Translations under genes and position numbers: made by a program
Assembly (NCBI GenBank): GCA_021776655.1
Contig: JAJFFK010000023.1
Coordinates: 62,001-126,000 of the forward strand
Source of the DNA: Henriciella sp.
Lineage (GTDB): Bacteria > Pseudomonadota > Alphaproteobacteria > Caulobacterales > Hyphomonadaceae
DNA: 64,000 bases
Direction of reading: 5' to 3'
The notes under the pieces: model-generated
Databases searched by the model: none
What the model saw: the letters and a program-made list of their open reading frames with translations, nothing else
What the model was told of the DNA's origin: nothing
Shown here: positions 1 through 64,000 of the stretch, one piece after another
Layout: each line of letters begins with the position of its first letter
Position numbering within the stretch: position 1 is the first letter of the stretch

Positions 1-280
1 CTTCATGATTGCCCCAGGTTCCGCTGAACTTGTAGATCAGCGGCTTGGTCGTGTGCGAATGGCTGGCCACCAGCTTCACCGAGAAATCGGAGGTCATGAA
101 CATCAAAGCCAGCAGCGCGAACGCCAGAACACAAAGCAATGCCTGTGCAATCGCAGCGCGCTCTGCAAAAGCGATCAATTGCGGTTGACGAATGTGAGCG
201 CCGCGCAGGCCCGACCAGGCCTGCAGCAGACCCAGTAAAAGGGCCATAATCAGCGCAATCTGACCGATCTCAGCGAGCAT
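1..280 (-). CDS. ccmF: CcmF, cytochrome c heme lyase subunit (5' end only)
   Basis: The reverse strand from an ATG at 280 translates as MLAEIGQIALIMALLLGLLQ and stays open to the window edge, so only about the first 93 residues are present. A hydrophobic N-terminal helix is followed by MTSDFSVKLVASHSHTTKP and, at the edge, YKFSGTWGNHE. That block is the conserved start of CcmF, the integral-membrane protein that with CcmH attaches heme to apocytochrome c in the periplasm. The family is about 650 residues, so most of the gene lies to the left. No ccmE-like ORF lies immediately upstream; an exopolysaccharide glycosyltransferase does, on the same strand and 77 bases away. The rest of the ccm operon is therefore expected to the left. 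Confidence 0.87.
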   Translation of the reverse strand, partial: MLAEIGQIALIMALLLGLLQAWSGLRGAHIRQPQLIAFAERAAIAQALLCVLAFALLALMFMTSDFSVKLVASHSHTTKPLIYKFSGTWGNHE

Positions 281-357
281 CAGAATTTCCCTACGACTTG
301 CTTGAATGCAATAGAGCGCTGGCCACCTTTAACAAGTGTGTCGAATTGGCCGTACAG

Positions 358-1257
358 CTATTTGCCGCCGTACAATTCCTGCTCTTTAATGCGTAGGGTG
401 GATGCGCAAGCTCCGGCATGAAAGACCGCGCGTAGAAACCAGAAATTACGATGGCTTGGAAAGGGCAAACTTACCAGCCCGGCACCAACACAGACGCCAC
501 ACTTTAGGGCTGACAATAGCGTAAGCTTAACCCGTACCAGGCGCGCCGTGTCCGGCAAAGCGTGTAATCCATAACTGATACCAGATCTGAATTTTCGGCT
601 TTTTAGCCAGCTAAATGTCAGGCGTCCAGCTGGGACAGGTTCATGTGAGATGGCTTTATCTGCAATTCCAAGCTTGGCACCGGCGCGCCAGATCCGATAG
701 AAAAACTCTGTATCCTCACCGCCTGTCCGGCCTTTCTCCAGTAAAAATCGCTGACCCGCAATCATCGGTGCGCTGACCCGGATCAAGGCGCTGCCAGCAT
801 GGCCCGTCTGTACCACACCATCACACCGTTCCGGGACACTGGTGTGATAGTCACGGCGAACAATCCAGGCGGGGGCATCCGCACCATAGGTCGCGATAAC
901 TGGGCCGAACACAGCATCACATGTCTCGGCCTTGGCCGTTGCGACCAAATGCATGATCCAATTGGGCTCGGCAATTTGATCATCATCAAAAAAAGCCAAC
1001 CAATCGCCGCGCACAGCGTCCAGGCAAGCATTTCGTACAATCGAAATATTCCGGGCCGGGGCGTGAATATATTTGACCGGCAGAGCTATCGTTTCAGCCG
1101 CCGCCTCAACCTGTTTGCGTGCCGATGGCGTGTCATCATTATCCGCGACGATGATTGCAAGACTGACCCCATTCGGCACAATCTGGGCATCCAACGATCT
1201 CAAAGCCTCAATAATCGAGGCCCGACGAAACGTGCAGACGCAAATGTCGATATGCAT
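358..1257 (-). CDS. Family 2 glycosyltransferase, ExoM-like
   Basis: Cytoplasmic GT-A glycosyltransferase of about 299 residues, expected to add one sugar to a lipid-linked exopolysaccharide repeat unit. The N-terminus MHIDICVCTFRR, the donor-site segment APARNISIVRNACLDA, and the metal-binding WLAFFDDDQIAEPNW are the hallmarks of the ExoM branch (succinoglycan pathway). A later TGGEDTEFFYRIW supplies the acceptor-side ED motif. Two weakly hydrophobic stretches near the C-terminus may touch the membrane. I chose the ATG at 1257; an in-frame TTG at 1269 would add four residues and neither has a strong ribosome binding site. It is divergent from the outer-membrane protein gene at 1579 and is the left end of the exopolysaccharide locus. 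The sugar specificity cannot be read from sequence. Confidence 0.85.
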   Translation of the reverse strand: MHIDICVCTFRRASIIEALRSLDAQIVPNGVSLAIIVADNDDTPSARKQVEAAAETIALPVKYIHAPARNISIVRNACLDAVRGDWLAFFDDDQIAEPNWIMHLVATAKAETCDAVFGPVIATYGADAPAWIVRRDYHTSVPERCDGVVQTGHAGSALIRVSAPMIAGQRFLLEKGRTGGEDTEFFYRIWRAGAKLGIADKAISHEPVPAGRLTFSWLKSRKFRSGISYGLHALPDTARLVRVKLTLLSALKCGVCVGAGLVSLPFPSHRNFWFLRAVFHAGACASTLRIKEQELYGGK

Positions 1258-1578
1258 GATCTTGGTCAATCCGATTAAGTTGAGACAAATCTAAGCAAGC
1301 CTAATGCCAGATGGAACCGCCTCGCAGCAACGTCAATTAGAGGCTCAAGCGAGACTTGTAATCCCTCCGGCCCTGGCAAGCCATCAAGGGTTTTCAAACG
1401 GACTCGATTATGATGTTGAGCGGGTATGAAATTTGAAAATATGAGCGGTCCGCGATTTAGCCAAACCCGGCGAGTGTCCAATTTCTGATGAAAACCATGA
1501 CAGTGGCACACATATTGCGTTAGGACTGATAAATATGACGCATTGAGCGTTCGGTCGGTTACAAAAAGGTGGTTCGTA
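1258..1578. other. Divergent intergenic region (exopolysaccharide locus)
   Basis: About 320 bases between the divergent ExoM-like gene and the beta-barrel gene. I see no credible ORF. It must hold promoters for both directions, and an AAGGTGG ribosome binding site lies just before the ATG at 1579. No convincing -35/-10 pair or operator palindrome was found by eye. Confidence 0.6.
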
Positions 1579-2877
1579 ATGAGTGTGATTGTACGTATTG
1601 GGGTTCTGGGTGCTCTCGCAGGTGGCCCGCTTCTCGGGCTGGCGCAGGCCCAGCAAAATTATTACAGCCGGGACAAGTATGAAGCTGTCACGGATCGAAG
1701 CCAGCCGGAATTTGATCCAACAGCAGTCCGGGTCGGAACCTTCCTGGTCAACGCCAATGCGCAAGCCAGCGTTGCCCTGACTGACAACGTCTTTGCTTCA
1801 AATACAAATACACAATCGGACACAATCGTTCGGGTCGGCACTGCGGTTGCAGGACAAACCGATTGGAGCAATCACGAAGTTGGTTTCCGTGTCTCGGCGT
1901 TTCGCAATGAATTTCTCGATACGAACAGTGAATCAAACACTGACCTGAGGGGCAGCTTACGCGGACGTTTGGATGTCACACGGCAGTTTTCAGTGAGCGC
2001 AAACGTATTTGCTGAAGACCTAACCGAAGCCAGAACGAATTTCGCTAATGGCGCAAATATTGATGGTCCGGTCGAATTTCAGCGCACCGGATTTGGGTTT
2101 GGTGCCAATTATCAAGCGGATCGCATTCGTTGGGAAAATTCAGTACGTGTCGTGGAAGCAGATTACGAGGACTCAACCACAACCAATTTCGATCTCGACT
2201 TTCGTGACCGCTCTGTCGTTTCCGGACGCAGCCGCTTGTCATACGCTATTTCACCAGATTTGGCGGTGTTTGGGCAGGGAACCTACAGTTCGTCTGATTA
2301 TGACATACCGCAAATCGTCAGCTTTACACCGCCTGGCGGCGTACCAGTGCTGGTCCAGCGCGTGCGCGATTCTGACACCTACACAGTGGCGGGCGGCATC
2401 AATTTCGAACTGCAAACACTCATTCGCGGTGATATTGCGGTTGGGTATCTGACTGAAGACAGAAAAGATGCGAATCTGTCCGACGTTAACAGCTTATCGG
2501 TGGATGGCCGTTTGCAGTGGTTTCCGAGCCGCTTGACGACTGTTACCTTCCGGGGCGGGCGGCAGGTTCAGGATTTCGGTCTGGTTGAATCATCAACAGC
2601 CCTTCAAACAAATGCCAGCGTACGGGTTGATCATGAGCTACGCCGGAACATCATCTTGTCAGCGTTCGGCCGCATTGACGACAACAATTACAAAGACATT
2701 GACCGCGATGACAGCGTTACTGCGTTTGGGGTTGAAGGCCGATACAAGATGAACCGCCACATACATTTCGACGCGTTTGCCCGCCACACTAACCGCGATG
2801 TCAGCGGCGTCGATGTCAGCGGCAATCCCAATTTTGACGTCACCGTTGTCGGCGTTGGCATTCGGATTTTCCCGTAG
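1579..2877 (+). CDS. Exopolysaccharide-locus outer-membrane beta-barrel protein
   Basis: A 432-residue secreted protein. The N-terminus is a signal peptide (hydrophobic run VRIGVLGALAGGPLLGL, then AQAQQ as the likely cleavage site). The mature part alternates short polar and aromatic strands throughout and ends in GVGIRIFP, close to the terminal aromatic signature of outer-membrane barrels. It resembles the BBP2/VpsM-type putative beta-barrel porins found next to Wzc-like genes in Wzy-dependent polysaccharide loci, where they are thought to help export polymer across the outer membrane. The ATG at 1579 is preferred over a TTG 36 bases upstream because AAGGTGG sits at the right distance. It is followed after 60 bases by the co-polymerase/kinase gene, probably in one transcript. 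Function is inferred from fold and context. Confidence 0.8.
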   Translation: MSVIVRIGVLGALAGGPLLGLAQAQQNYYSRDKYEAVTDRSQPEFDPTAVRVGTFLVNANAQASVALTDNVFASNTNTQSDTIVRVGTAVAGQTDWSNHEVGFRVSAFRNEFLDTNSESNTDLRGSLRGRLDVTRQFSVSANVFAEDLTEARTNFANGANIDGPVEFQRTGFGFGANYQADRIRWENSVRVVEADYEDSTTTNFDLDFRDRSVVSGRSRLSYAISPDLAVFGQGTYSSSDYDIPQIVSFTPPGGVPVLVQRVRDSDTYTVAGGINFELQTLIRGDIAVGYLTEDRKDANLSDVNSLSVDGRLQWFPSRLTTVTFRGGRQVQDFGLVESSTALQTNASVRVDHELRRNIILSAFGRIDDNNYKDIDRDDSVTAFGVEGRYKMNRHIHFDAFARHTNRDVSGVDVSGNPNFDVTVVGVGIRIFP

Positions 2878-2937
2878 CCTTGCCCATAATCTGACTGGTC
2901 TACATCCCGCACTCAGCCAAGAAACGAGTAAATTGCA

Positions 2938-5325
2938 GTGACCGAGACATTCAGTATCGAACTTCCGAAGACAATGTCGCCCACCAATGATGCGAGCGGC
3001 GGTGAACTTCCGATCGACATCAAATCACTGGTCAATATTGTTGTAAAACGGTTCTGGCTGATCGCGATCACGGCAACGATCATCTTCACTTACGTTGCCT
3101 ATTCGGCGCTGAGTCAAACGCCGGTTTACACGGCGCAGGCGCAAATCATCGTGAATAATAGCAAGCTGAATGTGGTCAGCTTCGATGAATTGATCAGCGG
3201 CGGCGGCCTGACGACATCCGCCCTTGATACAGAAGTGCGTGTGATTTCTTCACCGGCCTTGCTGCGACGTGTGGTGATTGAGCTCGACCTGACCTCTGAT
3301 CCTGAATTCAACCCGACACTACGTGATTACAAGCCTGGCCTAATGGACCGGGTTAAGGGTTGGATTTCCGGCTTACTCTCTAGCGATGATAATGAGGGCG
3401 GCGCGCCAGACATACCGCTAACCCCTGAACAACACCAGGAAATGCTAACCAAATGGGCAACTGGAATCCTGCGCGGAAAAGTCCGGGTTTCTCGCATCGG
3501 AACAACCTATTTGCTGGCCGTAACCGTCACCAGCACATCGCCTGATACTGCAGCCCGCCTGGCAAACGCCGTAGCAGACCAGTACCGGGTTGACCAAATG
3601 GAAGCCAAACTTGAGGCAACCCAACGCGGCACTCTGTGGCTGTCAGAGCGCGTATCTGTTATGCGCGACGAACTCGCCATCAAGGAAAATGCTGTTGACC
3701 AGTTTCGCCGCGACAATGGCCTGCTCAACGCCGAAGGAACGTCTCTGACTGAGTCGAATATAGCGCTGCTGCAACAACAGAAGATTGGCCTTGAAGCCGA
3801 CCTCGCCCGGGCCCGCGCCCGTTACGACAATATGCGCAACCAAATAAATAGCGGCGCTGGCATCGACTCGATCACGGAAGTCTTAACCTCATCGGTCATT
3901 TCGAACCTGAAAAGCCAGCGCGCAACTGTGCAGCGTAAAGTTGCCGAATTGCAGTCAACCTTTGGACCTCGCCACCCGGATTTGGTTGAGGCGCGGAACG
4001 AAAATGCCGATATTGAGCGTCAGATACTGGCCGAAGTTGATCGGGTTGCCGCCAGCATCGAAGGCGAAGTGCGGATTGCAGAAGACCGAATCGCGAGCAT
4101 CAACCGCGAACTTGGACAGAATCGGTCAACCCTGCTGCGCGACAATTCAGCCCTGGTTCGGTTGCGTGAGTTGGAGCGGGACGCAGAAGCCAGTCGCACG
4201 ATATATGATGAAATTATCAACCGCTACAAGGAAACCAGCGAGCAAGAAGATTTGATCGAAGCCGATGCGCGTATTCTGACGCCGGCAACTGTCCCCAACA
4301 GTCCGAGTGCGCCGCGCCCCAAGATTGCCATGGTGATCGGCCTCCTGCTTGGCGGTGTTATCGGCGGTCTGTTGGCTTTGATTGCTGAGATATTCGATTC
4401 AAAACTAAGCTCAACCACCGATGTGGAACGTCTTGGTGTCTCCGCCCTGACCACTGTTCCATTGATTTCAAGCGCAGGCTTCCTCGGCTTTGGCAAGAAG
4501 AGGCCGGCTGAATATCTCGTCGAAAATCCCCTATCGGCTTATTCTGAAGGTATCCGCTATCTGCGAGCGGCCATCGTTTTTTCTGACATTGATAGTCAAG
4601 CCAAAACCGTCGCGATTACCTCTTCGTTGCCCGACGAAGGCAAGACCAGCCTGAGCCTGAGCCTTGGTCGCATGTCGGCCTTGTCGGGGTCCAAGACCCT
4701 GGTCATTGATGGCGATTTCAGACGCCGGCAACTGACCGAAGCGGCGGGTATCAATATAGAAACGGGCATGATCGAACACCTGTTCGGCGAAGGCCAGCTC
4801 GACGACGTGGTCACCAAGGACGACTTGACCGATCTCGACATCTTGCCTTTGTCGCCTGATGGCCACACACCGCACGACGTCTTTGGAACTGCGGCCTTCG
4901 ATCGGCTGCATGCCAAATTACGGTCTGTCTATGACCTGATCCTGATCGATACAGGCCCGCTTTTGTTAATGTCCGAAGCGCGGGTGATTGCGGGTAAAGC
5001 TGACAAGACAATTCTCATCGTGCGCTGGCGCCGGACCAATCGTGCTGTCGTGCGCAAGTCACTCGGCCTGCTCAAGACATTCCGCGCGGACCTGCTCGGT
5101 GTCGTCCTCAACATGGTCGACCTCGAACGTCGCCGCCAGCATAATGAGCCGGGCACCGCCTATCGTGACTACAAGAAATATTACCAGGTCGAGGGCAAAA
5201 AACGGTTCCGCGGTCTTGGCAGGAAAAAAGCTGCGGCAGCCAAGCCAAAGGCCGCCCGTGCGCCGACACAGGCCCAGCCCACGCCGCCAACACAGCCCAA
5301 GCGCGAACCCGAAGCCGTAGACTGA
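2938..5325 (+). CDS. Wzc/ExoP-type polysaccharide co-polymerase with BY-kinase domain
   Basis: A 795-residue inner-membrane protein controlling polymer length and export in Wzy-dependent pathways. Order of parts: a Wzz domain with a first transmembrane helix near residues 38-58, a long periplasmic coiled-coil region, a second helix near 461-485, then a cytoplasmic tyrosine autokinase. Its Walker A is SSLPDEGKTS (about 562-571), Walker A' LVIDGDFRRR (about 588) and Walker B LILIDTGP (about 668). A C-terminal tyrosine cluster, YRDYKKYY (about 743-750), is followed by a Lys/Ala/Pro-rich tail, so both the catalytic site and the autophosphorylated tail are present in one polypeptide. The start is GTG 2938; an ATG 36 bases in is an alternative. 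A PPP-family phosphatase lies in the same locus, but no cognate low-molecular-weight tyrosine phosphatase is visible. Confidence 0.92.
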   Translation: MTETFSIELPKTMSPTNDASGGELPIDIKSLVNIVVKRFWLIAITATIIFTYVAYSALSQTPVYTAQAQIIVNNSKLNVVSFDELISGGGLTTSALDTEVRVISSPALLRRVVIELDLTSDPEFNPTLRDYKPGLMDRVKGWISGLLSSDDNEGGAPDIPLTPEQHQEMLTKWATGILRGKVRVSRIGTTYLLAVTVTSTSPDTAARLANAVADQYRVDQMEAKLEATQRGTLWLSERVSVMRDELAIKENAVDQFRRDNGLLNAEGTSLTESNIALLQQQKIGLEADLARARARYDNMRNQINSGAGIDSITEVLTSSVISNLKSQRATVQRKVAELQSTFGPRHPDLVEARNENADIERQILAEVDRVAASIEGEVRIAEDRIASINRELGQNRSTLLRDNSALVRLRELERDAEASRTIYDEIINRYKETSEQEDLIEADARILTPATVPNSPSAPRPKIAMVIGLLLGGVIGGLLALIAEIFDSKLSSTTDVERLGVSALTTVPLISSAGFLGFGKKRPAEYLVENPLSAYSEGIRYLRAAIVFSDIDSQAKTVAITSSLPDEGKTSLSLSLGRMSALSGSKTLVIDGDFRRRQLTEAAGINIETGMIEHLFGEGQLDDVVTKDDLTDLDILPLSPDGHTPHDVFGTAAFDRLHAKLRSVYDLILIDTGPLLLMSEARVIAGKADKTILIVRWRRTNRAVVRKSLGLLKTFRADLLGVVLNMVDLERRRQHNEPGTAYRDYKKYYQVEGKKRFRGLGRKKAAAAKPKAARAPTQAQPTPPTQPKREPEAVD

Positions 5326-5395
5326 TGGCAGCGCCCCGAAAACCGCACCTGGCACCAGGCGCGGCGCGGTAAACCAGCGTAGATGGGACCCAGTG

Positions 5396-6535
5396 ATGAA
5401 AATTGCGTTCTTCGGTCATGATGCCGCTGATGCCGCGATTCACCGCCGCGTCAACGCGTTCAACGATGACGGCTTTCAAGTAACCGGATACATGATGCGA
5501 CGGGCAGATACTTCGCCGCTTTCATTTGCCAATATAGATCTCGGACGCACGTTTGATGGTGCATTCCTGCAGCGAATCAAACAAGTTTTCGCCGGTGCCC
5601 GCGAAGCAGCAAAAGCCCAGAACCGGCTGGCTGATACTGACATCATCTATGCCCGCAACCTCGACATGCTGGCCTGCGCCTTCCTCGCCAAACGCTATGC
5701 GGGCTTGCAGGCAAAGGTCATTTATGAATGCCTGGACGTGCATCGCCTGCTGATTCGGCGTGGGCCAATTGGCATGATCCTGCGCGGGTTGGAACGGTTT
5801 CTACTCAAACGGACAATCGGATTGGTGGTCAGTTCACCGGCTTTTCTGGAAAACTATTTCGAAGTTCATCATAACGGCCTGTACAAGAGCGCGTTGATTG
5901 AGAACCGGTTGGTGGACGCATCGCTTGCCGCCCGACCTCAACCCATGCCTAGCGCGCCAAACCCCGCCGCCCCGCTAAACATCGGCTGGGTTGGAATCTT
6001 GCGCTGCCAGCGGTCTTTGACTTTGCTCTGCGATCTTGCCGATCAGTTTGGCGACGAGGTCTCAATCCAACTTTACGGAAAACCAGCCCGGACCGAGATT
6101 CCTGTGTTCGAACCTGAAATCGACCGGCGTGAGAACATGACCTATTTTGGTCCATACTGCGCGCCTGACGACTTGCGCGACATCTATGGCAATCTCGATA
6201 TTGTCTGGTCTGGCGACTTTATGGAAGCAGGCTTTAACTCTCTCTGGCTGTTGCCTAATCGGATATATGAAGGTGGTTATTTCGGCACACCTTCCCTGGC
6301 AGTAGGCGGGACACAGACCGCAAAATGGGTCGAAGGTCACACTGCAGGTTTCACCGTAAAAGAGCCTTTGGATCGCGAGCTAGCAAAACAGGTCCGCCAA
6401 TTGATCGACGATAGAACAGCGCTGCAAACCCGCCGCAACAAGCTGTTATCGCTGCCAGAGACTGTCTTCATTCAGCCGAAAGGTGTGCTGGCTAAGATGA
6501 TCGAAGATTTCACAGGTACCGGGGAGACGGCGTGA
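5396..6535 (+). CDS. Glycosyltransferase, ExoL-like
   Basis: A 379-residue cytoplasmic GT-B type enzyme. The N-terminus MKIAFFGHDAADAAIHRRVN matches the opening of the succinoglycan ExoL group. The C-terminal half has the nucleotide-sugar fold segments NIGWVGILRC and LLPNRIYEGGYFGTPSLAVG, with a conserved acidic/Gly-rich donor loop. It would add one sugar to the growing lipid-linked repeat unit. The ATG at 5396 is used; the codon before it is GTG and would only add one residue. The stop overlaps the next gene by 4 bases (GTGA), so the polymerase is translationally coupled to it. Confidence 0.8.
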   Translation: MKIAFFGHDAADAAIHRRVNAFNDDGFQVTGYMMRRADTSPLSFANIDLGRTFDGAFLQRIKQVFAGAREAAKAQNRLADTDIIYARNLDMLACAFLAKRYAGLQAKVIYECLDVHRLLIRRGPIGMILRGLERFLLKRTIGLVVSSPAFLENYFEVHHNGLYKSALIENRLVDASLAARPQPMPSAPNPAAPLNIGWVGILRCQRSLTLLCDLADQFGDEVSIQLYGKPARTEIPVFEPEIDRRENMTYFGPYCAPDDLRDIYGNLDIVWSGDFMEAGFNSLWLLPNRIYEGGYFGTPSLAVGGTQTAKWVEGHTAGFTVKEPLDRELAKQVRQLIDDRTALQTRRNKLLSLPETVFIQPKGVLAKMIEDFTGTGETA

Positions 6536-7818
6536 CCACAACAACCGCCAATCTGCCAGCGAAACATAGCGCGGAGCCGGTACTCCTCAACGCCTTTCGG
6601 CCCGCCCGCATGGTTCCACTGTGGGAACAAGCCGCCATCACGCTGTGGTTTTTAGTAACTTATATTCCCATTCCTATGGAAACCCCCATCCGGTATCTGA
6701 TGGTTGCAGCTTTCATGGCCTATTTTGCGCTAAATTATCAGACCGTCATAACGTTGTTACTACGCTCTTGGCCGCTCTTCCTTCTGCCAATTTTCGGGGC
6801 ATTCTCGTTTATTTGGTCGCCTTATTCGGGCGACGCCATGCGCACAGGAATTCTCTACCTGATGACCCCGTTAATTGTCGTCGTTATCGCGTCGCGAGTT
6901 GAATTGCGGATCATTCTGCGATGCTTCCTGTTCACCGGAATGATCGCCACGCTCCTTGCCCTTCCACACTATGCCCGCTTTGCCGCTGGTGGACCTTATG
7001 TTTCCAAGAATTATTTGGCGCTGCACATGACCTTCGCCATGTTCTTTGCCCTGATCACCGTACTCAACGCCAAAGAACACAAGCTATTGCGACTAACGGC
7101 TAGTCCGTTCGTGCCGATCTGTTTGGTGATTGTGCTGATGTCCGGCTCAACCACATCCGCGATATTCTCGATACTCGGGGCGCTTGCCCTTATCGGGGTT
7201 CGGTTTTTGTGGTTGTCGATCACCAGAATACGCCACTTTAGATCATTGCTGATGCTGATCGGAGCAGCCTTCGCCCTGACCCTTACGACGGTGGTAATAA
7301 ATATGCCGACAAACTCATTGGTCACAGATGGGCTGGAGCTGGTCGGCAAGGATGCGACCTTGACCGGACGAACAGCGATTTGGGATGCTGGCCGAATTGT
7401 ATCCGAGGAACACCCTATTATCGGGGTCGGCCTGGATGGTTTCTGGCAACGCGATGTCGGAATGGCTCAAACCATCAACGAGAATGACTTCAAACCCTTC
7501 GGCACCAAACTGACCTTCCACAAGGCTTATCTTGAAGTGCAGGTCCATCTTGGCATAATCGGGCTAGGCCTGTTTATTTTATTGGTCGGATGGTGCATGT
7601 ATCGCAACCTCTTCACTTGGCTCAAGACCCCTTCAATGGAACACTCTGCCATGCTCGTCATCGCGATGATTGTGTTTGCATCGACCTTTACCGAATCAAC
7701 CCTCTGGTCACCGTTCAATGCGCTCGCGAACCTGTTTTATTTTGGCGCGGTCTCAACCCTCGGAACAGCTCATAGGAAACATATCGGGCAAATCCCGGCC
7801 GTGCTGCGCCGCGCCTAG
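6532..7818 (+). CDS. O-antigen ligase/Wzy-type polysaccharide polymerase (ExoQ-like)
   Basis: A 428-residue polytopic membrane protein with roughly ten hydrophobic segments and one long periplasmic loop near the C-terminal third. The loop contains GRTAIWDAGRIVSEEHPIIG followed by GVGLDGFW. This R-T-x-W ... G-x-G pattern is the signature loop of the Wzy/WaaL (Wzy_C) superfamily. In this locus it most likely joins repeat units in the periplasm, as ExoQ does for succinoglycan. It starts with GTG overlapping the previous stop codon. It converges with the GMC oxidoreductase gene 24 bases downstream. Confidence 0.87.
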   Translation: MTTTTANLPAKHSAEPVLLNAFRPARMVPLWEQAAITLWFLVTYIPIPMETPIRYLMVAAFMAYFALNYQTVITLLLRSWPLFLLPIFGAFSFIWSPYSGDAMRTGILYLMTPLIVVVIASRVELRIILRCFLFTGMIATLLALPHYARFAAGGPYVSKNYLALHMTFAMFFALITVLNAKEHKLLRLTASPFVPICLVIVLMSGSTTSAIFSILGALALIGVRFLWLSITRIRHFRSLLMLIGAAFALTLTTVVINMPTNSLVTDGLELVGKDATLTGRTAIWDAGRIVSEEHPIIGVGLDGFWQRDVGMAQTINENDFKPFGTKLTFHKAYLEVQVHLGIIGLGLFILLVGWCMYRNLFTWLKTPSMEHSAMLVIAMIVFASTFTESTLWSPFNALANLFYFGAVSTLGTAHRKHIGQIPAVLRRA

Positions 7819-7842
7819 TGGTGAGATTAACAGGGCCTGAGC

Positions 7843-9435
7843 CTAACCCGTCTTGGCGGTTGCATGTGCACACGCGCGCGCCGTCAAAGCCATGATGGTC
7901 AGTGTCGGGTTCTGCAAGCCGATGGCTGGAAATGCTGCGCCGTCAGTCAGATACAGGCCTTTTGCATCCCAGCACTGATTATCACGGTCAACCACAGATG
8001 TTTCAGGCGAGGTTCCCATGCGCGCGCCGCCAACTTCATGGATCGCCGCGCCAGGCCGTGATGGACCAATATCCGTGCTTGTTAGCGTCACATCAAAAGC
8101 GTCAGTTATCTCACGGATCGCCTGGATTTGGGCGTCGGCCATCTCGTTTTCTTCCGGTCCGGCGGCGCACGATATTCGTAGAACCGGAACACCCCAGCGG
8201 TCCTTGCGATCCGAAAGCGCGACATGGTTGCTCGATCGAGGCAGCATCTCGGCATCTGAAACGGCTGTAAAATAGCTCGTGCCAGGGCGGCCCGGTATCT
8301 GGTACAGGCGCATCCCATAGCCATGTTTTGCCTCACCTTGGCGACCATTGCGCAGATCGAATCTCGGCAAATACACGCAATTTCCGGTACTGAAATCACC
8401 TGCAGGAATACCGTGATCAGGCATGATCCCTTCGACCTTTACCGACACATGATCCATAATATAACGCCCCAGCGCGCCAGTTTCAGACCCGGCATCCTTG
8501 AGAAAGGTCTCGGTTCGAGAATTCAGCATCACGCGCGTTGTTTCCAGCGTTGACGCACACAGGAAAACTATCGGTGCCTTGACTTCAACCGCTCGCCGGG
8601 CGCGGATATCGTAATATTCAACCCCGTCCACACGGCCAGTCTGTCCAACCAATACGCGGCGCACCACAGCGCCCGTTCGACAGCTCAGATGGCCTGTTTG
8701 TGCAGCATATTGAAGGCTCGCCAAGGGGTCGGAGTACCGCCCTAGAATCGGATCGGAGGCTGGCCATTTCGCAGTGATCGTCGCCATCATTCGGGCTTGC
8801 GCCGGATCGGGTTCAAGCGCGTGCGCAATCACACTATCAGGGACCCAGGTCGAGCCATTGGTTTGGCCTCGCAAGCCTAATTTAGTCTCAACCTGTTGAT
8901 ACCACTGGTCCAGCTCACCCGGCTCAAGCGGCCAGCCGCCAGCGCTAAAGTCAGCTGCGCCATGTCGCAAATATTGCTTGCCGTGCGCTGGCGCCATCAT
9001 CCGGCCACCAAGATGGCGGGCTCTGATCCAGTCGAACGGCTTGTCGCCGGGCGTTTCGTATGGGTTATCGCGATCATCGACAAACCCGTTGGCAAACCCC
9101 TCCCACGCATAACACCGCGACTGTATCGGTTGTCGCAATCGCCCCGCAACTTTCAGCAGGCTACGGCCTTTCCAGATCAGTTTGGATGGCAGCCATCTCA
9201 AAGCTGCGGGATTGGCTAATGTCTGAACCAGTGCGTTCAGCGACCGCGAAACCGGGCGACGCCAAGCCGGGGCCAGATAGCCAGCATCCAGAACCAGTAC
9301 TTTCAATCCTGCTGCGGTCAACTGCGCGCTAGCCAAGCCACCGGCGGCACCAGAGCCAACAATGATGGCATCAAAACCAGAACCGGTTTCAACCCGGTCC
9401 AAGCTTGTCTCACGGATGGCGTGTTTGAGTTCCAA
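7843..9435 (-). CDS. GMC-family FAD-dependent oxidoreductase
   Basis: A 530-residue flavoprotein of the glucose-methanol-choline family, oxidising an alcohol or sugar hydroxyl with FAD. The FAD-binding motif DAIIVGSGAAGGLASAQL sits at the N-terminus and continues into VLVLDAG. The C-terminal active-site block has HEVGGARMGTSP, then GLYLTDGAAFPAIGLQNPTL with the usual conserved asparagine before the terminal helix. I place the start at TTG 9435: a GAGG ribosome binding site lies six bases upstream, and the first recognisable motif follows about 20 residues later. The open frame continues to 9576, but that extension has no family homology. No signal peptide is seen. It sits inside the exopolysaccharide locus, so polymer or precursor oxidation is possible but unproven. 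Confidence 0.85.
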   Translation of the reverse strand: MELKHAIRETSLDRVETGSGFDAIIVGSGAAGGLASAQLTAAGLKVLVLDAGYLAPAWRRPVSRSLNALVQTLANPAALRWLPSKLIWKGRSLLKVAGRLRQPIQSRCYAWEGFANGFVDDRDNPYETPGDKPFDWIRARHLGGRMMAPAHGKQYLRHGAADFSAGGWPLEPGELDQWYQQVETKLGLRGQTNGSTWVPDSVIAHALEPDPAQARMMATITAKWPASDPILGRYSDPLASLQYAAQTGHLSCRTGAVVRRVLVGQTGRVDGVEYYDIRARRAVEVKAPIVFLCASTLETTRVMLNSRTETFLKDAGSETGALGRYIMDHVSVKVEGIMPDHGIPAGDFSTGNCVYLPRFDLRNGRQGEAKHGYGMRLYQIPGRPGTSYFTAVSDAEMLPRSSNHVALSDRKDRWGVPVLRISCAAGPEENEMADAQIQAIREITDAFDVTLTSTDIGPSRPGAAIHEVGGARMGTSPETSVVDRDNQCWDAKGLYLTDGAAFPAIGLQNPTLTIMALTARACAHATAKTG

Positions 9436-9647
9436 TGATCCCTCGTGCAAGTCTGCAAGTCTGCAGATCGCACTGAGCCTGCCATATATCCGTTTACATT
9501 TGCCGAACTGATGAAGAAAATATAACCTTGGGCCGTATAAGCTGCACCAAAGGCGGGGTTTGAGAAGCGTTACCAAAACTTATTGTCTCAATTTCAGATA
9601 TTTATGCCATGAAGCAGCAAGGCTGAACCCGGCACATGGAGGTTAGA

Positions 9648-11420
9648 ATGACCCAAGCCAAACTCTTGCAGACCGTCGCCTCCAGCCTGTGTCTGGTACT
9701 GGTAAGTTGCAGCGGCGGTGGCAGCAACACAGCACCAGCCGCTCCAGTTTCCAGTCTTCCGCCACCCCCGCCGCCGCCACCTTCTCCGCCGCCAGCGCCG
9801 CCGCCGGTCGCCAACTCGGCCGACACAACCCTCAAATCAACATCGCAAGCCGTGCGGTTCTTGAACCGGGCCACTTTTGGCGGGCGGCCGCGTGATGTAA
9901 ACGCTGCTATCAATCAGGACGTCGCCGAATGGCTGGCAGCTGAATTTGCCAAACCGGCAACCCTATACTTGCCCGATGTTCTGGCAGCGGCTGATGCCAG
10001 CGGTCGAATACCGGGCGATACAGATTCCTATTTAGCCTGGGACAAGATGATCATGGCCGATGATCAGCTACGCCAGCGTATGGTTTTTGCCCTATCACAA
10101 ATTTTAGTGGTCTCTGATTTTCGCTCCGGCGGGCCGAGACAAGCGCGGGTGGCTTATTATCGCGATGTCTTGTCGCGCAACGCCTTTGGCAATTATCGTA
10201 CATTGCTCGAAGACGTGACTTATGCCCCCGAAATGGGCGCTTGGCTGACCTATCTGAAAAATCGCAAGGGTGATCCTGCCAGCGGCCGGATGCCGGATGA
10301 GAATTATGCCCGCGAATTGATGCAGCTCTTCTCGATTGGCCTGATTGAACTCAACCTTGACGGCACGCCAAAACTGAACGCGCAGGGCCAGCAAGTCGAA
10401 CTATTTGACGGCGATGATGTTGCCGGTTTGGCGCGGGTGTTTACCGGCCTCTCTTTCAAGGGTTCAACCTTCACCAGGGCTGCCACTGACGGCAATTACA
10501 GCCCGATGGAAATCTATCCGAAACAGCATTCGCCGCTGGAAAAAAGCTTTCTCAATCTGACTATTCCTGCCGCAACGACGGGCGAGAACTCAATCACGAT
10601 GGCGCTTGATGAAATCTTCGCCCAACCCAGTGTTGCACCGTTTATTTCACGCCAGCTGATCCAGCGCTTTACCGCATCCAGCCCGGAACCGGCTTATGTC
10701 GCGCGGGTTGCAACAGCCTTCAATGCTGGCCTCTTCACCGCGCCAAATGGCCGCCAGTTTGGCACCGGCGAACGCGGCGACCTGCAAGCGACACTTGCAG
10801 CGGTTCTGCTCGATCCTTCGCTGTATGACCCCAATCGCGCGTCCAGCCCAGCCGATGGGAAGATCCGCGAGCCAATATTGCGCTTCATCCACTGGGTCCG
10901 CGCCTTCGATAATACAACGATTATCAGCCAGAACGAATACCTTCTCAGACACACTGGTGATCCCGCACGACTGGACCAGCATCCGTTTCGCGCGCCGTCG
11001 GTCTTCAACTATTATCGCCCCGGCTATATCTTATCAAATTCGGAGACAGGCGACCGCAACCTCACCGCGCCGGAATTTCAGCTAATCAATGCAACGTCGG
11101 TGATCGGTTATTTCAATTTCATGACAGATTTCGCAGCCGAGCGAACCAATACACGCACCCCATCGCTAAACACGTTCGCGCCTGACTATTCCGCTGAGCT
11201 TGCCATGGCTTATGATTCTGCAGCTCTGGTCGATCATCTCGACTTGAAATTGACAGGAGGCTTGCTGAATACGGCAGAAAAAGCAGAAATGATCGCCGTT
11301 CTCGATACATTGCGTGCGCGCTCAGATACGCCTGCCAATCAAGCAGAAGACCGCCAAGAGCGTGTGCATTTGGCGGTTATCATGCTGGTCAATTCATCCG
11401 CATATACTGTCATACGTTGA
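9648..11420 (+). CDS. DUF1800 family lipoprotein
   Basis: About 590 residues. The N-terminus is a lipoprotein signal (hydrophobic stretch ending LVLVSC, lipid-modified Cys near residue 19), followed by a low-complexity run of prolines and then the DUF1800 domain. The domain opens with VRFLNRATFGGRPRDVNA and contains MPDENYARELMQLFSIGL, DDVAGLARVFTGLSF and the SVFNYYRPGY block, all typical of the family. The start ATG 9648 has GGAGG directly upstream; an ATG at 9636 overlaps that site. The gene is followed after 18 bases by a DUF1501 gene, the standard partner, so the two form an operon. The biochemical role of the family is not established. A secreted, envelope-attached pair acting on a surface polymer is a guess from its location. 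Confidence 0.88.
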   Translation: MTQAKLLQTVASSLCLVLVSCSGGGSNTAPAAPVSSLPPPPPPPPSPPPAPPPVANSADTTLKSTSQAVRFLNRATFGGRPRDVNAAINQDVAEWLAAEFAKPATLYLPDVLAAADASGRIPGDTDSYLAWDKMIMADDQLRQRMVFALSQILVVSDFRSGGPRQARVAYYRDVLSRNAFGNYRTLLEDVTYAPEMGAWLTYLKNRKGDPASGRMPDENYARELMQLFSIGLIELNLDGTPKLNAQGQQVELFDGDDVAGLARVFTGLSFKGSTFTRAATDGNYSPMEIYPKQHSPLEKSFLNLTIPAATTGENSITMALDEIFAQPSVAPFISRQLIQRFTASSPEPAYVARVATAFNAGLFTAPNGRQFGTGERGDLQATLAAVLLDPSLYDPNRASSPADGKIREPILRFIHWVRAFDNTTIISQNEYLLRHTGDPARLDQHPFRAPSVFNYYRPGYILSNSETGDRNLTAPEFQLINATSVIGYFNFMTDFAAERTNTRTPSLNTFAPDYSAELAMAYDSAALVDHLDLKLTGGLLNTAEKAEMIAVLDTLRARSDTPANQAEDRQERVHLAVIMLVNSSAYTVIR

Positions 11421-11438
11421 GCATAGGAGACGACAAGC

Positions 11439-12863
11439 ATGGCCTATATTAATCGCCGCCAATTTCTTGGACGAACCTCCGCACTCGGATTTGCATCCAG
11501 CTTCGGAGCACTTGCCGGTGGCTCGGCTTTGAAAGCCCGCGCTGCTGATACGACCGGTTACAAGGCACTCGTGTGCGTGTTTTTAAACGGCGGCATGGAT
11601 CAATCTGACACAATCATTCCATACGATCAGGCCTCATGGAATACATTGCGTACCGTCCGCAACGGTCTGATGGGTGCCTACAATGCCGATCAAACGAGCT
11701 CATCACGCAACCGCGCCAATCTGTTACAATTGGTGCCAGACAATAGCGCCGTTTTGGGCGGGCATCAGTTTGCACTCCCGCCAGAATTGTCACCGCTTCA
11801 CGCCCTGTTCGGGACGGGCGAGCTGGCCGTAGTTGGTAATGTCGGACCGCTGATTGAACCCGTGACGCGCCAGCAGATCGAGAATAAGACCGGACGGATC
11901 CCGCCCCGGCTTGGCTCGCATAATGATGGCCGCTCTTTGTGGACATCGCTTGGGGTTGAGGGCTCAAAACTTGGTTGGGGCGGGCAATTTGCCGACGCAG
12001 CGATCGCCTCTGCACCCGCAGATAATCCAACTTTTGCGGCAATTTCCACGGGCCCAAATGGCCCGTTTCTAGCCGGTGCGACAGCCCTCCCTTTCCGGGC
12101 CACCAGCTCTGTCGGGCTTGAACCGATTGTGGTGTCCAGCAGTGTCTGGTTCAAGGATGGTCAACAAGACCGAGCCAGCAAAGACCGCATGCGGCAATAT
12201 CTCGAGCGCAGTGATTATGGTGATGCGAACTATTTCAACCGCGACTTTGCTGCATCGAAAGCCCGCGCGTTTGCCAATTCAACATCAATGCTGCAGGCAA
12301 GGCAAAGCGCGACACCGATCGCGGCAACTTTCCCAGGCCATCGCTTTGGCCAACAAATGCAGCTGGTCGCCGAAACCATACAGATACAGCAAGCCCTGAA
12401 TACATCGCGGCAGGTCTTCTACGTGACCATTTCAGGCTATGACACACACAGCTCCCAATCGGCTAACATGCCAGCGTTGCACACCAATATGGCGGAAGCC
12501 TTTAGCGCGTTTAGAAACGCGATGGTTGAGATCGGTCAATGGAACAATACGACCCTGTTTACCGCCTCCGACTTCGGGCGCGTGATGGTGGATAATGGCG
12601 ATGGCACCGATCATGGCTGGGGCGGGCATCACCTCGTCATGGGCGGCAGTGTTCAGGGTCGGCGGATCTATGGCAACTTGCCCGGCCCAGATATTGGCGG
12701 TCCGGACTATTCCAGCCGCAATGGCCGTCTCACGCCGTCTGTATCCGTTGAGCAATACGCAGCAACGCTGGGCCGGTGGTTTGGGTTGAACCCTGCAGAG
12801 CTGGCATCTGTGCTGCCCAATCTATCAAACTTCAGCCAAGCCGATCTGGGCTTTCTGGGCTAG
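11439..12863 (+). CDS. DUF1501 family protein, Tat-exported
   Basis: A 474-residue protein beginning MAYINRRQFLGRTSALGF, a twin-arginine signal with the SRRxFLK-like core, followed by ALKARAADT as a plausible cleavage site. The mature part has the DUF1501 features: VCVFLNGGMDQSDTIIPYD near the start, then FYVTISGYDTHSSQSANMP and the C-terminal TASDFGRVMVDNGDGTDHGWGGHHLVMG with its Asp/His cluster. The fold is related to alkaline-phosphatase/sulfatase-like enzymes, but the reaction is unknown. It is cotranscribed with the upstream DUF1800 gene. Confidence 0.88.
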   Translation: MAYINRRQFLGRTSALGFASSFGALAGGSALKARAADTTGYKALVCVFLNGGMDQSDTIIPYDQASWNTLRTVRNGLMGAYNADQTSSSRNRANLLQLVPDNSAVLGGHQFALPPELSPLHALFGTGELAVVGNVGPLIEPVTRQQIENKTGRIPPRLGSHNDGRSLWTSLGVEGSKLGWGGQFADAAIASAPADNPTFAAISTGPNGPFLAGATALPFRATSSVGLEPIVVSSSVWFKDGQQDRASKDRMRQYLERSDYGDANYFNRDFAASKARAFANSTSMLQARQSATPIAATFPGHRFGQQMQLVAETIQIQQALNTSRQVFYVTISGYDTHSSQSANMPALHTNMAEAFSAFRNAMVEIGQWNNTTLFTASDFGRVMVDNGDGTDHGWGGHHLVMGGSVQGRRIYGNLPGPDIGGPDYSSRNGRLTPSVSVEQYAATLGRWFGLNPAELASVLPNLSNFSQADLGFLG

Positions 12864-12953
12864 AAGGCCAACTCTCAATATGGTTTTCCGGCCCGCGAAA
12901 TCCGGCAGTCAGGATTAATCACTTGGCAATATGCTGGATGATATTATTGGCCC

Positions 12954-13118
12954 ATGGCTACACTAGAAACCACCCAGCTCTCGACGCTATCTGACTTCTC
13001 GCCCGCGATCAGTCGCCGTGCCTCGGATGAGCTTTGGCCCGGTTGGGCGCGGGTTTTGTTGATCGTCGGATCATCCAGCGCGCTCTGGGCCCTGATCACG
13101 CTTCCGCTCTGGGCTTAA
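12954..13118 (+). CDS. Small single-helix membrane protein (hypothetical)
   Basis: A 54-codon frame from ATG 12954 to TAA 13118. Residues 1-30 are polar with SRRASDELWPGW, and residues 31-53 form one strongly hydrophobic helix (ARVLLIVGSSSALWALITL) ending at PLWA. It fills an otherwise empty gap and stops three bases before the end of the convergent glycosyltransferase gene. No strong ribosome binding site is visible. I do not recognise a family. It could be a small inner-membrane protein of the polysaccharide machinery or a chance frame. Confidence 0.5.
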   Translation: MATLETTQLSTLSDFSPAISRRASDELWPGWARVLLIVGSSSALWALITLPLWA

Positions 13119-13121
13119 GCC

Positions 13122-14081
13122 TCAATCGCCATTTCGGCGAACGCGTCTGAACGCAATCGCAATCAATCGACCAATATGCAACGGCGCATTTATCGTGCTG
13201 GCCAGCAGGTGCATGGCAAAGCGCAGCGGCGACTTGCGGCGCAGATCATCAATCAGGGTTTCAAATTCATGGCTGCGCCGTAACAGGTTCATACGCGCGC
13301 GCGCGACCCGCTTTACTTGCGCCGAACTGGTCGCCAAATGCCGGTCCTGAAACGCTTGCTCGGCAACCATGATCGCTGCGGTCTGGTGTGGGTTCAAGCG
13401 GTGGGAAATTGACCCGACCTGGACCGTGTAGTGATAGCCGACATAAGGCGTCAGGATCATCTTCGCGCCGCGTGCCAGCATCTCGGCGACGAAGTAATAG
13501 TCCTCGCTATTGGTCAGGCTGGTATCATAGCCAAGACCAAGCCGATCCAAACAGGCGCGCCGGATCAGTGGTTTCAAATAGCCCAGCGACTGGCCCATCC
13601 GGACATCGGTTGCCGGATCAATATAGGTCGCCAGATCAACCAGCCTGTGACCGGCAAGACTGGCCGGGTCCAGAAACGGGCCAGACCGTTGCGGCTCATC
13701 AACGCGATTAGCCAGCATGTTGTCGACGACAATATCGGCGTCTTGACCTTGCGCGACCTCCAACAGCGTCGCCAGACGATCAGGCAGCATCGTATCGTCA
13801 GCATCCAGCACAGCAACATAGTCGCCGCGCGCGGCTGCCAGAGCCGCGTTGCGGGCCCCTGATGGTCCGGAATTTTGCTCTAGACGAATGAACCGCACAC
13901 GTGGATCGCCATTTGCTGCATCGCGCACCGCTGGCTCAAGCGAAACGGCGGAGGCATCGTCAACGACGATCACTTCAAAAGAAGGTTCAGTCTGCGCCAG
14001 GCACGCCGAAATGGCAGCGCCGATGCAGTCAGCCGCCTCATAGGCCGCAATGATGAACGAGGCTTTGATCGACCCGCTCAT
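13122..14081 (-). CDS. Family 2 glycosyltransferase, ExoO-like
   Basis: A 319-residue GT-A glycosyltransferase: N-terminal FIIAAYEAADCIGAAISACL, nucleotide-binding VIVVDDAS, GPSGARNAAL, metal-binding VAVLDADDTMLPDRL, and the ExoO-type blocks DIVVDNML, GYLKPLIRR and NSEDYYFVAEML. It is a clear paralogue of the next gene upstream, sharing the GPS-ARN, DNxL, G-LKPLI and S-S-R blocks in order. ATG 14081 overlaps the upstream stop (TGATG). A GTG one codon earlier is possible. Likely acts late in repeat-unit assembly on the cytoplasmic face. Donor and acceptor are unknown. Confidence 0.87.
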   Translation of the reverse strand: MSGSIKASFIIAAYEAADCIGAAISACLAQTEPSFEVIVVDDASAVSLEPAVRDAANGDPRVRFIRLEQNSGPSGARNAALAAARGDYVAVLDADDTMLPDRLATLLEVAQGQDADIVVDNMLANRVDEPQRSGPFLDPASLAGHRLVDLATYIDPATDVRMGQSLGYLKPLIRRACLDRLGLGYDTSLTNSEDYYFVAEMLARGAKMILTPYVGYHYTVQVGSISHRLNPHQTAAIMVAEQAFQDRHLATSSAQVKRVARARMNLLRRSHEFETLIDDLRRKSPLRFAMHLLASTINAPLHIGRLIAIAFRRVRRNGD

Positions 14082-15103
14082 CACCGAACCACGTTCGCAG
14101 ATTTTCGCGAGAACGCCCGGCCCGAGCGGATCACCGCCTGTTCAAACAGGCGACCAATCAAGGCGCCGCTCGCCGCTGGGCTAACCAGGAAACACCGCAC
14201 AAACGCTGCGATGTCTCGGTCTTTGACCGCCTCGATTGCCCGCAGCCAAACCCAATGGTTGCGGCTCTGTTTCAGGTGAACCTTAATCACTGCGCGCGCT
14301 TCAACAGCCAGGTCTGGCATATCAAGCAGATCAATATCCGATTGAACCAGCCGCGCAAAATCAATTGCTGTTTGCGAGTGCGACAATGATCCGCGTCGCT
14401 GCACCGCGTAATAACCCTGCGGCTCAATGAGGCAGGCCCGCGCGCGACCAGCCAGCAGCCTTGTATAGAGGTCATAATCCTCACCGAAGCGCATATCCGA
14501 ACGATAGATTGGATCGCTCCCGAGGCCTCGGCGATCGATCAGCGGCTTGAGAAACCCAAGCTCAGAACGGTCCCCGACCGCGTGCAGGTTTTGTCTGACA
14601 AACAAGGCCAGGGACAGAGTGACACAGCCTGCCGGCTTGTCCTGCCAAAGCTTGCGTTCAACCTTTTCCGGCGTGTCGCCATACGTCATCAGCAAATTGT
14701 CCGCGACCATGTGCCAGTCACCCTCAAGTGCGATTTGCAGCAAGTTCGATAGCCGCCCCGGCGCCATGAAATCATCACTGTCGAGCGGTGTGAACCAGGC
14801 CGCATCGCTGGTTTCCAAGGCCCGGTTGCGCGCCGCGGATGGTCCGGCATTTTCCGATTGCCGCACCACTCGCAGCATTTTGAACGGCTTCTGCAGCCCT
14901 TCCAAAACGGTCAGCGTTGCATCCGTTGAGCAATCATCCACGACGATGACGTCGAGCTGATACCCATCCGGCAAGCTTTGAGAGCAAGCGCTCGCCACCG
15001 CCCGCTCAATTGTCTCTGAGGCATTGTAAGCCGGGATCACAACCGCGACTTTCATGGGGTCCAATGACACGCGGCCCCGGTTCTCTTCTGACGGTTCAGA
15101 CAT
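14081..15103 (-). CDS. Family 2 glycosyltransferase, ExoO-like paralogue
   Basis: A 340-residue GT-A glycosyltransferase: VAVVIPAYNASETIERAV, VIVVDDCSTDATL, GPSAARNRALE, the metal site TPLDSDDFMAPGRL, then DNLLMTYG, LGFLKPLIDRRGL and RFGEDYDLYTRLL. The block order is the same as in its downstream neighbour, so the two probably arose by tandem duplication and then diverged to add different sugars or linkages. The gene overlaps the sulfotransferase gene by one base and the downstream paralogue by one base, which indicates a tightly coupled four-gene operon running from 17123 down to 13122. Confidence 0.88.
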   Translation of the reverse strand: MSEPSEENRGRVSLDPMKVAVVIPAYNASETIERAVASACSQSLPDGYQLDVIVVDDCSTDATLTVLEGLQKPFKMLRVVRQSENAGPSAARNRALETSDAAWFTPLDSDDFMAPGRLSNLLQIALEGDWHMVADNLLMTYGDTPEKVERKLWQDKPAGCVTLSLALFVRQNLHAVGDRSELGFLKPLIDRRGLGSDPIYRSDMRFGEDYDLYTRLLAGRARACLIEPQGYYAVQRRGSLSHSQTAIDFARLVQSDIDLLDMPDLAVEARAVIKVHLKQSRNHWVWLRAIEAVKDRDIAAFVRCFLVSPAASGALIGRLFEQAVIRSGRAFSRKSANVVR

Positions 15104-15960
15104 CAGGCGTCCTGCTGTTCGGGTTCGCCATACCCCATCATCTGCATCATATCAGCAAACCCATTTGGCAATGCCGCAATATCGCTTGTGGTAAGGCTTT
15201 GCGTCCATCGCCCGATCGACCTGTCGGTAATCGGCTGGGTTACCGCCTGATGATGGGCATGACGCGCGACATCGCCAAGCTTCTGCGGGACATGCGTCAG
15301 GTCATCTGGTGAATAATCCAGGTCGGCCCACGCAAATATATCGGCAAACACGGTTTCAGGGTCGCGCACGAGGTCTTCATAGCGCACGTGTTTAGGTGCC
15401 CGTTTCGCCCGCTTGAGATATGTCCGGCACGCCTCATTCGCCTCAACCCAGCGCCGCGCGGCGAGGCCCGTATCACGCATCCCGGCCTTGACTTGAGAGG
15501 CAACAACATCCCGGCCATCGCGTTGCAAATACAAGAAATAAGCATCTGGATAGGCCTTCACAATCGCCTTCAGATAGGTTGTGTTCCACGGCGTCTTGTC
15601 GCCCCATCGCTTGGTAGTAAAGCCATGCTCGCGCGCCATGAACGCATATAATGCGGCAAAGAAATGTTTGACGGTCTGGCGCGATTTATCAAATTCCGCA
15701 ACGGTCTCAGCCAGCGCTGAGAAACTGGCAATCTCGAAATCCTCAAAATGCTCATGGCGGTCAAAATATGCACATGCCAGCCATACCTGTTCGATCCAGG
15801 GCAGGCCGCGCCATTTCGGCCAGCGGGTCAATATCTCTCCAAATACATAAGTTTCCGGCGGAATATAAATCTGGCCAGAGGCCATCAAAACGCGCCGGGT
15901 CAGCGTATTGCCGGACCGAGGGGCACCGACAATGAACAGGGGTGAATGGCTGGTGCTCAT
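15103..15960 (-). CDS. Sulfotransferase family protein (PAPS-dependent)
   Basis: A 285-residue protein opening MSTSHSPLFIVGAPRSGNTL; GAPRSGNT is the 5'-phosphosulfate binding loop of sulfotransferases. Later FLYLQRDGRDVVASQ gives the 3'-phosphate binding R..RD.V..S block, and KRWGDKTPWNT the substrate-side K-TP motif. It would transfer sulfate from PAPS to a hydroxyl. Start ATG 15960 overlaps the upstream gene by 4 bases (ATGA). Lying inside a glycosyltransferase operon, the obvious substrate is the exopolysaccharide or its lipid-linked intermediate, so the polymer may be sulfated. No PAPS-synthesis gene is in the window. Confidence 0.85.
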   Translation of the reverse strand: MSTSHSPLFIVGAPRSGNTLTRRVLMASGQIYIPPETYVFGEILTRWPKWRGLPWIEQVWLACAYFDRHEHFEDFEIASFSALAETVAEFDKSRQTVKHFFAALYAFMAREHGFTTKRWGDKTPWNTTYLKAIVKAYPDAYFLYLQRDGRDVVASQVKAGMRDTGLAARRWVEANEACRTYLKRAKRAPKHVRYEDLVRDPETVFADIFAWADLDYSPDDLTHVPQKLGDVARHAHHQAVTQPITDRSIGRWTQSLTTSDIAALPNGFADMMQMMGYGEPEQQDA

Positions 15961-17123
15961 GACGCCGCCTGCTCTTGGCGCGTCTTGTTTCGGCGGTGAA
16001 ATCCGATAAATTTCCGGGCGACCGTCCATGGCGGGGTGGAGGTTCCGTCGCGGCGCGAAACGGTGCCCTTGTCATTCAGCATCTGATGATAGCGCGCGGC
16101 AATTGTTTGGGTCGAATAGGTCTCTATACAATGGGCTTGCGCTGCCTTTGTTGCCGCCCGGTGCTGATCCAGATTATTGCGTATATGTGTCAAGACTGAC
16201 CCGACCTCAGACGGCGCGCAATAAATCGCATGGCGACCGAACGTTGGCTCTAGCGCCGGATCAAGAATACACCTTGCCCCCATTAGCATGGCTTCGGCAA
16301 CATTGCGTCCGAAGGCTTCGGTCCAGTTGGCTGAGTGGAAATAGGAATAGACATCGAGCCGGTCGAGAAAGGCTGCGGCAGGTTCCTGATTAAATTCGAG
16401 TACATCCCAATTGCTCGCGTCGACATTGTAACTCTGGTAGAACTCTTGCCCGGCACCCATAACCCGGATCTTGGTCTGTGGCCCGGCTGGCAGGCTGGCC
16501 GCCAGATCGGTCCCACGGTCTGGCCATTTTTCTGGATCAGGCCTCGAATGACGGCCAACCACCAGGTCTGGCCCGGTCAGCTTGGCGCGATGCGGGGTCC
16601 AGTCTTCAACCGCAAATGTATTCAGCCAATCGGTTTGGGTCAGCTTCAGAAATGGTGCCATGCTTAGATATTGTCGGCGGCACAAGCCTGAAATAGGCGC
16701 CCATTCCGGTCTTGGCCCGAACTGGCTGCGGATGTTGCGCTGCACCGTGAAAGGATCAACTATTAGCGCGCCATTGCCAAAGAATAAAGGTTGGTGGGTC
16801 ACGATAACCGCCTTGTCAGCCGCAACCTGCAGCGGCGCCCCGACCCGATTAAAGAAAACTGCGGGGTGGTGAAAAAAGGCAAGTTTTGCATGAGCCGTCA
16901 CAGATGGATTGACAAGCTCAACCCCCTCTAGCGCAAGCAAGTCCTCGAACGCTGGATGGGGCATATCCTCTGGCTCAAAAAAACCTTGCGCCTCAACCAA
17001 GTGAACTCCAACGCGCAGACCCATGGCTTGAAAGGCGCGTATATCAGTCGCAACAGCCGATAATGTTCCACCAATGAAACGTGGATCGGTCAGTATAAGC
17101 GCATCCCAAAGACGATTAGACAT
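15957..17123 (-). CDS. Glycosyltransferase (GT-B, family 4-like)
   Basis: A 388-residue protein. The N-terminal half opens LWDALILTDPRFIGGTLSAV, with a Gly-rich acceptor loop. The C-terminal half has the GT4 core: DLVVGRHSRPDPEKWPDR, IRVMGAGQEF, and WTEAFGRNVAEAMLMGARCI, where E-AFGR-V-EAM is the donor-binding E(x7)E region. ATG 17123 is chosen because GGTGGAG lies about nine bases upstream; the open frame itself begins at a TTG 21 bases earlier. It is the first gene of the 17123-13122 operon. Specificity is unknown. Confidence 0.82.
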   Translation of the reverse strand: MSNRLWDALILTDPRFIGGTLSAVATDIRAFQAMGLRVGVHLVEAQGFFEPEDMPHPAFEDLLALEGVELVNPSVTAHAKLAFFHHPAVFFNRVGAPLQVAADKAVIVTHQPLFFGNGALIVDPFTVQRNIRSQFGPRPEWAPISGLCRRQYLSMAPFLKLTQTDWLNTFAVEDWTPHRAKLTGPDLVVGRHSRPDPEKWPDRGTDLAASLPAGPQTKIRVMGAGQEFYQSYNVDASNWDVLEFNQEPAAAFLDRLDVYSYFHSANWTEAFGRNVAEAMLMGARCILDPALEPTFGRHAIYCAPSEVGSVLTHIRNNLDQHRAATKAAQAHCIETYSTQTIAARYHQMLNDKGTVSRRDGTSTPPWTVARKFIGFHRRNKTRQEQAAS

Positions 17124-17456
17124 GCCTATTTCTCCACCTGACAATCAGACCAATAACTCTTGTGAAACCATAGCAAAAACCGTGCCTTCATCCGCCTGTA
17201 TCGGTTTTGCATATTTAGGACGAAATTCAATCTAACAGAATAATGTGCTCCTGCAGAGGCAGGCTTCAGGAATAGAGGTCGCGAAACGGGGGCAAGACAG
17301 GTACAGTTCCTGCATCCATCCGGGCAGTGTGCCAAATGACGTGAAAGACTTTATGAAGATTATGCAACGGGGTTTCAGATATTCAGCCGCACGACGTGCC
17401 GGGCAACACCCTGATTCTGATTTCAGGATTTTGCATCTGACCCGTAGGGACGCGCG
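17124..17456. other. Divergent intergenic region
   Basis: About 330 bases between two divergent glycosyltransferase genes, AT-richer than the flanking coding DNA. No ORF with credible coding character. It should contain promoters for both transcription units, but I could not identify a convincing promoter or operator by eye. Confidence 0.55.
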
Positions 17457-18593
17457 ATGACAGCCCGGATCAGCGTGATCGTACCGACCTATAACCGGGT
17501 CGAATATATTGGCGAAACGCTAGACAGTTTGCTCGCCCAAACCCAGCCCGTCGGCGAAATTTGGGTGATTGATGATGGCTCAACCGATGGCACGGCTGAC
17601 TATGTCGCCGGGCTTGGTGACAAGGTTCAGTATCTCGCCAAGCCAAATGGCGGAAAATCCAGCGCCTTGAATGCCGGCCTCGACCAGGTGTCGGGTGAGT
17701 TTATCTGGATCTGCGATGATGATGATGTGGTTCTGCCAGACGCCAGTGCGCAGCTCATCGCGCCTTTGCTGAAGGATCCCGGTCTTGGATATTGTGCCGG
17801 TCTGCATGATGATTTCATGATTGCCAAAGCCACCGGCAAGAAAACGATCAAGCGGCCCGGCTATCGCCGCCGCTCTGCCCCCGATGAAATTTTTCCCGAC
17901 TTGCTTGACGGATGCCATATTTTTCAACCTGGACTGTTGGTGAGGCGCAGCAGCTATGATCTGGTCGGTCCGTTTGATGAAAAGCTGACCCGGTCACAGG
18001 ATTATGAAATGCTCCTGCGTCTGGCCCGGGCAACCCGGGGAATATTGCTCGATGGAATTGTGTTTCATCACCGTGAGCATGACGGCGACCGTGGCTCTGC
18101 CAAGCAGCGCTTTTCGACCGCAGACTCAAATGCCAGATGGATCGAGTTTCACCGCGTCATCATGGAACCCCTTATTCCTGATCTCGCCGACGCGGAAATC
18201 CTGCCTGACTCAATCTGGAACAATCCGACCCACACCGACACCCGCCATCGAACTGCGCTGCTGAAACGCGCGTCGGTCTATGCCCGCAGCCAACTCTGGC
18301 CAGAAGCGGCAGAGACCTGGGCCCAAGCGGCGCAGCAGTTTGATGGCCCCCTCAACCGATTTGAAACAGACATCGTAAAAGGTGCAACGCTGTACAGCCT
18401 GGGTTGTGACGGCCTGCTCGAGGACGAGACTGTCCGCTCAACGGTGCTTGATCTGAAACATCAGTCAGTCTTGGGGCGCGAGATTACAGCGCTATTGGGC
18501 AGATCTCTGCGCTGGCGGATCAAGCAGGCGGTCCTCTCCGGACAGCTTCGCCGCGCCGCAACGCTTACTCGGTTCCTGATCGCGGCGGCTTAG
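17457..18593 (+). CDS. Family 2 glycosyltransferase
   Basis: A 378-residue protein. The GT-A domain occupies roughly residues 1-230: ISVIVPTYNRVEYIGETLDS, IWVIDDGSTDGT, GGKSSALNAGL, metal-binding FIWICDDDDVVLPDA and later LTRSQDYEMLLRLA. The remaining 150 residues are helical and resemble the C-terminal extensions of other family 2 enzymes. It is the only gene on this strand between the two divergent operons. Its last four bases overlap the end of the convergent ExoY-like gene, so the two stop codons are interleaved. Confidence 0.87.
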   Translation: MTARISVIVPTYNRVEYIGETLDSLLAQTQPVGEIWVIDDGSTDGTADYVAGLGDKVQYLAKPNGGKSSALNAGLDQVSGEFIWICDDDDVVLPDASAQLIAPLLKDPGLGYCAGLHDDFMIAKATGKKTIKRPGYRRRSAPDEIFPDLLDGCHIFQPGLLVRRSSYDLVGPFDEKLTRSQDYEMLLRLARATRGILLDGIVFHHREHDGDRGSAKQRFSTADSNARWIEFHRVIMEPLIPDLADAEILPDSIWNNPTHTDTRHRTALLKRASVYARSQLWPEAAETWAQAAQQFDGPLNRFETDIVKGATLYSLGCDGLLEDETVRSTVLDLKHQSVLGREITALLGRSLRWRIKQAVLSGQLRRAATLTRFLIAAA

Positions 18594-19282
18594 TGCGCAC
18601 CGTTCGAGCGTAAGACCGCAGGAACAGTCAGGAGCATGATCTTGATATCACCCCAGAATGTGCGTGTCTGGGCATAGGTTGCGTCCAATAAGACACGTTG
18701 CTTATAGGTCGTATTGCTGCGACCACGGATCTGCCACAGGCCGGTAAGGCCAGGGTCGACACTGCAATAATGCTCAAACTTGTCCGCGTATTTCGGAATT
18801 TCATCGATACAGATGGGCCGTGGCCCAACCAGAGACATGTGACCCAAAACGACATTTAGCAGTTGCGGCAGCTCATCAATCGATGTCCGGCGCAGGAAAT
18901 GTCCAAACGGTGTCACCCGTGGGTCATGCCGCAATTTTTGCTCTGCTTCCCATTCGGCCCGCAAATCAGGGTCCGCAGCGAGCAATTCTTCAAGGCGCTG
19001 CTCGGCGTCGCGAACCATTGTGCGGAGCTTGTAGCATTTGAACTTGCGGCCATTCTTGCCAACCCGCACCTGCGCGTAAATCGCCGGGCGGCCATCAATG
19101 ATCCAAACCAGCATCGCCATAAGCAAAATGAACGGGGACAAGAAAATCAAGGCCGAGGTCGCTAGAATAAAATCCACAACTCGCTTTGCCAACAGGAATG
19201 GGCGTTGGTCCTGACCAAATAATGGGGCCGATACGGGCGTGCCTTCTGCATGCGGTGTATCGTTCGTTAAACGAAAACCCAT
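18590..19282 (-). CDS. Priming sugar transferase, ExoY-like
   Basis: A 230-residue bacterial sugar transferase (PF02397). It transfers a sugar-1-phosphate, probably Gal-1-P or Glc-1-P, from UDP-sugar to undecaprenyl phosphate to start each repeat unit. One membrane segment (VVDFILATSALIFLSPFILL) precedes the catalytic domain. Signature blocks: FKCYKLRTMV, RRTSIDELPQLLNVVLG, LVGPRP and DPGLTGLWQIRGRS. It lacks the extra N-terminal helices of WcaJ-type enzymes, which fits the short ExoY type. ATG 19282 has AGGGGAA upstream and is preferred to the TTG at 19315. GalE at 22546 could supply UDP-galactose. Confidence 0.92.
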   Translation of the reverse strand: MGFRLTNDTPHAEGTPVSAPLFGQDQRPFLLAKRVVDFILATSALIFLSPFILLMAMLVWIIDGRPAIYAQVRVGKNGRKFKCYKLRTMVRDAEQRLEELLAADPDLRAEWEAEQKLRHDPRVTPFGHFLRRTSIDELPQLLNVVLGHMSLVGPRPICIDEIPKYADKFEHYCSVDPGLTGLWQIRGRSNTTYKQRVLLDATYAQTRTFWGDIKIMLLTVPAVLRSNGAH

Positions 19283-19539
19283 CGAATTCCCCTTACTCTC
19301 TACTAGCCGTCCCATTCGAGGAAGGCGAACAATACATAAACCACCAACGTCTTACCCAGCTTTGGTGATCACACTCTATTTAGTCCCTGCTCTGCAAATG
19401 GTATGCCAGATTGACAGTCCAAAAGACATTGCATTCGCCTATTAGGGGAGAAATGGCACAATTTCTGTCATGCACAGGTCCCACGAAATCTTTCCAACCA
19501 ATAGTTTAAACCCATATCAGCCAGTATTTTTGCTTGCGA

Positions 19540-20127
19540 TTAGAAAATTCGCTCGCCAATTCGAATTGTATCCCCTGGCTGAACCATAACTTGCGCGTTG
19601 AGCTGATACGCGTCCTCGTCAAGACCTTCGACCGACTTGATGTAAACGACTTTCTTGTTGGCGCGGTAGGTAAAGCCGCCAGCCGACGCGACTGCATTCA
19701 GGACAGACAGGCCTGACGCATACGGATATTCACCCGGTGAGCTGATTTCTCCCAGAATGTAGAACGGTCGATAATTGATAACTTCAGCGCTCACCCGAGG
19801 TTCAACCAAATACCCGTCCGCCAGACGACCCGTGATGGCCTGCTCCAGACTCGGCGTCGTTTCACCCAGGACCGGGACTTGCCCGATCAGAGGCATTGAT
19901 ATCGCACCGGCCCCATCGACCTCAAACTGTCCTGACAATTCAGGTTGTCCAAACACTGTGATCTTGATCTGGTCACCCACACCCAAAGCGTAATCAGACG
20001 CGGCACGGGACGTCGGCGCAGCATCTCCGACAGATCGCGAATTTGCGACTGTGCCAGTTTGACATGCGCTAAGCGCGGCGAAACCACCGATCAGGGCGAG
20101 GGAAGATAGCGTACGAAATGAAAGCAT
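19540..20127 (-). CDS. Polysaccharide export lipoprotein (short Wza/ExoF-like)
   Basis: A 195-residue lipoprotein with signal LALIGGFAALSAC (lipid Cys about residue 22). A Poly_export domain follows, with YALGVGDQIKITVFGQPELSG and VDGAGAISMPLIGQVPV. A single SLBB domain follows it (FYILGEISSPGEYPYASGLS, NAVASAGGFTYRANK). It ends after that domain and lacks the second SLBB and the C-terminal outer-membrane helix of E. coli Wza, so it is about half the length. In such loci a separate beta-barrel, here perhaps the protein at 1579, may complete the outer-membrane channel. It is the last gene of a minus-strand group after the phosphatase at 20183. Confidence 0.88.
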   Translation of the reverse strand: MLSFRTLSSLALIGGFAALSACQTGTVANSRSVGDAAPTSRAASDYALGVGDQIKITVFGQPELSGQFEVDGAGAISMPLIGQVPVLGETTPSLEQAITGRLADGYLVEPRVSAEVINYRPFYILGEISSPGEYPYASGLSVLNAVASAGGFTYRANKKVVYIKSVEGLDEDAYQLNAQVMVQPGDTIRIGERIF

Positions 20128-20182
20128 GAGTTATATATCCAACGGCTAAACGAAATGTCCGGGCGGACACGAAATAGAAATA

Positions 20183-21169
20183 TTATCCGGTCGCAATGAC
20201 CTCAATACTTGTCTCGAAGAACTTACCTGCACTTAGTATGCCAGTGCTGAATGCGCCTGTGTCCAAACCCATCCTGCGGTCGTCGAGAAACGGTGTATGG
20301 GTCACAGAATGCCCGTGAACAACCAAATATGGGAATGGCGCTTGATCGCTCAAAAATGCGTCGCGTATCCATAACATGTCCTCCACAGTCTGATCTTTGA
20401 TCGCCACGTCAGGCCGCAAGCCCGCATGCACGAAAAAATAGTCCCCTATCGTGATATAGTGCGTCATATTCTGATAAAATTCCAGATGCTCATCGGGGAA
20501 ATTTTCTCGGAACTGTTCCCAGGCAGGTTGCCAGGCGCCGGCTGCGTTTCTGGCGCGCCCCTGCGGAGGCTGAACACCGTAAGAAAACAAGGTTTCGCCG
20601 CCGCCAAAGCGCGCCCATTCGCGGCCAAATTCAGGCATTTCGCGAAACCGCAACAGGGACTCTTCGTGGTTCCCCATCAAGAAGACGGTCTGATAGGCCT
20701 GCAACCGGTCACTCATGAGCAGGTCAATGACCTGGCGTGACTGCAATCCACGATCAATATAATCGCCCAGGAAAATGACGATGATGTCAGTACCAGATGG
20801 CAGGTCAGCGGCGTCAGCATCAATCTTGTCGAGCAGCTCTGACAGCAAGTCGCAGCGGCCATGAATATCACCAATCGCATAGATGCACTGACCATCCGGG
20901 GCCCGCGTCACACGTTGTATATTGTCAGAGCTGATTTTTACCGGGTGCGGGTCAAGGCTCACCGCTCGATCGCCGGACTGCGTTTCGAGGTCGCCCCGCC
21001 GTGCCAAAGAGCTGATCCGTTTCGCAATCGGCGTAAAAACGGCGTCGCCAACCTGGCGTGCTACTCTTCCGAGCCGCAGAAGATCATTATGAACGATAAT
21101 CGCAAATCGGCGCAGCAGTGCGATCTGCTTGCCCCCAATCTTCTGTAATCGCTCCTGAAACTCTGACAT
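20183..21169 (-). CDS. PPP-family metallophosphoesterase (Ser/Thr phosphatase-like)
   Basis: A 328-residue protein with a roughly 95-residue basic N-terminal extension and then the complete dinuclear-metal signature: YAIGDIHGRCDLL (GDxHG), FLGDYIDRG (GDxxDRG), FLMGNHEESLL (GNHE), with later FVHAGLRP and VVHGHSVTH supplying the remaining histidines. The family hydrolyses phosphate monoesters, often phosphoserine/threonine in proteins or Ap4A. It sits between the ExoA-like and Wza-like genes, so a role in tuning polysaccharide export is suggested by position only. The N-terminal extension carries no signal peptide; it may bind a partner or the membrane surface. Confidence 0.85.
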   Translation of the reverse strand: MSEFQERLQKIGGKQIALLRRFAIIVHNDLLRLGRVARQVGDAVFTPIAKRISSLARRGDLETQSGDRAVSLDPHPVKISSDNIQRVTRAPDGQCIYAIGDIHGRCDLLSELLDKIDADAADLPSGTDIIVIFLGDYIDRGLQSRQVIDLLMSDRLQAYQTVFLMGNHEESLLRFREMPEFGREWARFGGGETLFSYGVQPPQGRARNAAGAWQPAWEQFRENFPDEHLEFYQNMTHYITIGDYFFVHAGLRPDVAIKDQTVEDMLWIRDAFLSDQAPFPYLVVHGHSVTHTPFLDDRRMGLDTGAFSTGILSAGKFFETSIEVIATG

Positions 21170-21242
21170 ACTGGTTTTCCGTATTTACTCTATATTAAGC
21201 CTTTTTGCACTTGAACACAAACTGAATGCCAAACCGCATGTT

Positions 21243-22274
21243 TCATTTATGCCTTGCAAACAAGCGCACAAACTGTGCCAAAAAGCCGGTCGCCCAAGAC
21301 ATATGTATCACGCCAGACGCGAACCCGGCAAACAGGCCGCACCAGGATCGCTGCCAAAGCGCAACGCCTATAGAGGCGATTATCAGTACAAAAACATACC
21401 CGACAGGCAGGATTAAGGCGGGCGGAAACAGCCCGCCAACAGCCAATCCTAACACGCTTGCGAGCAGGGCAAAGATTGGTAAGGCCTGACGGGTTTTCAG
21501 GCGCTGGTGATGTTTGGAAATCGTTCGCGCCCGGCCTTTGCCATAGCTGAAATACTGCCGCGCCAAACTGGTAACACGACCGCGTGGAATGTACTGGATG
21601 CGAATATTGGCATCAAGAAACACTCTGCCGCCGGCTTGATTAACCCGCTCATCATATTCAGCATCCTCATTGTGCGAAAAGCTGGCATCATACCCACCGA
21701 GCGATTTGAACATGGCCAGATCGAAGCCAGCATGGTGACCGTGATCGACATAGCCTGACACGCGGCCACCCCGGTGCGCGGCGCCGCCGGACCCGAGCGG
21801 CGTGTCGACGATCCAGGCATTGGCTTTCTCAAAACACGACCGCCCCACGGCATCCATCGCGATCACGACGGACGCCGCTTGCGTCTGTTCAAGCGCCTGC
21901 GCAACCTGCCAGATAAAATCTTCTGGATAGATTGAATGTGCATCGCAGCGGACCAGATACCGCGTTATTTTGGTTGCGCACGTTTCGGCGGCCAGATTAA
22001 TCGCGGCGGCTTGCACGCGTGCGGGGTTGTGGATCAGGCTGAGATTTGGGAACTCGGTCATCAGGGCGGCGACAATTGCGGTCGTGTCATCACGGCTGCC
22101 ACCATCGGCGACCACCAGAGCAACATCGCGCAACCATGCATGACCCTGCATCAGCGAGCGAATACATGTCTCAATATGATCCGCCTCGTTCAAAGCCGGA
22201 ATAATTGCCAAGACCCGGTCTGGCGCGAGACGGCCCTCAGAGGCTTTTTTCAGATCAGACGGCGACGCGGACAT
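21243..22274 (-). CDS. Family 2 glycosyltransferase, ExoA-like
   Basis: A 343-residue membrane-bound GT-A enzyme. Catalytic part: VLAIIPALNEADHIETCIRS, VVADGGSRDDT, the DxD-equivalent YLVRCDAHSIYPEDF, and SHNEDAEYDERV. The segment AAHRGGRVSGYVDHGHHAGF with its following blocks is typical of the ExoA group. Two or three C-terminal helices (ALPIFALLASVLGLAVGGLF, then VGYVFVLIIASIGVALW) anchor it. In succinoglycan synthesis ExoA adds a beta-1,3-glucose to the lipid-linked Gal. Here the reaction is inferred from similarity. Confidence 0.86.
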   Translation of the reverse strand: MSASPSDLKKASEGRLAPDRVLAIIPALNEADHIETCIRSLMQGHAWLRDVALVVADGGSRDDTTAIVAALMTEFPNLSLIHNPARVQAAAINLAAETCATKITRYLVRCDAHSIYPEDFIWQVAQALEQTQAASVVIAMDAVGRSCFEKANAWIVDTPLGSGGAAHRGGRVSGYVDHGHHAGFDLAMFKSLGGYDASFSHNEDAEYDERVNQAGGRVFLDANIRIQYIPRGRVTSLARQYFSYGKGRARTISKHHQRLKTRQALPIFALLASVLGLAVGGLFPPALILPVGYVFVLIIASIGVALWQRSWCGLFAGFASGVIHMSWATGFLAQFVRLFARHK

Positions 22275-22545
22275 TGGCGGGGACCTTGTTCAGGTTAGTC
22301 GTGTTTCCTGGTCTGCAAAACTTGTTCCAGAAACACCCGCACGTCCAGCTATCATCGTACAGCTATCCTACACCTTTCCAACACTTGAAAACCACCCGGT
22401 ATGGCCCGCAAGCTTGGGCGCTTATCAGCCGCATATCCGACAGCGATCAAGCAACTTGCACGCAATATGCATTCACTTATGCAGCCCTTGTTCAGGTCGA
22501 AAGACCATACTCGACTTCTTGCTTTGAAAAGGCCAAATAGGCGAC

Positions 22546-23538
22546 ATGCAACCTGATAAAACCCCCATCCTCGTGACCGGCGGCGCCGGCTATATCGGCA
22601 GCCATACGTGCAAACATCTCGCCACCAAAGGCTTCACGCCTGTGGCCTTTGACAACCTGTCTTACGGCCACAAACATGCGGTCAAATGGGGCCCGCTTGA
22701 GGTCGGCGACTTGAATGACAAGGCACGGTTGCTGGAGGTGATCAACAGCCATAGACCTGCGGCCATTATTCACTTTGCGGCCTATTCTCTGGTCGGGGAA
22801 TCGGTGACAAATCCAGGCAAATATTACGCCAATAATGTCGGCGGAACGCTCAACCTGCTTGAGGCCATGCGTGAAACCGGGATCGACAAGATCGTGTTTT
22901 CCAGCACCTGCGCCACCTATGGCATCCCGGAACATTTACCGATCCGCGAGACCACGCCGCAAAACCCGATCAACCCGTACGGAAAATCTAAGCTGATGAT
23001 GGAACATATGCTGGCCGATTTCGATACAGCACATGGCATACGCTCAGTTGCGCTGCGCTATTTCAATGCCTGCGGAGCTGATCAGGATGGTGAGATCGGC
23101 GAGGAGCACGAGCCGGAAACCCACCTGATTCCAAACATCCTGAAATCGCTCACCGGCGACGTGCCCAAGCTAACCGTCTTCGGCACCGATTACGACACCC
23201 CTGATGGTACCTGTATCCGCGACTATATCCATGTCGAAGACCTCGCGCATGGCCATATGCTGGCGCTACAGCACCTGTTCGATGGCAAGCCGAGCGACCG
23301 CTACAATCTTGGCACCGGAGAGGGCTTTAGCGTCAAACAGATCATCGAAGCGGTGGAACGTGTCACCGGACAAATAGTGCCTCTGGAATACGGCCCACGA
23401 CGGCCTGGCGATCCGCCAATCCTGACCTCAGATGTCACCAAGGCCCGCACCAGGCTGAAGTTTGAAACCAGCGCCTCGGATGTTGATACGGTGGTGGCCT
23501 CGGCCTGGAATTTCCACAAGATTCAGGCGGGACGGTAG
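22546..23538 (+). CDS. galE: UDP-glucose 4-epimerase
   Basis: A 330-residue short-chain dehydrogenase interconverting UDP-glucose and UDP-galactose with bound NAD. N-terminal NAD loop VTGGAGYIGSHTCKHL, then AIIHFAAYSLVGES, the Ser near VFSSTCATYG, and the catalytic Tyr-Lys in NPYGKSKLMMEHML (about residue 145). C-terminal RYNLGTGEGFSVKQI is typical of GalE/ExoB. It is transcribed away from the ExoA-like gene and closes the exopolysaccharide locus. It probably provides UDP-galactose for the ExoY-like primer. Confidence 0.94.
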   Translation: MQPDKTPILVTGGAGYIGSHTCKHLATKGFTPVAFDNLSYGHKHAVKWGPLEVGDLNDKARLLEVINSHRPAAIIHFAAYSLVGESVTNPGKYYANNVGGTLNLLEAMRETGIDKIVFSSTCATYGIPEHLPIRETTPQNPINPYGKSKLMMEHMLADFDTAHGIRSVALRYFNACGADQDGEIGEEHEPETHLIPNILKSLTGDVPKLTVFGTDYDTPDGTCIRDYIHVEDLAHGHMLALQHLFDGKPSDRYNLGTGEGFSVKQIIEAVERVTGQIVPLEYGPRRPGDPPILTSDVTKARTRLKFETSASDVDTVVASAWNFHKIQAGR

Positions 23539-23556
23539 CACCTCTGCACGTGTTCC

Positions 23557-23618
23557 GGTCGCAAGCGCGACCCGGCGCTTATGCGCCGCGCCCGCGCAGG
23601 CCGAACGCTTTGCGTTCG
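23557..23618. repeat. Run of three short hairpins between convergent genes
   Basis: Three consecutive perfect inverted repeats lie between galE and the convergent serine hydrolase gene: GGTCGC-AAGC-GCGACC (23557-23572), GGCGC-TTAT-GCGCC (23574-23587) and CGAACGC-TTT-GCGTTCG (23602-23618). They have no long T tract in either direction, so a classical intrinsic terminator is not certain; a bidirectional terminator or processing site is plausible. Confidence 0.55.
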
Positions 23619-23644
23619 AACAGCCGTGAGCGAAAATAACCGCT

Positions 23645-24691
23645 TTAGCGGAAACAGTCCGCAATCTCAGCTAGCCAGAGGCGAACCTGGTCGCCTTGCT
23701 CAATATCTGAATTGCCGTGCCGAACCAGGATCAGGTCAAGCGATGGAATGACCACCGTAAACTGGCCCTGATAGCCGTTCGCGGAGAAACTGTCCGAACC
23801 ACACATTCCAAGCCACCAATGCGCGCCATAGCCGAGTGGTTCTTCCGGCGGCGTCTTGGTGGGCGTGCGCGCATAGTCGACCCAGCCGGCTGGTAAGATC
23901 TGCCGGCCATTCCACAACCCGCCGCGCATGTAGAGCAGACCAAACCGGGCAAAATCACGCGCCGTACAATAGCAGAAAGACGACCCGATAAATGTCCCCT
24001 GGGCGTCGAATTTTGGCAGCGGCGAAATCATCCCCAATGGCTCAAACAATTGCGCTTTCATGACGTCGTGAAAATCACCACCGGCCTGACCTAAAGCCTG
24101 CGCCGCACAGCGCGCAACAATGTTGGTCGTGCCACTGGAATAGCTCCAGACCGTATCTGGCGCATGCTCCGGTGGACAATTTGCGGCATAGGCAGCGACG
24201 TCGTCCTGACCCTTGCCAAACAGCATCTCAATCACATCCGAGACACCCGCATCGACATAGTCTTCAGCGAACCGCAAGCCGCTCGACATCCGCAGCAATT
24301 GATCAAGCGTGATCTCGCGGCGCGGATCATCGGGCGATTGCCATTCCGGTACGGCGGCGGGCGCATGAATATCCAGCTGCCCGTCGCGAACCAGAATACC
24401 GATCAGGGCCTGGGTTATACTCTTGGCCATCGACCAGGATGGATAGGTGTCGGTTGCGGAAAAATCACGCCAATAGCGCTCCGCCACGATCTGCCCCTTT
24501 TGCACGGCCAGAAAGGCGTGCGTCTCGCCGAGCTTCTCCGGCGCTGGGTCACCGAACGCGTCGTTCAGCAGGCTTTCCAAACGCGAGCGATCCACGCCTT
24601 CGGGCAAATCAGCTTCAGGCCAAGCCTGAATGGGCCAATCAACGCCATCCGTTTGTTCTGGAAGTGGCTCTAAGCCCAACTGATCTGACAT
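23645..24691 (-). CDS. Serine hydrolase, beta-lactamase/class C family
   Basis: A 348-residue protein of the beta-lactamase/penicillin-binding fold. The nucleophile motif is in YPSWSMAKSITQ (S-x-x-K), the second motif is YSSGTTN (Y-x-S/N), and a C-terminal NGYQGQF/VIPSLDLILVRHG region supplies the third strand. There is no signal peptide, so it is probably a cytoplasmic esterase or amidase rather than a resistance enzyme. ATG 24691 is used; six codons upstream lies a less likely start. It runs toward galE and is not obviously coupled to pckA, which lies upstream on the same strand. Confidence 0.82.
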   Translation of the reverse strand: MSDQLGLEPLPEQTDGVDWPIQAWPEADLPEGVDRSRLESLLNDAFGDPAPEKLGETHAFLAVQKGQIVAERYWRDFSATDTYPSWSMAKSITQALIGILVRDGQLDIHAPAAVPEWQSPDDPRREITLDQLLRMSSGLRFAEDYVDAGVSDVIEMLFGKGQDDVAAYAANCPPEHAPDTVWSYSSGTTNIVARCAAQALGQAGGDFHDVMKAQLFEPLGMISPLPKFDAQGTFIGSSFCYCTARDFARFGLLYMRGGLWNGRQILPAGWVDYARTPTKTPPEEPLGYGAHWWLGMCGSDSFSANGYQGQFTVVIPSLDLILVRHGNSDIEQGDQVRLWLAEIADCFR

Positions 24692-24798
24692 CACGCATCT
24701 CGCTTTCAAGCCTGCATCTTTTCACCTGCAATGATCATAAGCTGATCAGGCAACAGGTTTAAAGAGGTAACAGGCCCAAAAAGGACTTTGCAATTGGA

Positions 24799-26391
24799 TC
24801 AGGCTTCGATGGTTGCTCGCGGCGCAGCGCTACGAACCGCCTCGTCGACATAGGCTTCAAACTTGGCAAAGTTCGCGACAAACATGTCGGCCAGTTTTGC
24901 CGCTTGTGTGTCATACGCATGACCATCTTCCCAGGTTGATCGCGGATCAAGAATGCCTGCATCAACGCCGTCCAGCGCGGTTGGAACCATAAATCCGAAC
25001 GTCTCGTCACGGCGAAACTCACTTTTGTTCAAGGACCCGTCCAGCGCCGCATTGAGCAATGCCCGCGTTGCCTTGATCGGCATCCGATGGCCGGTGCCAT
25101 ATGGCCCGCCGGTCCAGCCAGTTGAAACCAGCCAGCAATTGACATTGTACTTGGCGATAAGGTCGCCGAGCAGCTTGCCATACTCACTTGGGTGACGCGG
25201 CATAAACGGTCCGCCAAAACAGGTCGAGAAGGTTGCGGTTGGCTCCGTCACGCCTTTTTCAGTGCCAGCGACTTTTGCCGTATAGCCCGACAGGAAGTGA
25301 TACATGGCTTGTGCGGGTGTCAGTTTGGCAATTGGCGGCATCACACCAAATGCATCTGCGGTCAGCATGATCAGGGTCTTGGGTTGTCCACATTGGCCTT
25401 CAAGTGAGGCGTTCTGGATCGCTGAAATTGGATAGGCACCGCGCGAGTTCTCGGCCAGGCTAATATCATTGAAATCCAGTTCACGCGTCACCGGATCCAT
25501 CACGACATTTTCCAGCACAGTGCCCCACATACTCGTCGTGGCATGGATTTCTGGCTCGGCCTCCGCTGACAGATTGATCATCTTGGCGTAGCAACCGCCT
25601 TCGAAATTGAACAGGCCGTTCTCAGACCAGCCATGCTCGTCATCCCCGATCAGGGTCCGGCTGGCATCTGCAGACAATGTCGTCTTGCCGGTGCCTGACA
25701 GGCCAAAAAAGATCGCTGCGTCATCATTGCCGCCATCATTGACCGAGCAATGCATTGGCATCACGCCCTTGGGCGGCAGCAGATAATTGAGGATGGTGAA
25801 CACCGATTTCTTGGTTTCACCGGCATAGGACGTGCCACCAATCAGCACGATCTTCTTGGTAAAATTCACCGCGATAACGGTCTCTGATACAGTGCCGTGA
25901 CGGGCCGGGTCCGCGCGGAAGCTCGGGCTATTGATAATCGTGAAATCAGCCGCAAATGCCGGATACTCAGCCTCTGTCGGAATGCGCAGCAAATGCCGGA
26001 TGAAGAGTGAGTGCCAGGCATATTCGGTGACTACGCGAACCGGCAGGCGGTGATCGAGATCAGCGCCGCCGAAGAGCTCTTGGGTAAACAGGTCTTTGCC
26101 GTCAAGGTGAGCTTTAAAATCGCCCCACAAAACATCGAACTGCGCTGGGGTCATTGCGGCATTATTGTCCCACCAGACGGTGTTCTCGGTCATCTCATCA
26201 CGAACCGTAAACTTGTCTTTCGCCGATCGACCTGTGTGGAGGCCCGTTTCAACCAGCAGCGCGCCACCCTTGGCAACCTTCGCTTCACCCGATGCTACGG
26301 CATGCTCATACAAGCGCGCTTCGTTCCAGTTTTCCATGACGGATCCAGCGTCCACGCCCAGATCGGCTAACTCTACAATTTGGTTGGACAC
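24799..26391 (-). CDS. pckA: Phosphoenolpyruvate carboxykinase (ATP)
   Basis: A 530-residue cytoplasmic enzyme converting oxaloacetate and ATP to PEP, the first committed step of gluconeogenesis. Kinase-1a loop [15 protein letters not shown], kinase-2/metal region [13 protein letters not shown], the substrate loop [10 protein letters not shown], and the RTRG-like [10 protein letters not shown] block are all present, and the length matches the family. It starts with GTG 26391, preceded by AGGGGAA at the right spacing. About 270 bases upstream are free of genes and should hold its promoter. In related alphaproteobacteria pckA is next to ChvG/ChvI genes; that pair is not seen here. Confidence 0.95.
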
Positions 26392-26662
26392 GATGTTCCC
26401 CTGATTTGTTACATCTCTTGTCTAGCAAACGACGTGCCTGTCTTGTCGGCCTATCGGCTTTGGCTCGGTACAAAGCCTGACATTCGCTCGATTGCCAGCC
26501 AAAACGGCAGAGAACACCAAGGTAAACGCTGTCAATTGGAACAAGCCCGGAATATCTCCGCGACACATACCGGTCAGGCAAAATTTGAGCTCGTTTTTCA
26601 AGAATCACTTAGGGATATTTTTCCAGAGAAAAATCGCGCTCAAATGCTCAGGTGTTTCAAAA

Positions 26663-28807
26663 TCAGACAAAAGTCTGCAATTGCGCCGCGAAATGGCCGG
26701 GCGTCATCGGGCTGGATCCTGATTGGTCAAGCACATCATTGAGAAGCTGTACAAGCCCCGGATCAACCGCATCTCGAGACACAGCATTAAGCAAGCTATT
26801 GTACGGAAACCGGCCAGAAAAAATGTCAAGCATCCCCTTCTTGGGCGCGCCTTTGCCACCGGTGATCCAATTGACGAGGATGTCAGCGAGATAGACCACA
26901 TCTGGTTTTGAATCGGCTTTGCCGGGAGCTTGAAACGGCGAAAGGTCCCAGAAAACGGGGTTATCCCCCATCTCGATCATGACATTTCCTGCGCTGGGGC
27001 GACACGCCGTAATACCAATATTATGCAACAATTGTATCGCTTCGCTAAGATCTCGAATGACCCGAACACCCGCTCGCACATTACCAGGATCAACTGTCAT
27101 ATACTCGGTCAGCAGCTGGCCTTCGATATATTCGGTGACCAGAAACATCGCAGACTGATCGGTCGTGGACTGCCGGACCTCTGAAAACAGGACACGTGGC
27201 AATCCAGGGTGCCCACGCCCAAGCCCCGAAATGGTTTCCAAGGCTTTGAGTTTTTCATCTGCGTCAGACTTATCGACGTCACCGGGCAACTCGAACCGAT
27301 GGATCGTGGTCTGACGACCATCGACGACATCAACGGCGGCTGCAATCATATGCAGACCATCCGACCGGATCACCCGCACCGGCAAATAGCCATCAATCGC
27401 AAACGCTTTTCGCGGCCCAAATTTGACCAGTTCGAGCATGCGGGCGCGTAGCATTCCCGCTTTCTCCTGCAAGCCGCGCTCAACTGCCACACGCAGGGCC
27501 AAGTGCAATTGGCGCGTTGCCTGACGGGTCTCTTTTGCACGCAATCGCGCCTGCGCAGACTGCTCGCGGGCCTCAATTTCCAGAACTGGCTCGCTGCGCC
27601 GGGAGAACACCTCAGCCACTTTGGAAAACCCGATCGCCGCTTCGGCAGGCGCGTTGAAAGACTGGATAAGCAACTCAAGTTGTACTAGGCGGATCTGAGC
27701 AAAACTGATCTCACCGGTTGCCCCATCACCGTCAGATGGAGTGCGGCTGTGCTGATCCAGGGCACCAATCCATTGGGTATAGGCCGGGATTTTCGGGTCC
27801 GTTTTGCCGCCAAACACCTCAATCGCCTGATTGAGATAATCGAGCGCGGTGGTTCGCGCTTCGCTTTCACTGCTCTGCGGATCTGCAAGTGCTCGCTGCG
27901 CTGCGATCATCCCTAACTCTCGCAGCAGCATATTTTCGCGATACCGGTCCGGGCGCGCCGCATTCGCCTGCATCAAGTCATGGTTGGTTGCTTGTTCGCT
28001 TTTCAAGGCTTCTCCAGCCACCGCTTCAGCATCGTCCCAGCTTGCGGCGCTAATCAAGGCTCTGATCCAGGCATGGCGTGTGCGTTCAGATCGATTGCGC
28101 TCAAACGCCCGCTCCAGAATGCCGGCGGCGAGTTCACCGCGACCCGAATCAAGCAGGCTTGCCCCGATCTCGTGCCAGACCGCATCCGCCTGTCCACCAT
28201 TCAGCATTTGCCAGATCGACAGGGCCTCGAGCAGATTGGCCTGCGCTGTCTGCAACCGCCCGCGCCAAGCGTGAACTTTGCCGGTCTCGGTCAGCGCAAC
28301 CGCCAAACCGCTCTCACAATCAATCGCCCGCATATTTGCTGCCGAGGCTTCAAATAGCGTCGTTGCCGCGTCATATTCGCTGTCCTGCAAATGACTGAGG
28401 CCAAGCGCCAATTCTGCGCGCGCTAAAACCAGACGCTCAACCGGATCCCTGGAACTGGCCAACGGTGCCAATTCCTCCACACGTAAAGTCTGCTCAAGGC
28501 TAAGCATGAGAGAACTTTCGCGGCGCGCGGCAATCTGAAATTCCGCCCGTTGCCAGAGCCGATAGACCGGTCCCAACTGGTCTGGCAGCTGGTCCATAAG
28601 CTTAAGAGCCGCCTGTGTCTGGCCACTATTCTGAACCGCCAATACGCCGAGCAATTGCAGCCGTTCAGATGCCTGCCCGGCCAATTGGAAACCTGATATG
28701 ACGGCATCTCCATTAGCGGTTTCGACATGTTCCCAGATAGCGCGCTCATCCGGGCTCAAGGCCGTCTTGATCGGTGCCTGTATCTGGCTTGATGTCAGGT
28801 TTTCCAT
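26663..28807 (-). CDS. TPR-rich protein with C-terminal pseudokinase domain
   Basis: A 714-residue cytoplasmic protein. Residues about 20-450 are helical repeats of TPR type with Ala/Leu-rich helix pairs. From about 465 to the end the sequence follows a Ser/Thr kinase C-lobe: MFLVTEYIEGQLLTEYM (hinge), AIQLLHNIGI, then TACRPSAGNVMIE where HRDxKxxN should be, and VFWDLSPF where DFG should be. The HRD aspartate, the catalytic lysine and the nucleotide-anchoring lysine are all missing, while the Asn and the DFG Asp remain. I therefore call it a pseudokinase. ATG 28807 lies one base after the FHA-protease stop and GGAGG overlaps that stop, so it is translationally coupled. It is the last gene of the operon and probably acts as a scaffold or regulator. 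Confidence 0.75.
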   Translation of the reverse strand: MENLTSSQIQAPIKTALSPDERAIWEHVETANGDAVISGFQLAGQASERLQLLGVLAVQNSGQTQAALKLMDQLPDQLGPVYRLWQRAEFQIAARRESSLMLSLEQTLRVEELAPLASSRDPVERLVLARAELALGLSHLQDSEYDAATTLFEASAANMRAIDCESGLAVALTETGKVHAWRGRLQTAQANLLEALSIWQMLNGGQADAVWHEIGASLLDSGRGELAAGILERAFERNRSERTRHAWIRALISAASWDDAEAVAGEALKSEQATNHDLMQANAARPDRYRENMLLRELGMIAAQRALADPQSSESEARTTALDYLNQAIEVFGGKTDPKIPAYTQWIGALDQHSRTPSDGDGATGEISFAQIRLVQLELLIQSFNAPAEAAIGFSKVAEVFSRRSEPVLEIEAREQSAQARLRAKETRQATRQLHLALRVAVERGLQEKAGMLRARMLELVKFGPRKAFAIDGYLPVRVIRSDGLHMIAAAVDVVDGRQTTIHRFELPGDVDKSDADEKLKALETISGLGRGHPGLPRVLFSEVRQSTTDQSAMFLVTEYIEGQLLTEYMTVDPGNVRAGVRVIRDLSEAIQLLHNIGITACRPSAGNVMIEMGDNPVFWDLSPFQAPGKADSKPDVVYLADILVNWITGGKGAPKKGMLDIFSGRFPYNSLLNAVSRDAVDPGLVQLLNDVLDQSGSSPMTPGHFAAQLQTFV

Positions 28808-28808
28808 A

Positions 28809-30686
28809 TCATCCCTCCGGGCCGCACGTGATGCGGTAGACTTCTATCATCACGGGTCCGGCCTGATCTGAATAGACTTCGTATTGCAGGTTCAGCGCCG
28901 AGCGATTGGCTGGCACATTGACCCGAAAACTTACACTGGCCTGCGAGGAGACCTGATCGGCGCTGCGCACGGGGTACCCTGTCACTGGATTTTTGGCCCG
29001 CATCGTGACCACACCTTTTGGACTGGTAGACGAGGACGCGACCACAACAAAGGGGGCCGTATCGTCCGTGTCGAGATCTGCAAGCGACAGTGAGACTTCA
29101 TCAGCCATTGCAAATGATACGGCCTGTGCGGCAAAAACCCCGCCTTCAACAACCTCTTTCAACTGGCCTTGACGCTGAACCACTGGGTCCCCGGTCTGTC
29201 CGGCGAGCGCATTTGGGCACTCATCAATCTCCCGTCGTTTCAGCAAGGCCTCTTTATATCCCAAATTGATCCGGTCCAAGCCCTCAGACCAATACGGTGC
29301 TCTATCTTCACTTGGTCCGGAAAAATCCTGTAACAGACGGGCACTCAAGGCCTTGAGCTTGACGGTGCCAGATTGGCGCCGCGCCAAAGCGGTTCCGGTC
29401 TGAATGTCGCTATCGAAATAGCCCGCAAACACCATCCCAACGACCCGCGCCTCGCCGTCAATAATTGGGCTGCCGCTCTCGCCGCCTTGCGCCGGTGCAC
29501 CCGTAATCACCAGAAATTCAGTCATCGGGTCAAAGCCAATGTCTGCCTCCCCCTCGCCGCGTGTCCGCGACGGGATCCCAAATGGACCTGAGACGCGGCC
29601 AATCCGGGCTTCTCTGATCGTCGCCGCTGCACTCTGTTCGGCGGGCAAATCACCCTCTAAAGGGAACCCGATCGTCGCCACTATTTTTCCAGCCACAGGA
29701 ACTGTTTCCAGAATGGCCAGGCCAACTTTCACGTCAGTGCCTAGGCCAAGATCAGGCAAGTTCAGAACCGCAACATCATAGATGTTTGGTACACCAAGGT
29801 CGCGCCCACGCTGGGCCAATTGGACAGAAAATGCGCTGTAATCGGGATGCCGACTGGCCAATCCAGCAAGATCTGGCAGCGCTATTGGGGCTCTGTCAAA
29901 ATCTTGGTGCAACCTCACCGCCGCTGTCGCAGCCTCCTCACCGGCACATGTCGCGCCGACCTGTGTACAACTGATCACCCCATTCAGCACATGGATATTG
30001 GTGACCAATTTATTGCCCTCGTCAGCGGCCCAAATCCAGCCAGTTCCTATTGGATAAAACTCCCCATCCTCGCTGCTAACCACACCGAGCTGAACCACTG
30101 ATCGCGTCGCAGTATTCGCCACCTCCTGACTGACAATTTGCGAGGCTATGTCGCTTATCTGGTTGATCCGCGCGCGGTCTTGACCGGCCTGAAACCAGGT
30201 CAAGGCGAAGAATCCAAGCATCACCGGCAGGGCAATTGTGACGCACCAAACAATTGAGGTGATCAGTTTTCGGTTCTCGCCCACCCGGTCACGATTATAC
30301 ATCGGCTTGCCATTCTGGGTCGAGGTTTTCGGATCGACCGCCTCGCCGATGCGCACACAAACCACCTTGGGCGGTGGATCAAAAGCGTTCAGGCCTTTGC
30401 CAGCCGGTGCCCCGCCAATCGACAAAACACAGCGACTGAAATTCTCCAGAAAAAGTTGCTGTCCGCACTCAGCCAACTCGCCATCAATAAACACCAGATG
30501 CGTTGGCAGCATTTCGATCCGGTACGAGCTGCCGGTATGGATCAAAGTGCAATGATGCTCGTGCACCCCCGCAGAGGCACCGGAAATAACAATATCATTG
30601 TCCCTCCCGGTGCCAATCCGGATTGCATAAAATGGCCCGGCATAGGTCAGTGCGGGGGCATCATCAAGGGATACATCAATCGCCAT
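28809..30686 (-). CDS. FHA domain - transmembrane - trypsin-like serine protease
   Basis: A 625-residue inner-membrane protein. Residues 1-110 form an FHA-like phosphothreonine-binding domain (IRIGTGRDNDIVISGASAGVHEHHC, then VFIDGE). One helix follows near 141-166 (VWCVTIALPVMLGFFALTWF). Residues about 190-430 form a trypsin-like domain with a full triad: His232 in TNIHVLNG, Asp304 in YDVAVLNL, Ser404 in GGESGSPI. The last 200 residues are beta-rich. The topology places FHA in the cytoplasm and the protease in the periplasm, as in a transmembrane signalling protease. It lies between the PG-binding lipoprotein and the pseudokinase gene. An FHA domain beside a pseudokinase suggests phospho-dependent control, although no active kinase is in the operon. 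Confidence 0.82.
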   Translation of the reverse strand: MAIDVSLDDAPALTYAGPFYAIRIGTGRDNDIVISGASAGVHEHHCTLIHTGSSYRIEMLPTHLVFIDGELAECGQQLFLENFSRCVLSIGGAPAGKGLNAFDPPPKVVCVRIGEAVDPKTSTQNGKPMYNRDRVGENRKLITSIVWCVTIALPVMLGFFALTWFQAGQDRARINQISDIASQIVSQEVANTATRSVVQLGVVSSEDGEFYPIGTGWIWAADEGNKLVTNIHVLNGVISCTQVGATCAGEEAATAAVRLHQDFDRAPIALPDLAGLASRHPDYSAFSVQLAQRGRDLGVPNIYDVAVLNLPDLGLGTDVKVGLAILETVPVAGKIVATIGFPLEGDLPAEQSAAATIREARIGRVSGPFGIPSRTRGEGEADIGFDPMTEFLVITGAPAQGGESGSPIIDGEARVVGMVFAGYFDSDIQTGTALARRQSGTVKLKALSARLLQDFSGPSEDRAPYWSEGLDRINLGYKEALLKRREIDECPNALAGQTGDPVVQRQGQLKEVVEGGVFAAQAVSFAMADEVSLSLADLDTDDTAPFVVVASSSTSPKGVVTMRAKNPVTGYPVRSADQVSSQASVSFRVNVPANRSALNLQYEVYSDQAGPVMIEVYRITCGPEG

Positions 30687-30717
30687 TCCGTATGACCTAT
30701 ACGCCTTTCAAACCGGG

Positions 30718-32172
30718 CTAAAGCTCCAGACCCAGTTCGAAATCAGCATTCATCGCCGGGGTAATGACGCCATCCTTGGGCATGCGACTGCTTTGCCAGC
30801 GCAGAACCTCATTCATCGCTTCTGCGTCCAATTGGTCGCCCTCTGACAGAGTCAGCTTGGCGCGTAAGGCCTGTACCACAGCCCCGGAAGATCCAATCCG
30901 AAGGCGCTTCAGGGCAGTGCTATAGCCATTTTCTTCCGTCGCCAGCGTGTGCAGACGCGCCTCCCGGCCAGATGTCAGAAAGTATTTATACAGCGTACTT
31001 TCGTCGTCGAGATTGCTGGCATATTTTCCATCTGTCTCAGTAATTGTAATCCCAAGCGCCTTCTGAAACGCCGACCAGGCACCAACTGCCTTTTGGCCGC
31101 GCGGCTGGTAGAACCCTTGAATCGTCTGGCACCCTTGCGAGGCATAGCCAGGGAAGACCTTGTTGACTGCCGCATGGATATTATTGTTGGTGACCCGCAC
31201 GCCGCGATCGCTGCTGATCGAGGCTGGCCGCCAATCCAGCGGGTCCCAGTTTTCGGCCGTACTATAGGACAGATCGTTCTGTGCCCGCAAAACCGGCGAC
31301 GGTGAGGCTTGCAGAAATGCCCCAGGATGACGCCGCGCGGCATTGGAACTGCTGCGTAAATGGGTTCCGACATGATACGAATGCAGGCCTTGTGGCAGCT
31401 GATTGGTCAATGCCGACCTGCGTTCTGGCCAGGTCGCGTCATTCAGTGGATCTTGCGTATATTTCCACAACAGGTGAAGCTGCATATTGACCAGATTAGG
31501 CACGGTTGAGCCTTCGAACACGCGCATATGACCGGTTACCGTGTTCCAGACCCCGATCAGGCATCGCCGCTTGATATGATCAATTTTCGCCTCGCGAACC
31601 TTGATCGTCTCGCCTTCTGCTGTCGATCCTGTTTCCAGCTCACACCCGCGCAAACCAAACAGAACTTCAGGATAGGTTTCAGGATCAATCTCGTAATGAC
31701 TGGCCCCGGCAATCGACAATAGAAGATCGCTGTTCAAATCGAACACTGCCTCGCTAAAAGCTGCCGTCTCGCCAAACGTCTCATCGATGGCCAAATGACG
31801 GAAATCAACCGCGTCCTCATCGGCCATTTCAGCGGCTTTGATTTTACCATCACGAACGTCATAGAGAACCTGTCTCCCGGTGATGAAAAGCTCCGGATTG
31901 TCCTCTAAATCCCGCAAACTGATGACGGTGTCGGAAACCGCGCTTGGGACCGAATCCGGCTCACTGAAACTCTCAGCCAGAAAATCATTGATCAGCTCGT
32001 CGTCAAAATCGGCGGGCACTGCGCTCGCCACGTCTTGCGTCACGGCATCTGCAATTGGTTCAGCTGGCGGGGGCACCGCAGCATCTTCATCTGGCACTTC
32101 GCTGCCACAGCCACTTAACGCTGACATGACAGCCAGGGCCCCGGTACTTGCCAGAAAATGACGCCGCTGCAT
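30718..32172 (-). CDS. Lipoprotein with L,D-transpeptidase-like motif and peptidoglycan-binding domain
   Basis: A 484-residue secreted protein starting MQRRHFLASTGALAV, which has both a twin-arginine-like pair and a lipobox (SALSGC, Cys22). A Glu/Asp/Pro-rich linker follows. In the middle NNIHAAV (His about 333) and ASQGCQTIQG (Cys about 348) recall the H...SxGC catalytic motif of YkuD-type transpeptidases, although overall similarity is weak. Near the C-terminus LKRLRIGSSGAVVQALRAKL is a PG_binding_1 repeat (about 424-465). ATG 32172 has an excellent GGAGG upstream and is preferred to a start 48 bases earlier. Position directly upstream of the FHA protease suggests the operon senses or edits the cell wall. 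The enzymatic call is tentative. Confidence 0.7.
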   Translation of the reverse strand: MQRRHFLASTGALAVMSALSGCGSEVPDEDAAVPPPAEPIADAVTQDVASAVPADFDDELINDFLAESFSEPDSVPSAVSDTVISLRDLEDNPELFITGRQVLYDVRDGKIKAAEMADEDAVDFRHLAIDETFGETAAFSEAVFDLNSDLLLSIAGASHYEIDPETYPEVLFGLRGCELETGSTAEGETIKVREAKIDHIKRRCLIGVWNTVTGHMRVFEGSTVPNLVNMQLHLLWKYTQDPLNDATWPERRSALTNQLPQGLHSYHVGTHLRSSSNAARRHPGAFLQASPSPVLRAQNDLSYSTAENWDPLDWRPASISSDRGVRVTNNNIHAAVNKVFPGYASQGCQTIQGFYQPRGQKAVGAWSAFQKALGITITETDGKYASNLDDESTLYKYFLTSGREARLHTLATEENGYSTALKRLRIGSSGAVVQALRAKLTLSEGDQLDAEAMNEVLRWQSSRMPKDGVITPAMNADFELGLEL

Positions 32173-32301
32173 GATTAGTCCTCCACCCAAATCATCCGGT
32201 CTTCGCGAGACCTCACTCACAGACTGTCTGGATATCGGCTCAAGTCAATATCTGAGCCCCTGGCAAATCGCCCGAATGCAGCCATGCCAACGGCTGTAGA
32301 C

Positions 32302-32520
32302 TCAATCAGATTGCAAGACCCGCCAGATCGCGAGAGCATCGGTAGATGCCGGCACTGCGCGCTCCATCTCTTCGAGCCATTCATGATGCTCGGATTCCTG
32401 GACCGACATGATCGCATCGAGCCAGTCACGAACCGGCTGGCGGTCTCCCTCCTGCGCAGCCGTTTCCGCCCGCAAATAAACCCCGATCGGGGCCTCCCAC
32501 GTGCCACCAAGGACGCGCAA
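32302..32520 (-). CDS. Small acidic hypothetical protein, in frame with the upstream membrane-protein gene
   Basis: A 72-codon frame from TTG 32520 to TGA 32302. Its composition is protein-like and acidic, with EGDRQPVRDWLDAIM and HHEWLEEMERAVPASTDALA suggesting two amphipathic helices. It is in the same reading frame as the SLATT-like gene just upstream, separated from that gene's TAA by eight sense codons with no better start codon and no ribosome binding site. It is therefore either a coupled small gene or a C-terminal tail cut off by a nonsense codon. No family recognised. Confidence 0.5.
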   Translation of the reverse strand: MRVLGGTWEAPIGVYLRAETAAQEGDRQPVRDWLDAIMSVQESEHHEWLEEMERAVPASTDALAIWRVLQSD

Positions 32521-32544
32521 TACAGTCTGTGTCGCTTCAAGTCT

Positions 32545-33381
32545 TTAGCGTGTGTCGCTATCGCGGTGGAAGCCTTCGCTACCGTGCCGATGTGCAATCA
32601 CCCCAAGCGCAATCACAGCAATTGCGCTGGCGCCGCCTTCAAACGCAACCACCCAAGGCGCATCCAGTGCATTGGAAAACTGCGCACCGAACCAACCTGA
32701 CAAGGCCGTCAGTTCTGCAAGTCCAAGCAGGACACCCAGACCAGCCGCGAGCAAGATGCCAATCCGGATCCAATTCATCCCGGTCTTTTGCCGATCACGG
32801 CGATCATCGGCTTGGCGCAGTTTTCCCTGAATGTAGAAGATTTGCGCCTGCCATAGATAGCGGCGAATAAAAGCCAGTTGCAGCGGCAGCACTGTTTTCG
32901 AATCAGACCCATCCGGCGGCGGGGCCTCCAGGACGGCAACAAACTGTTTGAGGCGGCGTGTCTCTGCTTGCGCCCGCACTTTTTTCCAACTCTCATTGCC
33001 ATTTCGCCGGGAATCCAGGCCGAACAGAAACACACCGACAAACAAGGCACCGAACTGCAGGAAGGTGAAGATACGGCGATAGTCCGTCGCGTGCTCAGTT
33101 TGACCGGTCGAGTTGAAATAGATCGAGACGACAATTGCCAGCCCGGCAAAAATAGCCGACCAGAGGACCGCTGCAAGCCCGCGCTGAATGCGGTTCTGAT
33201 GGGCTTGCCGGTTCTTGTTGGCCAGCTCGTCCAGTGTATCAAATGCGCCGGTTTCATCTTCAACCGCCTTGGCCCGAAGGATATCTCGCAAAGCAGAAGC
33301 GTCATCGGGAATTTGGTCAGCGATTGCCCCAAAGGCCAGTGCTGCATCAGCCGTTTCTGGCGCACCGAGCAAATCGCGCAT
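32545..33381 (-). CDS. Four-helix membrane protein, SLATT/DUF4231-like
   Basis: A 278-residue inner-membrane protein with two helix pairs: about 69-90 and 104-123, then 205-225 and 243-265. After the first pair comes SWKKVRAQAETRRLKQF, whose W..xR..AE..R pattern resembles the conserved post-helix segment of SLATT (2TM effector) domains. A cytoplasmic segment of about 80 residues separates the pairs. SLATT domains are proposed pore-forming effectors in prokaryotic conflict systems. The assignment here is by pattern only. It starts two bases after the RyR-domain gene stop, so the two are coupled. The reading frame continues past its TAA into a further ORF. Confidence 0.6.
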   Translation of the reverse strand: MRDLLGAPETADAALAFGAIADQIPDDASALRDILRAKAVEDETGAFDTLDELANKNRQAHQNRIQRGLAAVLWSAIFAGLAIVVSIYFNSTGQTEHATDYRRIFTFLQFGALFVGVFLFGLDSRRNGNESWKKVRAQAETRRLKQFVAVLEAPPPDGSDSKTVLPLQLAFIRRYLWQAQIFYIQGKLRQADDRRDRQKTGMNWIRIGILLAAGLGVLLGLAELTALSGWFGAQFSNALDAPWVVAFEGGASAIAVIALGVIAHRHGSEGFHRDSDTR

Positions 33382-33383
33382 AG

Positions 33384-33743
33384 CTAACTTACCTCCAGTG
33401 TCAGAGCGTTGACGATGGCATTTAGCAGAGCGTCCTTGCGTTTCTCGAACTCTGGCAGCGTCTTGTATGGGCGCAATAATGGATGGATTTTCCGGGCGTC
33501 ATTTCGCACTTCGCCATAGCTCCAGCCTGCAGCTTGTTTCTGTGCGGTCCATTGATCATGTTGCGCCTCAGCGCTGGTCTCGGGATTGTCGATAACATAG
33601 CGAACACTGGCAATCGTGGACGCCTTTCGTTCGGCATCAAGATCGTCCCAGTCAGCCATTTTCAGGCCACCATTTGCAACCCGCCAAGCGTTCAGGGCTT
33701 GGTGCACGGTGCGGCCAATCTTCTCAAGTCCTTGGGTCTGCAT
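33384..33743 (-). CDS. RyR-domain protein
   Basis: A 119-residue soluble protein consisting of a single RyR-type domain. Residues about 8-55 give the first half (VHQALNAWRVANGG, DWDDLDAERKASTIASVRYV). The signature second half is AEAQHDQWTAQKQAAGWSYG, EVRNDARKIHPLLRPYKTLP and EFEKRKDALLNAIVNAL; the H..W...K...GW.YG...D...K.HP.L.PY..LP..EK..D pattern is the diagnostic RyR (PF02026) motif. In ryanodine receptors these repeats are cytosolic; bacterial versions occur in signalling and conflict contexts, with an unknown ligand. ATG 33743 has AAAGGG upstream and is preferred over the TTG 24 bases earlier. It is the first gene of the 33743-26663 operon and a candidate sensor. Confidence 0.82.
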   Translation of the reverse strand: MQTQGLEKIGRTVHQALNAWRVANGGLKMADWDDLDAERKASTIASVRYVIDNPETSAEAQHDQWTAQKQAAGWSYGEVRNDARKIHPLLRPYKTLPEFEKRKDALLNAIVNALTLEVS

Positions 33744-33813
33744 CAATGCCCTTTCCAGCCGACACAAAAGTTCGGTGCAACAGAGCTAGCGGATTTATCT
33801 CTGGTTTTGAAGC

Positions 33814-35016
33814 CTAACGTGCCGCACCTACAGCATTTGCGTTCAAACCAATCCAATCCTTGCGCGCCAAGCCGTAGGCCATGTCCATAACTTCAAACTG
33901 AATGCCGACAGGTTGGCGCGAGTTTGAATTCCACAGCGCGACAATTCCGGTGTCCAGTTCAGGATCAAACAGGATCATCGAGCGATAGCCCTCAACCGCG
34001 CCGCGATGACCGACAACCCGTGTCCCGGCGCTGCCATATTTATAGATGCGCCAACCCAGCCCGTAACGCGCATCGCGCAGGTGACCGCCATAGCGGCGGC
34101 TCATGCTCGATTGCTCACGCCTTGTGTAGACACGCGGCGTGTGCAGTTGCGCCAGAACGCCGGGGGCAACAATATCGGTTTCCAGACCCATCTGCGCGCG
34201 GGCAAATTTTGCCAGGTCGAGAATGGATCCATTCACCCCACCCGCAGCCGGCACCCGGTAATAGGCCAGCTTCACGGTACGCTTGGTTGGTATCGTTCGC
34301 CCTCGGCGCAGCTGATATGGCTGGGCCCAGGACGATGACGATTGCAGCTCTGCGCGCCCGATGCTCGCCGTCGTCATGTGTAAAGGATCAAACAGCCTCT
34401 GCTCGGCTGCCTCGGCATAGGTCATCTGCGTGACCGCCTCGATAATCTCTGACACGGCATCAAACGCAACATTCTGGTAAGTATGACATTCACCGACAGC
34501 GCATGTTGCACGCAGTGCGCCAAGCGCCCGGCGAATATCGGCTGGATCGCGGCCATCTTCGAGGCGCGTATCATAGGCATTGGGCACAATCCCGAGCATG
34601 TGCGAGAGCAGGTTCTCAATCGTACCGCGCCGCTCGCCGCCGCCGGGCAAGCGCAAGCTCGTGTGAAACCTGCTGACCGTATCTGACAGCGCCAGGCGAT
34701 CCTCTTCGGCCATCAACAGGGTCAAAGTCGAGGCGACACCTTTCGACAGCGAGGCCCAGCGAAACACTGTATTCTCGCTGACTTGCCCGCCGCCAATCAC
34801 CGTCTCGCCATAACCGCGCGCAAAGGTAATCTCACCGGACTCGATCACCGCAACCGAGAGGCCGACCATGCCGCGCTGATCAGCCAATTGGGTGAGCCGC
34901 TGATCGAGATAGTCATAATCAATCGGCGCAGCCTGAAGCTGTAACCCGAAAGCCGAGACAAAGAGACTGGCGAAAAGCACGCAAAAAAAGCGCATACGTG
35001 TCCTAACTTGTACCAT
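33814..35016 (-). CDS. Secreted serine hydrolase, beta-lactamase/class C family
   Basis: A 400-residue protein with a signal peptide (MRFFCVLFASLFVSAFGLQL, cleavage after LQAAP region). Class C-like fold: WASLSKGVAST carries the Ser-x-x-Lys nucleophile, HTYQNVAFD the Tyr-x-Asn motif, and a C-terminal VVGHRGAVEGYRS the His/Lys-Gly strand. Such periplasmic proteins are D-alanyl-D-alanine peptidases, esterases or lactamase-like hydrolases. ATG 35016 has AGAGGG upstream. It lies 70 bases upstream of the RyR gene on the same strand and is divergent from the patatin gene, so it could be cotranscribed with the RyR/FHA-protease operon. Confidence 0.83.
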   Translation of the reverse strand: MVQVRTRMRFFCVLFASLFVSAFGLQLQAAPIDYDYLDQRLTQLADQRGMVGLSVAVIESGEITFARGYGETVIGGGQVSENTVFRWASLSKGVASTLTLLMAEEDRLALSDTVSRFHTSLRLPGGGERRGTIENLLSHMLGIVPNAYDTRLEDGRDPADIRRALGALRATCAVGECHTYQNVAFDAVSEIIEAVTQMTYAEAAEQRLFDPLHMTTASIGRAELQSSSSWAQPYQLRRGRTIPTKRTVKLAYYRVPAAGGVNGSILDLAKFARAQMGLETDIVAPGVLAQLHTPRVYTRREQSSMSRRYGGHLRDARYGLGWRIYKYGSAGTRVVGHRGAVEGYRSMILFDPELDTGIVALWNSNSRQPVGIQFEVMDMAYGLARKDWIGLNANAVGAAR

Positions 35017-35217
35017 TGCCCGCCCTCTTCGAGTGATGAAGGTAACAGAAACACAGGTCAAATTAACATCTGGAAAAGACAGGCAATTATCCCTCACACA
35101 AATTCAAGAAGCGGCGGTGGGCCTTGCCATTACTGCGATCCTCGCATCTAATTTCAGATTGAGCGTCATCCAGCGTCCGCATGAGGCGCAGCGCGACCAA
35201 AAAGGGGAGACAGTTTG

Positions 35218-36399
35218 ATGAGCAGAAGCTTGGCAGATCACCTTGATCCGAGCACAGGTAAAAAGCGTATTCTGTCGATCTCAGGCGGCGGTGTACGCGG
35301 CCTTGTCACGCTCGGCGCGCTGGAACGAGTTGAGCAATTGCTGCGCACTGAAAAGGGCGACCCTGACTTTCGCCTATGCGAGCATTTTGACTTGATTTGT
35401 GGCACCTCGACCGGTTCGATCATTGCCGTCGGATTGGTCTTGGGTTGGCGGGTCTCAGAAATCAAAGAGATGTATGACCAACTCTGTCCGGTCCTGTTCA
35501 AACCTAATCGCCGCATGGGTGTGATCATGCCCAAACATGATGCAAGACTGCTTGAAGGTAGCCTTGATCGTCACTTGGTCGATGACGCGGGTGATCCGCT
35601 CACGCTTGGCTCAAAGCTGCTTAAAACCGGCCTTCTGATTTGCGCCAAGCGGATGGACACTGACTCAGCCTGGATCCTGACCAATCACCCCGGCGGTAAG
35701 TTCTTTGATGCCAAGGATGGACAGACCTGGCTGCCGAACAAGAATTACAAACTCAAAGACCTGATCCGGGCCAGCACGGCGGCACCAACTTATCTCTCGC
35801 CCATGACAATTCAAATCTCCGATGGCAAAGACGGATTTGATCCAGAGGTCGGCGTGTTCGTTGACGGCGCCATTGGCGGCCATAACTGCCCGGCACTGGC
35901 CGCCTTCCAAACCGTCACCTTGCCGTCTTACGGGTTCAACTGGCGCACCGGTGAGGACAATCTCGCCATCTTGTCAATCGGGACGGGCCAGTATCGTCAG
36001 CGCCTTGAGACCGGGGAATTTGTCAGCCGCCGGGCGATCTCCCAAGGCATCGGTGCACTCAGCGGCATGATCTCCGAAACCCAGCGCAATACGCTGCTTT
36101 TACTGCAAGCCATGTCCCAGCCGCGCAAGCCGTGGCAACTGAACAGTGAAATTGATGGTCTTGAAGGTGAGCTATTTACCCAGCAGCCATTGTTCCAGTT
36201 TCAGCATCACGACGTGAACCTCAACAATGACGAATTACGCCTGCGCCTTGGACTTGATCGGGACAAGGAAGCCAAGATCACCAAAATCTGCAAAGGCATG
36301 CGCGACATGGCGAACGGTCGCAAGCGCAATTTGAACTGGTGTTACGACGTCGGGATGACCCTCGGCGATGATATCAAGATTGAGGACGTCTTCCTATAG
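35218..36399 (+). CDS. Patatin-like phospholipase
   Basis: A 393-residue cytoplasmic lipase/acyl hydrolase. The oxyanion loop is SGGGVRGLVTLGAL (GGGVRG at 23-28). The nucleophile elbow is DLICGTSTGSII (G-T-S-T-G, Ser64). The dyad aspartate is in FVDGAIGGHN (about residue 215). Length and motifs match stand-alone patatins, including those that act as phospholipase effectors in CBASS (CapV), but no cyclase or nucleotide sensor gene is adjacent. ATG 35218 follows AAGGGGAG; a TTG directly before it is less likely. It is divergent from the serine hydrolase with about 200 bases between. A terminator follows at 36401. Confidence 0.88.
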   Translation: MSRSLADHLDPSTGKKRILSISGGGVRGLVTLGALERVEQLLRTEKGDPDFRLCEHFDLICGTSTGSIIAVGLVLGWRVSEIKEMYDQLCPVLFKPNRRMGVIMPKHDARLLEGSLDRHLVDDAGDPLTLGSKLLKTGLLICAKRMDTDSAWILTNHPGGKFFDAKDGQTWLPNKNYKLKDLIRASTAAPTYLSPMTIQISDGKDGFDPEVGVFVDGAIGGHNCPALAAFQTVTLPSYGFNWRTGEDNLAILSIGTGQYRQRLETGEFVSRRAISQGIGALSGMISETQRNTLLLLQAMSQPRKPWQLNSEIDGLEGELFTQQPLFQFQHHDVNLNNDELRLRLGLDRDKEAKITKICKGMRDMANGRKRNLNWCYDVGMTLGDDIKIEDVFL

Positions 36400-36400
36400 A

Positions 36401-36433
36401 AACGGCCCTGCCAGACGATCTGACAGGGCCGTT
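36401..36433. terminator. Palindromic terminator between convergent genes
   Basis: AACGGCCCTG and CAGGGCCGTT form a perfect 10-bp stem, with an inner CAGA/TCTG pairing in the loop. It begins two bases after the patatin stop codon and lies before the end of the convergent M2 peptidase gene. There is no long T tract, so it probably serves both directions as a strong hairpin. Confidence 0.7.
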
Positions 36434-36452
36434 CGAGTTCGCAATTTAAAGC

Positions 36453-38324
36453 CTACCAGCCGCAGGTGCGACCAGCATTCTCTTCTTCGAGATAGGTCAT
36501 CAGCGGATCAAAATACTCGATGATCGCGCTGCCATCCATCTGACGCGTTCCGGTGAACGCTTCCAGCGCATCCGGCCAAGGCTGGCTTGCGCCCATTTCC
36601 ATCATGGCGCGGAAATTGGCACCAACTTCCTCATTGCCATAGATTGAACAGCGGTGCAGCGGACCTTCCCATCCGGCCTGCTCGCAAGCGGCTTTGTGAA
36701 ACTGGAACTGCATCACGTAAGACAGGAAGTAACGCAAGTAAGGCGTATTACCTGGAATGTGGTACTTCGCGCCGGGATCAAACGCATTGTCCGGACGCGG
36801 GCCGGGCGCGACAATGCCCTGATATTTGGTGCGCGTCTCCCACCAGGATTGGTTGTACTGTTCTGGCGGTGTTGTGCCATCGAGCACGCCCCAGCGCCAG
36901 CTATCTACGGTCACTGCAAAAGGCAGGAAGGCGATCTTGTCGAGCGCGGTTGTCATCAGCAGGCCAAGATCAGCTTCGGCCGGCGGCACTTCGTCAATCA
37001 GACCGATAGCTTTGAGGTAATCCGGTGTGATCGACAAGCCAATGAAATCACCGATCGCCTCATGGAAACCGTCATTCGCACCGCTTTTGTACAGGAAGCT
37101 CTGGTCCTTATAGGCGCGTTGATAGTAATTGTGCCCAAGCTCATGGTGGACGGTATAGAAGTCCTCAGAATTGACCTCCGTACACATCTTGATGCGAACA
37201 TCATCCTGATCATCAAGATCCCAGGCTGACGCGTGACAAACCACTTCGCGGTCGCGCGGACGGGTAATTTGGCTACGCTCCCAGAATGTGTCAGGCAACG
37301 GATCAAACCCGAGTGACGAGAAGAAGGCCTCGCCGGTCTCGATCATCTTGATCGCATCATAGCCCTGGGCTTCCAATCGCTCGGTCAGATCATAACCGGG
37401 ATCAGCAGCGGGCGGGGCCACCAATGGATAGATGCCAGACCATTGCTGCGCCCACATATTGCCGAGCAGATCTGCCCGGATCGGACCGGAGGCGGGCTGA
37501 ACCCCATCGCCGTATTCGTCGTTCAATTCAGCCCGGACATAACAATGCAGCTCTTCATATAGAGGCTCAACCTGGCCCCAGAGCCGGTTCACCTCAACCC
37601 GCATATCTTCTGGTGGCATGTCGTAATTGGACAGCCACATATCGGCGAGATTATCGAACCCAAGTTCATTCGCGCCCTGATTGGCAATCTCGACCATACG
37701 GGCATAATTGTCCTTCATTGGCGGTGAAACCGTACGCCAGCCTTCCCAGACCGCTTGCAATTCAGCCGGATCACGCGATGTCTCAATAATCGTCGAAAGC
37801 TGATCCAATGTCAGGTCTTCGCCATTATAGTTGAACGTGCCAGTGCTATAGGTCGCATCCAGACCCGTGGTAATCTGTGACAGCTCTTCAGCCGCCCCTG
37901 CCGTTGACGGCGCCGGAATAGTGATCCCGCTGCGCAAGATTTGGATCTTGCGGGCCATGTCGTCTGGCAATAGCAAGCCTTCGAACTGTTTGGTGCCATT
38001 GGCATATTCAACCGCCAATACCGTATATTCCGCCCCTGCTTTAGCGGCGAGCCAATTGGTATCAAACGTAATATTGGTCGCCTGGTTCCAAAACACACGG
38101 GCGGCATATTCGCTCATCTCGCCCAAGCGCGCTTCGGCTTCATCGAGATAGGCTTGCGTGTCGACCAGGGTTGGCGCGGTTGGTTTGACTGGTTTGACGG
38201 CCACTTCAGGCGTTTCGACGACAGTTGCTTCGTCGGCAACCGAGAGGAAATCGAGCGGAAACCCTTCGCAGGCCGATAGCGCCAAGGCGGCTACCGCCAC
38301 GCCAGATAGATAAGTAAGTTTCAT
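36453..38324 (-). CDS. M2 family metallopeptidase (ACE-like dipeptidyl carboxypeptidase)
   Basis: A 623-residue lipoprotein: signal LSGVAVAALALSAC, then a Thr/Val/Pro linker and the all-helical M2 domain. The zinc motif is VHHELGHNYYQRAY (HExxH, about residue 393) with the third ligand Glu in GFHEAIGDFIGL. FLPFAVTVDSWRWGVLDG, YHIPGNTPYLRYFLSYVMQF and GMEMGAS-like segments follow the family order. It would remove C-terminal dipeptides from peptides in the periplasm. ATG 38324 with AAAAAGGAC upstream is used; the open frame extends 138 bases further without signal-like sequence. Confidence 0.92.
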   Translation of the reverse strand: MKLTYLSGVAVAALALSACEGFPLDFLSVADEATVVETPEVAVKPVKPTAPTLVDTQAYLDEAEARLGEMSEYAARVFWNQATNITFDTNWLAAKAGAEYTVLAVEYANGTKQFEGLLLPDDMARKIQILRSGITIPAPSTAGAAEELSQITTGLDATYSTGTFNYNGEDLTLDQLSTIIETSRDPAELQAVWEGWRTVSPPMKDNYARMVEIANQGANELGFDNLADMWLSNYDMPPEDMRVEVNRLWGQVEPLYEELHCYVRAELNDEYGDGVQPASGPIRADLLGNMWAQQWSGIYPLVAPPAADPGYDLTERLEAQGYDAIKMIETGEAFFSSLGFDPLPDTFWERSQITRPRDREVVCHASAWDLDDQDDVRIKMCTEVNSEDFYTVHHELGHNYYQRAYKDQSFLYKSGANDGFHEAIGDFIGLSITPDYLKAIGLIDEVPPAEADLGLLMTTALDKIAFLPFAVTVDSWRWGVLDGTTPPEQYNQSWWETRTKYQGIVAPGPRPDNAFDPGAKYHIPGNTPYLRYFLSYVMQFQFHKAACEQAGWEGPLHRCSIYGNEEVGANFRAMMEMGASQPWPDALEAFTGTRQMDGSAIIEYFDPLMTYLEEENAGRTCGW

Positions 38325-38575
38325 TGGATCGTCCTTTTTACAGGGCGCGTCTGGACCTCCCCCGCGCCGATCTGAGCATAGCCTAAACAACCCCAATGCA
38401 GCGCCAAGGTCAACGCTTCGCGCCCACCTGATTCTGACCAGACCGATACGATGCAGCGACAAATTTGATATAAATCCAAACCCCTGAATTGAGGTGGTTT
38501 TCAGAGAGACCGGTTACGGCTGAACCGTGTTCGCCACAGATAAAAAACCCGGGCAACACTCAAGAGGCGCAAAAG

Positions 38576-39958
38576 ATGACTTCCAATTGGTTCAAACTCG
38601 TTTCCGGCTCCGCCGCGATCTTTCTGGCACAAGCTGGCCTGTTTGCCCCTGCGAGCCAAGCCCAGGACTCGAGCCTGAAACGCGAAACGCTGATTGTCGT
38701 CCAAGGTGCCTCACTGCCCATTCCGGTGTCGCAAGCGTTTGGTCGCCTCGCCGTATCCGAACCAATCATCGCTGACGCTGCGCCGGTTTCGACCACTGAA
38801 TACTATATTCGCGGTCGTCTGGTCGGCACCACAAACATCCTGATCTATTCCGAAGATGGAAAATTGCAGCAGATCATGGACGTTAAAGTCATTCCCGACA
38901 TCTACGCGATCGAACGCGACCTGACAACGCTGTTTCCAGACGTCGATGTCGAGCTGCATTCGGTGGCTGACCGGATACACGTACGCGGCGAAGTGGCCGA
39001 TGCCGGGATCGAAGCCGCCATCCTGGATATCGTCTCCAGCCATGCCCCAGACCGGGTGATCAATGCGATGAAAGTTGCTTTGCCGCAGCAGGTTTTGCTC
39101 GAAGTCCGGTTCGTTGAAGCCTCACGCGATGACATCAAGGAAGTCGGGTTTGGCAGTGAGATCAGCCGGACCGGCGACTATCTATTACTAACGACACCTA
39201 GTCTTCTGTCAGGCCCGGTTCAAAAGACCGCTGCTACGGTCTTTGGTGGAATTGGCGGCGTCGATATAGATGTCTTCCTCAACGCGCTTGAGGAGCAAGG
39301 GGTTGTACGCACCCTTGCAGAGCCGAACCTGGTGGCGCGTTCTGGCGAAACCGCGTCCTTCCTGGCCGGCGGTGAGTTTCCAGTACCAGTGGCTGCCGAC
39401 GACGGCGCGGTGACGATCGCGTTCAAGAATTTTGGCGTATCGCTGGATTTTGCACCAACAGTTATCAATAAAGACCGCATCATCATCAAGGTAACCCCTG
39501 AGGTAAGCCAGCTTGATCCGCGCAACTCGGTTCGCCTGTCGGATGTCGAAATCCCGGCGCTGAGTGTCCGTAAGGTTGATACGACTGTTGAGCTTGGCGA
39601 CGGTCAGAGCTTTGCAATCGCTGGGCTTTTGCAGAACACCTATGACAGCTCGTCAGCCCAAACGCCATTGCTTGGCAATATCCCCATTCTTGGCGCGCTG
39701 TTTCGCTCAAGTCGCTTTCGCAATAATGAAACCGAGCTTGTGGTGATCATCACACCGCGTCTGGTCAGCCCGACCAGTTCCGGTACACGACTGGACGACC
39801 CACTCGCCAATGCGGAACTGCCAAGCGACGCGGAACGCTATCTGCTCGGTGAAATGGACGCTGAAGGCGGCCTGCCATTCGGCGAAGCGACCCGGCGCAA
39901 TATCGAAGCCCAAGCGATGACCGAACCCGTTGCAAACACGTCTGGAGCTGGCTCATAA
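38576..39958 (+). CDS. cpaC: Tad pilus outer-membrane secretin CpaC/RcpA
   Basis: A 460-residue secretin forming the outer-membrane channel of the Flp/Tad pilus. Signal peptide IFLAQAGLFAPASQAQ, then the pilus N1-like domain (VVQGASLPIPVSQAFGRL, TNILIYSEDGKL), a BON-like segment and the secretin domain. The secretin domain has LLEVRFVEASRDDIKEVGFG, LAGGEFPVPVA and the VPxLGxIP-like TPLLGNIPILGALFRS, followed by ELVVIITPRLV. ATG 38576 has AAGAGG upstream. It heads a tightly packed run cpaC-cpaE-cpaF-tadB-tadC. cpaB, normally directly upstream, is instead inverted beyond tadC, and cpaD is not seen in the window. Confidence 0.92.
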   Translation: MTSNWFKLVSGSAAIFLAQAGLFAPASQAQDSSLKRETLIVVQGASLPIPVSQAFGRLAVSEPIIADAAPVSTTEYYIRGRLVGTTNILIYSEDGKLQQIMDVKVIPDIYAIERDLTTLFPDVDVELHSVADRIHVRGEVADAGIEAAILDIVSSHAPDRVINAMKVALPQQVLLEVRFVEASRDDIKEVGFGSEISRTGDYLLLTTPSLLSGPVQKTAATVFGGIGGVDIDVFLNALEEQGVVRTLAEPNLVARSGETASFLAGGEFPVPVAADDGAVTIAFKNFGVSLDFAPTVINKDRIIIKVTPEVSQLDPRNSVRLSDVEIPALSVRKVDTTVELGDGQSFAIAGLLQNTYDSSSAQTPLLGNIPILGALFRSSRFRNNETELVVIITPRLVSPTSSGTRLDDPLANAELPSDAERYLLGEMDAEGGLPFGEATRRNIEAQAMTEPVANTSGAGS

Positions 39959-41160
39959 TGACAAGTGATCACACGCCGCAACGCCAGCTCGTACTGAACA
40001 TCCTCGCCGAATCCGCTGGATCAGATCTGGCCCAGGCCCTCAGTCAGAATGCGAACTTCAAACCGGTTGCTCATCCATCACTGGAAAAATTGATCGAAGC
40101 CATAAAGGCCGATCCCAGCGGTGTTGTTGTGTTTGAGGCCAGCGGCGCTGTCGACGCCGTCAAGGTGCTGGCACTGATCCGTGAAACCTCAACCAAAGTT
40201 CCCGGGATCGTGCTCGGCAATAACCTGCCAATCAATGCGGTGCGCTCACTGCTCGCACTCAATCGCTGGGATATTCTCGAACTGCCGACCTCGTTCGATG
40301 TTCTGCGCGAAACGATTCTGCGGGTTGGTGCACAGCCAGAGACGGATGCACCGGCGGTTGTTCCGGCCAAACAGGGAAAATGTTGGGCCTTTACCTCGCC
40401 GGTTGGCGGCGGCGGCGCGACATTCCTCGCGGTTGAAACCGCTTACCAGCTGTCTCAGGCCGAAGACAAGCCCCGCGTCTGCCTGATCGATATGAACTTT
40501 TTTGACGGCTCGTGTGCTCAATACCTCAATTGTGAGCCCAACCTGACCCTGTCGGCTTTGGCGACATCGCCGGATCGGATCGACACAGTTCTACTCAAAG
40601 CCTTGACGACGACGCATAAAGCAGGTCTCGACCTGTTGGCCGCGCCGCGCACCGCCGATCCAGACGCCTTTCCATCTCGCCATGCTGTCCTGCGCTGCCT
40701 GGAAGTGGCGTGCGAGAATTATGACTATGTCATCGTTGATATGCCGCGTTGGCCGATGCCATGGACCAAGGACATTGTTGAGGGCGCCGATGAGACGCTC
40801 CTGATCAGCGAACTGACGGTCCCGGCTTTGAACGCGGCACGTGACTGGATCATCGACTTTGACGCCGATGTTCTACCCGGCACAACCCGGATCAAGCCGG
40901 TCCTGAACCGTCGCCAGAAGAGCCTGTTCAGTAGCAGCGTCTCAATCGAACAGGCCGGAAAAGCCATTCAGCAAAAAGTCTTCGGCTCGGTTCATTCCGA
41001 TTGGCCTGCCGCAATGGCAGCGGTCAATCTCGGCCAGCCCGCCAGTGTGGCCAAACCAAATTCGATCATCACCAAAGACGTCGCCGCGATGATCGACACG
41101 CTGCGACCGTCGACTGGCCGTGCGCAGGTGCCATCCAACAAGCGTAGCAAGGTTGCCTAA
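39958..41160 (+). CDS. cpaE: Tad pilus localisation ATPase-like protein CpaE/TadZ
   Basis: A 400-residue protein with an N-terminal receiver-like domain (about 1-125) and a MinD/ParA-like domain, which places the Tad machine at the pole. CWAFTSPVGGGGATFLAVET is the deviant Walker A, VCLIDMNFFDGS the A' motif and YVIVDMPRWP the Walker B. The signature lysine of the KGG motif is replaced (SPVGGGG), so ATP turnover is doubtful; several TadZ proteins are known to be degenerate at this site. The start codon overlaps the cpaC stop (TAATG). Confidence 0.88.
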   Translation: MTSDHTPQRQLVLNILAESAGSDLAQALSQNANFKPVAHPSLEKLIEAIKADPSGVVVFEASGAVDAVKVLALIRETSTKVPGIVLGNNLPINAVRSLLALNRWDILELPTSFDVLRETILRVGAQPETDAPAVVPAKQGKCWAFTSPVGGGGATFLAVETAYQLSQAEDKPRVCLIDMNFFDGSCAQYLNCEPNLTLSALATSPDRIDTVLLKALTTTHKAGLDLLAAPRTADPDAFPSRHAVLRCLEVACENYDYVIVDMPRWPMPWTKDIVEGADETLLISELTVPALNAARDWIIDFDADVLPGTTRIKPVLNRRQKSLFSSSVSIEQAGKAIQQKVFGSVHSDWPAAMAAVNLGQPASVAKPNSIITKDVAAMIDTLRPSTGRAQVPSNKRSKVA

Positions 41161-42572
41161 TGGCCAAGTTCTCGATCCTCTCAGAGCCCGTCCAGCCTGA
41201 AGCGCCAAAACCAGCGGCCAACACAGCGACGCCCATGCCCGCGCCTGAACGCCCAAAAAGACATAAACCTGCTGCCAAGGGGGCAGTGGAATTTGACTTG
41301 CTTGAGGCCAAACTGCGCATCCACAACCGCCTGATTGATGAGCTTGATCTGTCAAATCTCGACAAGCTTGATGAGCGCGAGCTCCATCGCCAGATCGGCG
41401 GCTTTGTGACCCAGGCCGTGGCCAAGGACCGCATCCCGATGAGTGCTGCCGAGGCGCGCAGCTTCACCTCTGACATTGTGCATGAAATGACCGGCCTTGG
41501 TCCGCTTGAGCCTTTGCTCGCCGACGATTCCATCGCCGACATTCTGATCAATGGCTATAAACAGGTCTATGTTGAGCGTAATGGCGGGTTGGAATTATCG
41601 ACCTGCCGTTTCCGCGATAATGCCCACCTGCTGCGCATCATCAACAAGATTGTTGCCGCAGTTGGCCGCCGTGTCGATGAGGCCCAACCGCTGGTCGATG
41701 CGCGCCTGCTCGATGGTTCTCGTGTCAACGCCGCGATTGAGCCGATCGCGATAGATGGCCCGCTTGTTTCCATCCGTAAATTCTCGAAAAAACCCTTGAC
41801 GCTTGAAAAGCTTGTCGGGTTTGGCGCGATGCCGCCAGAGGTTGCCGAATTTCTGTTCAACGCCGTTAAATGCCGCGTCACCACGCTGATTTCAGGCGGC
41901 ACCGGCTCAGGCAAGACAACCCTGTTAAACGCCCTGTCAGCAGCGATCAGCAACAAGGAGCGTCTCATCACCATCGAAGACGCCGCCGAACTGCAATTGC
42001 AGCAGCCGCATGTTGCGCGGATGGAAACCCGCCCGCCAAACCTTGAGGGCAATGGCGAGATCAGCCAGCGTGAACTGGTCAAGAATGCGCTGCGTATGCG
42101 TCCCGACCGGGTCATCCTCGGTGAGGTACGGTCCGAAGAAGCCTTCGACATGTTGCAGGCCATGAATACAGGCCATGAAGGCTCCATGGCGACCATTCAC
42201 GCGAATAATCCGCGCGAAGCGATCAGCCGTTTGGAACAGATGGTGGCGATGGGCGGCCTGCGTATTTCACAAGACGCTGTGCGCGGCCAAATCTCCGCCG
42301 CCATCGGCCTGATCGTGCAGACCCAGCGTCTCAGCGATGGCTCACGCCGCATCACCCACGTCACCGAGGTGACCGGCATGGAAGGTGATGTCATTCAGAT
42401 GCAGGATATCTTCACTTTCAATCGCCTCAGCACCGCTGATGATGGCACAGTTATTGGCGAATTTCGCGCCAGCGGCCTGCGCCCGAAATGTATTGAAGAG
42501 CTTGAACGTCGCGGTGTCATGCTACCGGCCAGCCATTTCGATCCGTCTCATCCACTTGGACAGGCGCAATAG
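41160..42572 (+). CDS. cpaF: Tad pilus motor ATPase CpaF/TadA
   Basis: A 470-residue secretion ATPase of the VirB11/PulE superfamily powering pilus assembly and retraction. Walker A ISGGTGSGKTTLLNAL (about 245-260), Asp box LITIEDAAELQLQ, Walker B RMRPDRVILGEVRS, and the His box HEGSMATIHANN are intact. It starts with ATG overlapping the cpaE stop (TAATG). Confidence 0.95.
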   Translation: MAKFSILSEPVQPEAPKPAANTATPMPAPERPKRHKPAAKGAVEFDLLEAKLRIHNRLIDELDLSNLDKLDERELHRQIGGFVTQAVAKDRIPMSAAEARSFTSDIVHEMTGLGPLEPLLADDSIADILINGYKQVYVERNGGLELSTCRFRDNAHLLRIINKIVAAVGRRVDEAQPLVDARLLDGSRVNAAIEPIAIDGPLVSIRKFSKKPLTLEKLVGFGAMPPEVAEFLFNAVKCRVTTLISGGTGSGKTTLLNALSAAISNKERLITIEDAAELQLQQPHVARMETRPPNLEGNGEISQRELVKNALRMRPDRVILGEVRSEEAFDMLQAMNTGHEGSMATIHANNPREAISRLEQMVAMGGLRISQDAVRGQISAAIGLIVQTQRLSDGSRRITHVTEVTGMEGDVIQMQDIFTFNRLSTADDGTVIGEFRASGLRPKCIEELERRGVMLPASHFDPSHPLGQAQ

Positions 42573-42577
42573 CCGTC

Positions 42578-43531
42578 ATGGACTTTTCGGTCATCCTCTA
42601 TGTTCTTGCTTTCGCATCAGCCTTTCTGGCCGTGCGCTCTATGCTCGACCTTGGCCGGGAGATGTCAGACAAATCGCTGGTCAATAACCGGTTGAAAGTC
42701 CAGGCCAGTACAGATTCCGTTTCCGAAGCTGTTGTCCAACTGCGTCGCAAGCGCGGTCTCGACGAAGACGGGCTGCCCCGCCTGTCAATGCAACGCCTAA
42801 GCTCGATGATTACCCGATCAGGTCTGACCTTCCGGCCAATGGCCTGGTGCGCCGGGACAGTGGTTCTGGCGATCGCCGCCGCAATTGGGACCTTTGCCTA
42901 CACCAATAGTATCCTATGGACCGGACTGGCTCTGGTGATCGTCCCTTTGCTCGTGCCCTTCATGGTGCTGCGATATTGTGTGAACAGGCGCGAGCGGCAA
43001 CTCGGCGATCAGCTTCCCGACGGCCTCGAAATCATCGTGCGTAGCTTGCAAGCCGGTCATCCGGTGCCAACTGCGGTTAGCCTGGTCGGGCGCGAGATGC
43101 CTGACCCGCTTGGCTCAGAGTTTGGCATGGTCGCCGATGAAATTTCTTACGGCTCCAGTCTCGAAGAAGCGGTTCGCAAATTGGCCGAGCGCACCGAGCA
43201 TCCGGATGTTGGATTATTCGCCGCGAATATCCGGCTACAGGCGCGTACCGGCGGCAATCTTGGTAAACTTCTCGCCACCAATGCCCGCACCATTCGGCAA
43301 CGCCAGAAGATGCGCCTGAAGGTTAAAGCCGCCTCGTCAGAAGGGCGCATGTCGGCAACAATCCTGACCGCCGCGCCGTTTGTCATGCTGATCTCGATGC
43401 ACCTGATGACGCCGTATTTTTATGGCGATGTCATTCATGAGCCCCTCATCCAATGGGGACTGGGCGGGGCATTCGTTTGGATGATGATCGGCAATCTGGT
43501 GATGCGCAAAATGATCAAGTTCAAGGTTTGA
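42578..43531 (+). CDS. tadB: Tad pilus inner-membrane platform protein TadB
   Basis: A 317-residue membrane protein with the T2SSF domain: an N-terminal helix, two close helices near 90-130, a cytoplasmic domain with QLPDGLEIIVRSLQAGHPV, LVGREMPDPLGSEF and RLQARTGGNLGKLLATN, and a C-terminal pair of helices. It forms the platform with TadC on which the CpaF motor acts. It follows cpaF by five bases. Confidence 0.92.
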   Translation: MDFSVILYVLAFASAFLAVRSMLDLGREMSDKSLVNNRLKVQASTDSVSEAVVQLRRKRGLDEDGLPRLSMQRLSSMITRSGLTFRPMAWCAGTVVLAIAAAIGTFAYTNSILWTGLALVIVPLLVPFMVLRYCVNRRERQLGDQLPDGLEIIVRSLQAGHPVPTAVSLVGREMPDPLGSEFGMVADEISYGSSLEEAVRKLAERTEHPDVGLFAANIRLQARTGGNLGKLLATNARTIRQRQKMRLKVKAASSEGRMSATILTAAPFVMLISMHLMTPYFYGDVIHEPLIQWGLGGAFVWMMIGNLVMRKMIKFKV

Positions 43532-43541
43532 GGCGGGCGAT

Positions 43542-44474
43542 ATGTTGCAAGATTTTCTCAACAATCCTGGCCTGCTGATCTTTTCGGTCACCATTCTCGC
43601 CTTGTCAGTTCTGGCACCGCTGCTGATCTCCTCGAGCCGCCACCGCAGCCGGGTAAATGATCGACTGGGCGGCCCAGATGATCTCGCCAACGGACCCGCT
43701 GGATCGCAAACCAAATTCAAGCTGATCGAAAGCCTTGGCCGACGTCTGGCCGACCCGACATCAAGCGATGTATCAAAACTGCAAACCCGCCTGATGCAGG
43801 CTGGATATTTCTCAAAGTCAGCGCCCTACGTCTATCTCGGCGTGCGCCTGTTCTCACTCATCGCCATGCAGGTCGCGCTGTTCATGGCCTGGCCCTTCAT
43901 CCACGATTACGTCCTCGGCGCGGGTCTGTTAATGGCCTCTGTCGTCGCAGCAGTGATCGGGTATTTGTTGCCCTCGATGATCCTCGACAAGCAGGTTGAA
44001 AAGCGCAAGCAAGCCTGCCGCGATGGCTTCCCGGACATGATGGACCTTCTGGTCGCGTGTATTCAGGCTGGCCTTAGCCTCGACGCCGCTGTGCTGCGCA
44101 TTGCCGACGAGTTGGGCGGTCGCCACCCGCATCTGGCGGCGCAACTTCACTTGATGACGCTTGAGACCCGCGCCGGGCGTGACCGGTCCAGTGCCTGGAA
44201 GAATTTCGCCGTGCGGTTGGGGCTCGATGAAGCGCGCTCCCTCGCCACAATGCTCAAGCAGTCAGAGGACCTCGGCACGAGTGTCGGCGACACGCTTAGC
44301 GTATTTGCTGACGATATGCGCGAAAAACGTATGCTCAAAGCCGAAGAGAAAGCCTTGGCTTTGCCAGCAAAATTGGTCTTGCCGCTGATCGGGTTCGTCT
44401 TCCCGTCATTGCTCGTCGTGCTGATGTTGCCGGCTGTCGTGCGTATGATGTGGGTGTTCGAAGCCCAAGCTTGA
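43542..44474 (+). CDS. tadC: Tad pilus inner-membrane platform protein TadC
   Basis: A 310-residue T2SSF-domain membrane protein, partner of TadB. GFPDMMDLLVACIQAGLSLD and FAVRLGLDEARSLATMLKQS followed by LGTSVGDTLSVFADDMREKR are the conserved cytoplasmic blocks, and helices flank them. Ten bases separate it from tadB. It is the last gene of this run; the repeat mosaic begins directly after its stop. tadD, tadE/F, flp and the prepilin peptidase are not in the window. Confidence 0.92.
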   Translation: MLQDFLNNPGLLIFSVTILALSVLAPLLISSSRHRSRVNDRLGGPDDLANGPAGSQTKFKLIESLGRRLADPTSSDVSKLQTRLMQAGYFSKSAPYVYLGVRLFSLIAMQVALFMAWPFIHDYVLGAGLLMASVVAAVIGYLLPSMILDKQVEKRKQACRDGFPDMMDLLVACIQAGLSLDAAVLRIADELGGRHPHLAAQLHLMTLETRAGRDRSSAWKNFAVRLGLDEARSLATMLKQSEDLGTSVGDTLSVFADDMREKRMLKAEEKALALPAKLVLPLIGFVFPSLLVVLMLPAVVRMMWVFEAQA

Positions 44475-45135
44475 CGGACTGAGTTCTGGCTTTCTCCCGC
44501 GCTAAGACGCTTCGCGTCACGCGGGATAGCAGGTTCCGCGCTACGCGCCCCACGGGTGTCATGAACCGGGCTCAGGGCTGTATCCCAATTCCGACTGTCC
44601 CGGGCTTGACCCGGGATCTCCCGCCGCTGGTCCGGTTTTGTGGCGCGTAGTTTGTTTTGCCTCGCGCTAAGGTGCTATCGCACCACGCGAGACGTAAGCA
44701 GGTTCCGCGACAGCGCTTTGCGCTGCCACATGAACCAAGCTCAGGGCTGTTTTTCTCTCCCTCTCTCCATTGTCATCCCGGACGCGAAGCGATCCGGGAC
44801 CCAGCGCCAAGCATCTCTGGGTCCCGGATATTTGCTGACGCAAATTCCGGGATGACAATTTGGTATGGGGGAGCAATCCCCACCTCCGACTGTCCCGGGC
44901 TTGACCCGGGATCTCTCGCAAGGCTTCCGGTCACCGTGGCACGAGACTCCGGATCAAGCCCGGAGCCATCGGAGACGTGAACAGCCCTGAGCTGCCCAAT
45001 CAAGTTGGGCAGAGCCCCGGTTCATGTTCGCGCCCCACGGGTGTCAGCGAACGGAACCCGCTCCGCCTCGCTGCGCCGAAGGCGCTTAGCGCGAAGCAAA
45101 ACAAACCACTCACCACAAAAACTCAAACCAAACGT
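44475..45135. repeat. Nested palindromic repeat mosaic between tadC and cpaB
   Basis: A 660-base non-coding stretch built from repeats. (1) Hairpin of CCCGCG/CGCGGG at 44496-44524. (2) A unit beginning GCAGGTTCCGCG and ending CTCAGGGCTG at about 44529-44580, repeated at 44698-44749, with an inverted copy at 44981-45060. (3) Arms GTTTGTTTTGC (near 44650) and GCAAAACAAAC (near 45095), which make 44648-44752 and 44980-45108 one large inverted-repeat pair. (4) TGTCCCGGGCTTGACCCGGG at about 44596 and 44891. (5) The GTCATCCCGG palindrome at 44769-44859. It looks like accumulated REP/ERIC-like units rather than genes. Confidence 0.75.
44769..44859. repeat. GTCATCCCGG composite palindrome, copy 1
   Basis: Begins ATTGTCATCCCGG and ends CCGGGATGACAAT, with an inner pair ATCCGGGACCCAG / CTGGGTCCCGGAT, so the whole unit is an imperfect two-level inverted repeat of about 90 bases. 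The same architecture recurs at 54628-54733 and 55253-55360, flanking the GIY-YIG gene. Confidence 0.85.
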
Positions 45136-46059
45136 CTATTCTTGCGGTGACACCTTGTCGGCATTTGCAACCACGACCGGGGTCAGTCGCGTCGGCGCGC
45201 CAGCGAGGCGTCCTTCGGGCACGGTATAGTCGGTTTTCGTTTCGCCAAGGATGACCTGGACCGTATCGAAGACCGGCCGCTTAACCCTGGGTGTAGCCGC
45301 CACTGCACGGCGACGCGGGCGACGCACCGGCGTTGCTCTGGCGGTTATGACATCAACCACACCGCGATCACGGGTTCCGCGCAGCGCCAAGGACAGGTTG
45401 CCAGTTTCGCCAGCAACCGCAAGTTTGCGGGCATCCTCGACACTGACGGCCAGGGTCGCATTGTGAAACTCTGACGGCTGATTGCTGCGCACATCATCGT
45501 TCAGGCCGAGGCCCAGAACTTCGATGTCCGACAATAAAATGTCCGATACCAGATTCTTGGTGCGACCATTCAGATTGGAATTACGCGTATGCAACACATC
45601 GACCCGGTCCCCCGGAAGCACAAAACCCGCGACGCCTGCAACATCATTCATGCTGATCGTGAAGGCGCGGTAACCCGGCTCCAGACGCCCCGCCAGACTT
45701 GGCCGCATGCCCGCCGGAGACAACCGCGAATCCAGCACTGGCTCCCCCGCCGCAATCACGGTCATCGCTTGGCGCGGGCTGAACTGATCCGACCCGACAG
45801 CAGCGATTGAGCTGAACCGCCCATAGGGGGCCTGGGCTGCAGGCCAGTCCTCGATCATCAGGTTGACCTCGCTCACTGTATCGCCGCGACCAATGTCTTC
45901 TGCAGCAACCACAACGGATATCATCTCGATAATCGGGGCTTCAACCAGCTCCACGGGCGCCGGTTCCGCGTCGCGCGTCGTAAAATAACGGGCGGCCAGC
46001 ACTGCAGCGAAACCAAAGGCTACAGACAGGCCGAGAGTGATGGCGGGTGAAATACGCAT
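45136..46059 (-). CDS. cpaB: Tad pilus assembly protein CpaB/RcpC
   Basis: A 307-residue protein with an N-terminal signal-anchor (ITLGLSVAFGFAAVLAARYF) and the SAF/RcpC domain. The domain has VVVAAEDIGRGDTVSE, FSPRQAMTVIAAGEPVLDSRL, YRAFTISMNDVAGVAGFVLPGDRVDVL, then a basic C-terminal tail. It is a periplasmic partner of the CpaC secretin. In most Tad loci cpaB directly precedes cpaC; here it is downstream of tadC on the opposite strand, across a repeat mosaic, as if an inversion had occurred there. It is divergent from the PAN-domain gene. Confidence 0.9.
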   Translation of the reverse strand: MRISPAITLGLSVAFGFAAVLAARYFTTRDAEPAPVELVEAPIIEMISVVVAAEDIGRGDTVSEVNLMIEDWPAAQAPYGRFSSIAAVGSDQFSPRQAMTVIAAGEPVLDSRLSPAGMRPSLAGRLEPGYRAFTISMNDVAGVAGFVLPGDRVDVLHTRNSNLNGRTKNLVSDILLSDIEVLGLGLNDDVRSNQPSEFHNATLAVSVEDARKLAVAGETGNLSLALRGTRDRGVVDVITARATPVRRPRRRAVAATPRVKRPVFDTVQVILGETKTDYTVPEGRLAGAPTRLTPVVVANADKVSPQE

Positions 46060-46236
46060 GAGACTATCCCTGATCTATACCTCAGACTGTACGCGCAAGA
46101 CTTTAAACCCGCGCCAATTGCCCGCCCGAAATTGCGCTGGCCCGATTAACCATGATAGCTTCTGGATCAGGCGTCGAACGCTTCATTAACGCCGATTTCC
46201 TAGCCTTGGGAAATGTCTGTTTGAGGAGACTGTCTT

Positions 46237-46848
46237 ATGCGCATCCTGATCGCTCTTGCGGGCACCATCCTTTTGGGATCACTCGCGCCGCACATCGCCC
46301 TGGCTGAAGATGAGCTGGCGGGGGCTGAGATCGAAGCGCGTCTGCCTGCGCATGAACCAAACACTTACCGGTTTGGCATCCTGCTTGAAGCCGCACCGGC
46401 AACCACCCCTGGCGAATGTGAGCTTGTCTGCAATCAAAATAGCGCTTGCCGGGTTTGGTCTTTGGTCCCGGTTGCGGCCGGTCAGGCCGCGCGCTGCGAA
46501 CTGAAGCGCAGTGTTGGCGCAGCGCAATACCGCCCCGGCGCGACGTCTGGTATCGCCGCACACTTGCAGCCGCCTGCGCCCGTGGCCTTGCCGTCTACGG
46601 ACACAGTGCCCGGACAAGCCAGCGCGCCCGCGATCAAACCGGCTCACCAGCCCGCTCAGGCGCTGCGTACCCCGTCATCCAGCAGCGCGTCTGCGTCCAG
46701 CCCGCAACCGCTTATCTTCTACCCAACCAAACCAAACCTGCTTGGCGGCGGGCGTAGCAGCGCGGGTCAATCACGCCGGTCACTGACGCCGCCCCTAGCG
46801 CCAGTGCCCCCAGCAGCGTCGCGTCCAACGGTCATTCCGCAAAAATAG
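46237..46848 (+). CDS. Secreted PAN/apple-like domain protein
   Basis: A 203-residue protein with a clean signal peptide (MRILIALAGTILLGSLAPHI, cleavage after ALA). Residues about 30-107 form one PAN-like module: CELVCNQNSACRVWSLVP with a closing CELKRSV and four cysteines in PAN spacing. The last 90 residues are Pro/Ala/Ser-rich and probably disordered. PAN modules bind proteins or carbohydrates. GAGGAG precedes the ATG. It is divergent from cpaB, so a surface role near the pilus is possible but unsupported. Confidence 0.68.
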   Translation: MRILIALAGTILLGSLAPHIALAEDELAGAEIEARLPAHEPNTYRFGILLEAAPATTPGECELVCNQNSACRVWSLVPVAAGQAARCELKRSVGAAQYRPGATSGIAAHLQPPAPVALPSTDTVPGQASAPAIKPAHQPAQALRTPSSSSASASSPQPLIFYPTKPNLLGGGRSSAGQSRRSLTPPLAPVPPAASRPTVIPQK

Positions 46849-46888
46849 CTAGCGCGCTTTCAGGCGACGTGCGTGAAGCAATAAGCGA

Positions 46889-47869
46889 TCACGCATCGCG
46901 CTTCGGCCCACCCGGCCGGCCATCCCGCTTGGCGCGCGGCGCGCGGCCTGTGCCAGCGCCCTTATAGCCATTGCCCTGTCCGCGCGGGCGGTCTTTGCGA
47001 TCCGGGCGCGGTTCACGGTTCGGCGCCGCCCCGCCTTTGCCAACGAAAGATCGACCCTTACGGACCGGTTTGCCATCTTCATCGCGCAAGCGTTTGGGGC
47101 GTTCCCCCAACGACGCTGAAATCAGGCCCGCGCGTTCACGCACCGTCAGCTTACGCCACTTGCCTTCCGGCAGATCGCCGAGCCCGAGTGGCCCAATCCG
47201 CACGCGCAACAGGTCGACGACCTTCAAGCCAACCAGATCACACATCCGGCGGATCTGGCGTTTACGCCCTTCACGCAAAATGAAGCGCAGGGTCTGCTCG
47301 CCCTCACGCGTGATCTTGGCGGCTTTCAGCTTGCGCCCATCCAGCGATAGACCGTTGCGCAGCAAGGTCAGCCGCCCATCATTGATCACGCCTTTTACAG
47401 TGACCAGATATTCCTTGTCGAGCGTATGCTCTGGTCCGATGATCGCTTTGGCCAACACGCCGTCTTCTGACAAGAGCAGCAGGCCGCGCGAGTCCATATC
47501 GAGCCGCCCAAGTGGGGCGAGACTGGCATCGCGGCCCGGTCCCGGCTCACCGTCAGTTGCGTTATCTGTTTTCAGCAATCGCACCGCTGGGACCTGCCCC
47601 GCCTCTGGCTGGGCCGAGACATAATTAACCGGCTTGTTCAGGATCGCCGTTAATTTATCCGCCAATGCTATGCGCGCCGCAGCGGTCAGGGTCAGCGTCT
47701 CATGGGTGTTGATCTTGTGGCCCGGCTCGGTCACCAGTTCTTCGTTGACCATCACGCCGCCTTGCGCAATCAGCGCTTCGGCCTCACGGCGTGAGCATAG
47801 ACCAAGCTCGGCCATCCACTTGTTGAGGCGCACTGGCGCGTTGCCCTTATAAGTATGCAATATCGACAT
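46889..47869 (-). CDS. Pseudouridine synthase, RluF/RluB-like
   Basis: A 326-residue RNA-modifying enzyme. N-terminal S4 RNA-binding domain: VRLNKWMAELGLCSRREAEA and GGVMVNEELV. Catalytic domain: NKPVNYVSAQPEAGQ, PLGRLDMDSRGLLLLSEDG (the catalytic Asp is in GRLD), LDKEYLVTVKG and EGRKRQIRRMCDLVGLKVVDLLRVRIGPL. The NKPVNYVS segment fits the RluF branch (23S U2604) better than RluB, but the exact site is not certain. A strongly basic Arg/Lys/Gly tail of about 60 residues is added at the C-terminus. ATG 47869 is used; a TTG 45 bases upstream is less likely. Confidence 0.87.
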   Translation of the reverse strand: MSILHTYKGNAPVRLNKWMAELGLCSRREAEALIAQGGVMVNEELVTEPGHKINTHETLTLTAAARIALADKLTAILNKPVNYVSAQPEAGQVPAVRLLKTDNATDGEPGPGRDASLAPLGRLDMDSRGLLLLSEDGVLAKAIIGPEHTLDKEYLVTVKGVINDGRLTLLRNGLSLDGRKLKAAKITREGEQTLRFILREGRKRQIRRMCDLVGLKVVDLLRVRIGPLGLGDLPEGKWRKLTVRERAGLISASLGERPKRLRDEDGKPVRKGRSFVGKGGAAPNREPRPDRKDRPRGQGNGYKGAGTGRAPRAKRDGRPGGPKRDA

Positions 47870-47993
47870 CGGCGCGGTGTGGCGCTCAGCGGACGCGGCG
47901 TCAATGGCAAGCAACCGTCAAATCGCTTGCAAATCTCACATTGTCAGCCTTGACTGGCAGGCAATAGAACGCCCGTTCACAAAGAGACCCAGC

Positions 47994-49271
47994 ATGCTGA
48001 AAGATCGATACGACAATCCGCTTTCGACCACATCCATGGCGGCGTGTGACGCCTATAATCGTGGGATGGAGCTCTATTTCACCGCGCAACCGGGCGCAGA
48101 GGCGGCGTTCAAACAGGCGCTCAACCATGATCCTGATTTCACGCTTGCGCATGTCAGCCTGGCACGTGAACACCACGTACACGGCGATGGCCATGGCGCG
48201 CGTGCGGCGCTGGCAAAGGCCAATGCGGTTAAAGGCAACCTGTCGCAACGCGAAAGCCAGCACCTTGCCATCCTGACCACAGTGATTGGCGGACGCGGGG
48301 ATGATGCGTTCGAAGCGGCCAAGGCTCATCTGGCAGACTATCCGCGCGATGCTCTGATTGCATCGCTCTGCATGGGGGTGTTCAGCCTGATCGGGTTTAG
48401 CGGGCGACCGGGCCGGGAAGCAGAGAATCTCGCCGTGACCGCCAGCCTCACGCGTGATTACGGCGATGACCCATGGTTCTTGTCCAACCTCGCCTTCGCC
48501 CAAATGGAAGTCGGGCAATTGGCCCAGGCCGAGCGATCTATCGAAGCTTCGCTCGCAGGCAACAGCCGCGACGCCAATGCCGCCCATCACCGCGCCCACC
48601 TGCACTATGAGAAGGGCGAGACGGCGGCGGGGCAAGAATACTTACGCAATTGGCTCAGCACCTATGACCGCGAAGGCATCATGCATTGCCACATTTCCTG
48701 GCATGTTGCGCTCTGGGCCCTGGCGACAGGCGACACAGAGACGATGTGGTCGATCATTGACAGCGCGGTTGATCCTGAACAGACGCTCAGCCCGCCCCTC
48801 AACGTAATGACGGATCTCGCCTCAATCCTGTATCGCGCTGAGATCGTCGGGGTTGAAGTCTCGCAACAGCGTTGGCAGCAGGTCAGCGCCTATGCGCAGA
48901 AATGTTTCCCGAAACCACGGCTAGCCTTTGCTGACATTCATGCTGCCCTTGCCCACGCGATGACGGGCAATCATGAGGCGCTGTCAAAGATTATCCGTGA
49001 TGCCAACGGCCCTGCGGCTGATATGGTGGTGACGCTGGCCGAAGCCTTTCAGGCAATTGCAGCGCAAGACTGGCCGCTTGCCGAGGCACACCTCACCTCA
49101 GCCCTAGGCGATCACGCGCGTATTGGCGGCAGCCGGGCGCAGCGCGATCTGGTCGAATACGCAATCAGTCATGCCTTGTTGCGTCAGGGCAAAGCAGATA
49201 CGGCGCGGCTGTTGCTCGCCACGCGCCGCCCGCTCACCGCAATATCAGCGGCTATGCCTCGGGCTGCTTAG
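47994..49271 (+). CDS. TPR protein of the TTC38 type
   Basis: A 425-residue soluble protein made of helical repeats. PGAEAAFKQALNHDPDFTLA, WFLSNLAFAQMEVGQLAQAE and NAAHHRAHLHYEKGETAAG are TPR units, and the central HISWHVALWALATGD block with its conserved His/Trp residues is characteristic of the TTC38 family. The function is unknown. ATG 47994 has AAAGAGA upstream; the frame is open further upstream without coding character. The stop codon sits at the left end of a MITE-like inverted repeat. Confidence 0.8.
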   Translation: MLKDRYDNPLSTTSMAACDAYNRGMELYFTAQPGAEAAFKQALNHDPDFTLAHVSLAREHHVHGDGHGARAALAKANAVKGNLSQRESQHLAILTTVIGGRGDDAFEAAKAHLADYPRDALIASLCMGVFSLIGFSGRPGREAENLAVTASLTRDYGDDPWFLSNLAFAQMEVGQLAQAERSIEASLAGNSRDANAAHHRAHLHYEKGETAAGQEYLRNWLSTYDREGIMHCHISWHVALWALATGDTETMWSIIDSAVDPEQTLSPPLNVMTDLASILYRAEIVGVEVSQQRWQQVSAYAQKCFPKPRLAFADIHAALAHAMTGNHEALSKIIRDANGPAADMVVTLAEAFQAIAAQDWPLAEAHLTSALGDHARIGGSRAQRDLVEYAISHALLRQGKADTARLLLATRRPLTAISAAMPRAA

Positions 49272-49432
49272 GCTCCAAACCCACTCAAATCGCCACTTTC
49301 ACGGCGCGTCTTTGACGCAAAGCCTGCGTCAACATCGTTTTGAATTGGGGTAAACCAGTTCTGCACGACGTTTCCTTGTCTTCGCGCCAAACTCACACCG
49401 TGAAAACAGCGATTTGAGTGGGTTTGGAGCCT
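49270..49432. mobile_element. MITE-like element with long terminal inverted repeats
   Basis: AGGCTCCAAACCCACTCAAA plus TCGC at 49270 is matched perfectly in inverse by GCGATTTGAGTGGGTTTGGA plus GCCT ending at 49432. The pairing continues inward with a few mismatches to about 37 bases per arm. The 90-base centre has no ORF, only a small GACGCA..TGCGTC hairpin. The left arm starts on the stop codon of the TPR gene. It could be a non-autonomous transposable element or a very long hairpin terminator; no transposase is nearby. Confidence 0.65.
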
Positions 49433-49444
49433 AGGCACCAAACC

Positions 49445-49576
49445 CTAGTCTTTTGCGTCGGCAGCCGTGTCTTTGACGACTTTTCCGGCTGATTCAACGT
49501 CTTTGCCAAGGCCTTCAATCGTATTGCAGGCAGTTAGTAGCGGCAGGGCCACGAGGGCAAGAATGATAGCTTTCAT
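49445..49576 (-). CDS. Entericidin-like small lipoprotein
   Basis: A 43-residue frame, too short for usual gene calls. MKAIILALVALPLLTAC is a lipoprotein signal with lipobox LTAC (Cys17), followed by NTIEGLGKDVESAGKVVKDT, the G-K-D...A-G-x hallmark of the EcnA/EcnB entericidin family. These are tiny envelope lipoproteins, in E. coli an antidote/toxin pair under osmotic and growth-phase control. A second, longer member lies just upstream on the same strand. Confidence 0.85.
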   Translation of the reverse strand: MKAIILALVALPLLTACNTIEGLGKDVESAGKVVKDTAADAKD

Positions 49577-49663
49577 TGGGCTGGTCTCCATTTGTTTCGC
49601 GTATATGGGCTAGCCACCCTGCCAGGGCAAGCAATGGCGGTCATCACGATTGTCCAAACATTG

Positions 49664-49930
49664 TTACTGTGACGTGCTGGTCACAGATGGACAGGCCGGC
49701 AGGCCCGAGCCGCCTTTCAGGTCCTTGCTATTGGGATCACAGGGTTCGCCTGCTTTGGCGACAGCGCGCTTGGCCGGCTCTGGGTTAAACACTTCGTCGC
49801 GCACTTCATTGGCAACATGGCTAAGGCCACGCCCGGCCGCGCTGACATCCTTGCCGACACCGTCAAACGTCGAACATGCAGGCAGTATGAGTAAACTCGC
49901 CATTACGGCACCGATTAAAACCTGTTTCAT
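49664..49930 (-). CDS. Entericidin-related lipoprotein, extended
   Basis: An 88-residue lipoprotein: MKQVLIGAVMASLLILPAC signal (Cys19), then STFDGVGKDVSAAGRGLSHV, the entericidin-type core. A further 50 residues follow, including GEPCDPNSKDLKGGSGLPAC with two cysteines that could form a disulfide. ATG 49930 has AAGGGAT upstream. With the 43-residue gene at 49445 it makes a tandem pair on the minus strand. The C-terminal extension is not part of the classical family. Confidence 0.78.
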   Translation of the reverse strand: MKQVLIGAVMASLLILPACSTFDGVGKDVSAAGRGLSHVANEVRDEVFNPEPAKRAVAKAGEPCDPNSKDLKGGSGLPACPSVTSTSQ

Positions 49931-50045
49931 CTTGCGATCCCTTCCATGAATCGATTGGGCATAGTCACACCGCAGCAATTTCAACACAAGTCTATTCCCT
50001 TTAACCGCGACTCCCTGCTAAACGCCTCCCTAAATGAGGCGCACC

Positions 50046-50708
50046 ATGAAAACTGCTATCATCGTCTTCCCCGGCTCCAATTGTGACCGGGACGCGCAAG
50101 TTGCCTTGAAGCAGGCAACCGGGGCCGATCCTGCCATGGTCTGGCACAAGGATGGGACCATCCCTGACGGCACGGATCTGGTCATGGTCCCCGGCGGCTT
50201 CTCCTATGGCGACGCCCTGCGCTGCGGTGCCATCGCCGCCAATTCCCCGATGATCAGCCAATTGCAGGCCCACGCGGCGCGCGGCGGTTATGTCCTCGGG
50301 GTGTGCAACGGCTTTCAGGTTCTGTGTGAGACCGGATTGCTCCCCGGCGCGCTGATCCGCAATGCGTCGCTGAATTTCGTCTGCAAGTCGCAGGTCTTGA
50401 GCATTGCCAATGCAAACTCGGCATTCACTTCGGCCTATGCAGGCCAGTCCGAGATTACCATTCCGGTTGCCCACCATGACGGCAATTATGTTGCCGATGA
50501 GGCCACGCTCGACACGCTGGAAGGCGATGGCCTTGTGGCCTTTCGCTATGTTGGCAACCCGAACGGTGCGGCCCGCGATATTGCTGGGATCCTGAGCAGG
50601 AATGGCCGCGTCCTGGGCCTGATGCCACATCCTGAACGCGCGATTGGCGGGCATGAAGGCGGCACCGACGGCCTGGCCATGTTCGAGAGCCTGGTTGGGG
50701 TGGTTTAG
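50046..50708 (+). CDS. purQ: Phosphoribosylformylglycinamidine synthase subunit I (glutaminase)
   Basis: A 220-residue class I glutamine amidotransferase supplying ammonia to PurL in purine synthesis. [14 protein letters not shown] at the start, the nucleophile in [15 protein letters not shown], and the His-Glu in [12 protein letters not shown]. It belongs to the PurS/PurQ/PurL three-subunit type, consistent with the short PurL at 52333. ATG 50046 has GAGGCG upstream; an ATG 12 bases earlier contains that site. purS is not in the window. Confidence 0.95.
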
Positions 50709-50710
50709 AC

Positions 50711-51031
50711 ATGGCAAGATCACGTCTCATGTATGTCGAGTTGAAAACCGGGTATCATGGCGACGGCCCGGCCTGGATTACGCGCGTCAAATATACCAAG
50801 ACCGAAAAGGGCTTCTACTTTCGCGGCGCCCTGCTGCAGCAGGCAACCATAGCGGAACGCGAGGACCATGGCTGGACGGAAGGCAATTATTTCGACTTTG
50901 ACAGCGGCAACGCCTATTGGGCCTCTGGCGCAAAGAAAAGCGGTAAAGATCGACATCCCGATGGCAGCGGCCCGGTCGAAATTGATCCTGAGGTCAAGGA
51001 TGTGTATCTGCGCCTGATCGGTAAAGCTTGA
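50711..51031 (+). CDS. Small conserved hypothetical protein
   Basis: A 106-residue soluble protein starting two bases after purQ. MYVELKTGYHGDGPAWITRV, GFYFRGALLQQAT and NYFDFDSGNAYWASGAKKSG are blocks seen in a family of short bacterial proteins with no assigned function (ELKTGxxxxGPAWI signature). Its coupling to purQ suggests coexpression only. Confidence 0.72.
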   Translation: MARSRLMYVELKTGYHGDGPAWITRVKYTKTEKGFYFRGALLQQATIAEREDHGWTEGNYFDFDSGNAYWASGAKKSGKDRHPDGSGPVEIDPEVKDVYLRLIGKA

Positions 51032-51102
51032 ATGGTCTCGCGCAAAACCTTGCTCAAATCTGTGGCGCGGTTATCTCGATGTTGGAAACTGGAGAAAACC
51101 TG

Positions 51103-52299
51103 ATGTTGCGGACACTCACTGCTGTTGCTGCCTTAACCCTTGCTGCTTGCGCTCAAACCCCTGTCGAGACGCCTGTGACACCCCCTCCTGCTACAGAAAC
51201 ACCTGAGGCCGCCGCGTTCAGTCATAATGACTATACCGACATGGCAAATTGGCTGTGCCACCCAGACAAAGCCGATGATGCTTGCGCGATTGATCTGACA
51301 TCGACCGCTATCCATCCTGATAACAGTACCGAAATTATCCCTTTTGAAGCGGCGAGCGATCCGGGTTTCGACTGTTTCTATTACTATCCAACCGTGTCCA
51401 ATGACGAGACCGATAATAGTGACATGATCGCCAATGCCGAAGAGATCAACGTCATTGCCAATCAGTTTGCCCGCTATGGCGCATCCTGCCGACTGTTCGC
51501 ACCAATTTACCGCCAGCGAACCCTGACCGCGCTGCGCCGGGCCATGGCGACCGGAGAGGAATTGGGCGACCCTGAGCTTCGCTATGGCGACATTCTCGAC
51601 AGTTGGACCACCTATATGCGCGATCATAATGACGGGCGCGGCGTGATCCTGATCGGCCACAGCCAAGGCGCTGGCATGGTATATGAGCTGCTGCAACGCG
51701 ATATTGTCGGCACTGAAGCTGAAAAGCAGATCGTCGCTGTTCATTCCATTGGCACCACCCGCCACGTCGATACTGCAACTGGCACTTGGCAGGGCCTGCC
51801 GCTTTGCGCGACGTCGGATGATACCGGGTGTCTTGTCACCTATGTCAGCTTTCGCGACACCAGCCCGCCGCCTGCCGGCACATTTTTCGGGATCAGTGAT
51901 GGTGACAGCCGCGCGATCTGTGTGAACCCTGCCGCACTCACTGGCGACGGCGAGCTTGCCGCCTACTTACCGGTTGTGAGCGGGTTTGACTCCAGTGAAG
52001 AGTCAAGATTTGGCGTTGCGATCACCACGCCCTTCGTCACTGTACCGGGCCTGCTATCTGCAACGTGTGAGCGCTCCGACACGCATGACTGGCTGGCCAT
52101 CCGTATTCACGCCGATGCCGACGATGCCCGCATTGACGACATTGGCGGCGATGTGAAAATAGGCGACATGATCATCAAGGATTGGGGCCTTCACATCGTC
52201 GACATGAATCTCGCCATGGGCAACCTTGTCAGCCTCGCTGAGACCCAAGGTGCAGCCTGGATTGCCGCTCATGAGAGCGAGTCGACGCAAGAGCACTAG
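51103..52299 (+). CDS. DUF3089 alpha/beta-hydrolase lipoprotein
   Basis: A 398-residue secreted hydrolase-like protein: signal TLTAVAALTLAAC (lipobox, Cys15), a Thr/Pro linker, then the DUF3089 domain. The domain has DCFYYYPTVSNDETDNSDM at its start and GVILIGHSQGAGMVYELL as the nucleophile elbow (G-H-S-Q-G), with a late Asp and DTHDWLAIRIHADA-like His region. The substrate is unknown. ATG 51103 with CTGGAG upstream is used; the frame overlaps the previous gene further upstream. It interrupts the purQ-purL pair. Confidence 0.83.
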   Translation: MLRTLTAVAALTLAACAQTPVETPVTPPPATETPEAAAFSHNDYTDMANWLCHPDKADDACAIDLTSTAIHPDNSTEIIPFEAASDPGFDCFYYYPTVSNDETDNSDMIANAEEINVIANQFARYGASCRLFAPIYRQRTLTALRRAMATGEELGDPELRYGDILDSWTTYMRDHNDGRGVILIGHSQGAGMVYELLQRDIVGTEAEKQIVAVHSIGTTRHVDTATGTWQGLPLCATSDDTGCLVTYVSFRDTSPPPAGTFFGISDGDSRAICVNPAALTGDGELAAYLPVVSGFDSSEESRFGVAITTPFVTVPGLLSATCERSDTHDWLAIRIHADADDARIDDIGGDVKIGDMIIKDWGLHIVDMNLAMGNLVSLAETQGAAWIAAHESESTQEH

Positions 52300-52332
52300 C
52301 GAATCTCTACGCCTCGCGCTAAACGCGGGCGC

Positions 52333-54615
52333 ATGACAGATACATCCGCGATCACCGCCGCCATGCAGGCCATTCAGACCGATGCGGACGCCGCCAGCCA
52401 CGGCATCAATGCCGAGGAATGGGACCGGCTGATTACCCGCCTGACCCGCCATCCCAATCTGGTCGAGCTCGGCATCTATAGCGTGATGTGGAGCGAGCAT
52501 TGCTCGTACAAGTCCTCGCGTCGTCACTTGTCAAAGTTTCCAACCACGGGCGAGCGTGTAATCCAAGGCCCCGGCGAGAATGCTGGCGTCGTCGATATAG
52601 GCGACAACCAAGCGGTGATCTTCAAAATGGAGAGCCACAATCACCCGTCCTATATTGAGCCCTACCAAGGCGCGGCGACGGGTGTTGGCGGCATCTTGCG
52701 CGACGTGTTCACCATGGGCGCGCGGCCCATCGCACTGGTCAACGCGCTGCGTTTTGGTAGCCCGGATCACCCCAAGACACGCAGCCTTGTCGCGGGCGTC
52801 GTGGCGGGCATTGGCGGCTATGGCAACTGTGTCGGCGTGCCGACCGTGGCGGGCGAAACCGAGTTTGATGAGGGTTATAATGGCAATATTCTGGTCAATG
52901 CGATGGCGATTGGCCTCGCCGATCAGGACAGGATTTTCTACGCGCGCGGCGCGACGCCGGGCAATCCGATCTTCTATGTCGGCTCAAAAACTGGCCGCGA
53001 TGGCATTCACGGCGCGACCATGGCCAGCGCTGAGTTCTCCGAAGGCGACGAGGAGAAACGCCCGACCGTTCAGGTCGGCGACCCGTTCACCGAAAAGCTG
53101 CTGATCGAAGCCTGTCTTGAGCTGATGGAAACCGACGCGATCCAGGCGATCCAGGACATGGGCGCGGCGGGTCTGACCTCGTCAAGCGTCGAAATGGCCG
53201 ATAGCGGCGGCGTGAATGGCGAAGGCATTGGCGTGACCATAGACCTCGACAAAGTCCCGCAACGCGAAACCGGAATGACCGCTTACGAAATCATGCTGTC
53301 AGAGAGCCAGGAACGCATGTTGATGGTGCTCAAACCCGGCAAGATCGACGTCGCCAAGGCGGTGTTCGACAAGTACGACCTCGACGCTGAAGTGATCGGC
53401 GAAACCACTGATACCGGCCACCTCACCCTGCTCCAGCATGGCGAGGTGGTTTGCGATATCCCGGTCGCACCGCTGGCTGAGGACGCACCAAATTATGACC
53501 GCCCGTGGATTGAACCGCCCAAGCGCGCACCGCTTGACATGTCGAAATATGATGAGCCTGAAGACTATGCGCAAATCCTGCTCAAGCTGATGTCCTGCCC
53601 GAACATGGCGTCGAAACGCTGGATTTGGGAACAATATGATCGCCACGTCATGGGCGACACGGTCGACAGCTCACAAAGCATGGGTGACGCCGCCATCGTA
53701 CGCATTCACGGCACCCCAAAGGCCATCGCGGTGACCTCTGACTGCAACCCGCATTATGTCGCCGCTGACCCGTATGAGGGCGGCAAACAGGCCGTTGCCG
53801 AGGCCTATCGCAACCTGTCAGCGGTTGGCGCGACGCCAATTGCGATCACTGATAATCTCAATTTCGGTAACCCGGAAAAGCCCGACACGATGGGCTATAT
53901 CGTCAAGGCGATCGAAGGCATGGCCGAGGCCTGCCGCGTCCTCGATTTCCCCGTCGTGTCGGGCAATGTCAGCCTGTATAATGAGACAGACGGCGTCGCC
54001 ATCCCGCCAACCCCGGTCTGCGGCGGCGTCGGCCTGATCGAAGACGTTGCCAAGACCGCGACACTAAAAGGTGCGCAGCCCGGCGACGTCCTGATCCTGA
54101 TCGGCGAAACCAAAGGCCATATCGGCGCAAGCCTTTATGCGCGCGAAATTCTAGGCCTGAAAGGCGAAGCGCTAGGGCCCCCGCCGCCGGTTGATCTTGA
54201 GGTTGAGAAACGCAACGGCGATTTCGTCCGGATGCTGATTGAGCAGGGTCTCGTCAACGCTGTGCATGATGTCAGCGATGGCGGGATAGCTTGTGCAGCG
54301 GCGGAGATGGGAATGTCAGCCGGCTTGGGGTGGATCAGCTATTTTCCAACTGAAGCCTCTCTTCATTTCGGCGAAAATCAATCAAGCTATTTGGTTGCAA
54401 TCGACCATGATAGAATACTGCAAATCGAAGCTATGGTTGGAGAAGCCGGATGCCGTTGGTGCGGTGTCTACGCAGAAATAGGTGGTAAAGAATTCGTCTG
54501 GAAGGACCAACCCAATGTGGTTTCACCGATATTGCGTGAGTTCCGGATCCCCCTCTCGCGCCTCCGCGAAGCGCATGAAGGTTGGTTGCCGCGCTATATG
54601 GGTAAGGTGGACTAG
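52333..54615 (+). CDS. purL: Phosphoribosylformylglycinamidine synthase subunit II, with replaced 3' end
   Basis: A 760-residue ATP-dependent synthase making [59 protein letters not shown] and [18 protein letters not shown] are the family blocks, and the length matches the small PurL type. From about 54310 to 54530 base composition drops (about 45% GC for 54361-54480 against about 58% in an upstream sample) and codon choice shifts, while the reading frame stays intact. The last 90 bases are repeated at 55101-55190 after a GIY-YIG gene. I infer that the last 100 or so codons came from another source together with that element. Confidence 0.93.
54526..54615 (+). repeat. purL 3' end, in-gene copy of a 90-bp direct repeat
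   Basis: Encodes the last residues of PurL ([20 protein letters not shown] and the end KVD). It matches 55101-55190 base for base in length, with about 80 of 90 identical. The mismatches fall mainly at third codon positions. Confidence 0.9.
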
Positions 54616-54627
54616 GCCCAAACCCTC

Positions 54628-54733
54628 AATTGTCATCCCGGAAAGCTCGTAGAGCTTATCCGGGACCCAGAGTTACGAATACTACACTCGGCCTCACTGG
54701 GTCCCGGGTCGCTATGCGCCCGGGATGACAATT
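54628..54733. repeat. GTCATCCCGG composite palindrome, copy 2 (left of GIY-YIG)
   Basis: AATTGTCATCCCGG ... ATCCGGGACCCAG ... CTGGGTCCCGGG ... CCGGGATGACAATT: the same two-level inverted repeat as at 44769. It begins 12 bases after the purL stop and ends 55 bases before the nuclease gene. Confidence 0.88.
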
Positions 54734-54788
54734 GTAGGTTATCAATAAATGCATGACAAACCTATTTTGTTCACTTATTGTTCTCAAC

Positions 54789-55088
54789 ATGAAAGAGCAT
54801 AATTACTTCGTCTACATCCTTGCCTCAAAGCGTAATGGAACCCTCTACACCGGGGTTACTAACGACCTCGCACGACGGATATGGGAACATAGAACCGGGT
54901 ACATTAAAGGCTTCACCGACAAGTATAATGTCAAAACACTGGTCTGGTTTGAACACCACATCTCTGTCGAAGCGGCTATAACGCGCGAGAAACGAATAAA
55001 GCGATGGCGTCGGTCGTGGAAACTGGACCTCATCGAGACAGCCAATCGGCAATGGAACGATCTGTATGAGGGGCTAATCGCGGCCTAA
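54789..55088 (+). CDS. GIY-YIG family endonuclease, stand-alone
   Basis: A 99-residue protein consisting only of the GIY-YIG nuclease domain: YFVYILASKRNGTLYTGVTN (the GIY equivalent is VYI and the YIG equivalent YTG), catalytic Arg in DLARRIWEHRTG, then VWFEHHISVEAAITREKRIK with the catalytic Glu in the EAAI-REK helix, and KRWRRSWKLDLIE. This is the YhbQ/UPF0213-like small type without a DNA-binding extension. ATG 54789 fits the family length; an ATG at 54753 would add 12 residues. It is AT-richer than its surroundings. It is flanked on both sides by GTCATCCCGG palindromes and, on the right, by a displaced purL end, so it is probably the enzyme that moves the element. Confidence 0.88.
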   Translation: MKEHNYFVYILASKRNGTLYTGVTNDLARRIWEHRTGYIKGFTDKYNVKTLVWFEHHISVEAAITREKRIKRWRRSWKLDLIETANRQWNDLYEGLIAA

Positions 55089-55100
55089 CTGACAACCTAA

Positions 55101-55190
55101 CCGATGATGCGTGAGTTCCGAATTCCCCTCTCCCGCCTTCGCGAAGCGCATGAAGGCTGGTTGCCGCGCTATATGGGCAAGGTGGAGTAG
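55101..55190 (+). pseudogene. Displaced remnant of the original purL 3' end
   Basis: Reading frame [20 protein letters not shown] continues to RYMGKVE and a TAG stop, matching the PurL C-terminus except for the first and last residues. Ten or so base differences from 54526-54615, mostly silent, show it is a diverged coding copy rather than a fresh duplication. Immediately before CCGATG the frame is closed by TAA and homology stops, marking a junction. There is no start region, so it is not expressed as a gene. Confidence 0.9.
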
Positions 55191-55195
55191 CCATT

Positions 55196-55226
55196 CTGGG
55201 TCCCGGCGTTTCAACCGGGATGACAG
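55196..55226. repeat. Half unit of the GTCATCCCGG palindrome
   Basis: CTGGGTCCCGGCG followed by AACCGGGATGACAG: the right half only of the composite palindrome, starting six bases after the purL remnant. Confidence 0.8.
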
Positions 55227-55252
55227 TCTGACGTTTTGACCTCCACCTCAAC

Positions 55253-55360
55253 TTGTCATCCCGGAATTTTCGCAGAAAATATCCGGGACCCAGAATTTCA
55301 AAGATCACACCCGAACTGACTGGGTCCCGGATAGTCGCTACGCGCCTTCCGGGATGACAG
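55253..55360. repeat. GTCATCCCGG composite palindrome, copy 3 (right of GIY-YIG)
   Basis: TTGTCATCCCGGAA ... ATATCCGGGACCCAG ... CTGGGTCCCGGAT ... TTCCGGGATGACAG, a full two-level unit. It ends 18 bases before the end of the convergent M28 peptidase gene. Confidence 0.87.
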
Positions 55361-55378
55361 GAGCTTCTCCGATAACCC

Positions 55379-56326
55379 CTACCTCGCCGCCGCGATCTCA
55401 GCCAGCCGCGAGTCTGCTGCCGCTGCCATCATCACGGCGGTCTCAATCGATTTCAGAAACCAGTCCTGATCGACTTTCGCAAAGTCATCGCTGGGCTTGT
55501 GGTAATCGGGATGGTCTTCAACCCCGAGATAGAGGTGCGCAATGCCCGCTTTGAAGAAGGCGGCCTGATCCGACATCAGGGTCCAGTCTTCCAGTCCCTC
55601 GTCGGCGACATCAAAGCCCATTTTCACAGTCACCGGCGCCGCCACGGCCACCGCCTCAACCATCGGGATCAGACCCGGATTATGCGCCGTGCCAGAGGCC
55701 CAGAGACTGCCATTATCGCCGCGTGAAATCATATCCAGATTGAGATTGAAGGTCAGCGCCGACACATCAACCGGCGGATGGGCAACGAAATAGGTCGATC
55801 CCAGAAGGCCAAATTCCTCGCCGTCAAAAGCAACAAACAGAACGTCATTGTCCGGCGTATTTGCGGCAAAATACTCGGCGATGGCGAGCATCCCCACGAC
55901 CCCGGACGCATTGTCATCGGCGCCATTGTAGATCTCGCCGTCAACGACGCCGAGATGGTCATAATGCGCCGTCACCACCAAAGTCAGGCCGCTATCGCGG
56001 CGACCTCTGATCATGCCGATCAGGTTGGCGGCGGACACCGTATCGCCGTCCTTGCCGGATGAGGCGATAAAGTTCTGGGCATAGTCATCCGCAAAGGATT
56101 GCAGTCCAATCGCCGCCATTCGCGCCGCGATCAAGCTGCGCGCCTGTTGATTGCCAGCCGTGCCAACCCGGCGTCCCTGCAAGTCATCGCGGCTCAATGC
56201 TTCGGCCATGTCCAGCGCGGCCTGCGCTTCAAACTTGGCGGTTGCGACACCCGGATCGATGGCACATGCCGTCAGACCCAGTGCGATTATTGCAGCGCTT
56301 ATCGGGCGTGTTTTCAGCTGGCGCAT
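55379..56326 (-). CDS. M28 family zinc aminopeptidase, lipoprotein
   Basis: A 315-residue periplasmic peptidase: lipoprotein signal IIALGLTAC, an N-terminal helical part, then the M28 core. Zinc ligands and catalytic Glu appear in order: TAHYDHLG (His), GADDNASG (Asp), FDGEEFGLLGS (catalytic Glu and Glu ligand), LNLDMISRG (Asp) and DHPDYHKPSDD (His). It releases N-terminal amino acids from peptides. ATG 56326 with GTGGAG upstream is used. Confidence 0.92.
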   Translation of the reverse strand: MRQLKTRPISAAIIALGLTACAIDPGVATAKFEAQAALDMAEALSRDDLQGRRVGTAGNQQARSLIAARMAAIGLQSFADDYAQNFIASSGKDGDTVSAANLIGMIRGRRDSGLTLVVTAHYDHLGVVDGEIYNGADDNASGVVGMLAIAEYFAANTPDNDVLFVAFDGEEFGLLGSTYFVAHPPVDVSALTFNLNLDMISRGDNGSLWASGTAHNPGLIPMVEAVAVAAPVTVKMGFDVADEGLEDWTLMSDQAAFFKAGIAHLYLGVEDHPDYHKPSDDFAKVDQDWFLKSIETAVMMAAAADSRLAEIAAAR

Positions 56327-56344
56327 GCTTAGCTCCACTTCCGG

Positions 56345-57421
56345 TCAGATCGCAATTTCCGGCATGATATGAGCTTCACTCATATAGTCCAGCGAACGCA
56401 TTTCGTGCAGGCGGCTGGCGGTGCGCTGAAACTCGAAACTGCCAGTCCCATCCGTGTACAGCATCTCAGGTTCAGCCGCCGCGCTCGCCACCAGTTTCAC
56501 TTTGGCTTCGTACAGCGCATCGATCAGCGCGACAAACCGCGCCGCCTCATTGCGATAATCGGCCGTCAGGACCGGGATATCATCCAGCAGGACGGTATGA
56601 AATGTCGCCGCAATGGTGAGATAATCACGCGCGCCGAGCGGGCGTTCGCACAATTGCTCAAACGTGAATCGGGCGACCCCAGCCGCCTGACGCTCAACCG
56701 GGATTTTTCGCCCCTTCACCGTCAGCTCACAGCGCTGTGGCTGCGCGTCCAGCGTTAACCTTGAGAATGCCCGGTCCAGCGCGGTTTCGCCCGCTTCGAG
56801 ATACCAGACCGGGGCCTCGGTTAACCGTTCCAAACGGTAGTCACGGCTTGCCGCCAGCTCAAACACTTCACAGCGCTGTTTGAGCAGATCAATGAACGGC
56901 GTGAACAGGTCGCGATTGATGCCATGCTTGTAGAGCTCGTCCGGGTGGCGGTTGGAGGTCGCGATCACAGTGACGCCGCGCTTGAACATATGCTCAAACA
57001 GGCGCGACAGGATCATCGCATCGGCAATTTGCGTGACCTGAAACTCGTCAAAGCAGAGCAGTTTCGCCTCAGCAGCAAATTGCTTGGCGACCGGCGGGAT
57101 CGGGTCGCTGACATCCTTGCGGGCACGCGCCTGCGCCAGCCGGTCATGTACCCGGCCCATGAATTCGTGGAAGTGGACACGTTTGGATTTAACCGGGGAA
57201 TGGGCTTGAAACATGTCCATCAACATTGACTTGCCACGCCCAACCCCGCCCCAAAGATAGAGCCCGCGAACCGGCTTTTTTTTGCGAAACAGACCGCGCC
57301 GGCCTGTCTTCAAACGCGCCAGAACCTGGTCCAATTGCGCCGCAGCGTCGCTTTGGGCCGCGTCTGCACTCAGCGCGCCACTGCTTATCCGCGCCGCCAG
57401 AAGATCAGACACAGCGCCCAA
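56345..57421 (-). CDS. zapE: Cell division protein ZapE (AFG1-like ATPase)
   Basis: A 358-residue cytoplasmic P-loop ATPase that associates with the Z-ring. Walker A GGVGRGKSMLMDMF, Walker B LLCFDEFQVTQIADAMIL, sensor FKRGVTVIATSNRHPDELY and the arginine-finger region are all present. The start is either TTG 57421, two bases after the rhomboid stop, or GTG 57412. The close spacing couples it to the rhomboid gene. Confidence 0.9.
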   Translation of the reverse strand: MGAVSDLLAARISSGALSADAAQSDAAAQLDQVLARLKTGRRGLFRKKKPVRGLYLWGGVGRGKSMLMDMFQAHSPVKSKRVHFHEFMGRVHDRLAQARARKDVSDPIPPVAKQFAAEAKLLCFDEFQVTQIADAMILSRLFEHMFKRGVTVIATSNRHPDELYKHGINRDLFTPFIDLLKQRCEVFELAASRDYRLERLTEAPVWYLEAGETALDRAFSRLTLDAQPQRCELTVKGRKIPVERQAAGVARFTFEQLCERPLGARDYLTIAATFHTVLLDDIPVLTADYRNEAARFVALIDALYEAKVKLVASAAAEPEMLYTDGTGSFEFQRTASRLHEMRSLDYMSEAHIMPEIAI

Positions 57422-57423
57422 AT

Positions 57424-58041
57424 TCAGCCGCCCCCGAGAACAGCGGACATCTGCTTGGAAAAGATCGACAGCGCGCGCGGCTCAACCGCAATGGTGACCA
57501 AAATCCCAACCAGTGCGCCGCCAAGATGCGCCTCGTGGCCGATCACTTTGTTCTCGCGCTGCGCCAGGATTGCACTGGCGACAATGAAGATGATTGCAAA
57601 CACAATCGCCGGCATCGGGATGAAAAAGAAGCCCAGCATCGAGAGCGGCAGAAACAGGCAATAGCTCAGGATAATCCCGGAGGTCGCGCCTGACGCGCCG
57701 AGCGCGCGATAGTCTGGCTTGTTCTTGTTTTCCAGTAGCGACCAGAGACTACCGCCCAGCAAGGCGGCAAAATAGATGATCAGGAACTTCACCGTGCCAA
57801 GATTATATTCAAGGAAACGGCCAAACCCCCACAACACATACATGTTGATGAACAGGTGCAACATGCCACCATGCAGGAAACCGCTGGTCAGCAGGCGATG
57901 ATATTCGCGCCGATGCAGGATCGGCCCGACATGAAACAGGTTCTTGTTCATGAAAGCAGAATTGGTGAAAGCAAACAGGCTGGCAGCGACATTCGCGGCG
58001 ATTAACACAGCGGTCGCCGGAAAGGCAGAGATCTGATCCAT
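57424..58041 (-). CDS. Rhomboid family intramembrane serine protease
   Basis: A 205-residue polytopic membrane protein. HRREYHRLLTSGFLHGGMLH and LFINMYVLWGFGRFLE form the first signature, GASGATSGIIL holds the catalytic Ser (GxSG), and EAHLGGALVGI the catalytic His. Six hydrophobic segments are visible. It cleaves other membrane proteins within their transmembrane helices. It is followed by zapE two bases later. Confidence 0.92.
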   Translation of the reverse strand: MDQISAFPATAVLIAANVAASLFAFTNSAFMNKNLFHVGPILHRREYHRLLTSGFLHGGMLHLFINMYVLWGFGRFLEYNLGTVKFLIIYFAALLGGSLWSLLENKNKPDYRALGASGATSGIILSYCLFLPLSMLGFFFIPMPAIVFAIIFIVASAILAQRENKVIGHEAHLGGALVGILVTIAVEPRALSIFSKQMSAVLGGG

Positions 58042-58153
58042 CCCACCCGCCTAGCGCATCATTTCGTCAGATGCACCCGGTTTTTGCTGTTTTATACAAC
58101 TCCAGCAAAGGGAAATGCTTTGATATTTTTGACGACTCAGATAAGCAGTACAT

Positions 58154-59149
58154 ATGAAGAACATTTACCAAATGCCACTACCGCTTGGAGACCGCCCTAC
58201 ATCTCTTGAACTCTGTGCTGGCGCTGGGGGGCAGGCACTAGGTTTAGAGATGGCAGGCTTCGGGCACGAAGCGTTAGTTGAGATCGACGTGCGCGCTTGT
58301 GAAACGCTTCGATACAACAGGCCCGAATGGAATATATTCGAGCAGGATTTGAATCAGTTTGATCCAACACCATACAAGGGAATTGACCTTGTCGCGGGCG
58401 GGTTGCCTTGTCCGCCATTTTCGTCAGCAGGCAAACAGCTCGGAGAACTTGACGAGAGAAATCTGTTCCCGAGAGCACTGGAAATTATTGAATCGATCCG
58501 ACCTAAAGCAGTCATGATAGAGAATGTGCGTGGATTTCTGGGCGCTGTTTTTTCAGATTATAGACAGCACTTAAAGGATCAACTCAAAAAACTAGGCTAT
58601 GTAACGGAATGGCGTTTGCTCAATGCATCAGACTATGGCGTACCGCAATTGCGGCCAAGAGTGGTCATCATTGCCTTGCGCGCCGACCATTCGGAGCGAT
58701 TCAACTGGCCTGAGCCTTTGCCAAATACCCCGCCAACGGTTGGGAATGTTGTTGGAGACCTCATGGGAGAAAATGGCTGGTCCGGCACGAAGGGTTGGAT
58801 CGAGCAGGCCGATGAGATAGCACCGACCATTGTTGGCGGATCAAAGAAACATGGAGGCCCTGATTTAGGCCCTACAAGGGCGCGCGCAGCGTGGGCTTGT
58901 TTAGGTGTGAACGGCAAGTCTATCGCAGACATGCCTCCAGAGCATGATTTTGTTGGGATGCCGAGACTAACGGTGCCTATGGTGGCCCGCTTGCAGGGCT
59001 TTCCTGATGATTGGCATTTCGTTGGTAAGAAAACCAGTGCCTACAAACAAGTCGGCAATGCTTTCCCCCCGCCCGTAGCAGCAACCGTAGCCAAACAGAT
59101 ACATGCTGCCCTACTCGGCCAACAAGTCAGCGTTCTTCAAAGAGCTTGA
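58154..59149 (+). CDS. Type II DNA (cytosine-5) methyltransferase
   Basis: A 331-residue m5C methyltransferase with all key motifs: SLELCAGAGGQALGLEMAGF (I, SAM binding), VAGGLPCPPFSSAGKQL (IV, catalytic Cys), IENVRGFLGAVF (VI), VPQLRPRVVIIAL (VIII), and QVGNAFPPPVAATVA (X). It is AT-richer than its neighbours, which suggests recent transfer. It protects DNA from the nuclease encoded one base downstream. The target sequence cannot be read from the protein. About 110 bases upstream separate it from the divergent rhomboid gene; no controller protein gene is visible. Confidence 0.93.
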   Translation: MKNIYQMPLPLGDRPTSLELCAGAGGQALGLEMAGFGHEALVEIDVRACETLRYNRPEWNIFEQDLNQFDPTPYKGIDLVAGGLPCPPFSSAGKQLGELDERNLFPRALEIIESIRPKAVMIENVRGFLGAVFSDYRQHLKDQLKKLGYVTEWRLLNASDYGVPQLRPRVVIIALRADHSERFNWPEPLPNTPPTVGNVVGDLMGENGWSGTKGWIEQADEIAPTIVGGSKKHGGPDLGPTRARAAWACLGVNGKSIADMPPEHDFVGMPRLTVPMVARLQGFPDDWHFVGKKTSAYKQVGNAFPPPVAATVAKQIHAALLGQQVSVLQRA

Positions 59150-59150
59150 G

Positions 59151-59699
59151 ATGGGAGCGCGCGACAAATTACGTGAATTTTTCTTAGCCAACATCGGAAA
59201 GATTCTGAACTCTGGCGATTTACGCGCTGTTGCCAACATATCGGAATGGGCAAGGCGCGTCAGGGAGCTGCGGAACGACGAAGGATTCGACATCCTCACT
59301 CACAATGATCGCGCTGATTTGATGCCGGGAGAATACGTACTAATTTCGGCCAAGCCTAAACCCGTCATCTCTAGTACGATTTCAAAGGAATTAAGGGCGT
59401 ATATTCTCGATCGGAACGGTTTCACCTGCCAGAGTTGTGGCGCTGAAGCCGGTAAACCAAACCCAGATGATGCAGAGCGAAATACACGGCTGCACATCAG
59501 CCATATTGTGGACAAGTCGAAGGGTGGTTCCGACGATCGCTCAAATCTACGCGCGCTATGCTCCTTTTGTAATGAAGGCGCACAAAACTTGACACTCGAT
59601 ACACCGACTTGGGTCACTTTAGTATCTCAGTTACGGCGCGCTAAACTCGATGACCAAAAACAGGCGCTCGCATGGCTCAAGCGTAAATTTGGCAACTAG
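59151..59699 (+). CDS. HNH endonuclease, probable type II restriction enzyme
   Basis: A 182-residue protein with an N-terminal helical part (about 1-95) and an HNH/treble-clef domain: RNGFTCQSCGAEAGKP (CxxC), RLHISHIVDKSKGGSDDRSN (catalytic His and Asn) and LRALCSFCNEGAQNL (second CxxC). ATG 59151 lies one base after the methyltransferase stop (TGAGATG) and has AAAGAG upstream; the frame is open 48 bases further into the methyltransferase gene. Its position next to a complete m5C methyltransferase makes a restriction role very likely. Confidence 0.85.
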   Translation: MGARDKLREFFLANIGKILNSGDLRAVANISEWARRVRELRNDEGFDILTHNDRADLMPGEYVLISAKPKPVISSTISKELRAYILDRNGFTCQSCGAEAGKPNPDDAERNTRLHISHIVDKSKGGSDDRSNLRALCSFCNEGAQNLTLDTPTWVTLVSQLRRAKLDDQKQALAWLKRKFGN

Positions 59700-59714
59700 C
59701 ATTCTCAAAACCTT

Positions 59715-60557
59715 CTAAACCAACCCGTCATACAGATCAGTGCGGCGGTCGCGGAAGAAGCCCCAGGCGGCGCGGTCGCGGTCGATCGCATCCAGGTCAA
59801 AGCGCGCGCTGATGACACCTTCGCTGGTGCGATCCATAGCGGCGACAAGTTCGCCTGTTTCGTCCGCGATAAAGCTGCTGCCATAGAAGGGCTGTCCGTC
59901 CTCATTGCCGACCCGGTTGGCCGCGAGCACCGGAATGACATTGCAGGCGGCGTGGCCCTGCATCGCGCGGCGCCAGCGCGCGGCGGTGTCCAGCGACGGG
60001 TCCTGTGGTTCAGCGCCAATCGCGGTCGGATAGAGCAGGACATCTGCGCCTTGCAGCGCCATCGCGCGCGCCGCCTCCGGGAACCATTGGTCCCAGCAGA
60101 TACCGACCCCGATCTTGCCATGGCGTGTGTCCCAAACCCGAAAGCCGGTATCGCCCGGGCGAAAGTAGAACTTCTCCTGGTAGCCCGGCCCATCGGGAAT
60201 GTGGCTCTTGCGATAAACCCCCATCAGCGTGCCATCGGCGTCAATCATCACCACACTATTGTAATAGTTTGGGCCATCGCGCTCAAAGATCGACACTGGC
60301 AGTACGACGCCGAGTTCGGCGGCGAGCGGCACCAAAGCGGTCACCGCCGGATGCGTCGTCCAGGCATAGGCGCTGGCGAAATGGGTCTCGTCCTGGGTCT
60401 TGCAGAAATACGGCCCGCAGAACAATTCCGGCGCCAGGATCACGTCAGCGCCTTGCCCGGCAGCCTCTCGGACCAGCTCGCTCACGCGGGCAATATTGGC
60501 CCGCATATCAGCCCCGAAAGACGCCTGCAGCGCCGCCAGTTGAAGAGATCGCATCAT
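59715..60557 (-). CDS. aguB: N-carbamoylputrescine amidase
   Basis: A 280-residue nitrilase-superfamily amidohydrolase converting N-carbamoylputrescine to putrescine, CO2 and ammonia. The Glu-Lys-Cys triad is in VILAPELFCGPYF (Glu), VYRKSHIPDGPGY (Lys) and KIGVGICWDQWFPEAARAMA (Cys). The F-C-P-Y-F and FRPGDTGFRVWDT segments match the AguB group. Start ATG 60557 overlaps the aguA stop by 4 bases, so aguA and aguB are translated together as the agmatine pathway. Confidence 0.92.
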   Translation of the reverse strand: MMRSLQLAALQASFGADMRANIARVSELVREAAGQGADVILAPELFCGPYFCKTQDETHFASAYAWTTHPAVTALVPLAAELGVVLPVSIFERDGPNYYNSVVMIDADGTLMGVYRKSHIPDGPGYQEKFYFRPGDTGFRVWDTRHGKIGVGICWDQWFPEAARAMALQGADVLLYPTAIGAEPQDPSLDTAARWRRAMQGHAACNVIPVLAANRVGNEDGQPFYGSSFIADETGELVAAMDRTSEGVISARFDLDAIDRDRAAWGFFRDRRTDLYDGLV

Positions 60558-61570
60558 GCAACTCCTGTCGGAAAGCGCGGTATTTCACGCGTCATGCAAT
60601 GGAAGCTACCGCCGCCAGAAAGGATATTTCGGGCCGGAAGGGCCATGACCTCACGGCGCGGGAACAGCTCAGCCAGGATGATCATCGCAGCGGCGCTGTA
60701 ATGGCCTTCATAAGCTGGCATGACCAGCGCGCCATTGGTCAGGGTGAAGTTGAGATGACTGGCGGGCATCGCGTCCCCGATCAGACCCGGCGAGGGCAAG
60801 GTCGAGACCTGCAGGCCAGCTGCGCGCAAGGCCTGTTCGATCTGCACATAGACAGCCGCGTTCGGATCATCATCGCCCGACCCACGCTGACACAAGACAT
60901 GGCCCGGCGCGATGAAGCGCGCGAGATTGTCGACATGGCCATCGGTATGATCATTGGCCAAACCGTGATCCAGCCAGATCACGTCGTCAACACCAAAGGC
61001 CGTCTTCAGCGCCGTCTCTGCCGCCGCCTCATCCCATCGCGGATTGCGGTTTGGGTTGAGCAAGCATTGCCGTGTGGTCAGCAACCGGCCAGCGCCGTCG
61101 AGTTCAATCGCGCCGCCTTCAAGCACAAAATCATGCGCGCGCACCGGTGCCCCGACCTCAGCCGCCATTGCACCTGCCGTCTCAGCGTCACCGGGCATGA
61201 CATACTTCCCGCCCCAGCCATTGAACGCGAAAACCAGCGCCGTCGCCGCGCCATTGACCTCTGCCATGACCGGCCCGGTATCGCGCAGCCAGATATCCCC
61301 GGTCGGGACCCGCGCCAGCCGGCACGCTGCGCGATCGCCGCCAATCGCCGCTGCGGCGCTGGCTTCAGCTGCATCTGATCCGCAGGCCACAACCACCGGG
61401 ACAAATCGGCTAGCGGCCTGAACAAAGTCAGCGATCTCAACTCGCGCGCCATCAAACGTGTCGCCCCATTCGGCCTGCAAGTGCGGCCAACCAACCCAAA
61501 GCTCAGCCTGCTCAGCCCCTTCAGAAGGCACATATGTTCGATCAGCGGTCATCCCACGCGGCCATGCCAC
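60554..61570 (-). CDS. aguA: Agmatine deiminase
   Basis: A 338-residue PAD-type deiminase converting agmatine to N-carbamoylputrescine and ammonia. N-terminal VPSEGAEQAELWVGWPH, WLRDTGPVMAEVNG, DFVLEGGAIELDGAGRLLTT, HTDGHVDNLARF, and the catalytic Cys in LSGGGSFHCMTREIPR near the C-terminus give the family signature. GTG 61570 has GGGGAGG six bases upstream; ATG 61552 is an in-frame alternative with a poorer site. It precedes and overlaps aguB. Confidence 0.92.
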   Translation of the reverse strand: MAWPRGMTADRTYVPSEGAEQAELWVGWPHLQAEWGDTFDGARVEIADFVQAASRFVPVVVACGSDAAEASAAAAIGGDRAACRLARVPTGDIWLRDTGPVMAEVNGAATALVFAFNGWGGKYVMPGDAETAGAMAAEVGAPVRAHDFVLEGGAIELDGAGRLLTTRQCLLNPNRNPRWDEAAAETALKTAFGVDDVIWLDHGLANDHTDGHVDNLARFIAPGHVLCQRGSGDDDPNAAVYVQIEQALRAAGLQVSTLPSPGLIGDAMPASHLNFTLTNGALVMPAYEGHYSAAAMIILAELFPRREVMALPARNILSGGGSFHCMTREIPRFPTGVA

Positions 61571-61603
61571 AAAGCGCCTCCCCGCGCCATCCCGCCCGCC
61601 ACG

Positions 61604-61630
61604 AAAAAGGGCGACCCAACCGGGCCGCCC
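61604..61630 (-). terminator. Rho-independent terminator after the TonB receptor gene
   Basis: On the minus strand GGGCG-GCCCGGTTGGGT-CGCCC is followed directly by TTTTTC. It lies 28 bases after the receptor stop and just before the start of aguA, so it ends the receptor transcript. Confidence 0.82.
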
Positions 61631-61657
61631 TCTTCAGATTAGGATGAACGCTTGAAC

Positions 61658-64000
61658 CTAGAATTCGTAACGCAGACCAAAGCGGATTTCGTAACGCGAT
61701 GCGTCACCGATCCGTGCCTCATCTGGGTTAACCAGTGGGAAGTCTGCTTGACGCAGAATGCCCCACTCGTCGTTCAAAAGGTTCGTGAAGTTATCAATCA
61801 CAACAAAGGCCGCTGTGCGATCCTGTGAGCGCAGACCGGGCAATTCCTGCTCAAAGCGCAGATCAACTTTGCCCCACCATGACCCTTCCTCGCTATTTCG
61901 CTTTGCACCCGGTGCCAGTATGCCAGAATCACCAATAAACGGTGTGAAGCCGAAGAACCCAGCATTCTGTGTCGTGATCGAAGATGGCCGACCCGAATTC
62001 AAGCTACCAAAGGCCGACACCGAGGTCGCATAATCACCAAAGAAATTATGCTCATAACCAACCAAGGCTGTGAAGCGATGAGTGATATTAAAATTCGATG
62101 TCGCCAATTCTTCAGCCTGTGGGTTGAAGAAGGCGCGGCTAGTATAGTTAGAGAACGCAACCGAGCTGGGCATTGGCTGAACATCTTTGGCATCATTGTA
62201 GGCATAGCCCAGTGACCAGTCGACACCATTATCATACTCTTTGGCCACGCTAAGCGACGCTGTGAATGAGCGATTGGATGTATCTTTCGCGTTGGTCAGA
62301 ACAAAGCTGTCGAGACGCGGACTGGTGAATATCGGATAGCCTTGAGCGTTCGTCCCGATCTGATCCAAATCACCGCGTTGGATAATTGCCGAGTTCTCAC
62401 CGCGTGAAACCAGAACATCAGCATTTACAACATATTCACCGCCCAGGAACCCGGGCGCTTCAAATTCAGGTACCCATGTCGCGCCGAGAGCAAACTTCCA
62501 TTCTGATGGCAGCTTGAAATCCGGATCGAGATAGCTCAGCTCGAAATTTGATCCAGTGCCGGTTGCAACAGCATCCGCCAAGCCTTGTGGAACCGCGTAA
62601 CCAGCGGTGTTTGGAACACCATCTTCAGCTTGAACATAAGTCAGACCGAATAGTGAAGTCGAGCCATCTTCGAGACCGAGACTACGACCGCCGGCCCCAA
62701 ATTGCAGGACATTGTTGCCTGAAAAGGTATTTGACAGCCAGACAGTTGGATCACCGCCAGAATAGCGACCAATGCCGCCACGAAAATTCAAATTGTCCGA
62801 GGCGTCATATGTGAATGCCAAACGTGGCTGCAACAGGCCTTCGCCATCAAGGTTCTGCGAGTTTGAGAAACCATAATCGGCAACGAATTGCGGATTCTCA
62901 CCTGGCGCATCATTTGTTGTGTAGAAATCATAACGCAGTCCCAGGATCACATCGAGTTTTGGAGTAAGCGCGAATTCATCCTGCAAGTACAAAGTGTTGA
63001 CGACGGAGGTAAACTCAGCTGCCGCGTCTGCAGGATTGCCAGACGGCGCATTATTGTGATCGATATTTGACGCAAATCCGAGACGGAAGTTTTCAATCGC
63101 ACTCCGGCCAAAATCGTCTTCGAAATCGATCTCGGTATCAACATGCTGAACGAACAGGTTGAAGATTTCGGTCTCTTCGCGCTCGTAACCGAAGGTCAGG
63201 CTATGTTCGTTGTACTGATAGAAACCCTTAAATGCGAGATTGAAGATCGTATAGTCAAGCTCGTTCGCCTGCCGACTGTCATCGCTACCAATATAGACAT
63301 CGACATCATCAGTCTCGATTGTGATCTCACCAAAGTCAGTCCCGCCAATAGATGCAACTCGCGGATCAACATCAACGTATCCGACGCGGATTTCAGTTGA
63401 GAAATTGTTGGTCCAGTCAGAGAAGAGCTGGCCGACATATTGGTTCAACTCGGTTCCACGCTCGTACAGGTGGTTGGAGAATTCGAACTCGTCGAGATCA
63501 CCATCTGACTCAACTGTGTTGAAGCCATCATTATAGTTATAGGTAAACGCCGCGCGGTGATTCTGGTTGATATTCCAGTCCAGCTTGATCAGCAGTTTTT
63601 CATCATTATTGTCGAAGCTTGATGGCGTCTCGCCTGGATCATACTGATAGATGGTCCGGGCGATATCGAGGATTTCGTCAAGCTCTGCTTGGGTAATATT
63701 GACCTCGTTAATCGCGCCAGAGCCAAGTGGACCACGGTCAAATGTGTTTGCGCCTTCGAGCTTCTCATAGGCCACCGAGATGAACAATTTGTCTTTGATA
63801 ATCGGCCCGGCGATCTGAATACCATAGCGAATTTCGTCGAAGTCGGCGAGAACGATATCCTGGCCTTCGAGGCTGTCGCCTTGCCAATCATCGCTGGTAT
63901 AATCGATGAATGCGCTACCGTGGAATTCATTGGTACCTGACTTGGTCACCGCATTGATATTACAAGCGGTAAAGCCGCCATACTCAACATCGAATGGCGC
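61658..64000 (-). CDS. TonB-dependent receptor, Oar-like (C-terminal part)
   Basis: At least 780 residues of an outer-membrane receptor; the frame runs off the right edge, so the start is missing. At the edge the plug domain reads PFDVEYGGFTACNINAVTKS and then GTNEFHGSAF, the block typical of Oar/CarboxypepD_reg receptors. The barrel follows with many aromatic strands and the closing RYEIRFGLRYEF, a terminal Phe signature. Such receptors import large substrates such as peptides or carbohydrates using TonB energy. One plug cysteine (FTACNIN) is unusual where Gly is common. Confidence 0.92.
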   Translation of the reverse strand, partial: APFDVEYGGFTACNINAVTKSGTNEFHGSAFIDYTSDDWQGDSLEGQDIVLADFDEIRYGIQIAGPIIKDKLFISVAYEKLEGANTFDRGPLGSGAINEVNITQAELDEILDIARTIYQYDPGETPSSFDNNDEKLLIKLDWNINQNHRAAFTYNYNDGFNTVESDGDLDEFEFSNHLYERGTELNQYVGQLFSDWTNNFSTEIRVGYVDVDPRVASIGGTDFGEITIETDDVDVYIGSDDSRQANELDYTIFNLAFKGFYQYNEHSLTFGYEREETEIFNLFVQHVDTEIDFEDDFGRSAIENFRLGFASNIDHNNAPSGNPADAAAEFTSVVNTLYLQDEFALTPKLDVILGLRYDFYTTNDAPGENPQFVADYGFSNSQNLDGEGLLQPRLAFTYDASDNLNFRGGIGRYSGGDPTVWLSNTFSGNNVLQFGAGGRSLGLEDGSTSLFGLTYVQAEDGVPNTAGYAVPQGLADAVATGTGSNFELSYLDPDFKLPSEWKFALGATWVPEFEAPGFLGGEYVVNADVLVSRGENSAIIQRGDLDQIGTNAQGYPIFTSPRLDSFVLTNAKDTSNRSFTASLSVAKEYDNGVDWSLGYAYNDAKDVQPMPSSVAFSNYTSRAFFNPQAEELATSNFNITHRFTALVGYEHNFFGDYATSVSAFGSLNSGRPSSITTQNAGFFGFTPFIGDSGILAPGAKRNSEEGSWWGKVDLRFEQELPGLRSQDRTAAFVVIDNFTNLLNDEWGILRQADFPLVNPDEARIGDASRYEIRFGLRYEF

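Follow-up and report, generated by a model that had tools for sequence, protein, structure and literature searches.

A GIY-YIG nuclease gene framed by REP palindromes beside a doubled purL end and a variable purL cassette in Henriciella

Several described systems each resemble a part of the locus analysed here. In T-even phages, free-standing homing endonuclease genes lie beside a conserved gene and replace its flank. Phage 21 and e14 at icd, like integrases that restore gene 3′ ends, supply a 3′ end from the insertion itself and leave the gene whole. Slx1 is a nuclease that acts on branched DNA. REPs are repeats that occur widely in bacterial genomes; the GTAG kind has a proposed enzyme, whereas the CGTC kind had none in a 2013 survey. 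In the RAYT REPtron, short tagged palindromes of a kind repeated through the genome stand on either side of a small nuclease gene (excerpts of PMC3733652 and PMC8266576). CGTC REPs, found mainly in alphaproteobacteria, are described as carrying a GTC tag, AT at the stem start and a CCA tail, and as occurring mostly as head-to-head dimers (excerpts of PMC3733652). In the same excerpts they seem to have no dedicated transposase, their REPtrons having possibly been lost (Di Nocera 2013, PMC3733652), and none of the RAYT/IS200 transposase genes in CGTC-REP species is flanked by CGTC REPs (PMC3733652). Among the papers listed in a search of open-licence PMC, none was found to link GIY-YIG proteins with REPs: PMC12306157, PMC6006769 and PMC3733652 do not use the word GIY-YIG in their main text, while PMC9465073, PMC10928387 and PMC11172691 hold both kinds of term and, in the passages concerned, name the nuclease in other settings only.

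The window, the whole 64,000-nucleotide stretch of Henriciella sp. DNA that was analysed, carries an intact purL gene of 760 codons on the forward strand (52333-54615), identified from its open reading frame and a PRK01213 equivalog match (E 2e-297) as encoding FGAM synthase subunit II. Repeat alignment placed the conserved end of purL on the forward strand twice: the copy in use at 54525-54615, and a second copy, severed from purL, at 55100-55190. The two copies form a 91-bp direct repeat with 90% identity and have ACCGAT in common at their left edges. The locus is built like an insertion of 575 bp between direct repeats, in which the only gene-size frame encodes a GIY-YIG protein and all other frames are short and overlapping. 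The order of purL stop, palindrome, 99-codon GIY-YIG gene and second purL end, described in an earlier note on this DNA, was confirmed. As with phage 21/e14 at icd, the gene stays whole; here, however, the replaced part is a long unrelated cassette and no integrase gene lies between the repeats. The likeness to a self-restoring integrase insertion drawn in that note holds for the anatomy only.

The GIY-YIG gene (54789-55088, forward strand) is small and intact, with a PF01541 match at E 6e-16. Its product has the GIY-YIG domain, some 80 residues long and carrying the conserved E and N, that marks the UPF0213/COG2827 type, and we take E67 and N86 to be the catalytic residues. The predicted structure (pLDDT 92) has as its best fold match the UPF0213 protein BH0048 (1zg2; E 2.5e-4) and matches Slx1 weakly (E 0.02-0.1). 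The protein had no match in an NCBIfam search, and we infer its COG2827 number from excerpts of PMC1839093. It shares size, domain and best fold match with UPF0213/COG2827 proteins; framing by REPs sets it apart from them, no such framing being described in the papers found.

Upstream of the gene lies a head-to-head REP dimer (54632-54729) with units at 54632-54668 on the forward strand and 54699-54729 on the reverse strand, which as single-stranded DNA is predicted to fold into a branched structure (z -8.1). Beyond the second purL end, the REP pattern identified a single unit on the reverse strand (55198-55224) and a second dimer (55255-55358; units 55255-55291, forward, and 55322-55358, reverse); these downstream palindromes were absent from the earlier note. 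REPs that are abundant in the genome thereby frame the GIY-YIG gene, upstream directly and downstream on the far side of the second purL end. The pattern has 7 matches in the window against 0 expected, and 89 exact matches in the genome, the most among the family genomes. The units have the GTC tag, the AT after the tag, the CCA tail and the head-to-head dimers of the CGTC superfamily. They depart from its stem of 8-9 bp with paired AT and loop of 4-5 nt, having a mismatched first stem pair and a long inner hairpin; many units in the phylum-wide loci (from the best 80 of 566) do fit the 8-9 bp stem and 4-5 nt loop. Compared with described CGTC REPs, the window adds this longer inner hairpin and a GIY-YIG partner. 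Compared with the RAYT/TnpA-REP REPtron and its GTAG REPs, it shares a small nuclease gene framed by tagged recurrent palindromes; there, however, the enzyme is a Y1/HUH transposase, whereas here it is a GIY-YIG protein with CGTC-type palindromes, and no Y1/HUH tyrosine transposase gene lies between the purL end copies.

The two purL ends differ at 9 of 91 positions, 6 of them synonymous (counted by eye), in agreement with the roughly ten mostly silent differences reported earlier. The silent excess has P 0.01 if 25% silent changes are expected and 0.04 if 33% are. Both ends finish in GKV, which occurs in 0 of 84 other ends, and both contain REFR, found in 0 of the 29 other ends compared; the donor and recipient purL ends would therefore have been close kin. 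The earlier reading of the second end as a diverged allele is supported by the silent bias, which fits selected alleles; the shared GKV and REFR count in favour of a local duplication. Among the 85 purL loci, only that of the window genome (G000) has a second end. An exact pattern for the conserved end matched 86 of 105 family genomes, the other 19 lying outside its reach, and no side-by-side doubled end other than that of the window was found among those 86. The pattern matched twice in one further genome, G093, where the matches sit at the ends of two contigs and are probably a single copy that was broken. Two other candidates were rejected: in G014 the contig simply stops at the apparent orphan end, and in G081 the purL frame is broken, so that the match was read as that genome's own end.

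Downstream of the second end, and convergent with purL, lies a gene for an M28-type peptidase (putative family name; 55379-56338, reverse strand), identified as an open reading frame and through the neighbour survey. A gene of this type occurs within the fetched stretch 3′ of purL in 37 of 84 relatives, and it is therefore the second purL end that still adjoins its old neighbour, as expected if the old tail had been left behind as the right boundary. The recipient-like order purL-M28 is found in G006 and others, and the donor-like order purL-REP-GIY in G003 and G028. These data agree with two proposals of the earlier note, that of the old tail as right boundary and that of a donor segment carrying a purL tail together with the nuclease.

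The 3′ part of purL is variable well beyond this one genome. In the window, purL turns AT-rich at about 54290-54320, close to the position of 54310 given earlier, and GC3 is 0.43 in the tail versus 0.72 in the body; tail GC3 is often far below body GC3 among purL loci, and 6 of 81 loci show a bigger drop. The AT-rich cassette (54310-54530, forward strand; about codons 662-732), delimited by identity and GC3, is unrelated to the cassettes of near relatives. Compared with G022, which together with one other genome is the closest relative sampled, DNA identity drops from 83% at -329 to 30% at -299, counted from the stop. In G013 and G016, PurL bodies are 97% identical and tails 24%; their DNA is mostly 83-100% identical on either side of the tail segment and 33-57% inside it. 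In G017 and G020, bodies are 99% and tails 97% identical.

Similar contrasts were seen across the genus (28 of 29 members compared; 81 of 85 loci were kept for identity and tree counts, four short purL frames, that of G014 among them, being dropped). Tails were less than 40% identical in 15 of 20 genus pairs with a PurL body identity of at least 0.95, and in 96% of the 129 pairs at 0.90-0.95. In the control family f4 (30 of 57 matches fetched), the corresponding counts were 0 of 3 and 0 of 14, and tails below 40% appeared at lower body identities, in 8% of 102 pairs with bodies below 85% and 65% of 243 pairs below 80%. The sister genus g5 had 0 of 27 such pairs at the higher and 69% of 146 at the lower level of body identity, and tail exchange there is therefore older or rarer. 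The genus showed no correlation of tail with body distances (Mantel r -0.06, a value reached in 375 of 500 permutations), whereas the correlation was strong in f4 (r 0.72; 0 of 500) and weaker in g5 (r 0.32; 0 of 500). This separate history of tail and body bears out the earlier description of the window tail as foreign. Of the 28 genus members, 9 belong to tail clusters (45% identity, single linkage) that also contain members of other genera.

Collectively, these comparisons show the 3′ part of purL to be a recombination cassette in this family: the segment of about residues 662-732 exists in unrelated versions, which are swapped between conserved flanks. Judged from the sequences, the variable tails are the product of replacement and not of fast drift, because tails that are shared evolve normally, body and tail distances are uncorrelated and clusters cross genera. 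Cassette exchange inside a purine-synthesis enzyme that is elsewhere 95% identical between species is a striking case of domain-level mosaicism, and it would mislead trees based on purL; among the open-licence PMC papers listed in a literature search, nothing relevant to purL domain exchange was found. No donor of the window tail was found in 385 genomes of the class, which gave only 4 other weak matches. A phage-borne cassette was considered and rejected: 39 viral-contig stretches matched a tail pattern and 0 were confirmed, and phage matches to the last 151 PurL residues came to 7 records, all below 60% identity. Plasmid matches to the same residues numbered 16, likewise all below 60%.

The association of GIY-YIG genes with REPs was surveyed with a tagged-palindrome pattern, which was used because the longest perfect upstream hairpin gave a modest signal (mean 7.3 versus 6.1). 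Loci near contig ends were dropped; 112 of 113 loci were kept overall, and 79 of the 80 phylum-wide ones. Among these 79, which span several phyla (best 80 of 566 confirmed GIY-YIG loci), a tagged palindrome lay within 300 nt on both sides of the GIY-YIG gene in 41, compared with 3 of 329 other frames of these loci that served as controls. When the comparison was restricted to genes with a gap of 100 nt or more on either side, which 29 of the best 80 of 566 loci provided, the counts were 14 of 29 for GIY-YIG and 0 of 44 for control genes. Since the pattern was designed on the first 80 loci, these tests are not independent of it; the two fresh sets, which have no locus in common with that set (threshold 95% identity over 1 kb), are. 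With the pattern unchanged, REPs on both sides were found in 16 of 28 loci versus 0 of 15 controls in the first fresh set (28 of 28 loci kept; few control frames) and in 14 of 34 versus 0 of 67 in the second (34 of 38 kept), or in 7 of 20 when the latter was thinned for redundancy. In the window's family, represented by 30 loci fetched from a longer list and three further loci of the window genome, the pattern was present on both sides in 5 of 33 (16 upstream, 10 downstream), and a looser REP motif lay upstream in 18 of 33 versus 5 of 261 control windows.

The flanking palindromes also match one another. Identical stems flanked the gene in 26 of 46 GIY-YIG loci, compared with a permutation mean of 3.4 and a highest value of 8, and in 8 of 16 and 7 of 14 loci of the fresh sets. 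Stem identity rose with GIY-YIG protein identity (Mantel r 0.30; 0 of 300 permutations as high). The number of REP matches per family genome had a median of 12, with none at zero, in the 20 genomes with a window-type GIY-YIG gene; 5, with 13 at zero, in the 41 with another GIY-YIG gene; and 1, with 18 at zero, in the 44 with no or a weak one. The association, the covariation of stem and protein and the REP counts ignore phylogeny, and shared ancestry may account for part of each. In the first set, the nearest upstream unit pointed at the gene in 43 of 57 loci and the downstream unit faced it in 36 of 50 (best 80 of 566). Among the double-flanked loci of the fresh sets, both nearest units pointed inward in just 8 of 16 in one set and 4 of 14 in the other, and inward orientation is therefore no firm rule; in the window's family, 7 of 10 downstream units point away from the gene. 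By these patterns, the surveys show the window gene to be one of a widespread class of GIY-YIG genes framed by tagged palindromes, which makes it a candidate for the enzyme that spreads CGTC palindromes.

A putative LexA (SOS) regulon box lies close before the gene: pattern matching found GTTC-N7-GTTC, the alphaproteobacterial form, on the forward strand at 54769-54783, 20 nt before the GIY-YIG start. As 1.9 such matches are expected in the window alone, the weight rests on the family, in which 17 of 33 GIY-YIG loci have the exact box 19-23 nt before the start, against 0.0008 expected per locus. Phylum-wide, the box was present in 4 of 80 loci (best 80 of 566), three of them from the window's family. 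The first fresh set had it at 1 of 28 loci and the second at 0 of 34. An SOS box has also been published for a COG2827 gene of Caulobacter (excerpts of PMC1839093).

GIY-YIG paralogues occur several to a genome in many genomes, at scattered positions, and the units may come and go. At a conserved site in g5 with flanks 85-93% identical, G103 and G104 carry REP-GIY-REP, whereas G084, G083 and G068 have a short spacer only, an empty site; the spacer of G088 keeps a REP-like piece, CCGGGACCC, and G032, G075 and others have other DNA there. Presence and absence at this site can also be read as loss.

The best explanation of the purL locus, to which we give about even odds of being right, superimposes two processes: uneven import of a purL cassette, and a REPtron-like unit made of the GIY-YIG gene and REPs. 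The simplest history that we infer for purL is import of a donor tail together with REP and GIY-YIG, with an irregular right joint. A donor stretch comprising purL tail, REP dimer, LexA-type box and GIY-YIG gene would have entered on the left through homology in the purL body; the right joint, perhaps formed through ACCGAT, would have fallen immediately ahead of the final 91 bp of the recipient's purL, which were left behind. Since a purL end came in with the donor stretch, purL would have remained intact. Against this import count the absence of a donor tail from the 385 class genomes and the occurrence of a second end in one genome only. Within the REPtron-like unit, DNA damage would, in the window's subfamily, lead to the production of an Slx1-like nuclease; this enzyme would cut the branched structure of the REP dimer, and this cutting could allow REPs and the GIY-YIG gene to be copied to new sites.

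That the tail varies merely through fast evolution is highly improbable. In the family profile, no other part of PurL is indeed as poorly conserved, and f4 tails also diverge below 40% once bodies fall below 85% or 80%; yet the near-identical tails of G017/G020 and the unrelated ones of G013/G016 accompany bodies of similar identity, f4 has no such pair at body identities of 90-95%, and GC3 changes in jumps. A homing-type reading, in which the purL 3′ end is the target of the GIY-YIG enzyme, the flank is co-converted during repair and variable tails are scars of repeated invasion and loss, is quite unlikely. It would account for the GIY-YIG gene following purL in three genus genomes (3 of 85 loci: G000, G003 and G028), the proteins of the latter two being the closest to the window's among the matches listed (75% and 71%); for the start of the second purL end near the edge of the conserved flank; and for the tails being most extreme in the genus with purL-linked nuclease copies. 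As in T-even phages, a nuclease gene lies beside a conserved gene; in the window's genus, however, flank replacement is not tied to the presence of the nuclease gene, although the gene may have been there in the past, and tails vary without an adjacent nuclease gene in 25 of the 28 members compared, two of which have less than 200 nt of downstream sequence. Among the purL loci, G005 and G026 have too little downstream sequence to judge. Seven relatives with a large GC3 drop like that of the window (G006, G036, G013, G016, G035, G091 and G114) have no GIY-YIG gene in the fetched sequence 3′ of purL, G003 and G028 have kept theirs despite unrelated tails (19% identical), and in the fetched loci relatives of the gene adjoin REPs far above controls while only three adjoin purL. 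The earlier note had made the nuclease the cause of the tail swap, and these results speak against it: the GIY-YIG gene at purL is a passenger or an occasional agent, not a shown cause of tail swaps. The observation named there as contrary, the same AT-rich tail in relatives lacking the nuclease, is nearly provided by the seven relatives, although their tail sequences differ from the window's, and the check proposed there, looking for the same nuclease after purL elsewhere, gave just the two other genomes. Unlikely, but less so than homing, is a local event, either duplication of the purL end or a single crossover within the 91 bp by a circle of purL end, REP and GIY-YIG, with the tail unreplaced; GKV and REFR in both ends and the repeat-bounded anatomy point that way, but the largely silent differences fit selected alleles better than decay after duplication.

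For the gene itself, the broader proposal is that COG2827-type GIY-YIG proteins are the missing mobilisers of CGTC REPs across phyla, forming a GIY-YIG REPtron that would cut branched REP dimers, in some lineages after DNA damage, and that at purL this unit also acts as a flank-replacing element, its invasions and losses having contributed to the shuffling of the PurL cassette; we hold this tentatively, at clearly less than even confidence. Somewhat less probable still is a role of the protein in host repair, as a nuclease that clears away REP cruciforms, the REPs lying near the gene through regulation or chance and without mobility. The weak Slx1-like fold, the LexA-form box in the window's subfamily and the SOS box of the Caulobacter gene (excerpts of PMC1839093) would suit such a role, but scattered paralogues, the empty site in g5 and the matching of stems across the gene argue against it. 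Now that a concrete enzyme can be paired with a palindrome, with stems that match and a site that is empty in some relatives, the question of a CGTC mobiliser can be tested directly.

A further pair of loci bears on the behaviour of the units. At the same site in G013 and G016, with flanks 93% and 78% identical, the GIY-YIG genes are 75% identical and lie in opposite orientation; gain, loss and flipping of REP-GIY units are all possible.

The spacer that holds the REP-GIY-REP unit in the two genus g5 genomes G103 and G104 looks like an insertion hot spot, because two other family genomes, G032 (locus L322) and G075 (locus L325), carry a different insert of approximately 0.9 kb at this same site (about 2140-3100).

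Within G000, the genome from which the window derives, the window-type REP motif was absent from the 250 nt searched upstream of the GIY-YIG genes L039, L041 and L042. L039, a second GIY-YIG gene of this genome (G000:C40:88221-88496), contains an internal stop that breaks its frame. The window itself contains an additional REP dimer (44772-44856) of the same family as the REPs of the purL/GIY-YIG locus, and a frame near this locus (58154-59149) was read as a putative cytosine-5 DNA methyltransferase.

In G081, the purL frame (L123) is apparently broken near its middle, and the assembly of this genome is incomplete. In G093, a purL 3' end lies at the edge of each of two contigs (the end of C37 and the start of C47), and the contig break coincides exactly with the purL 3' region under discussion.
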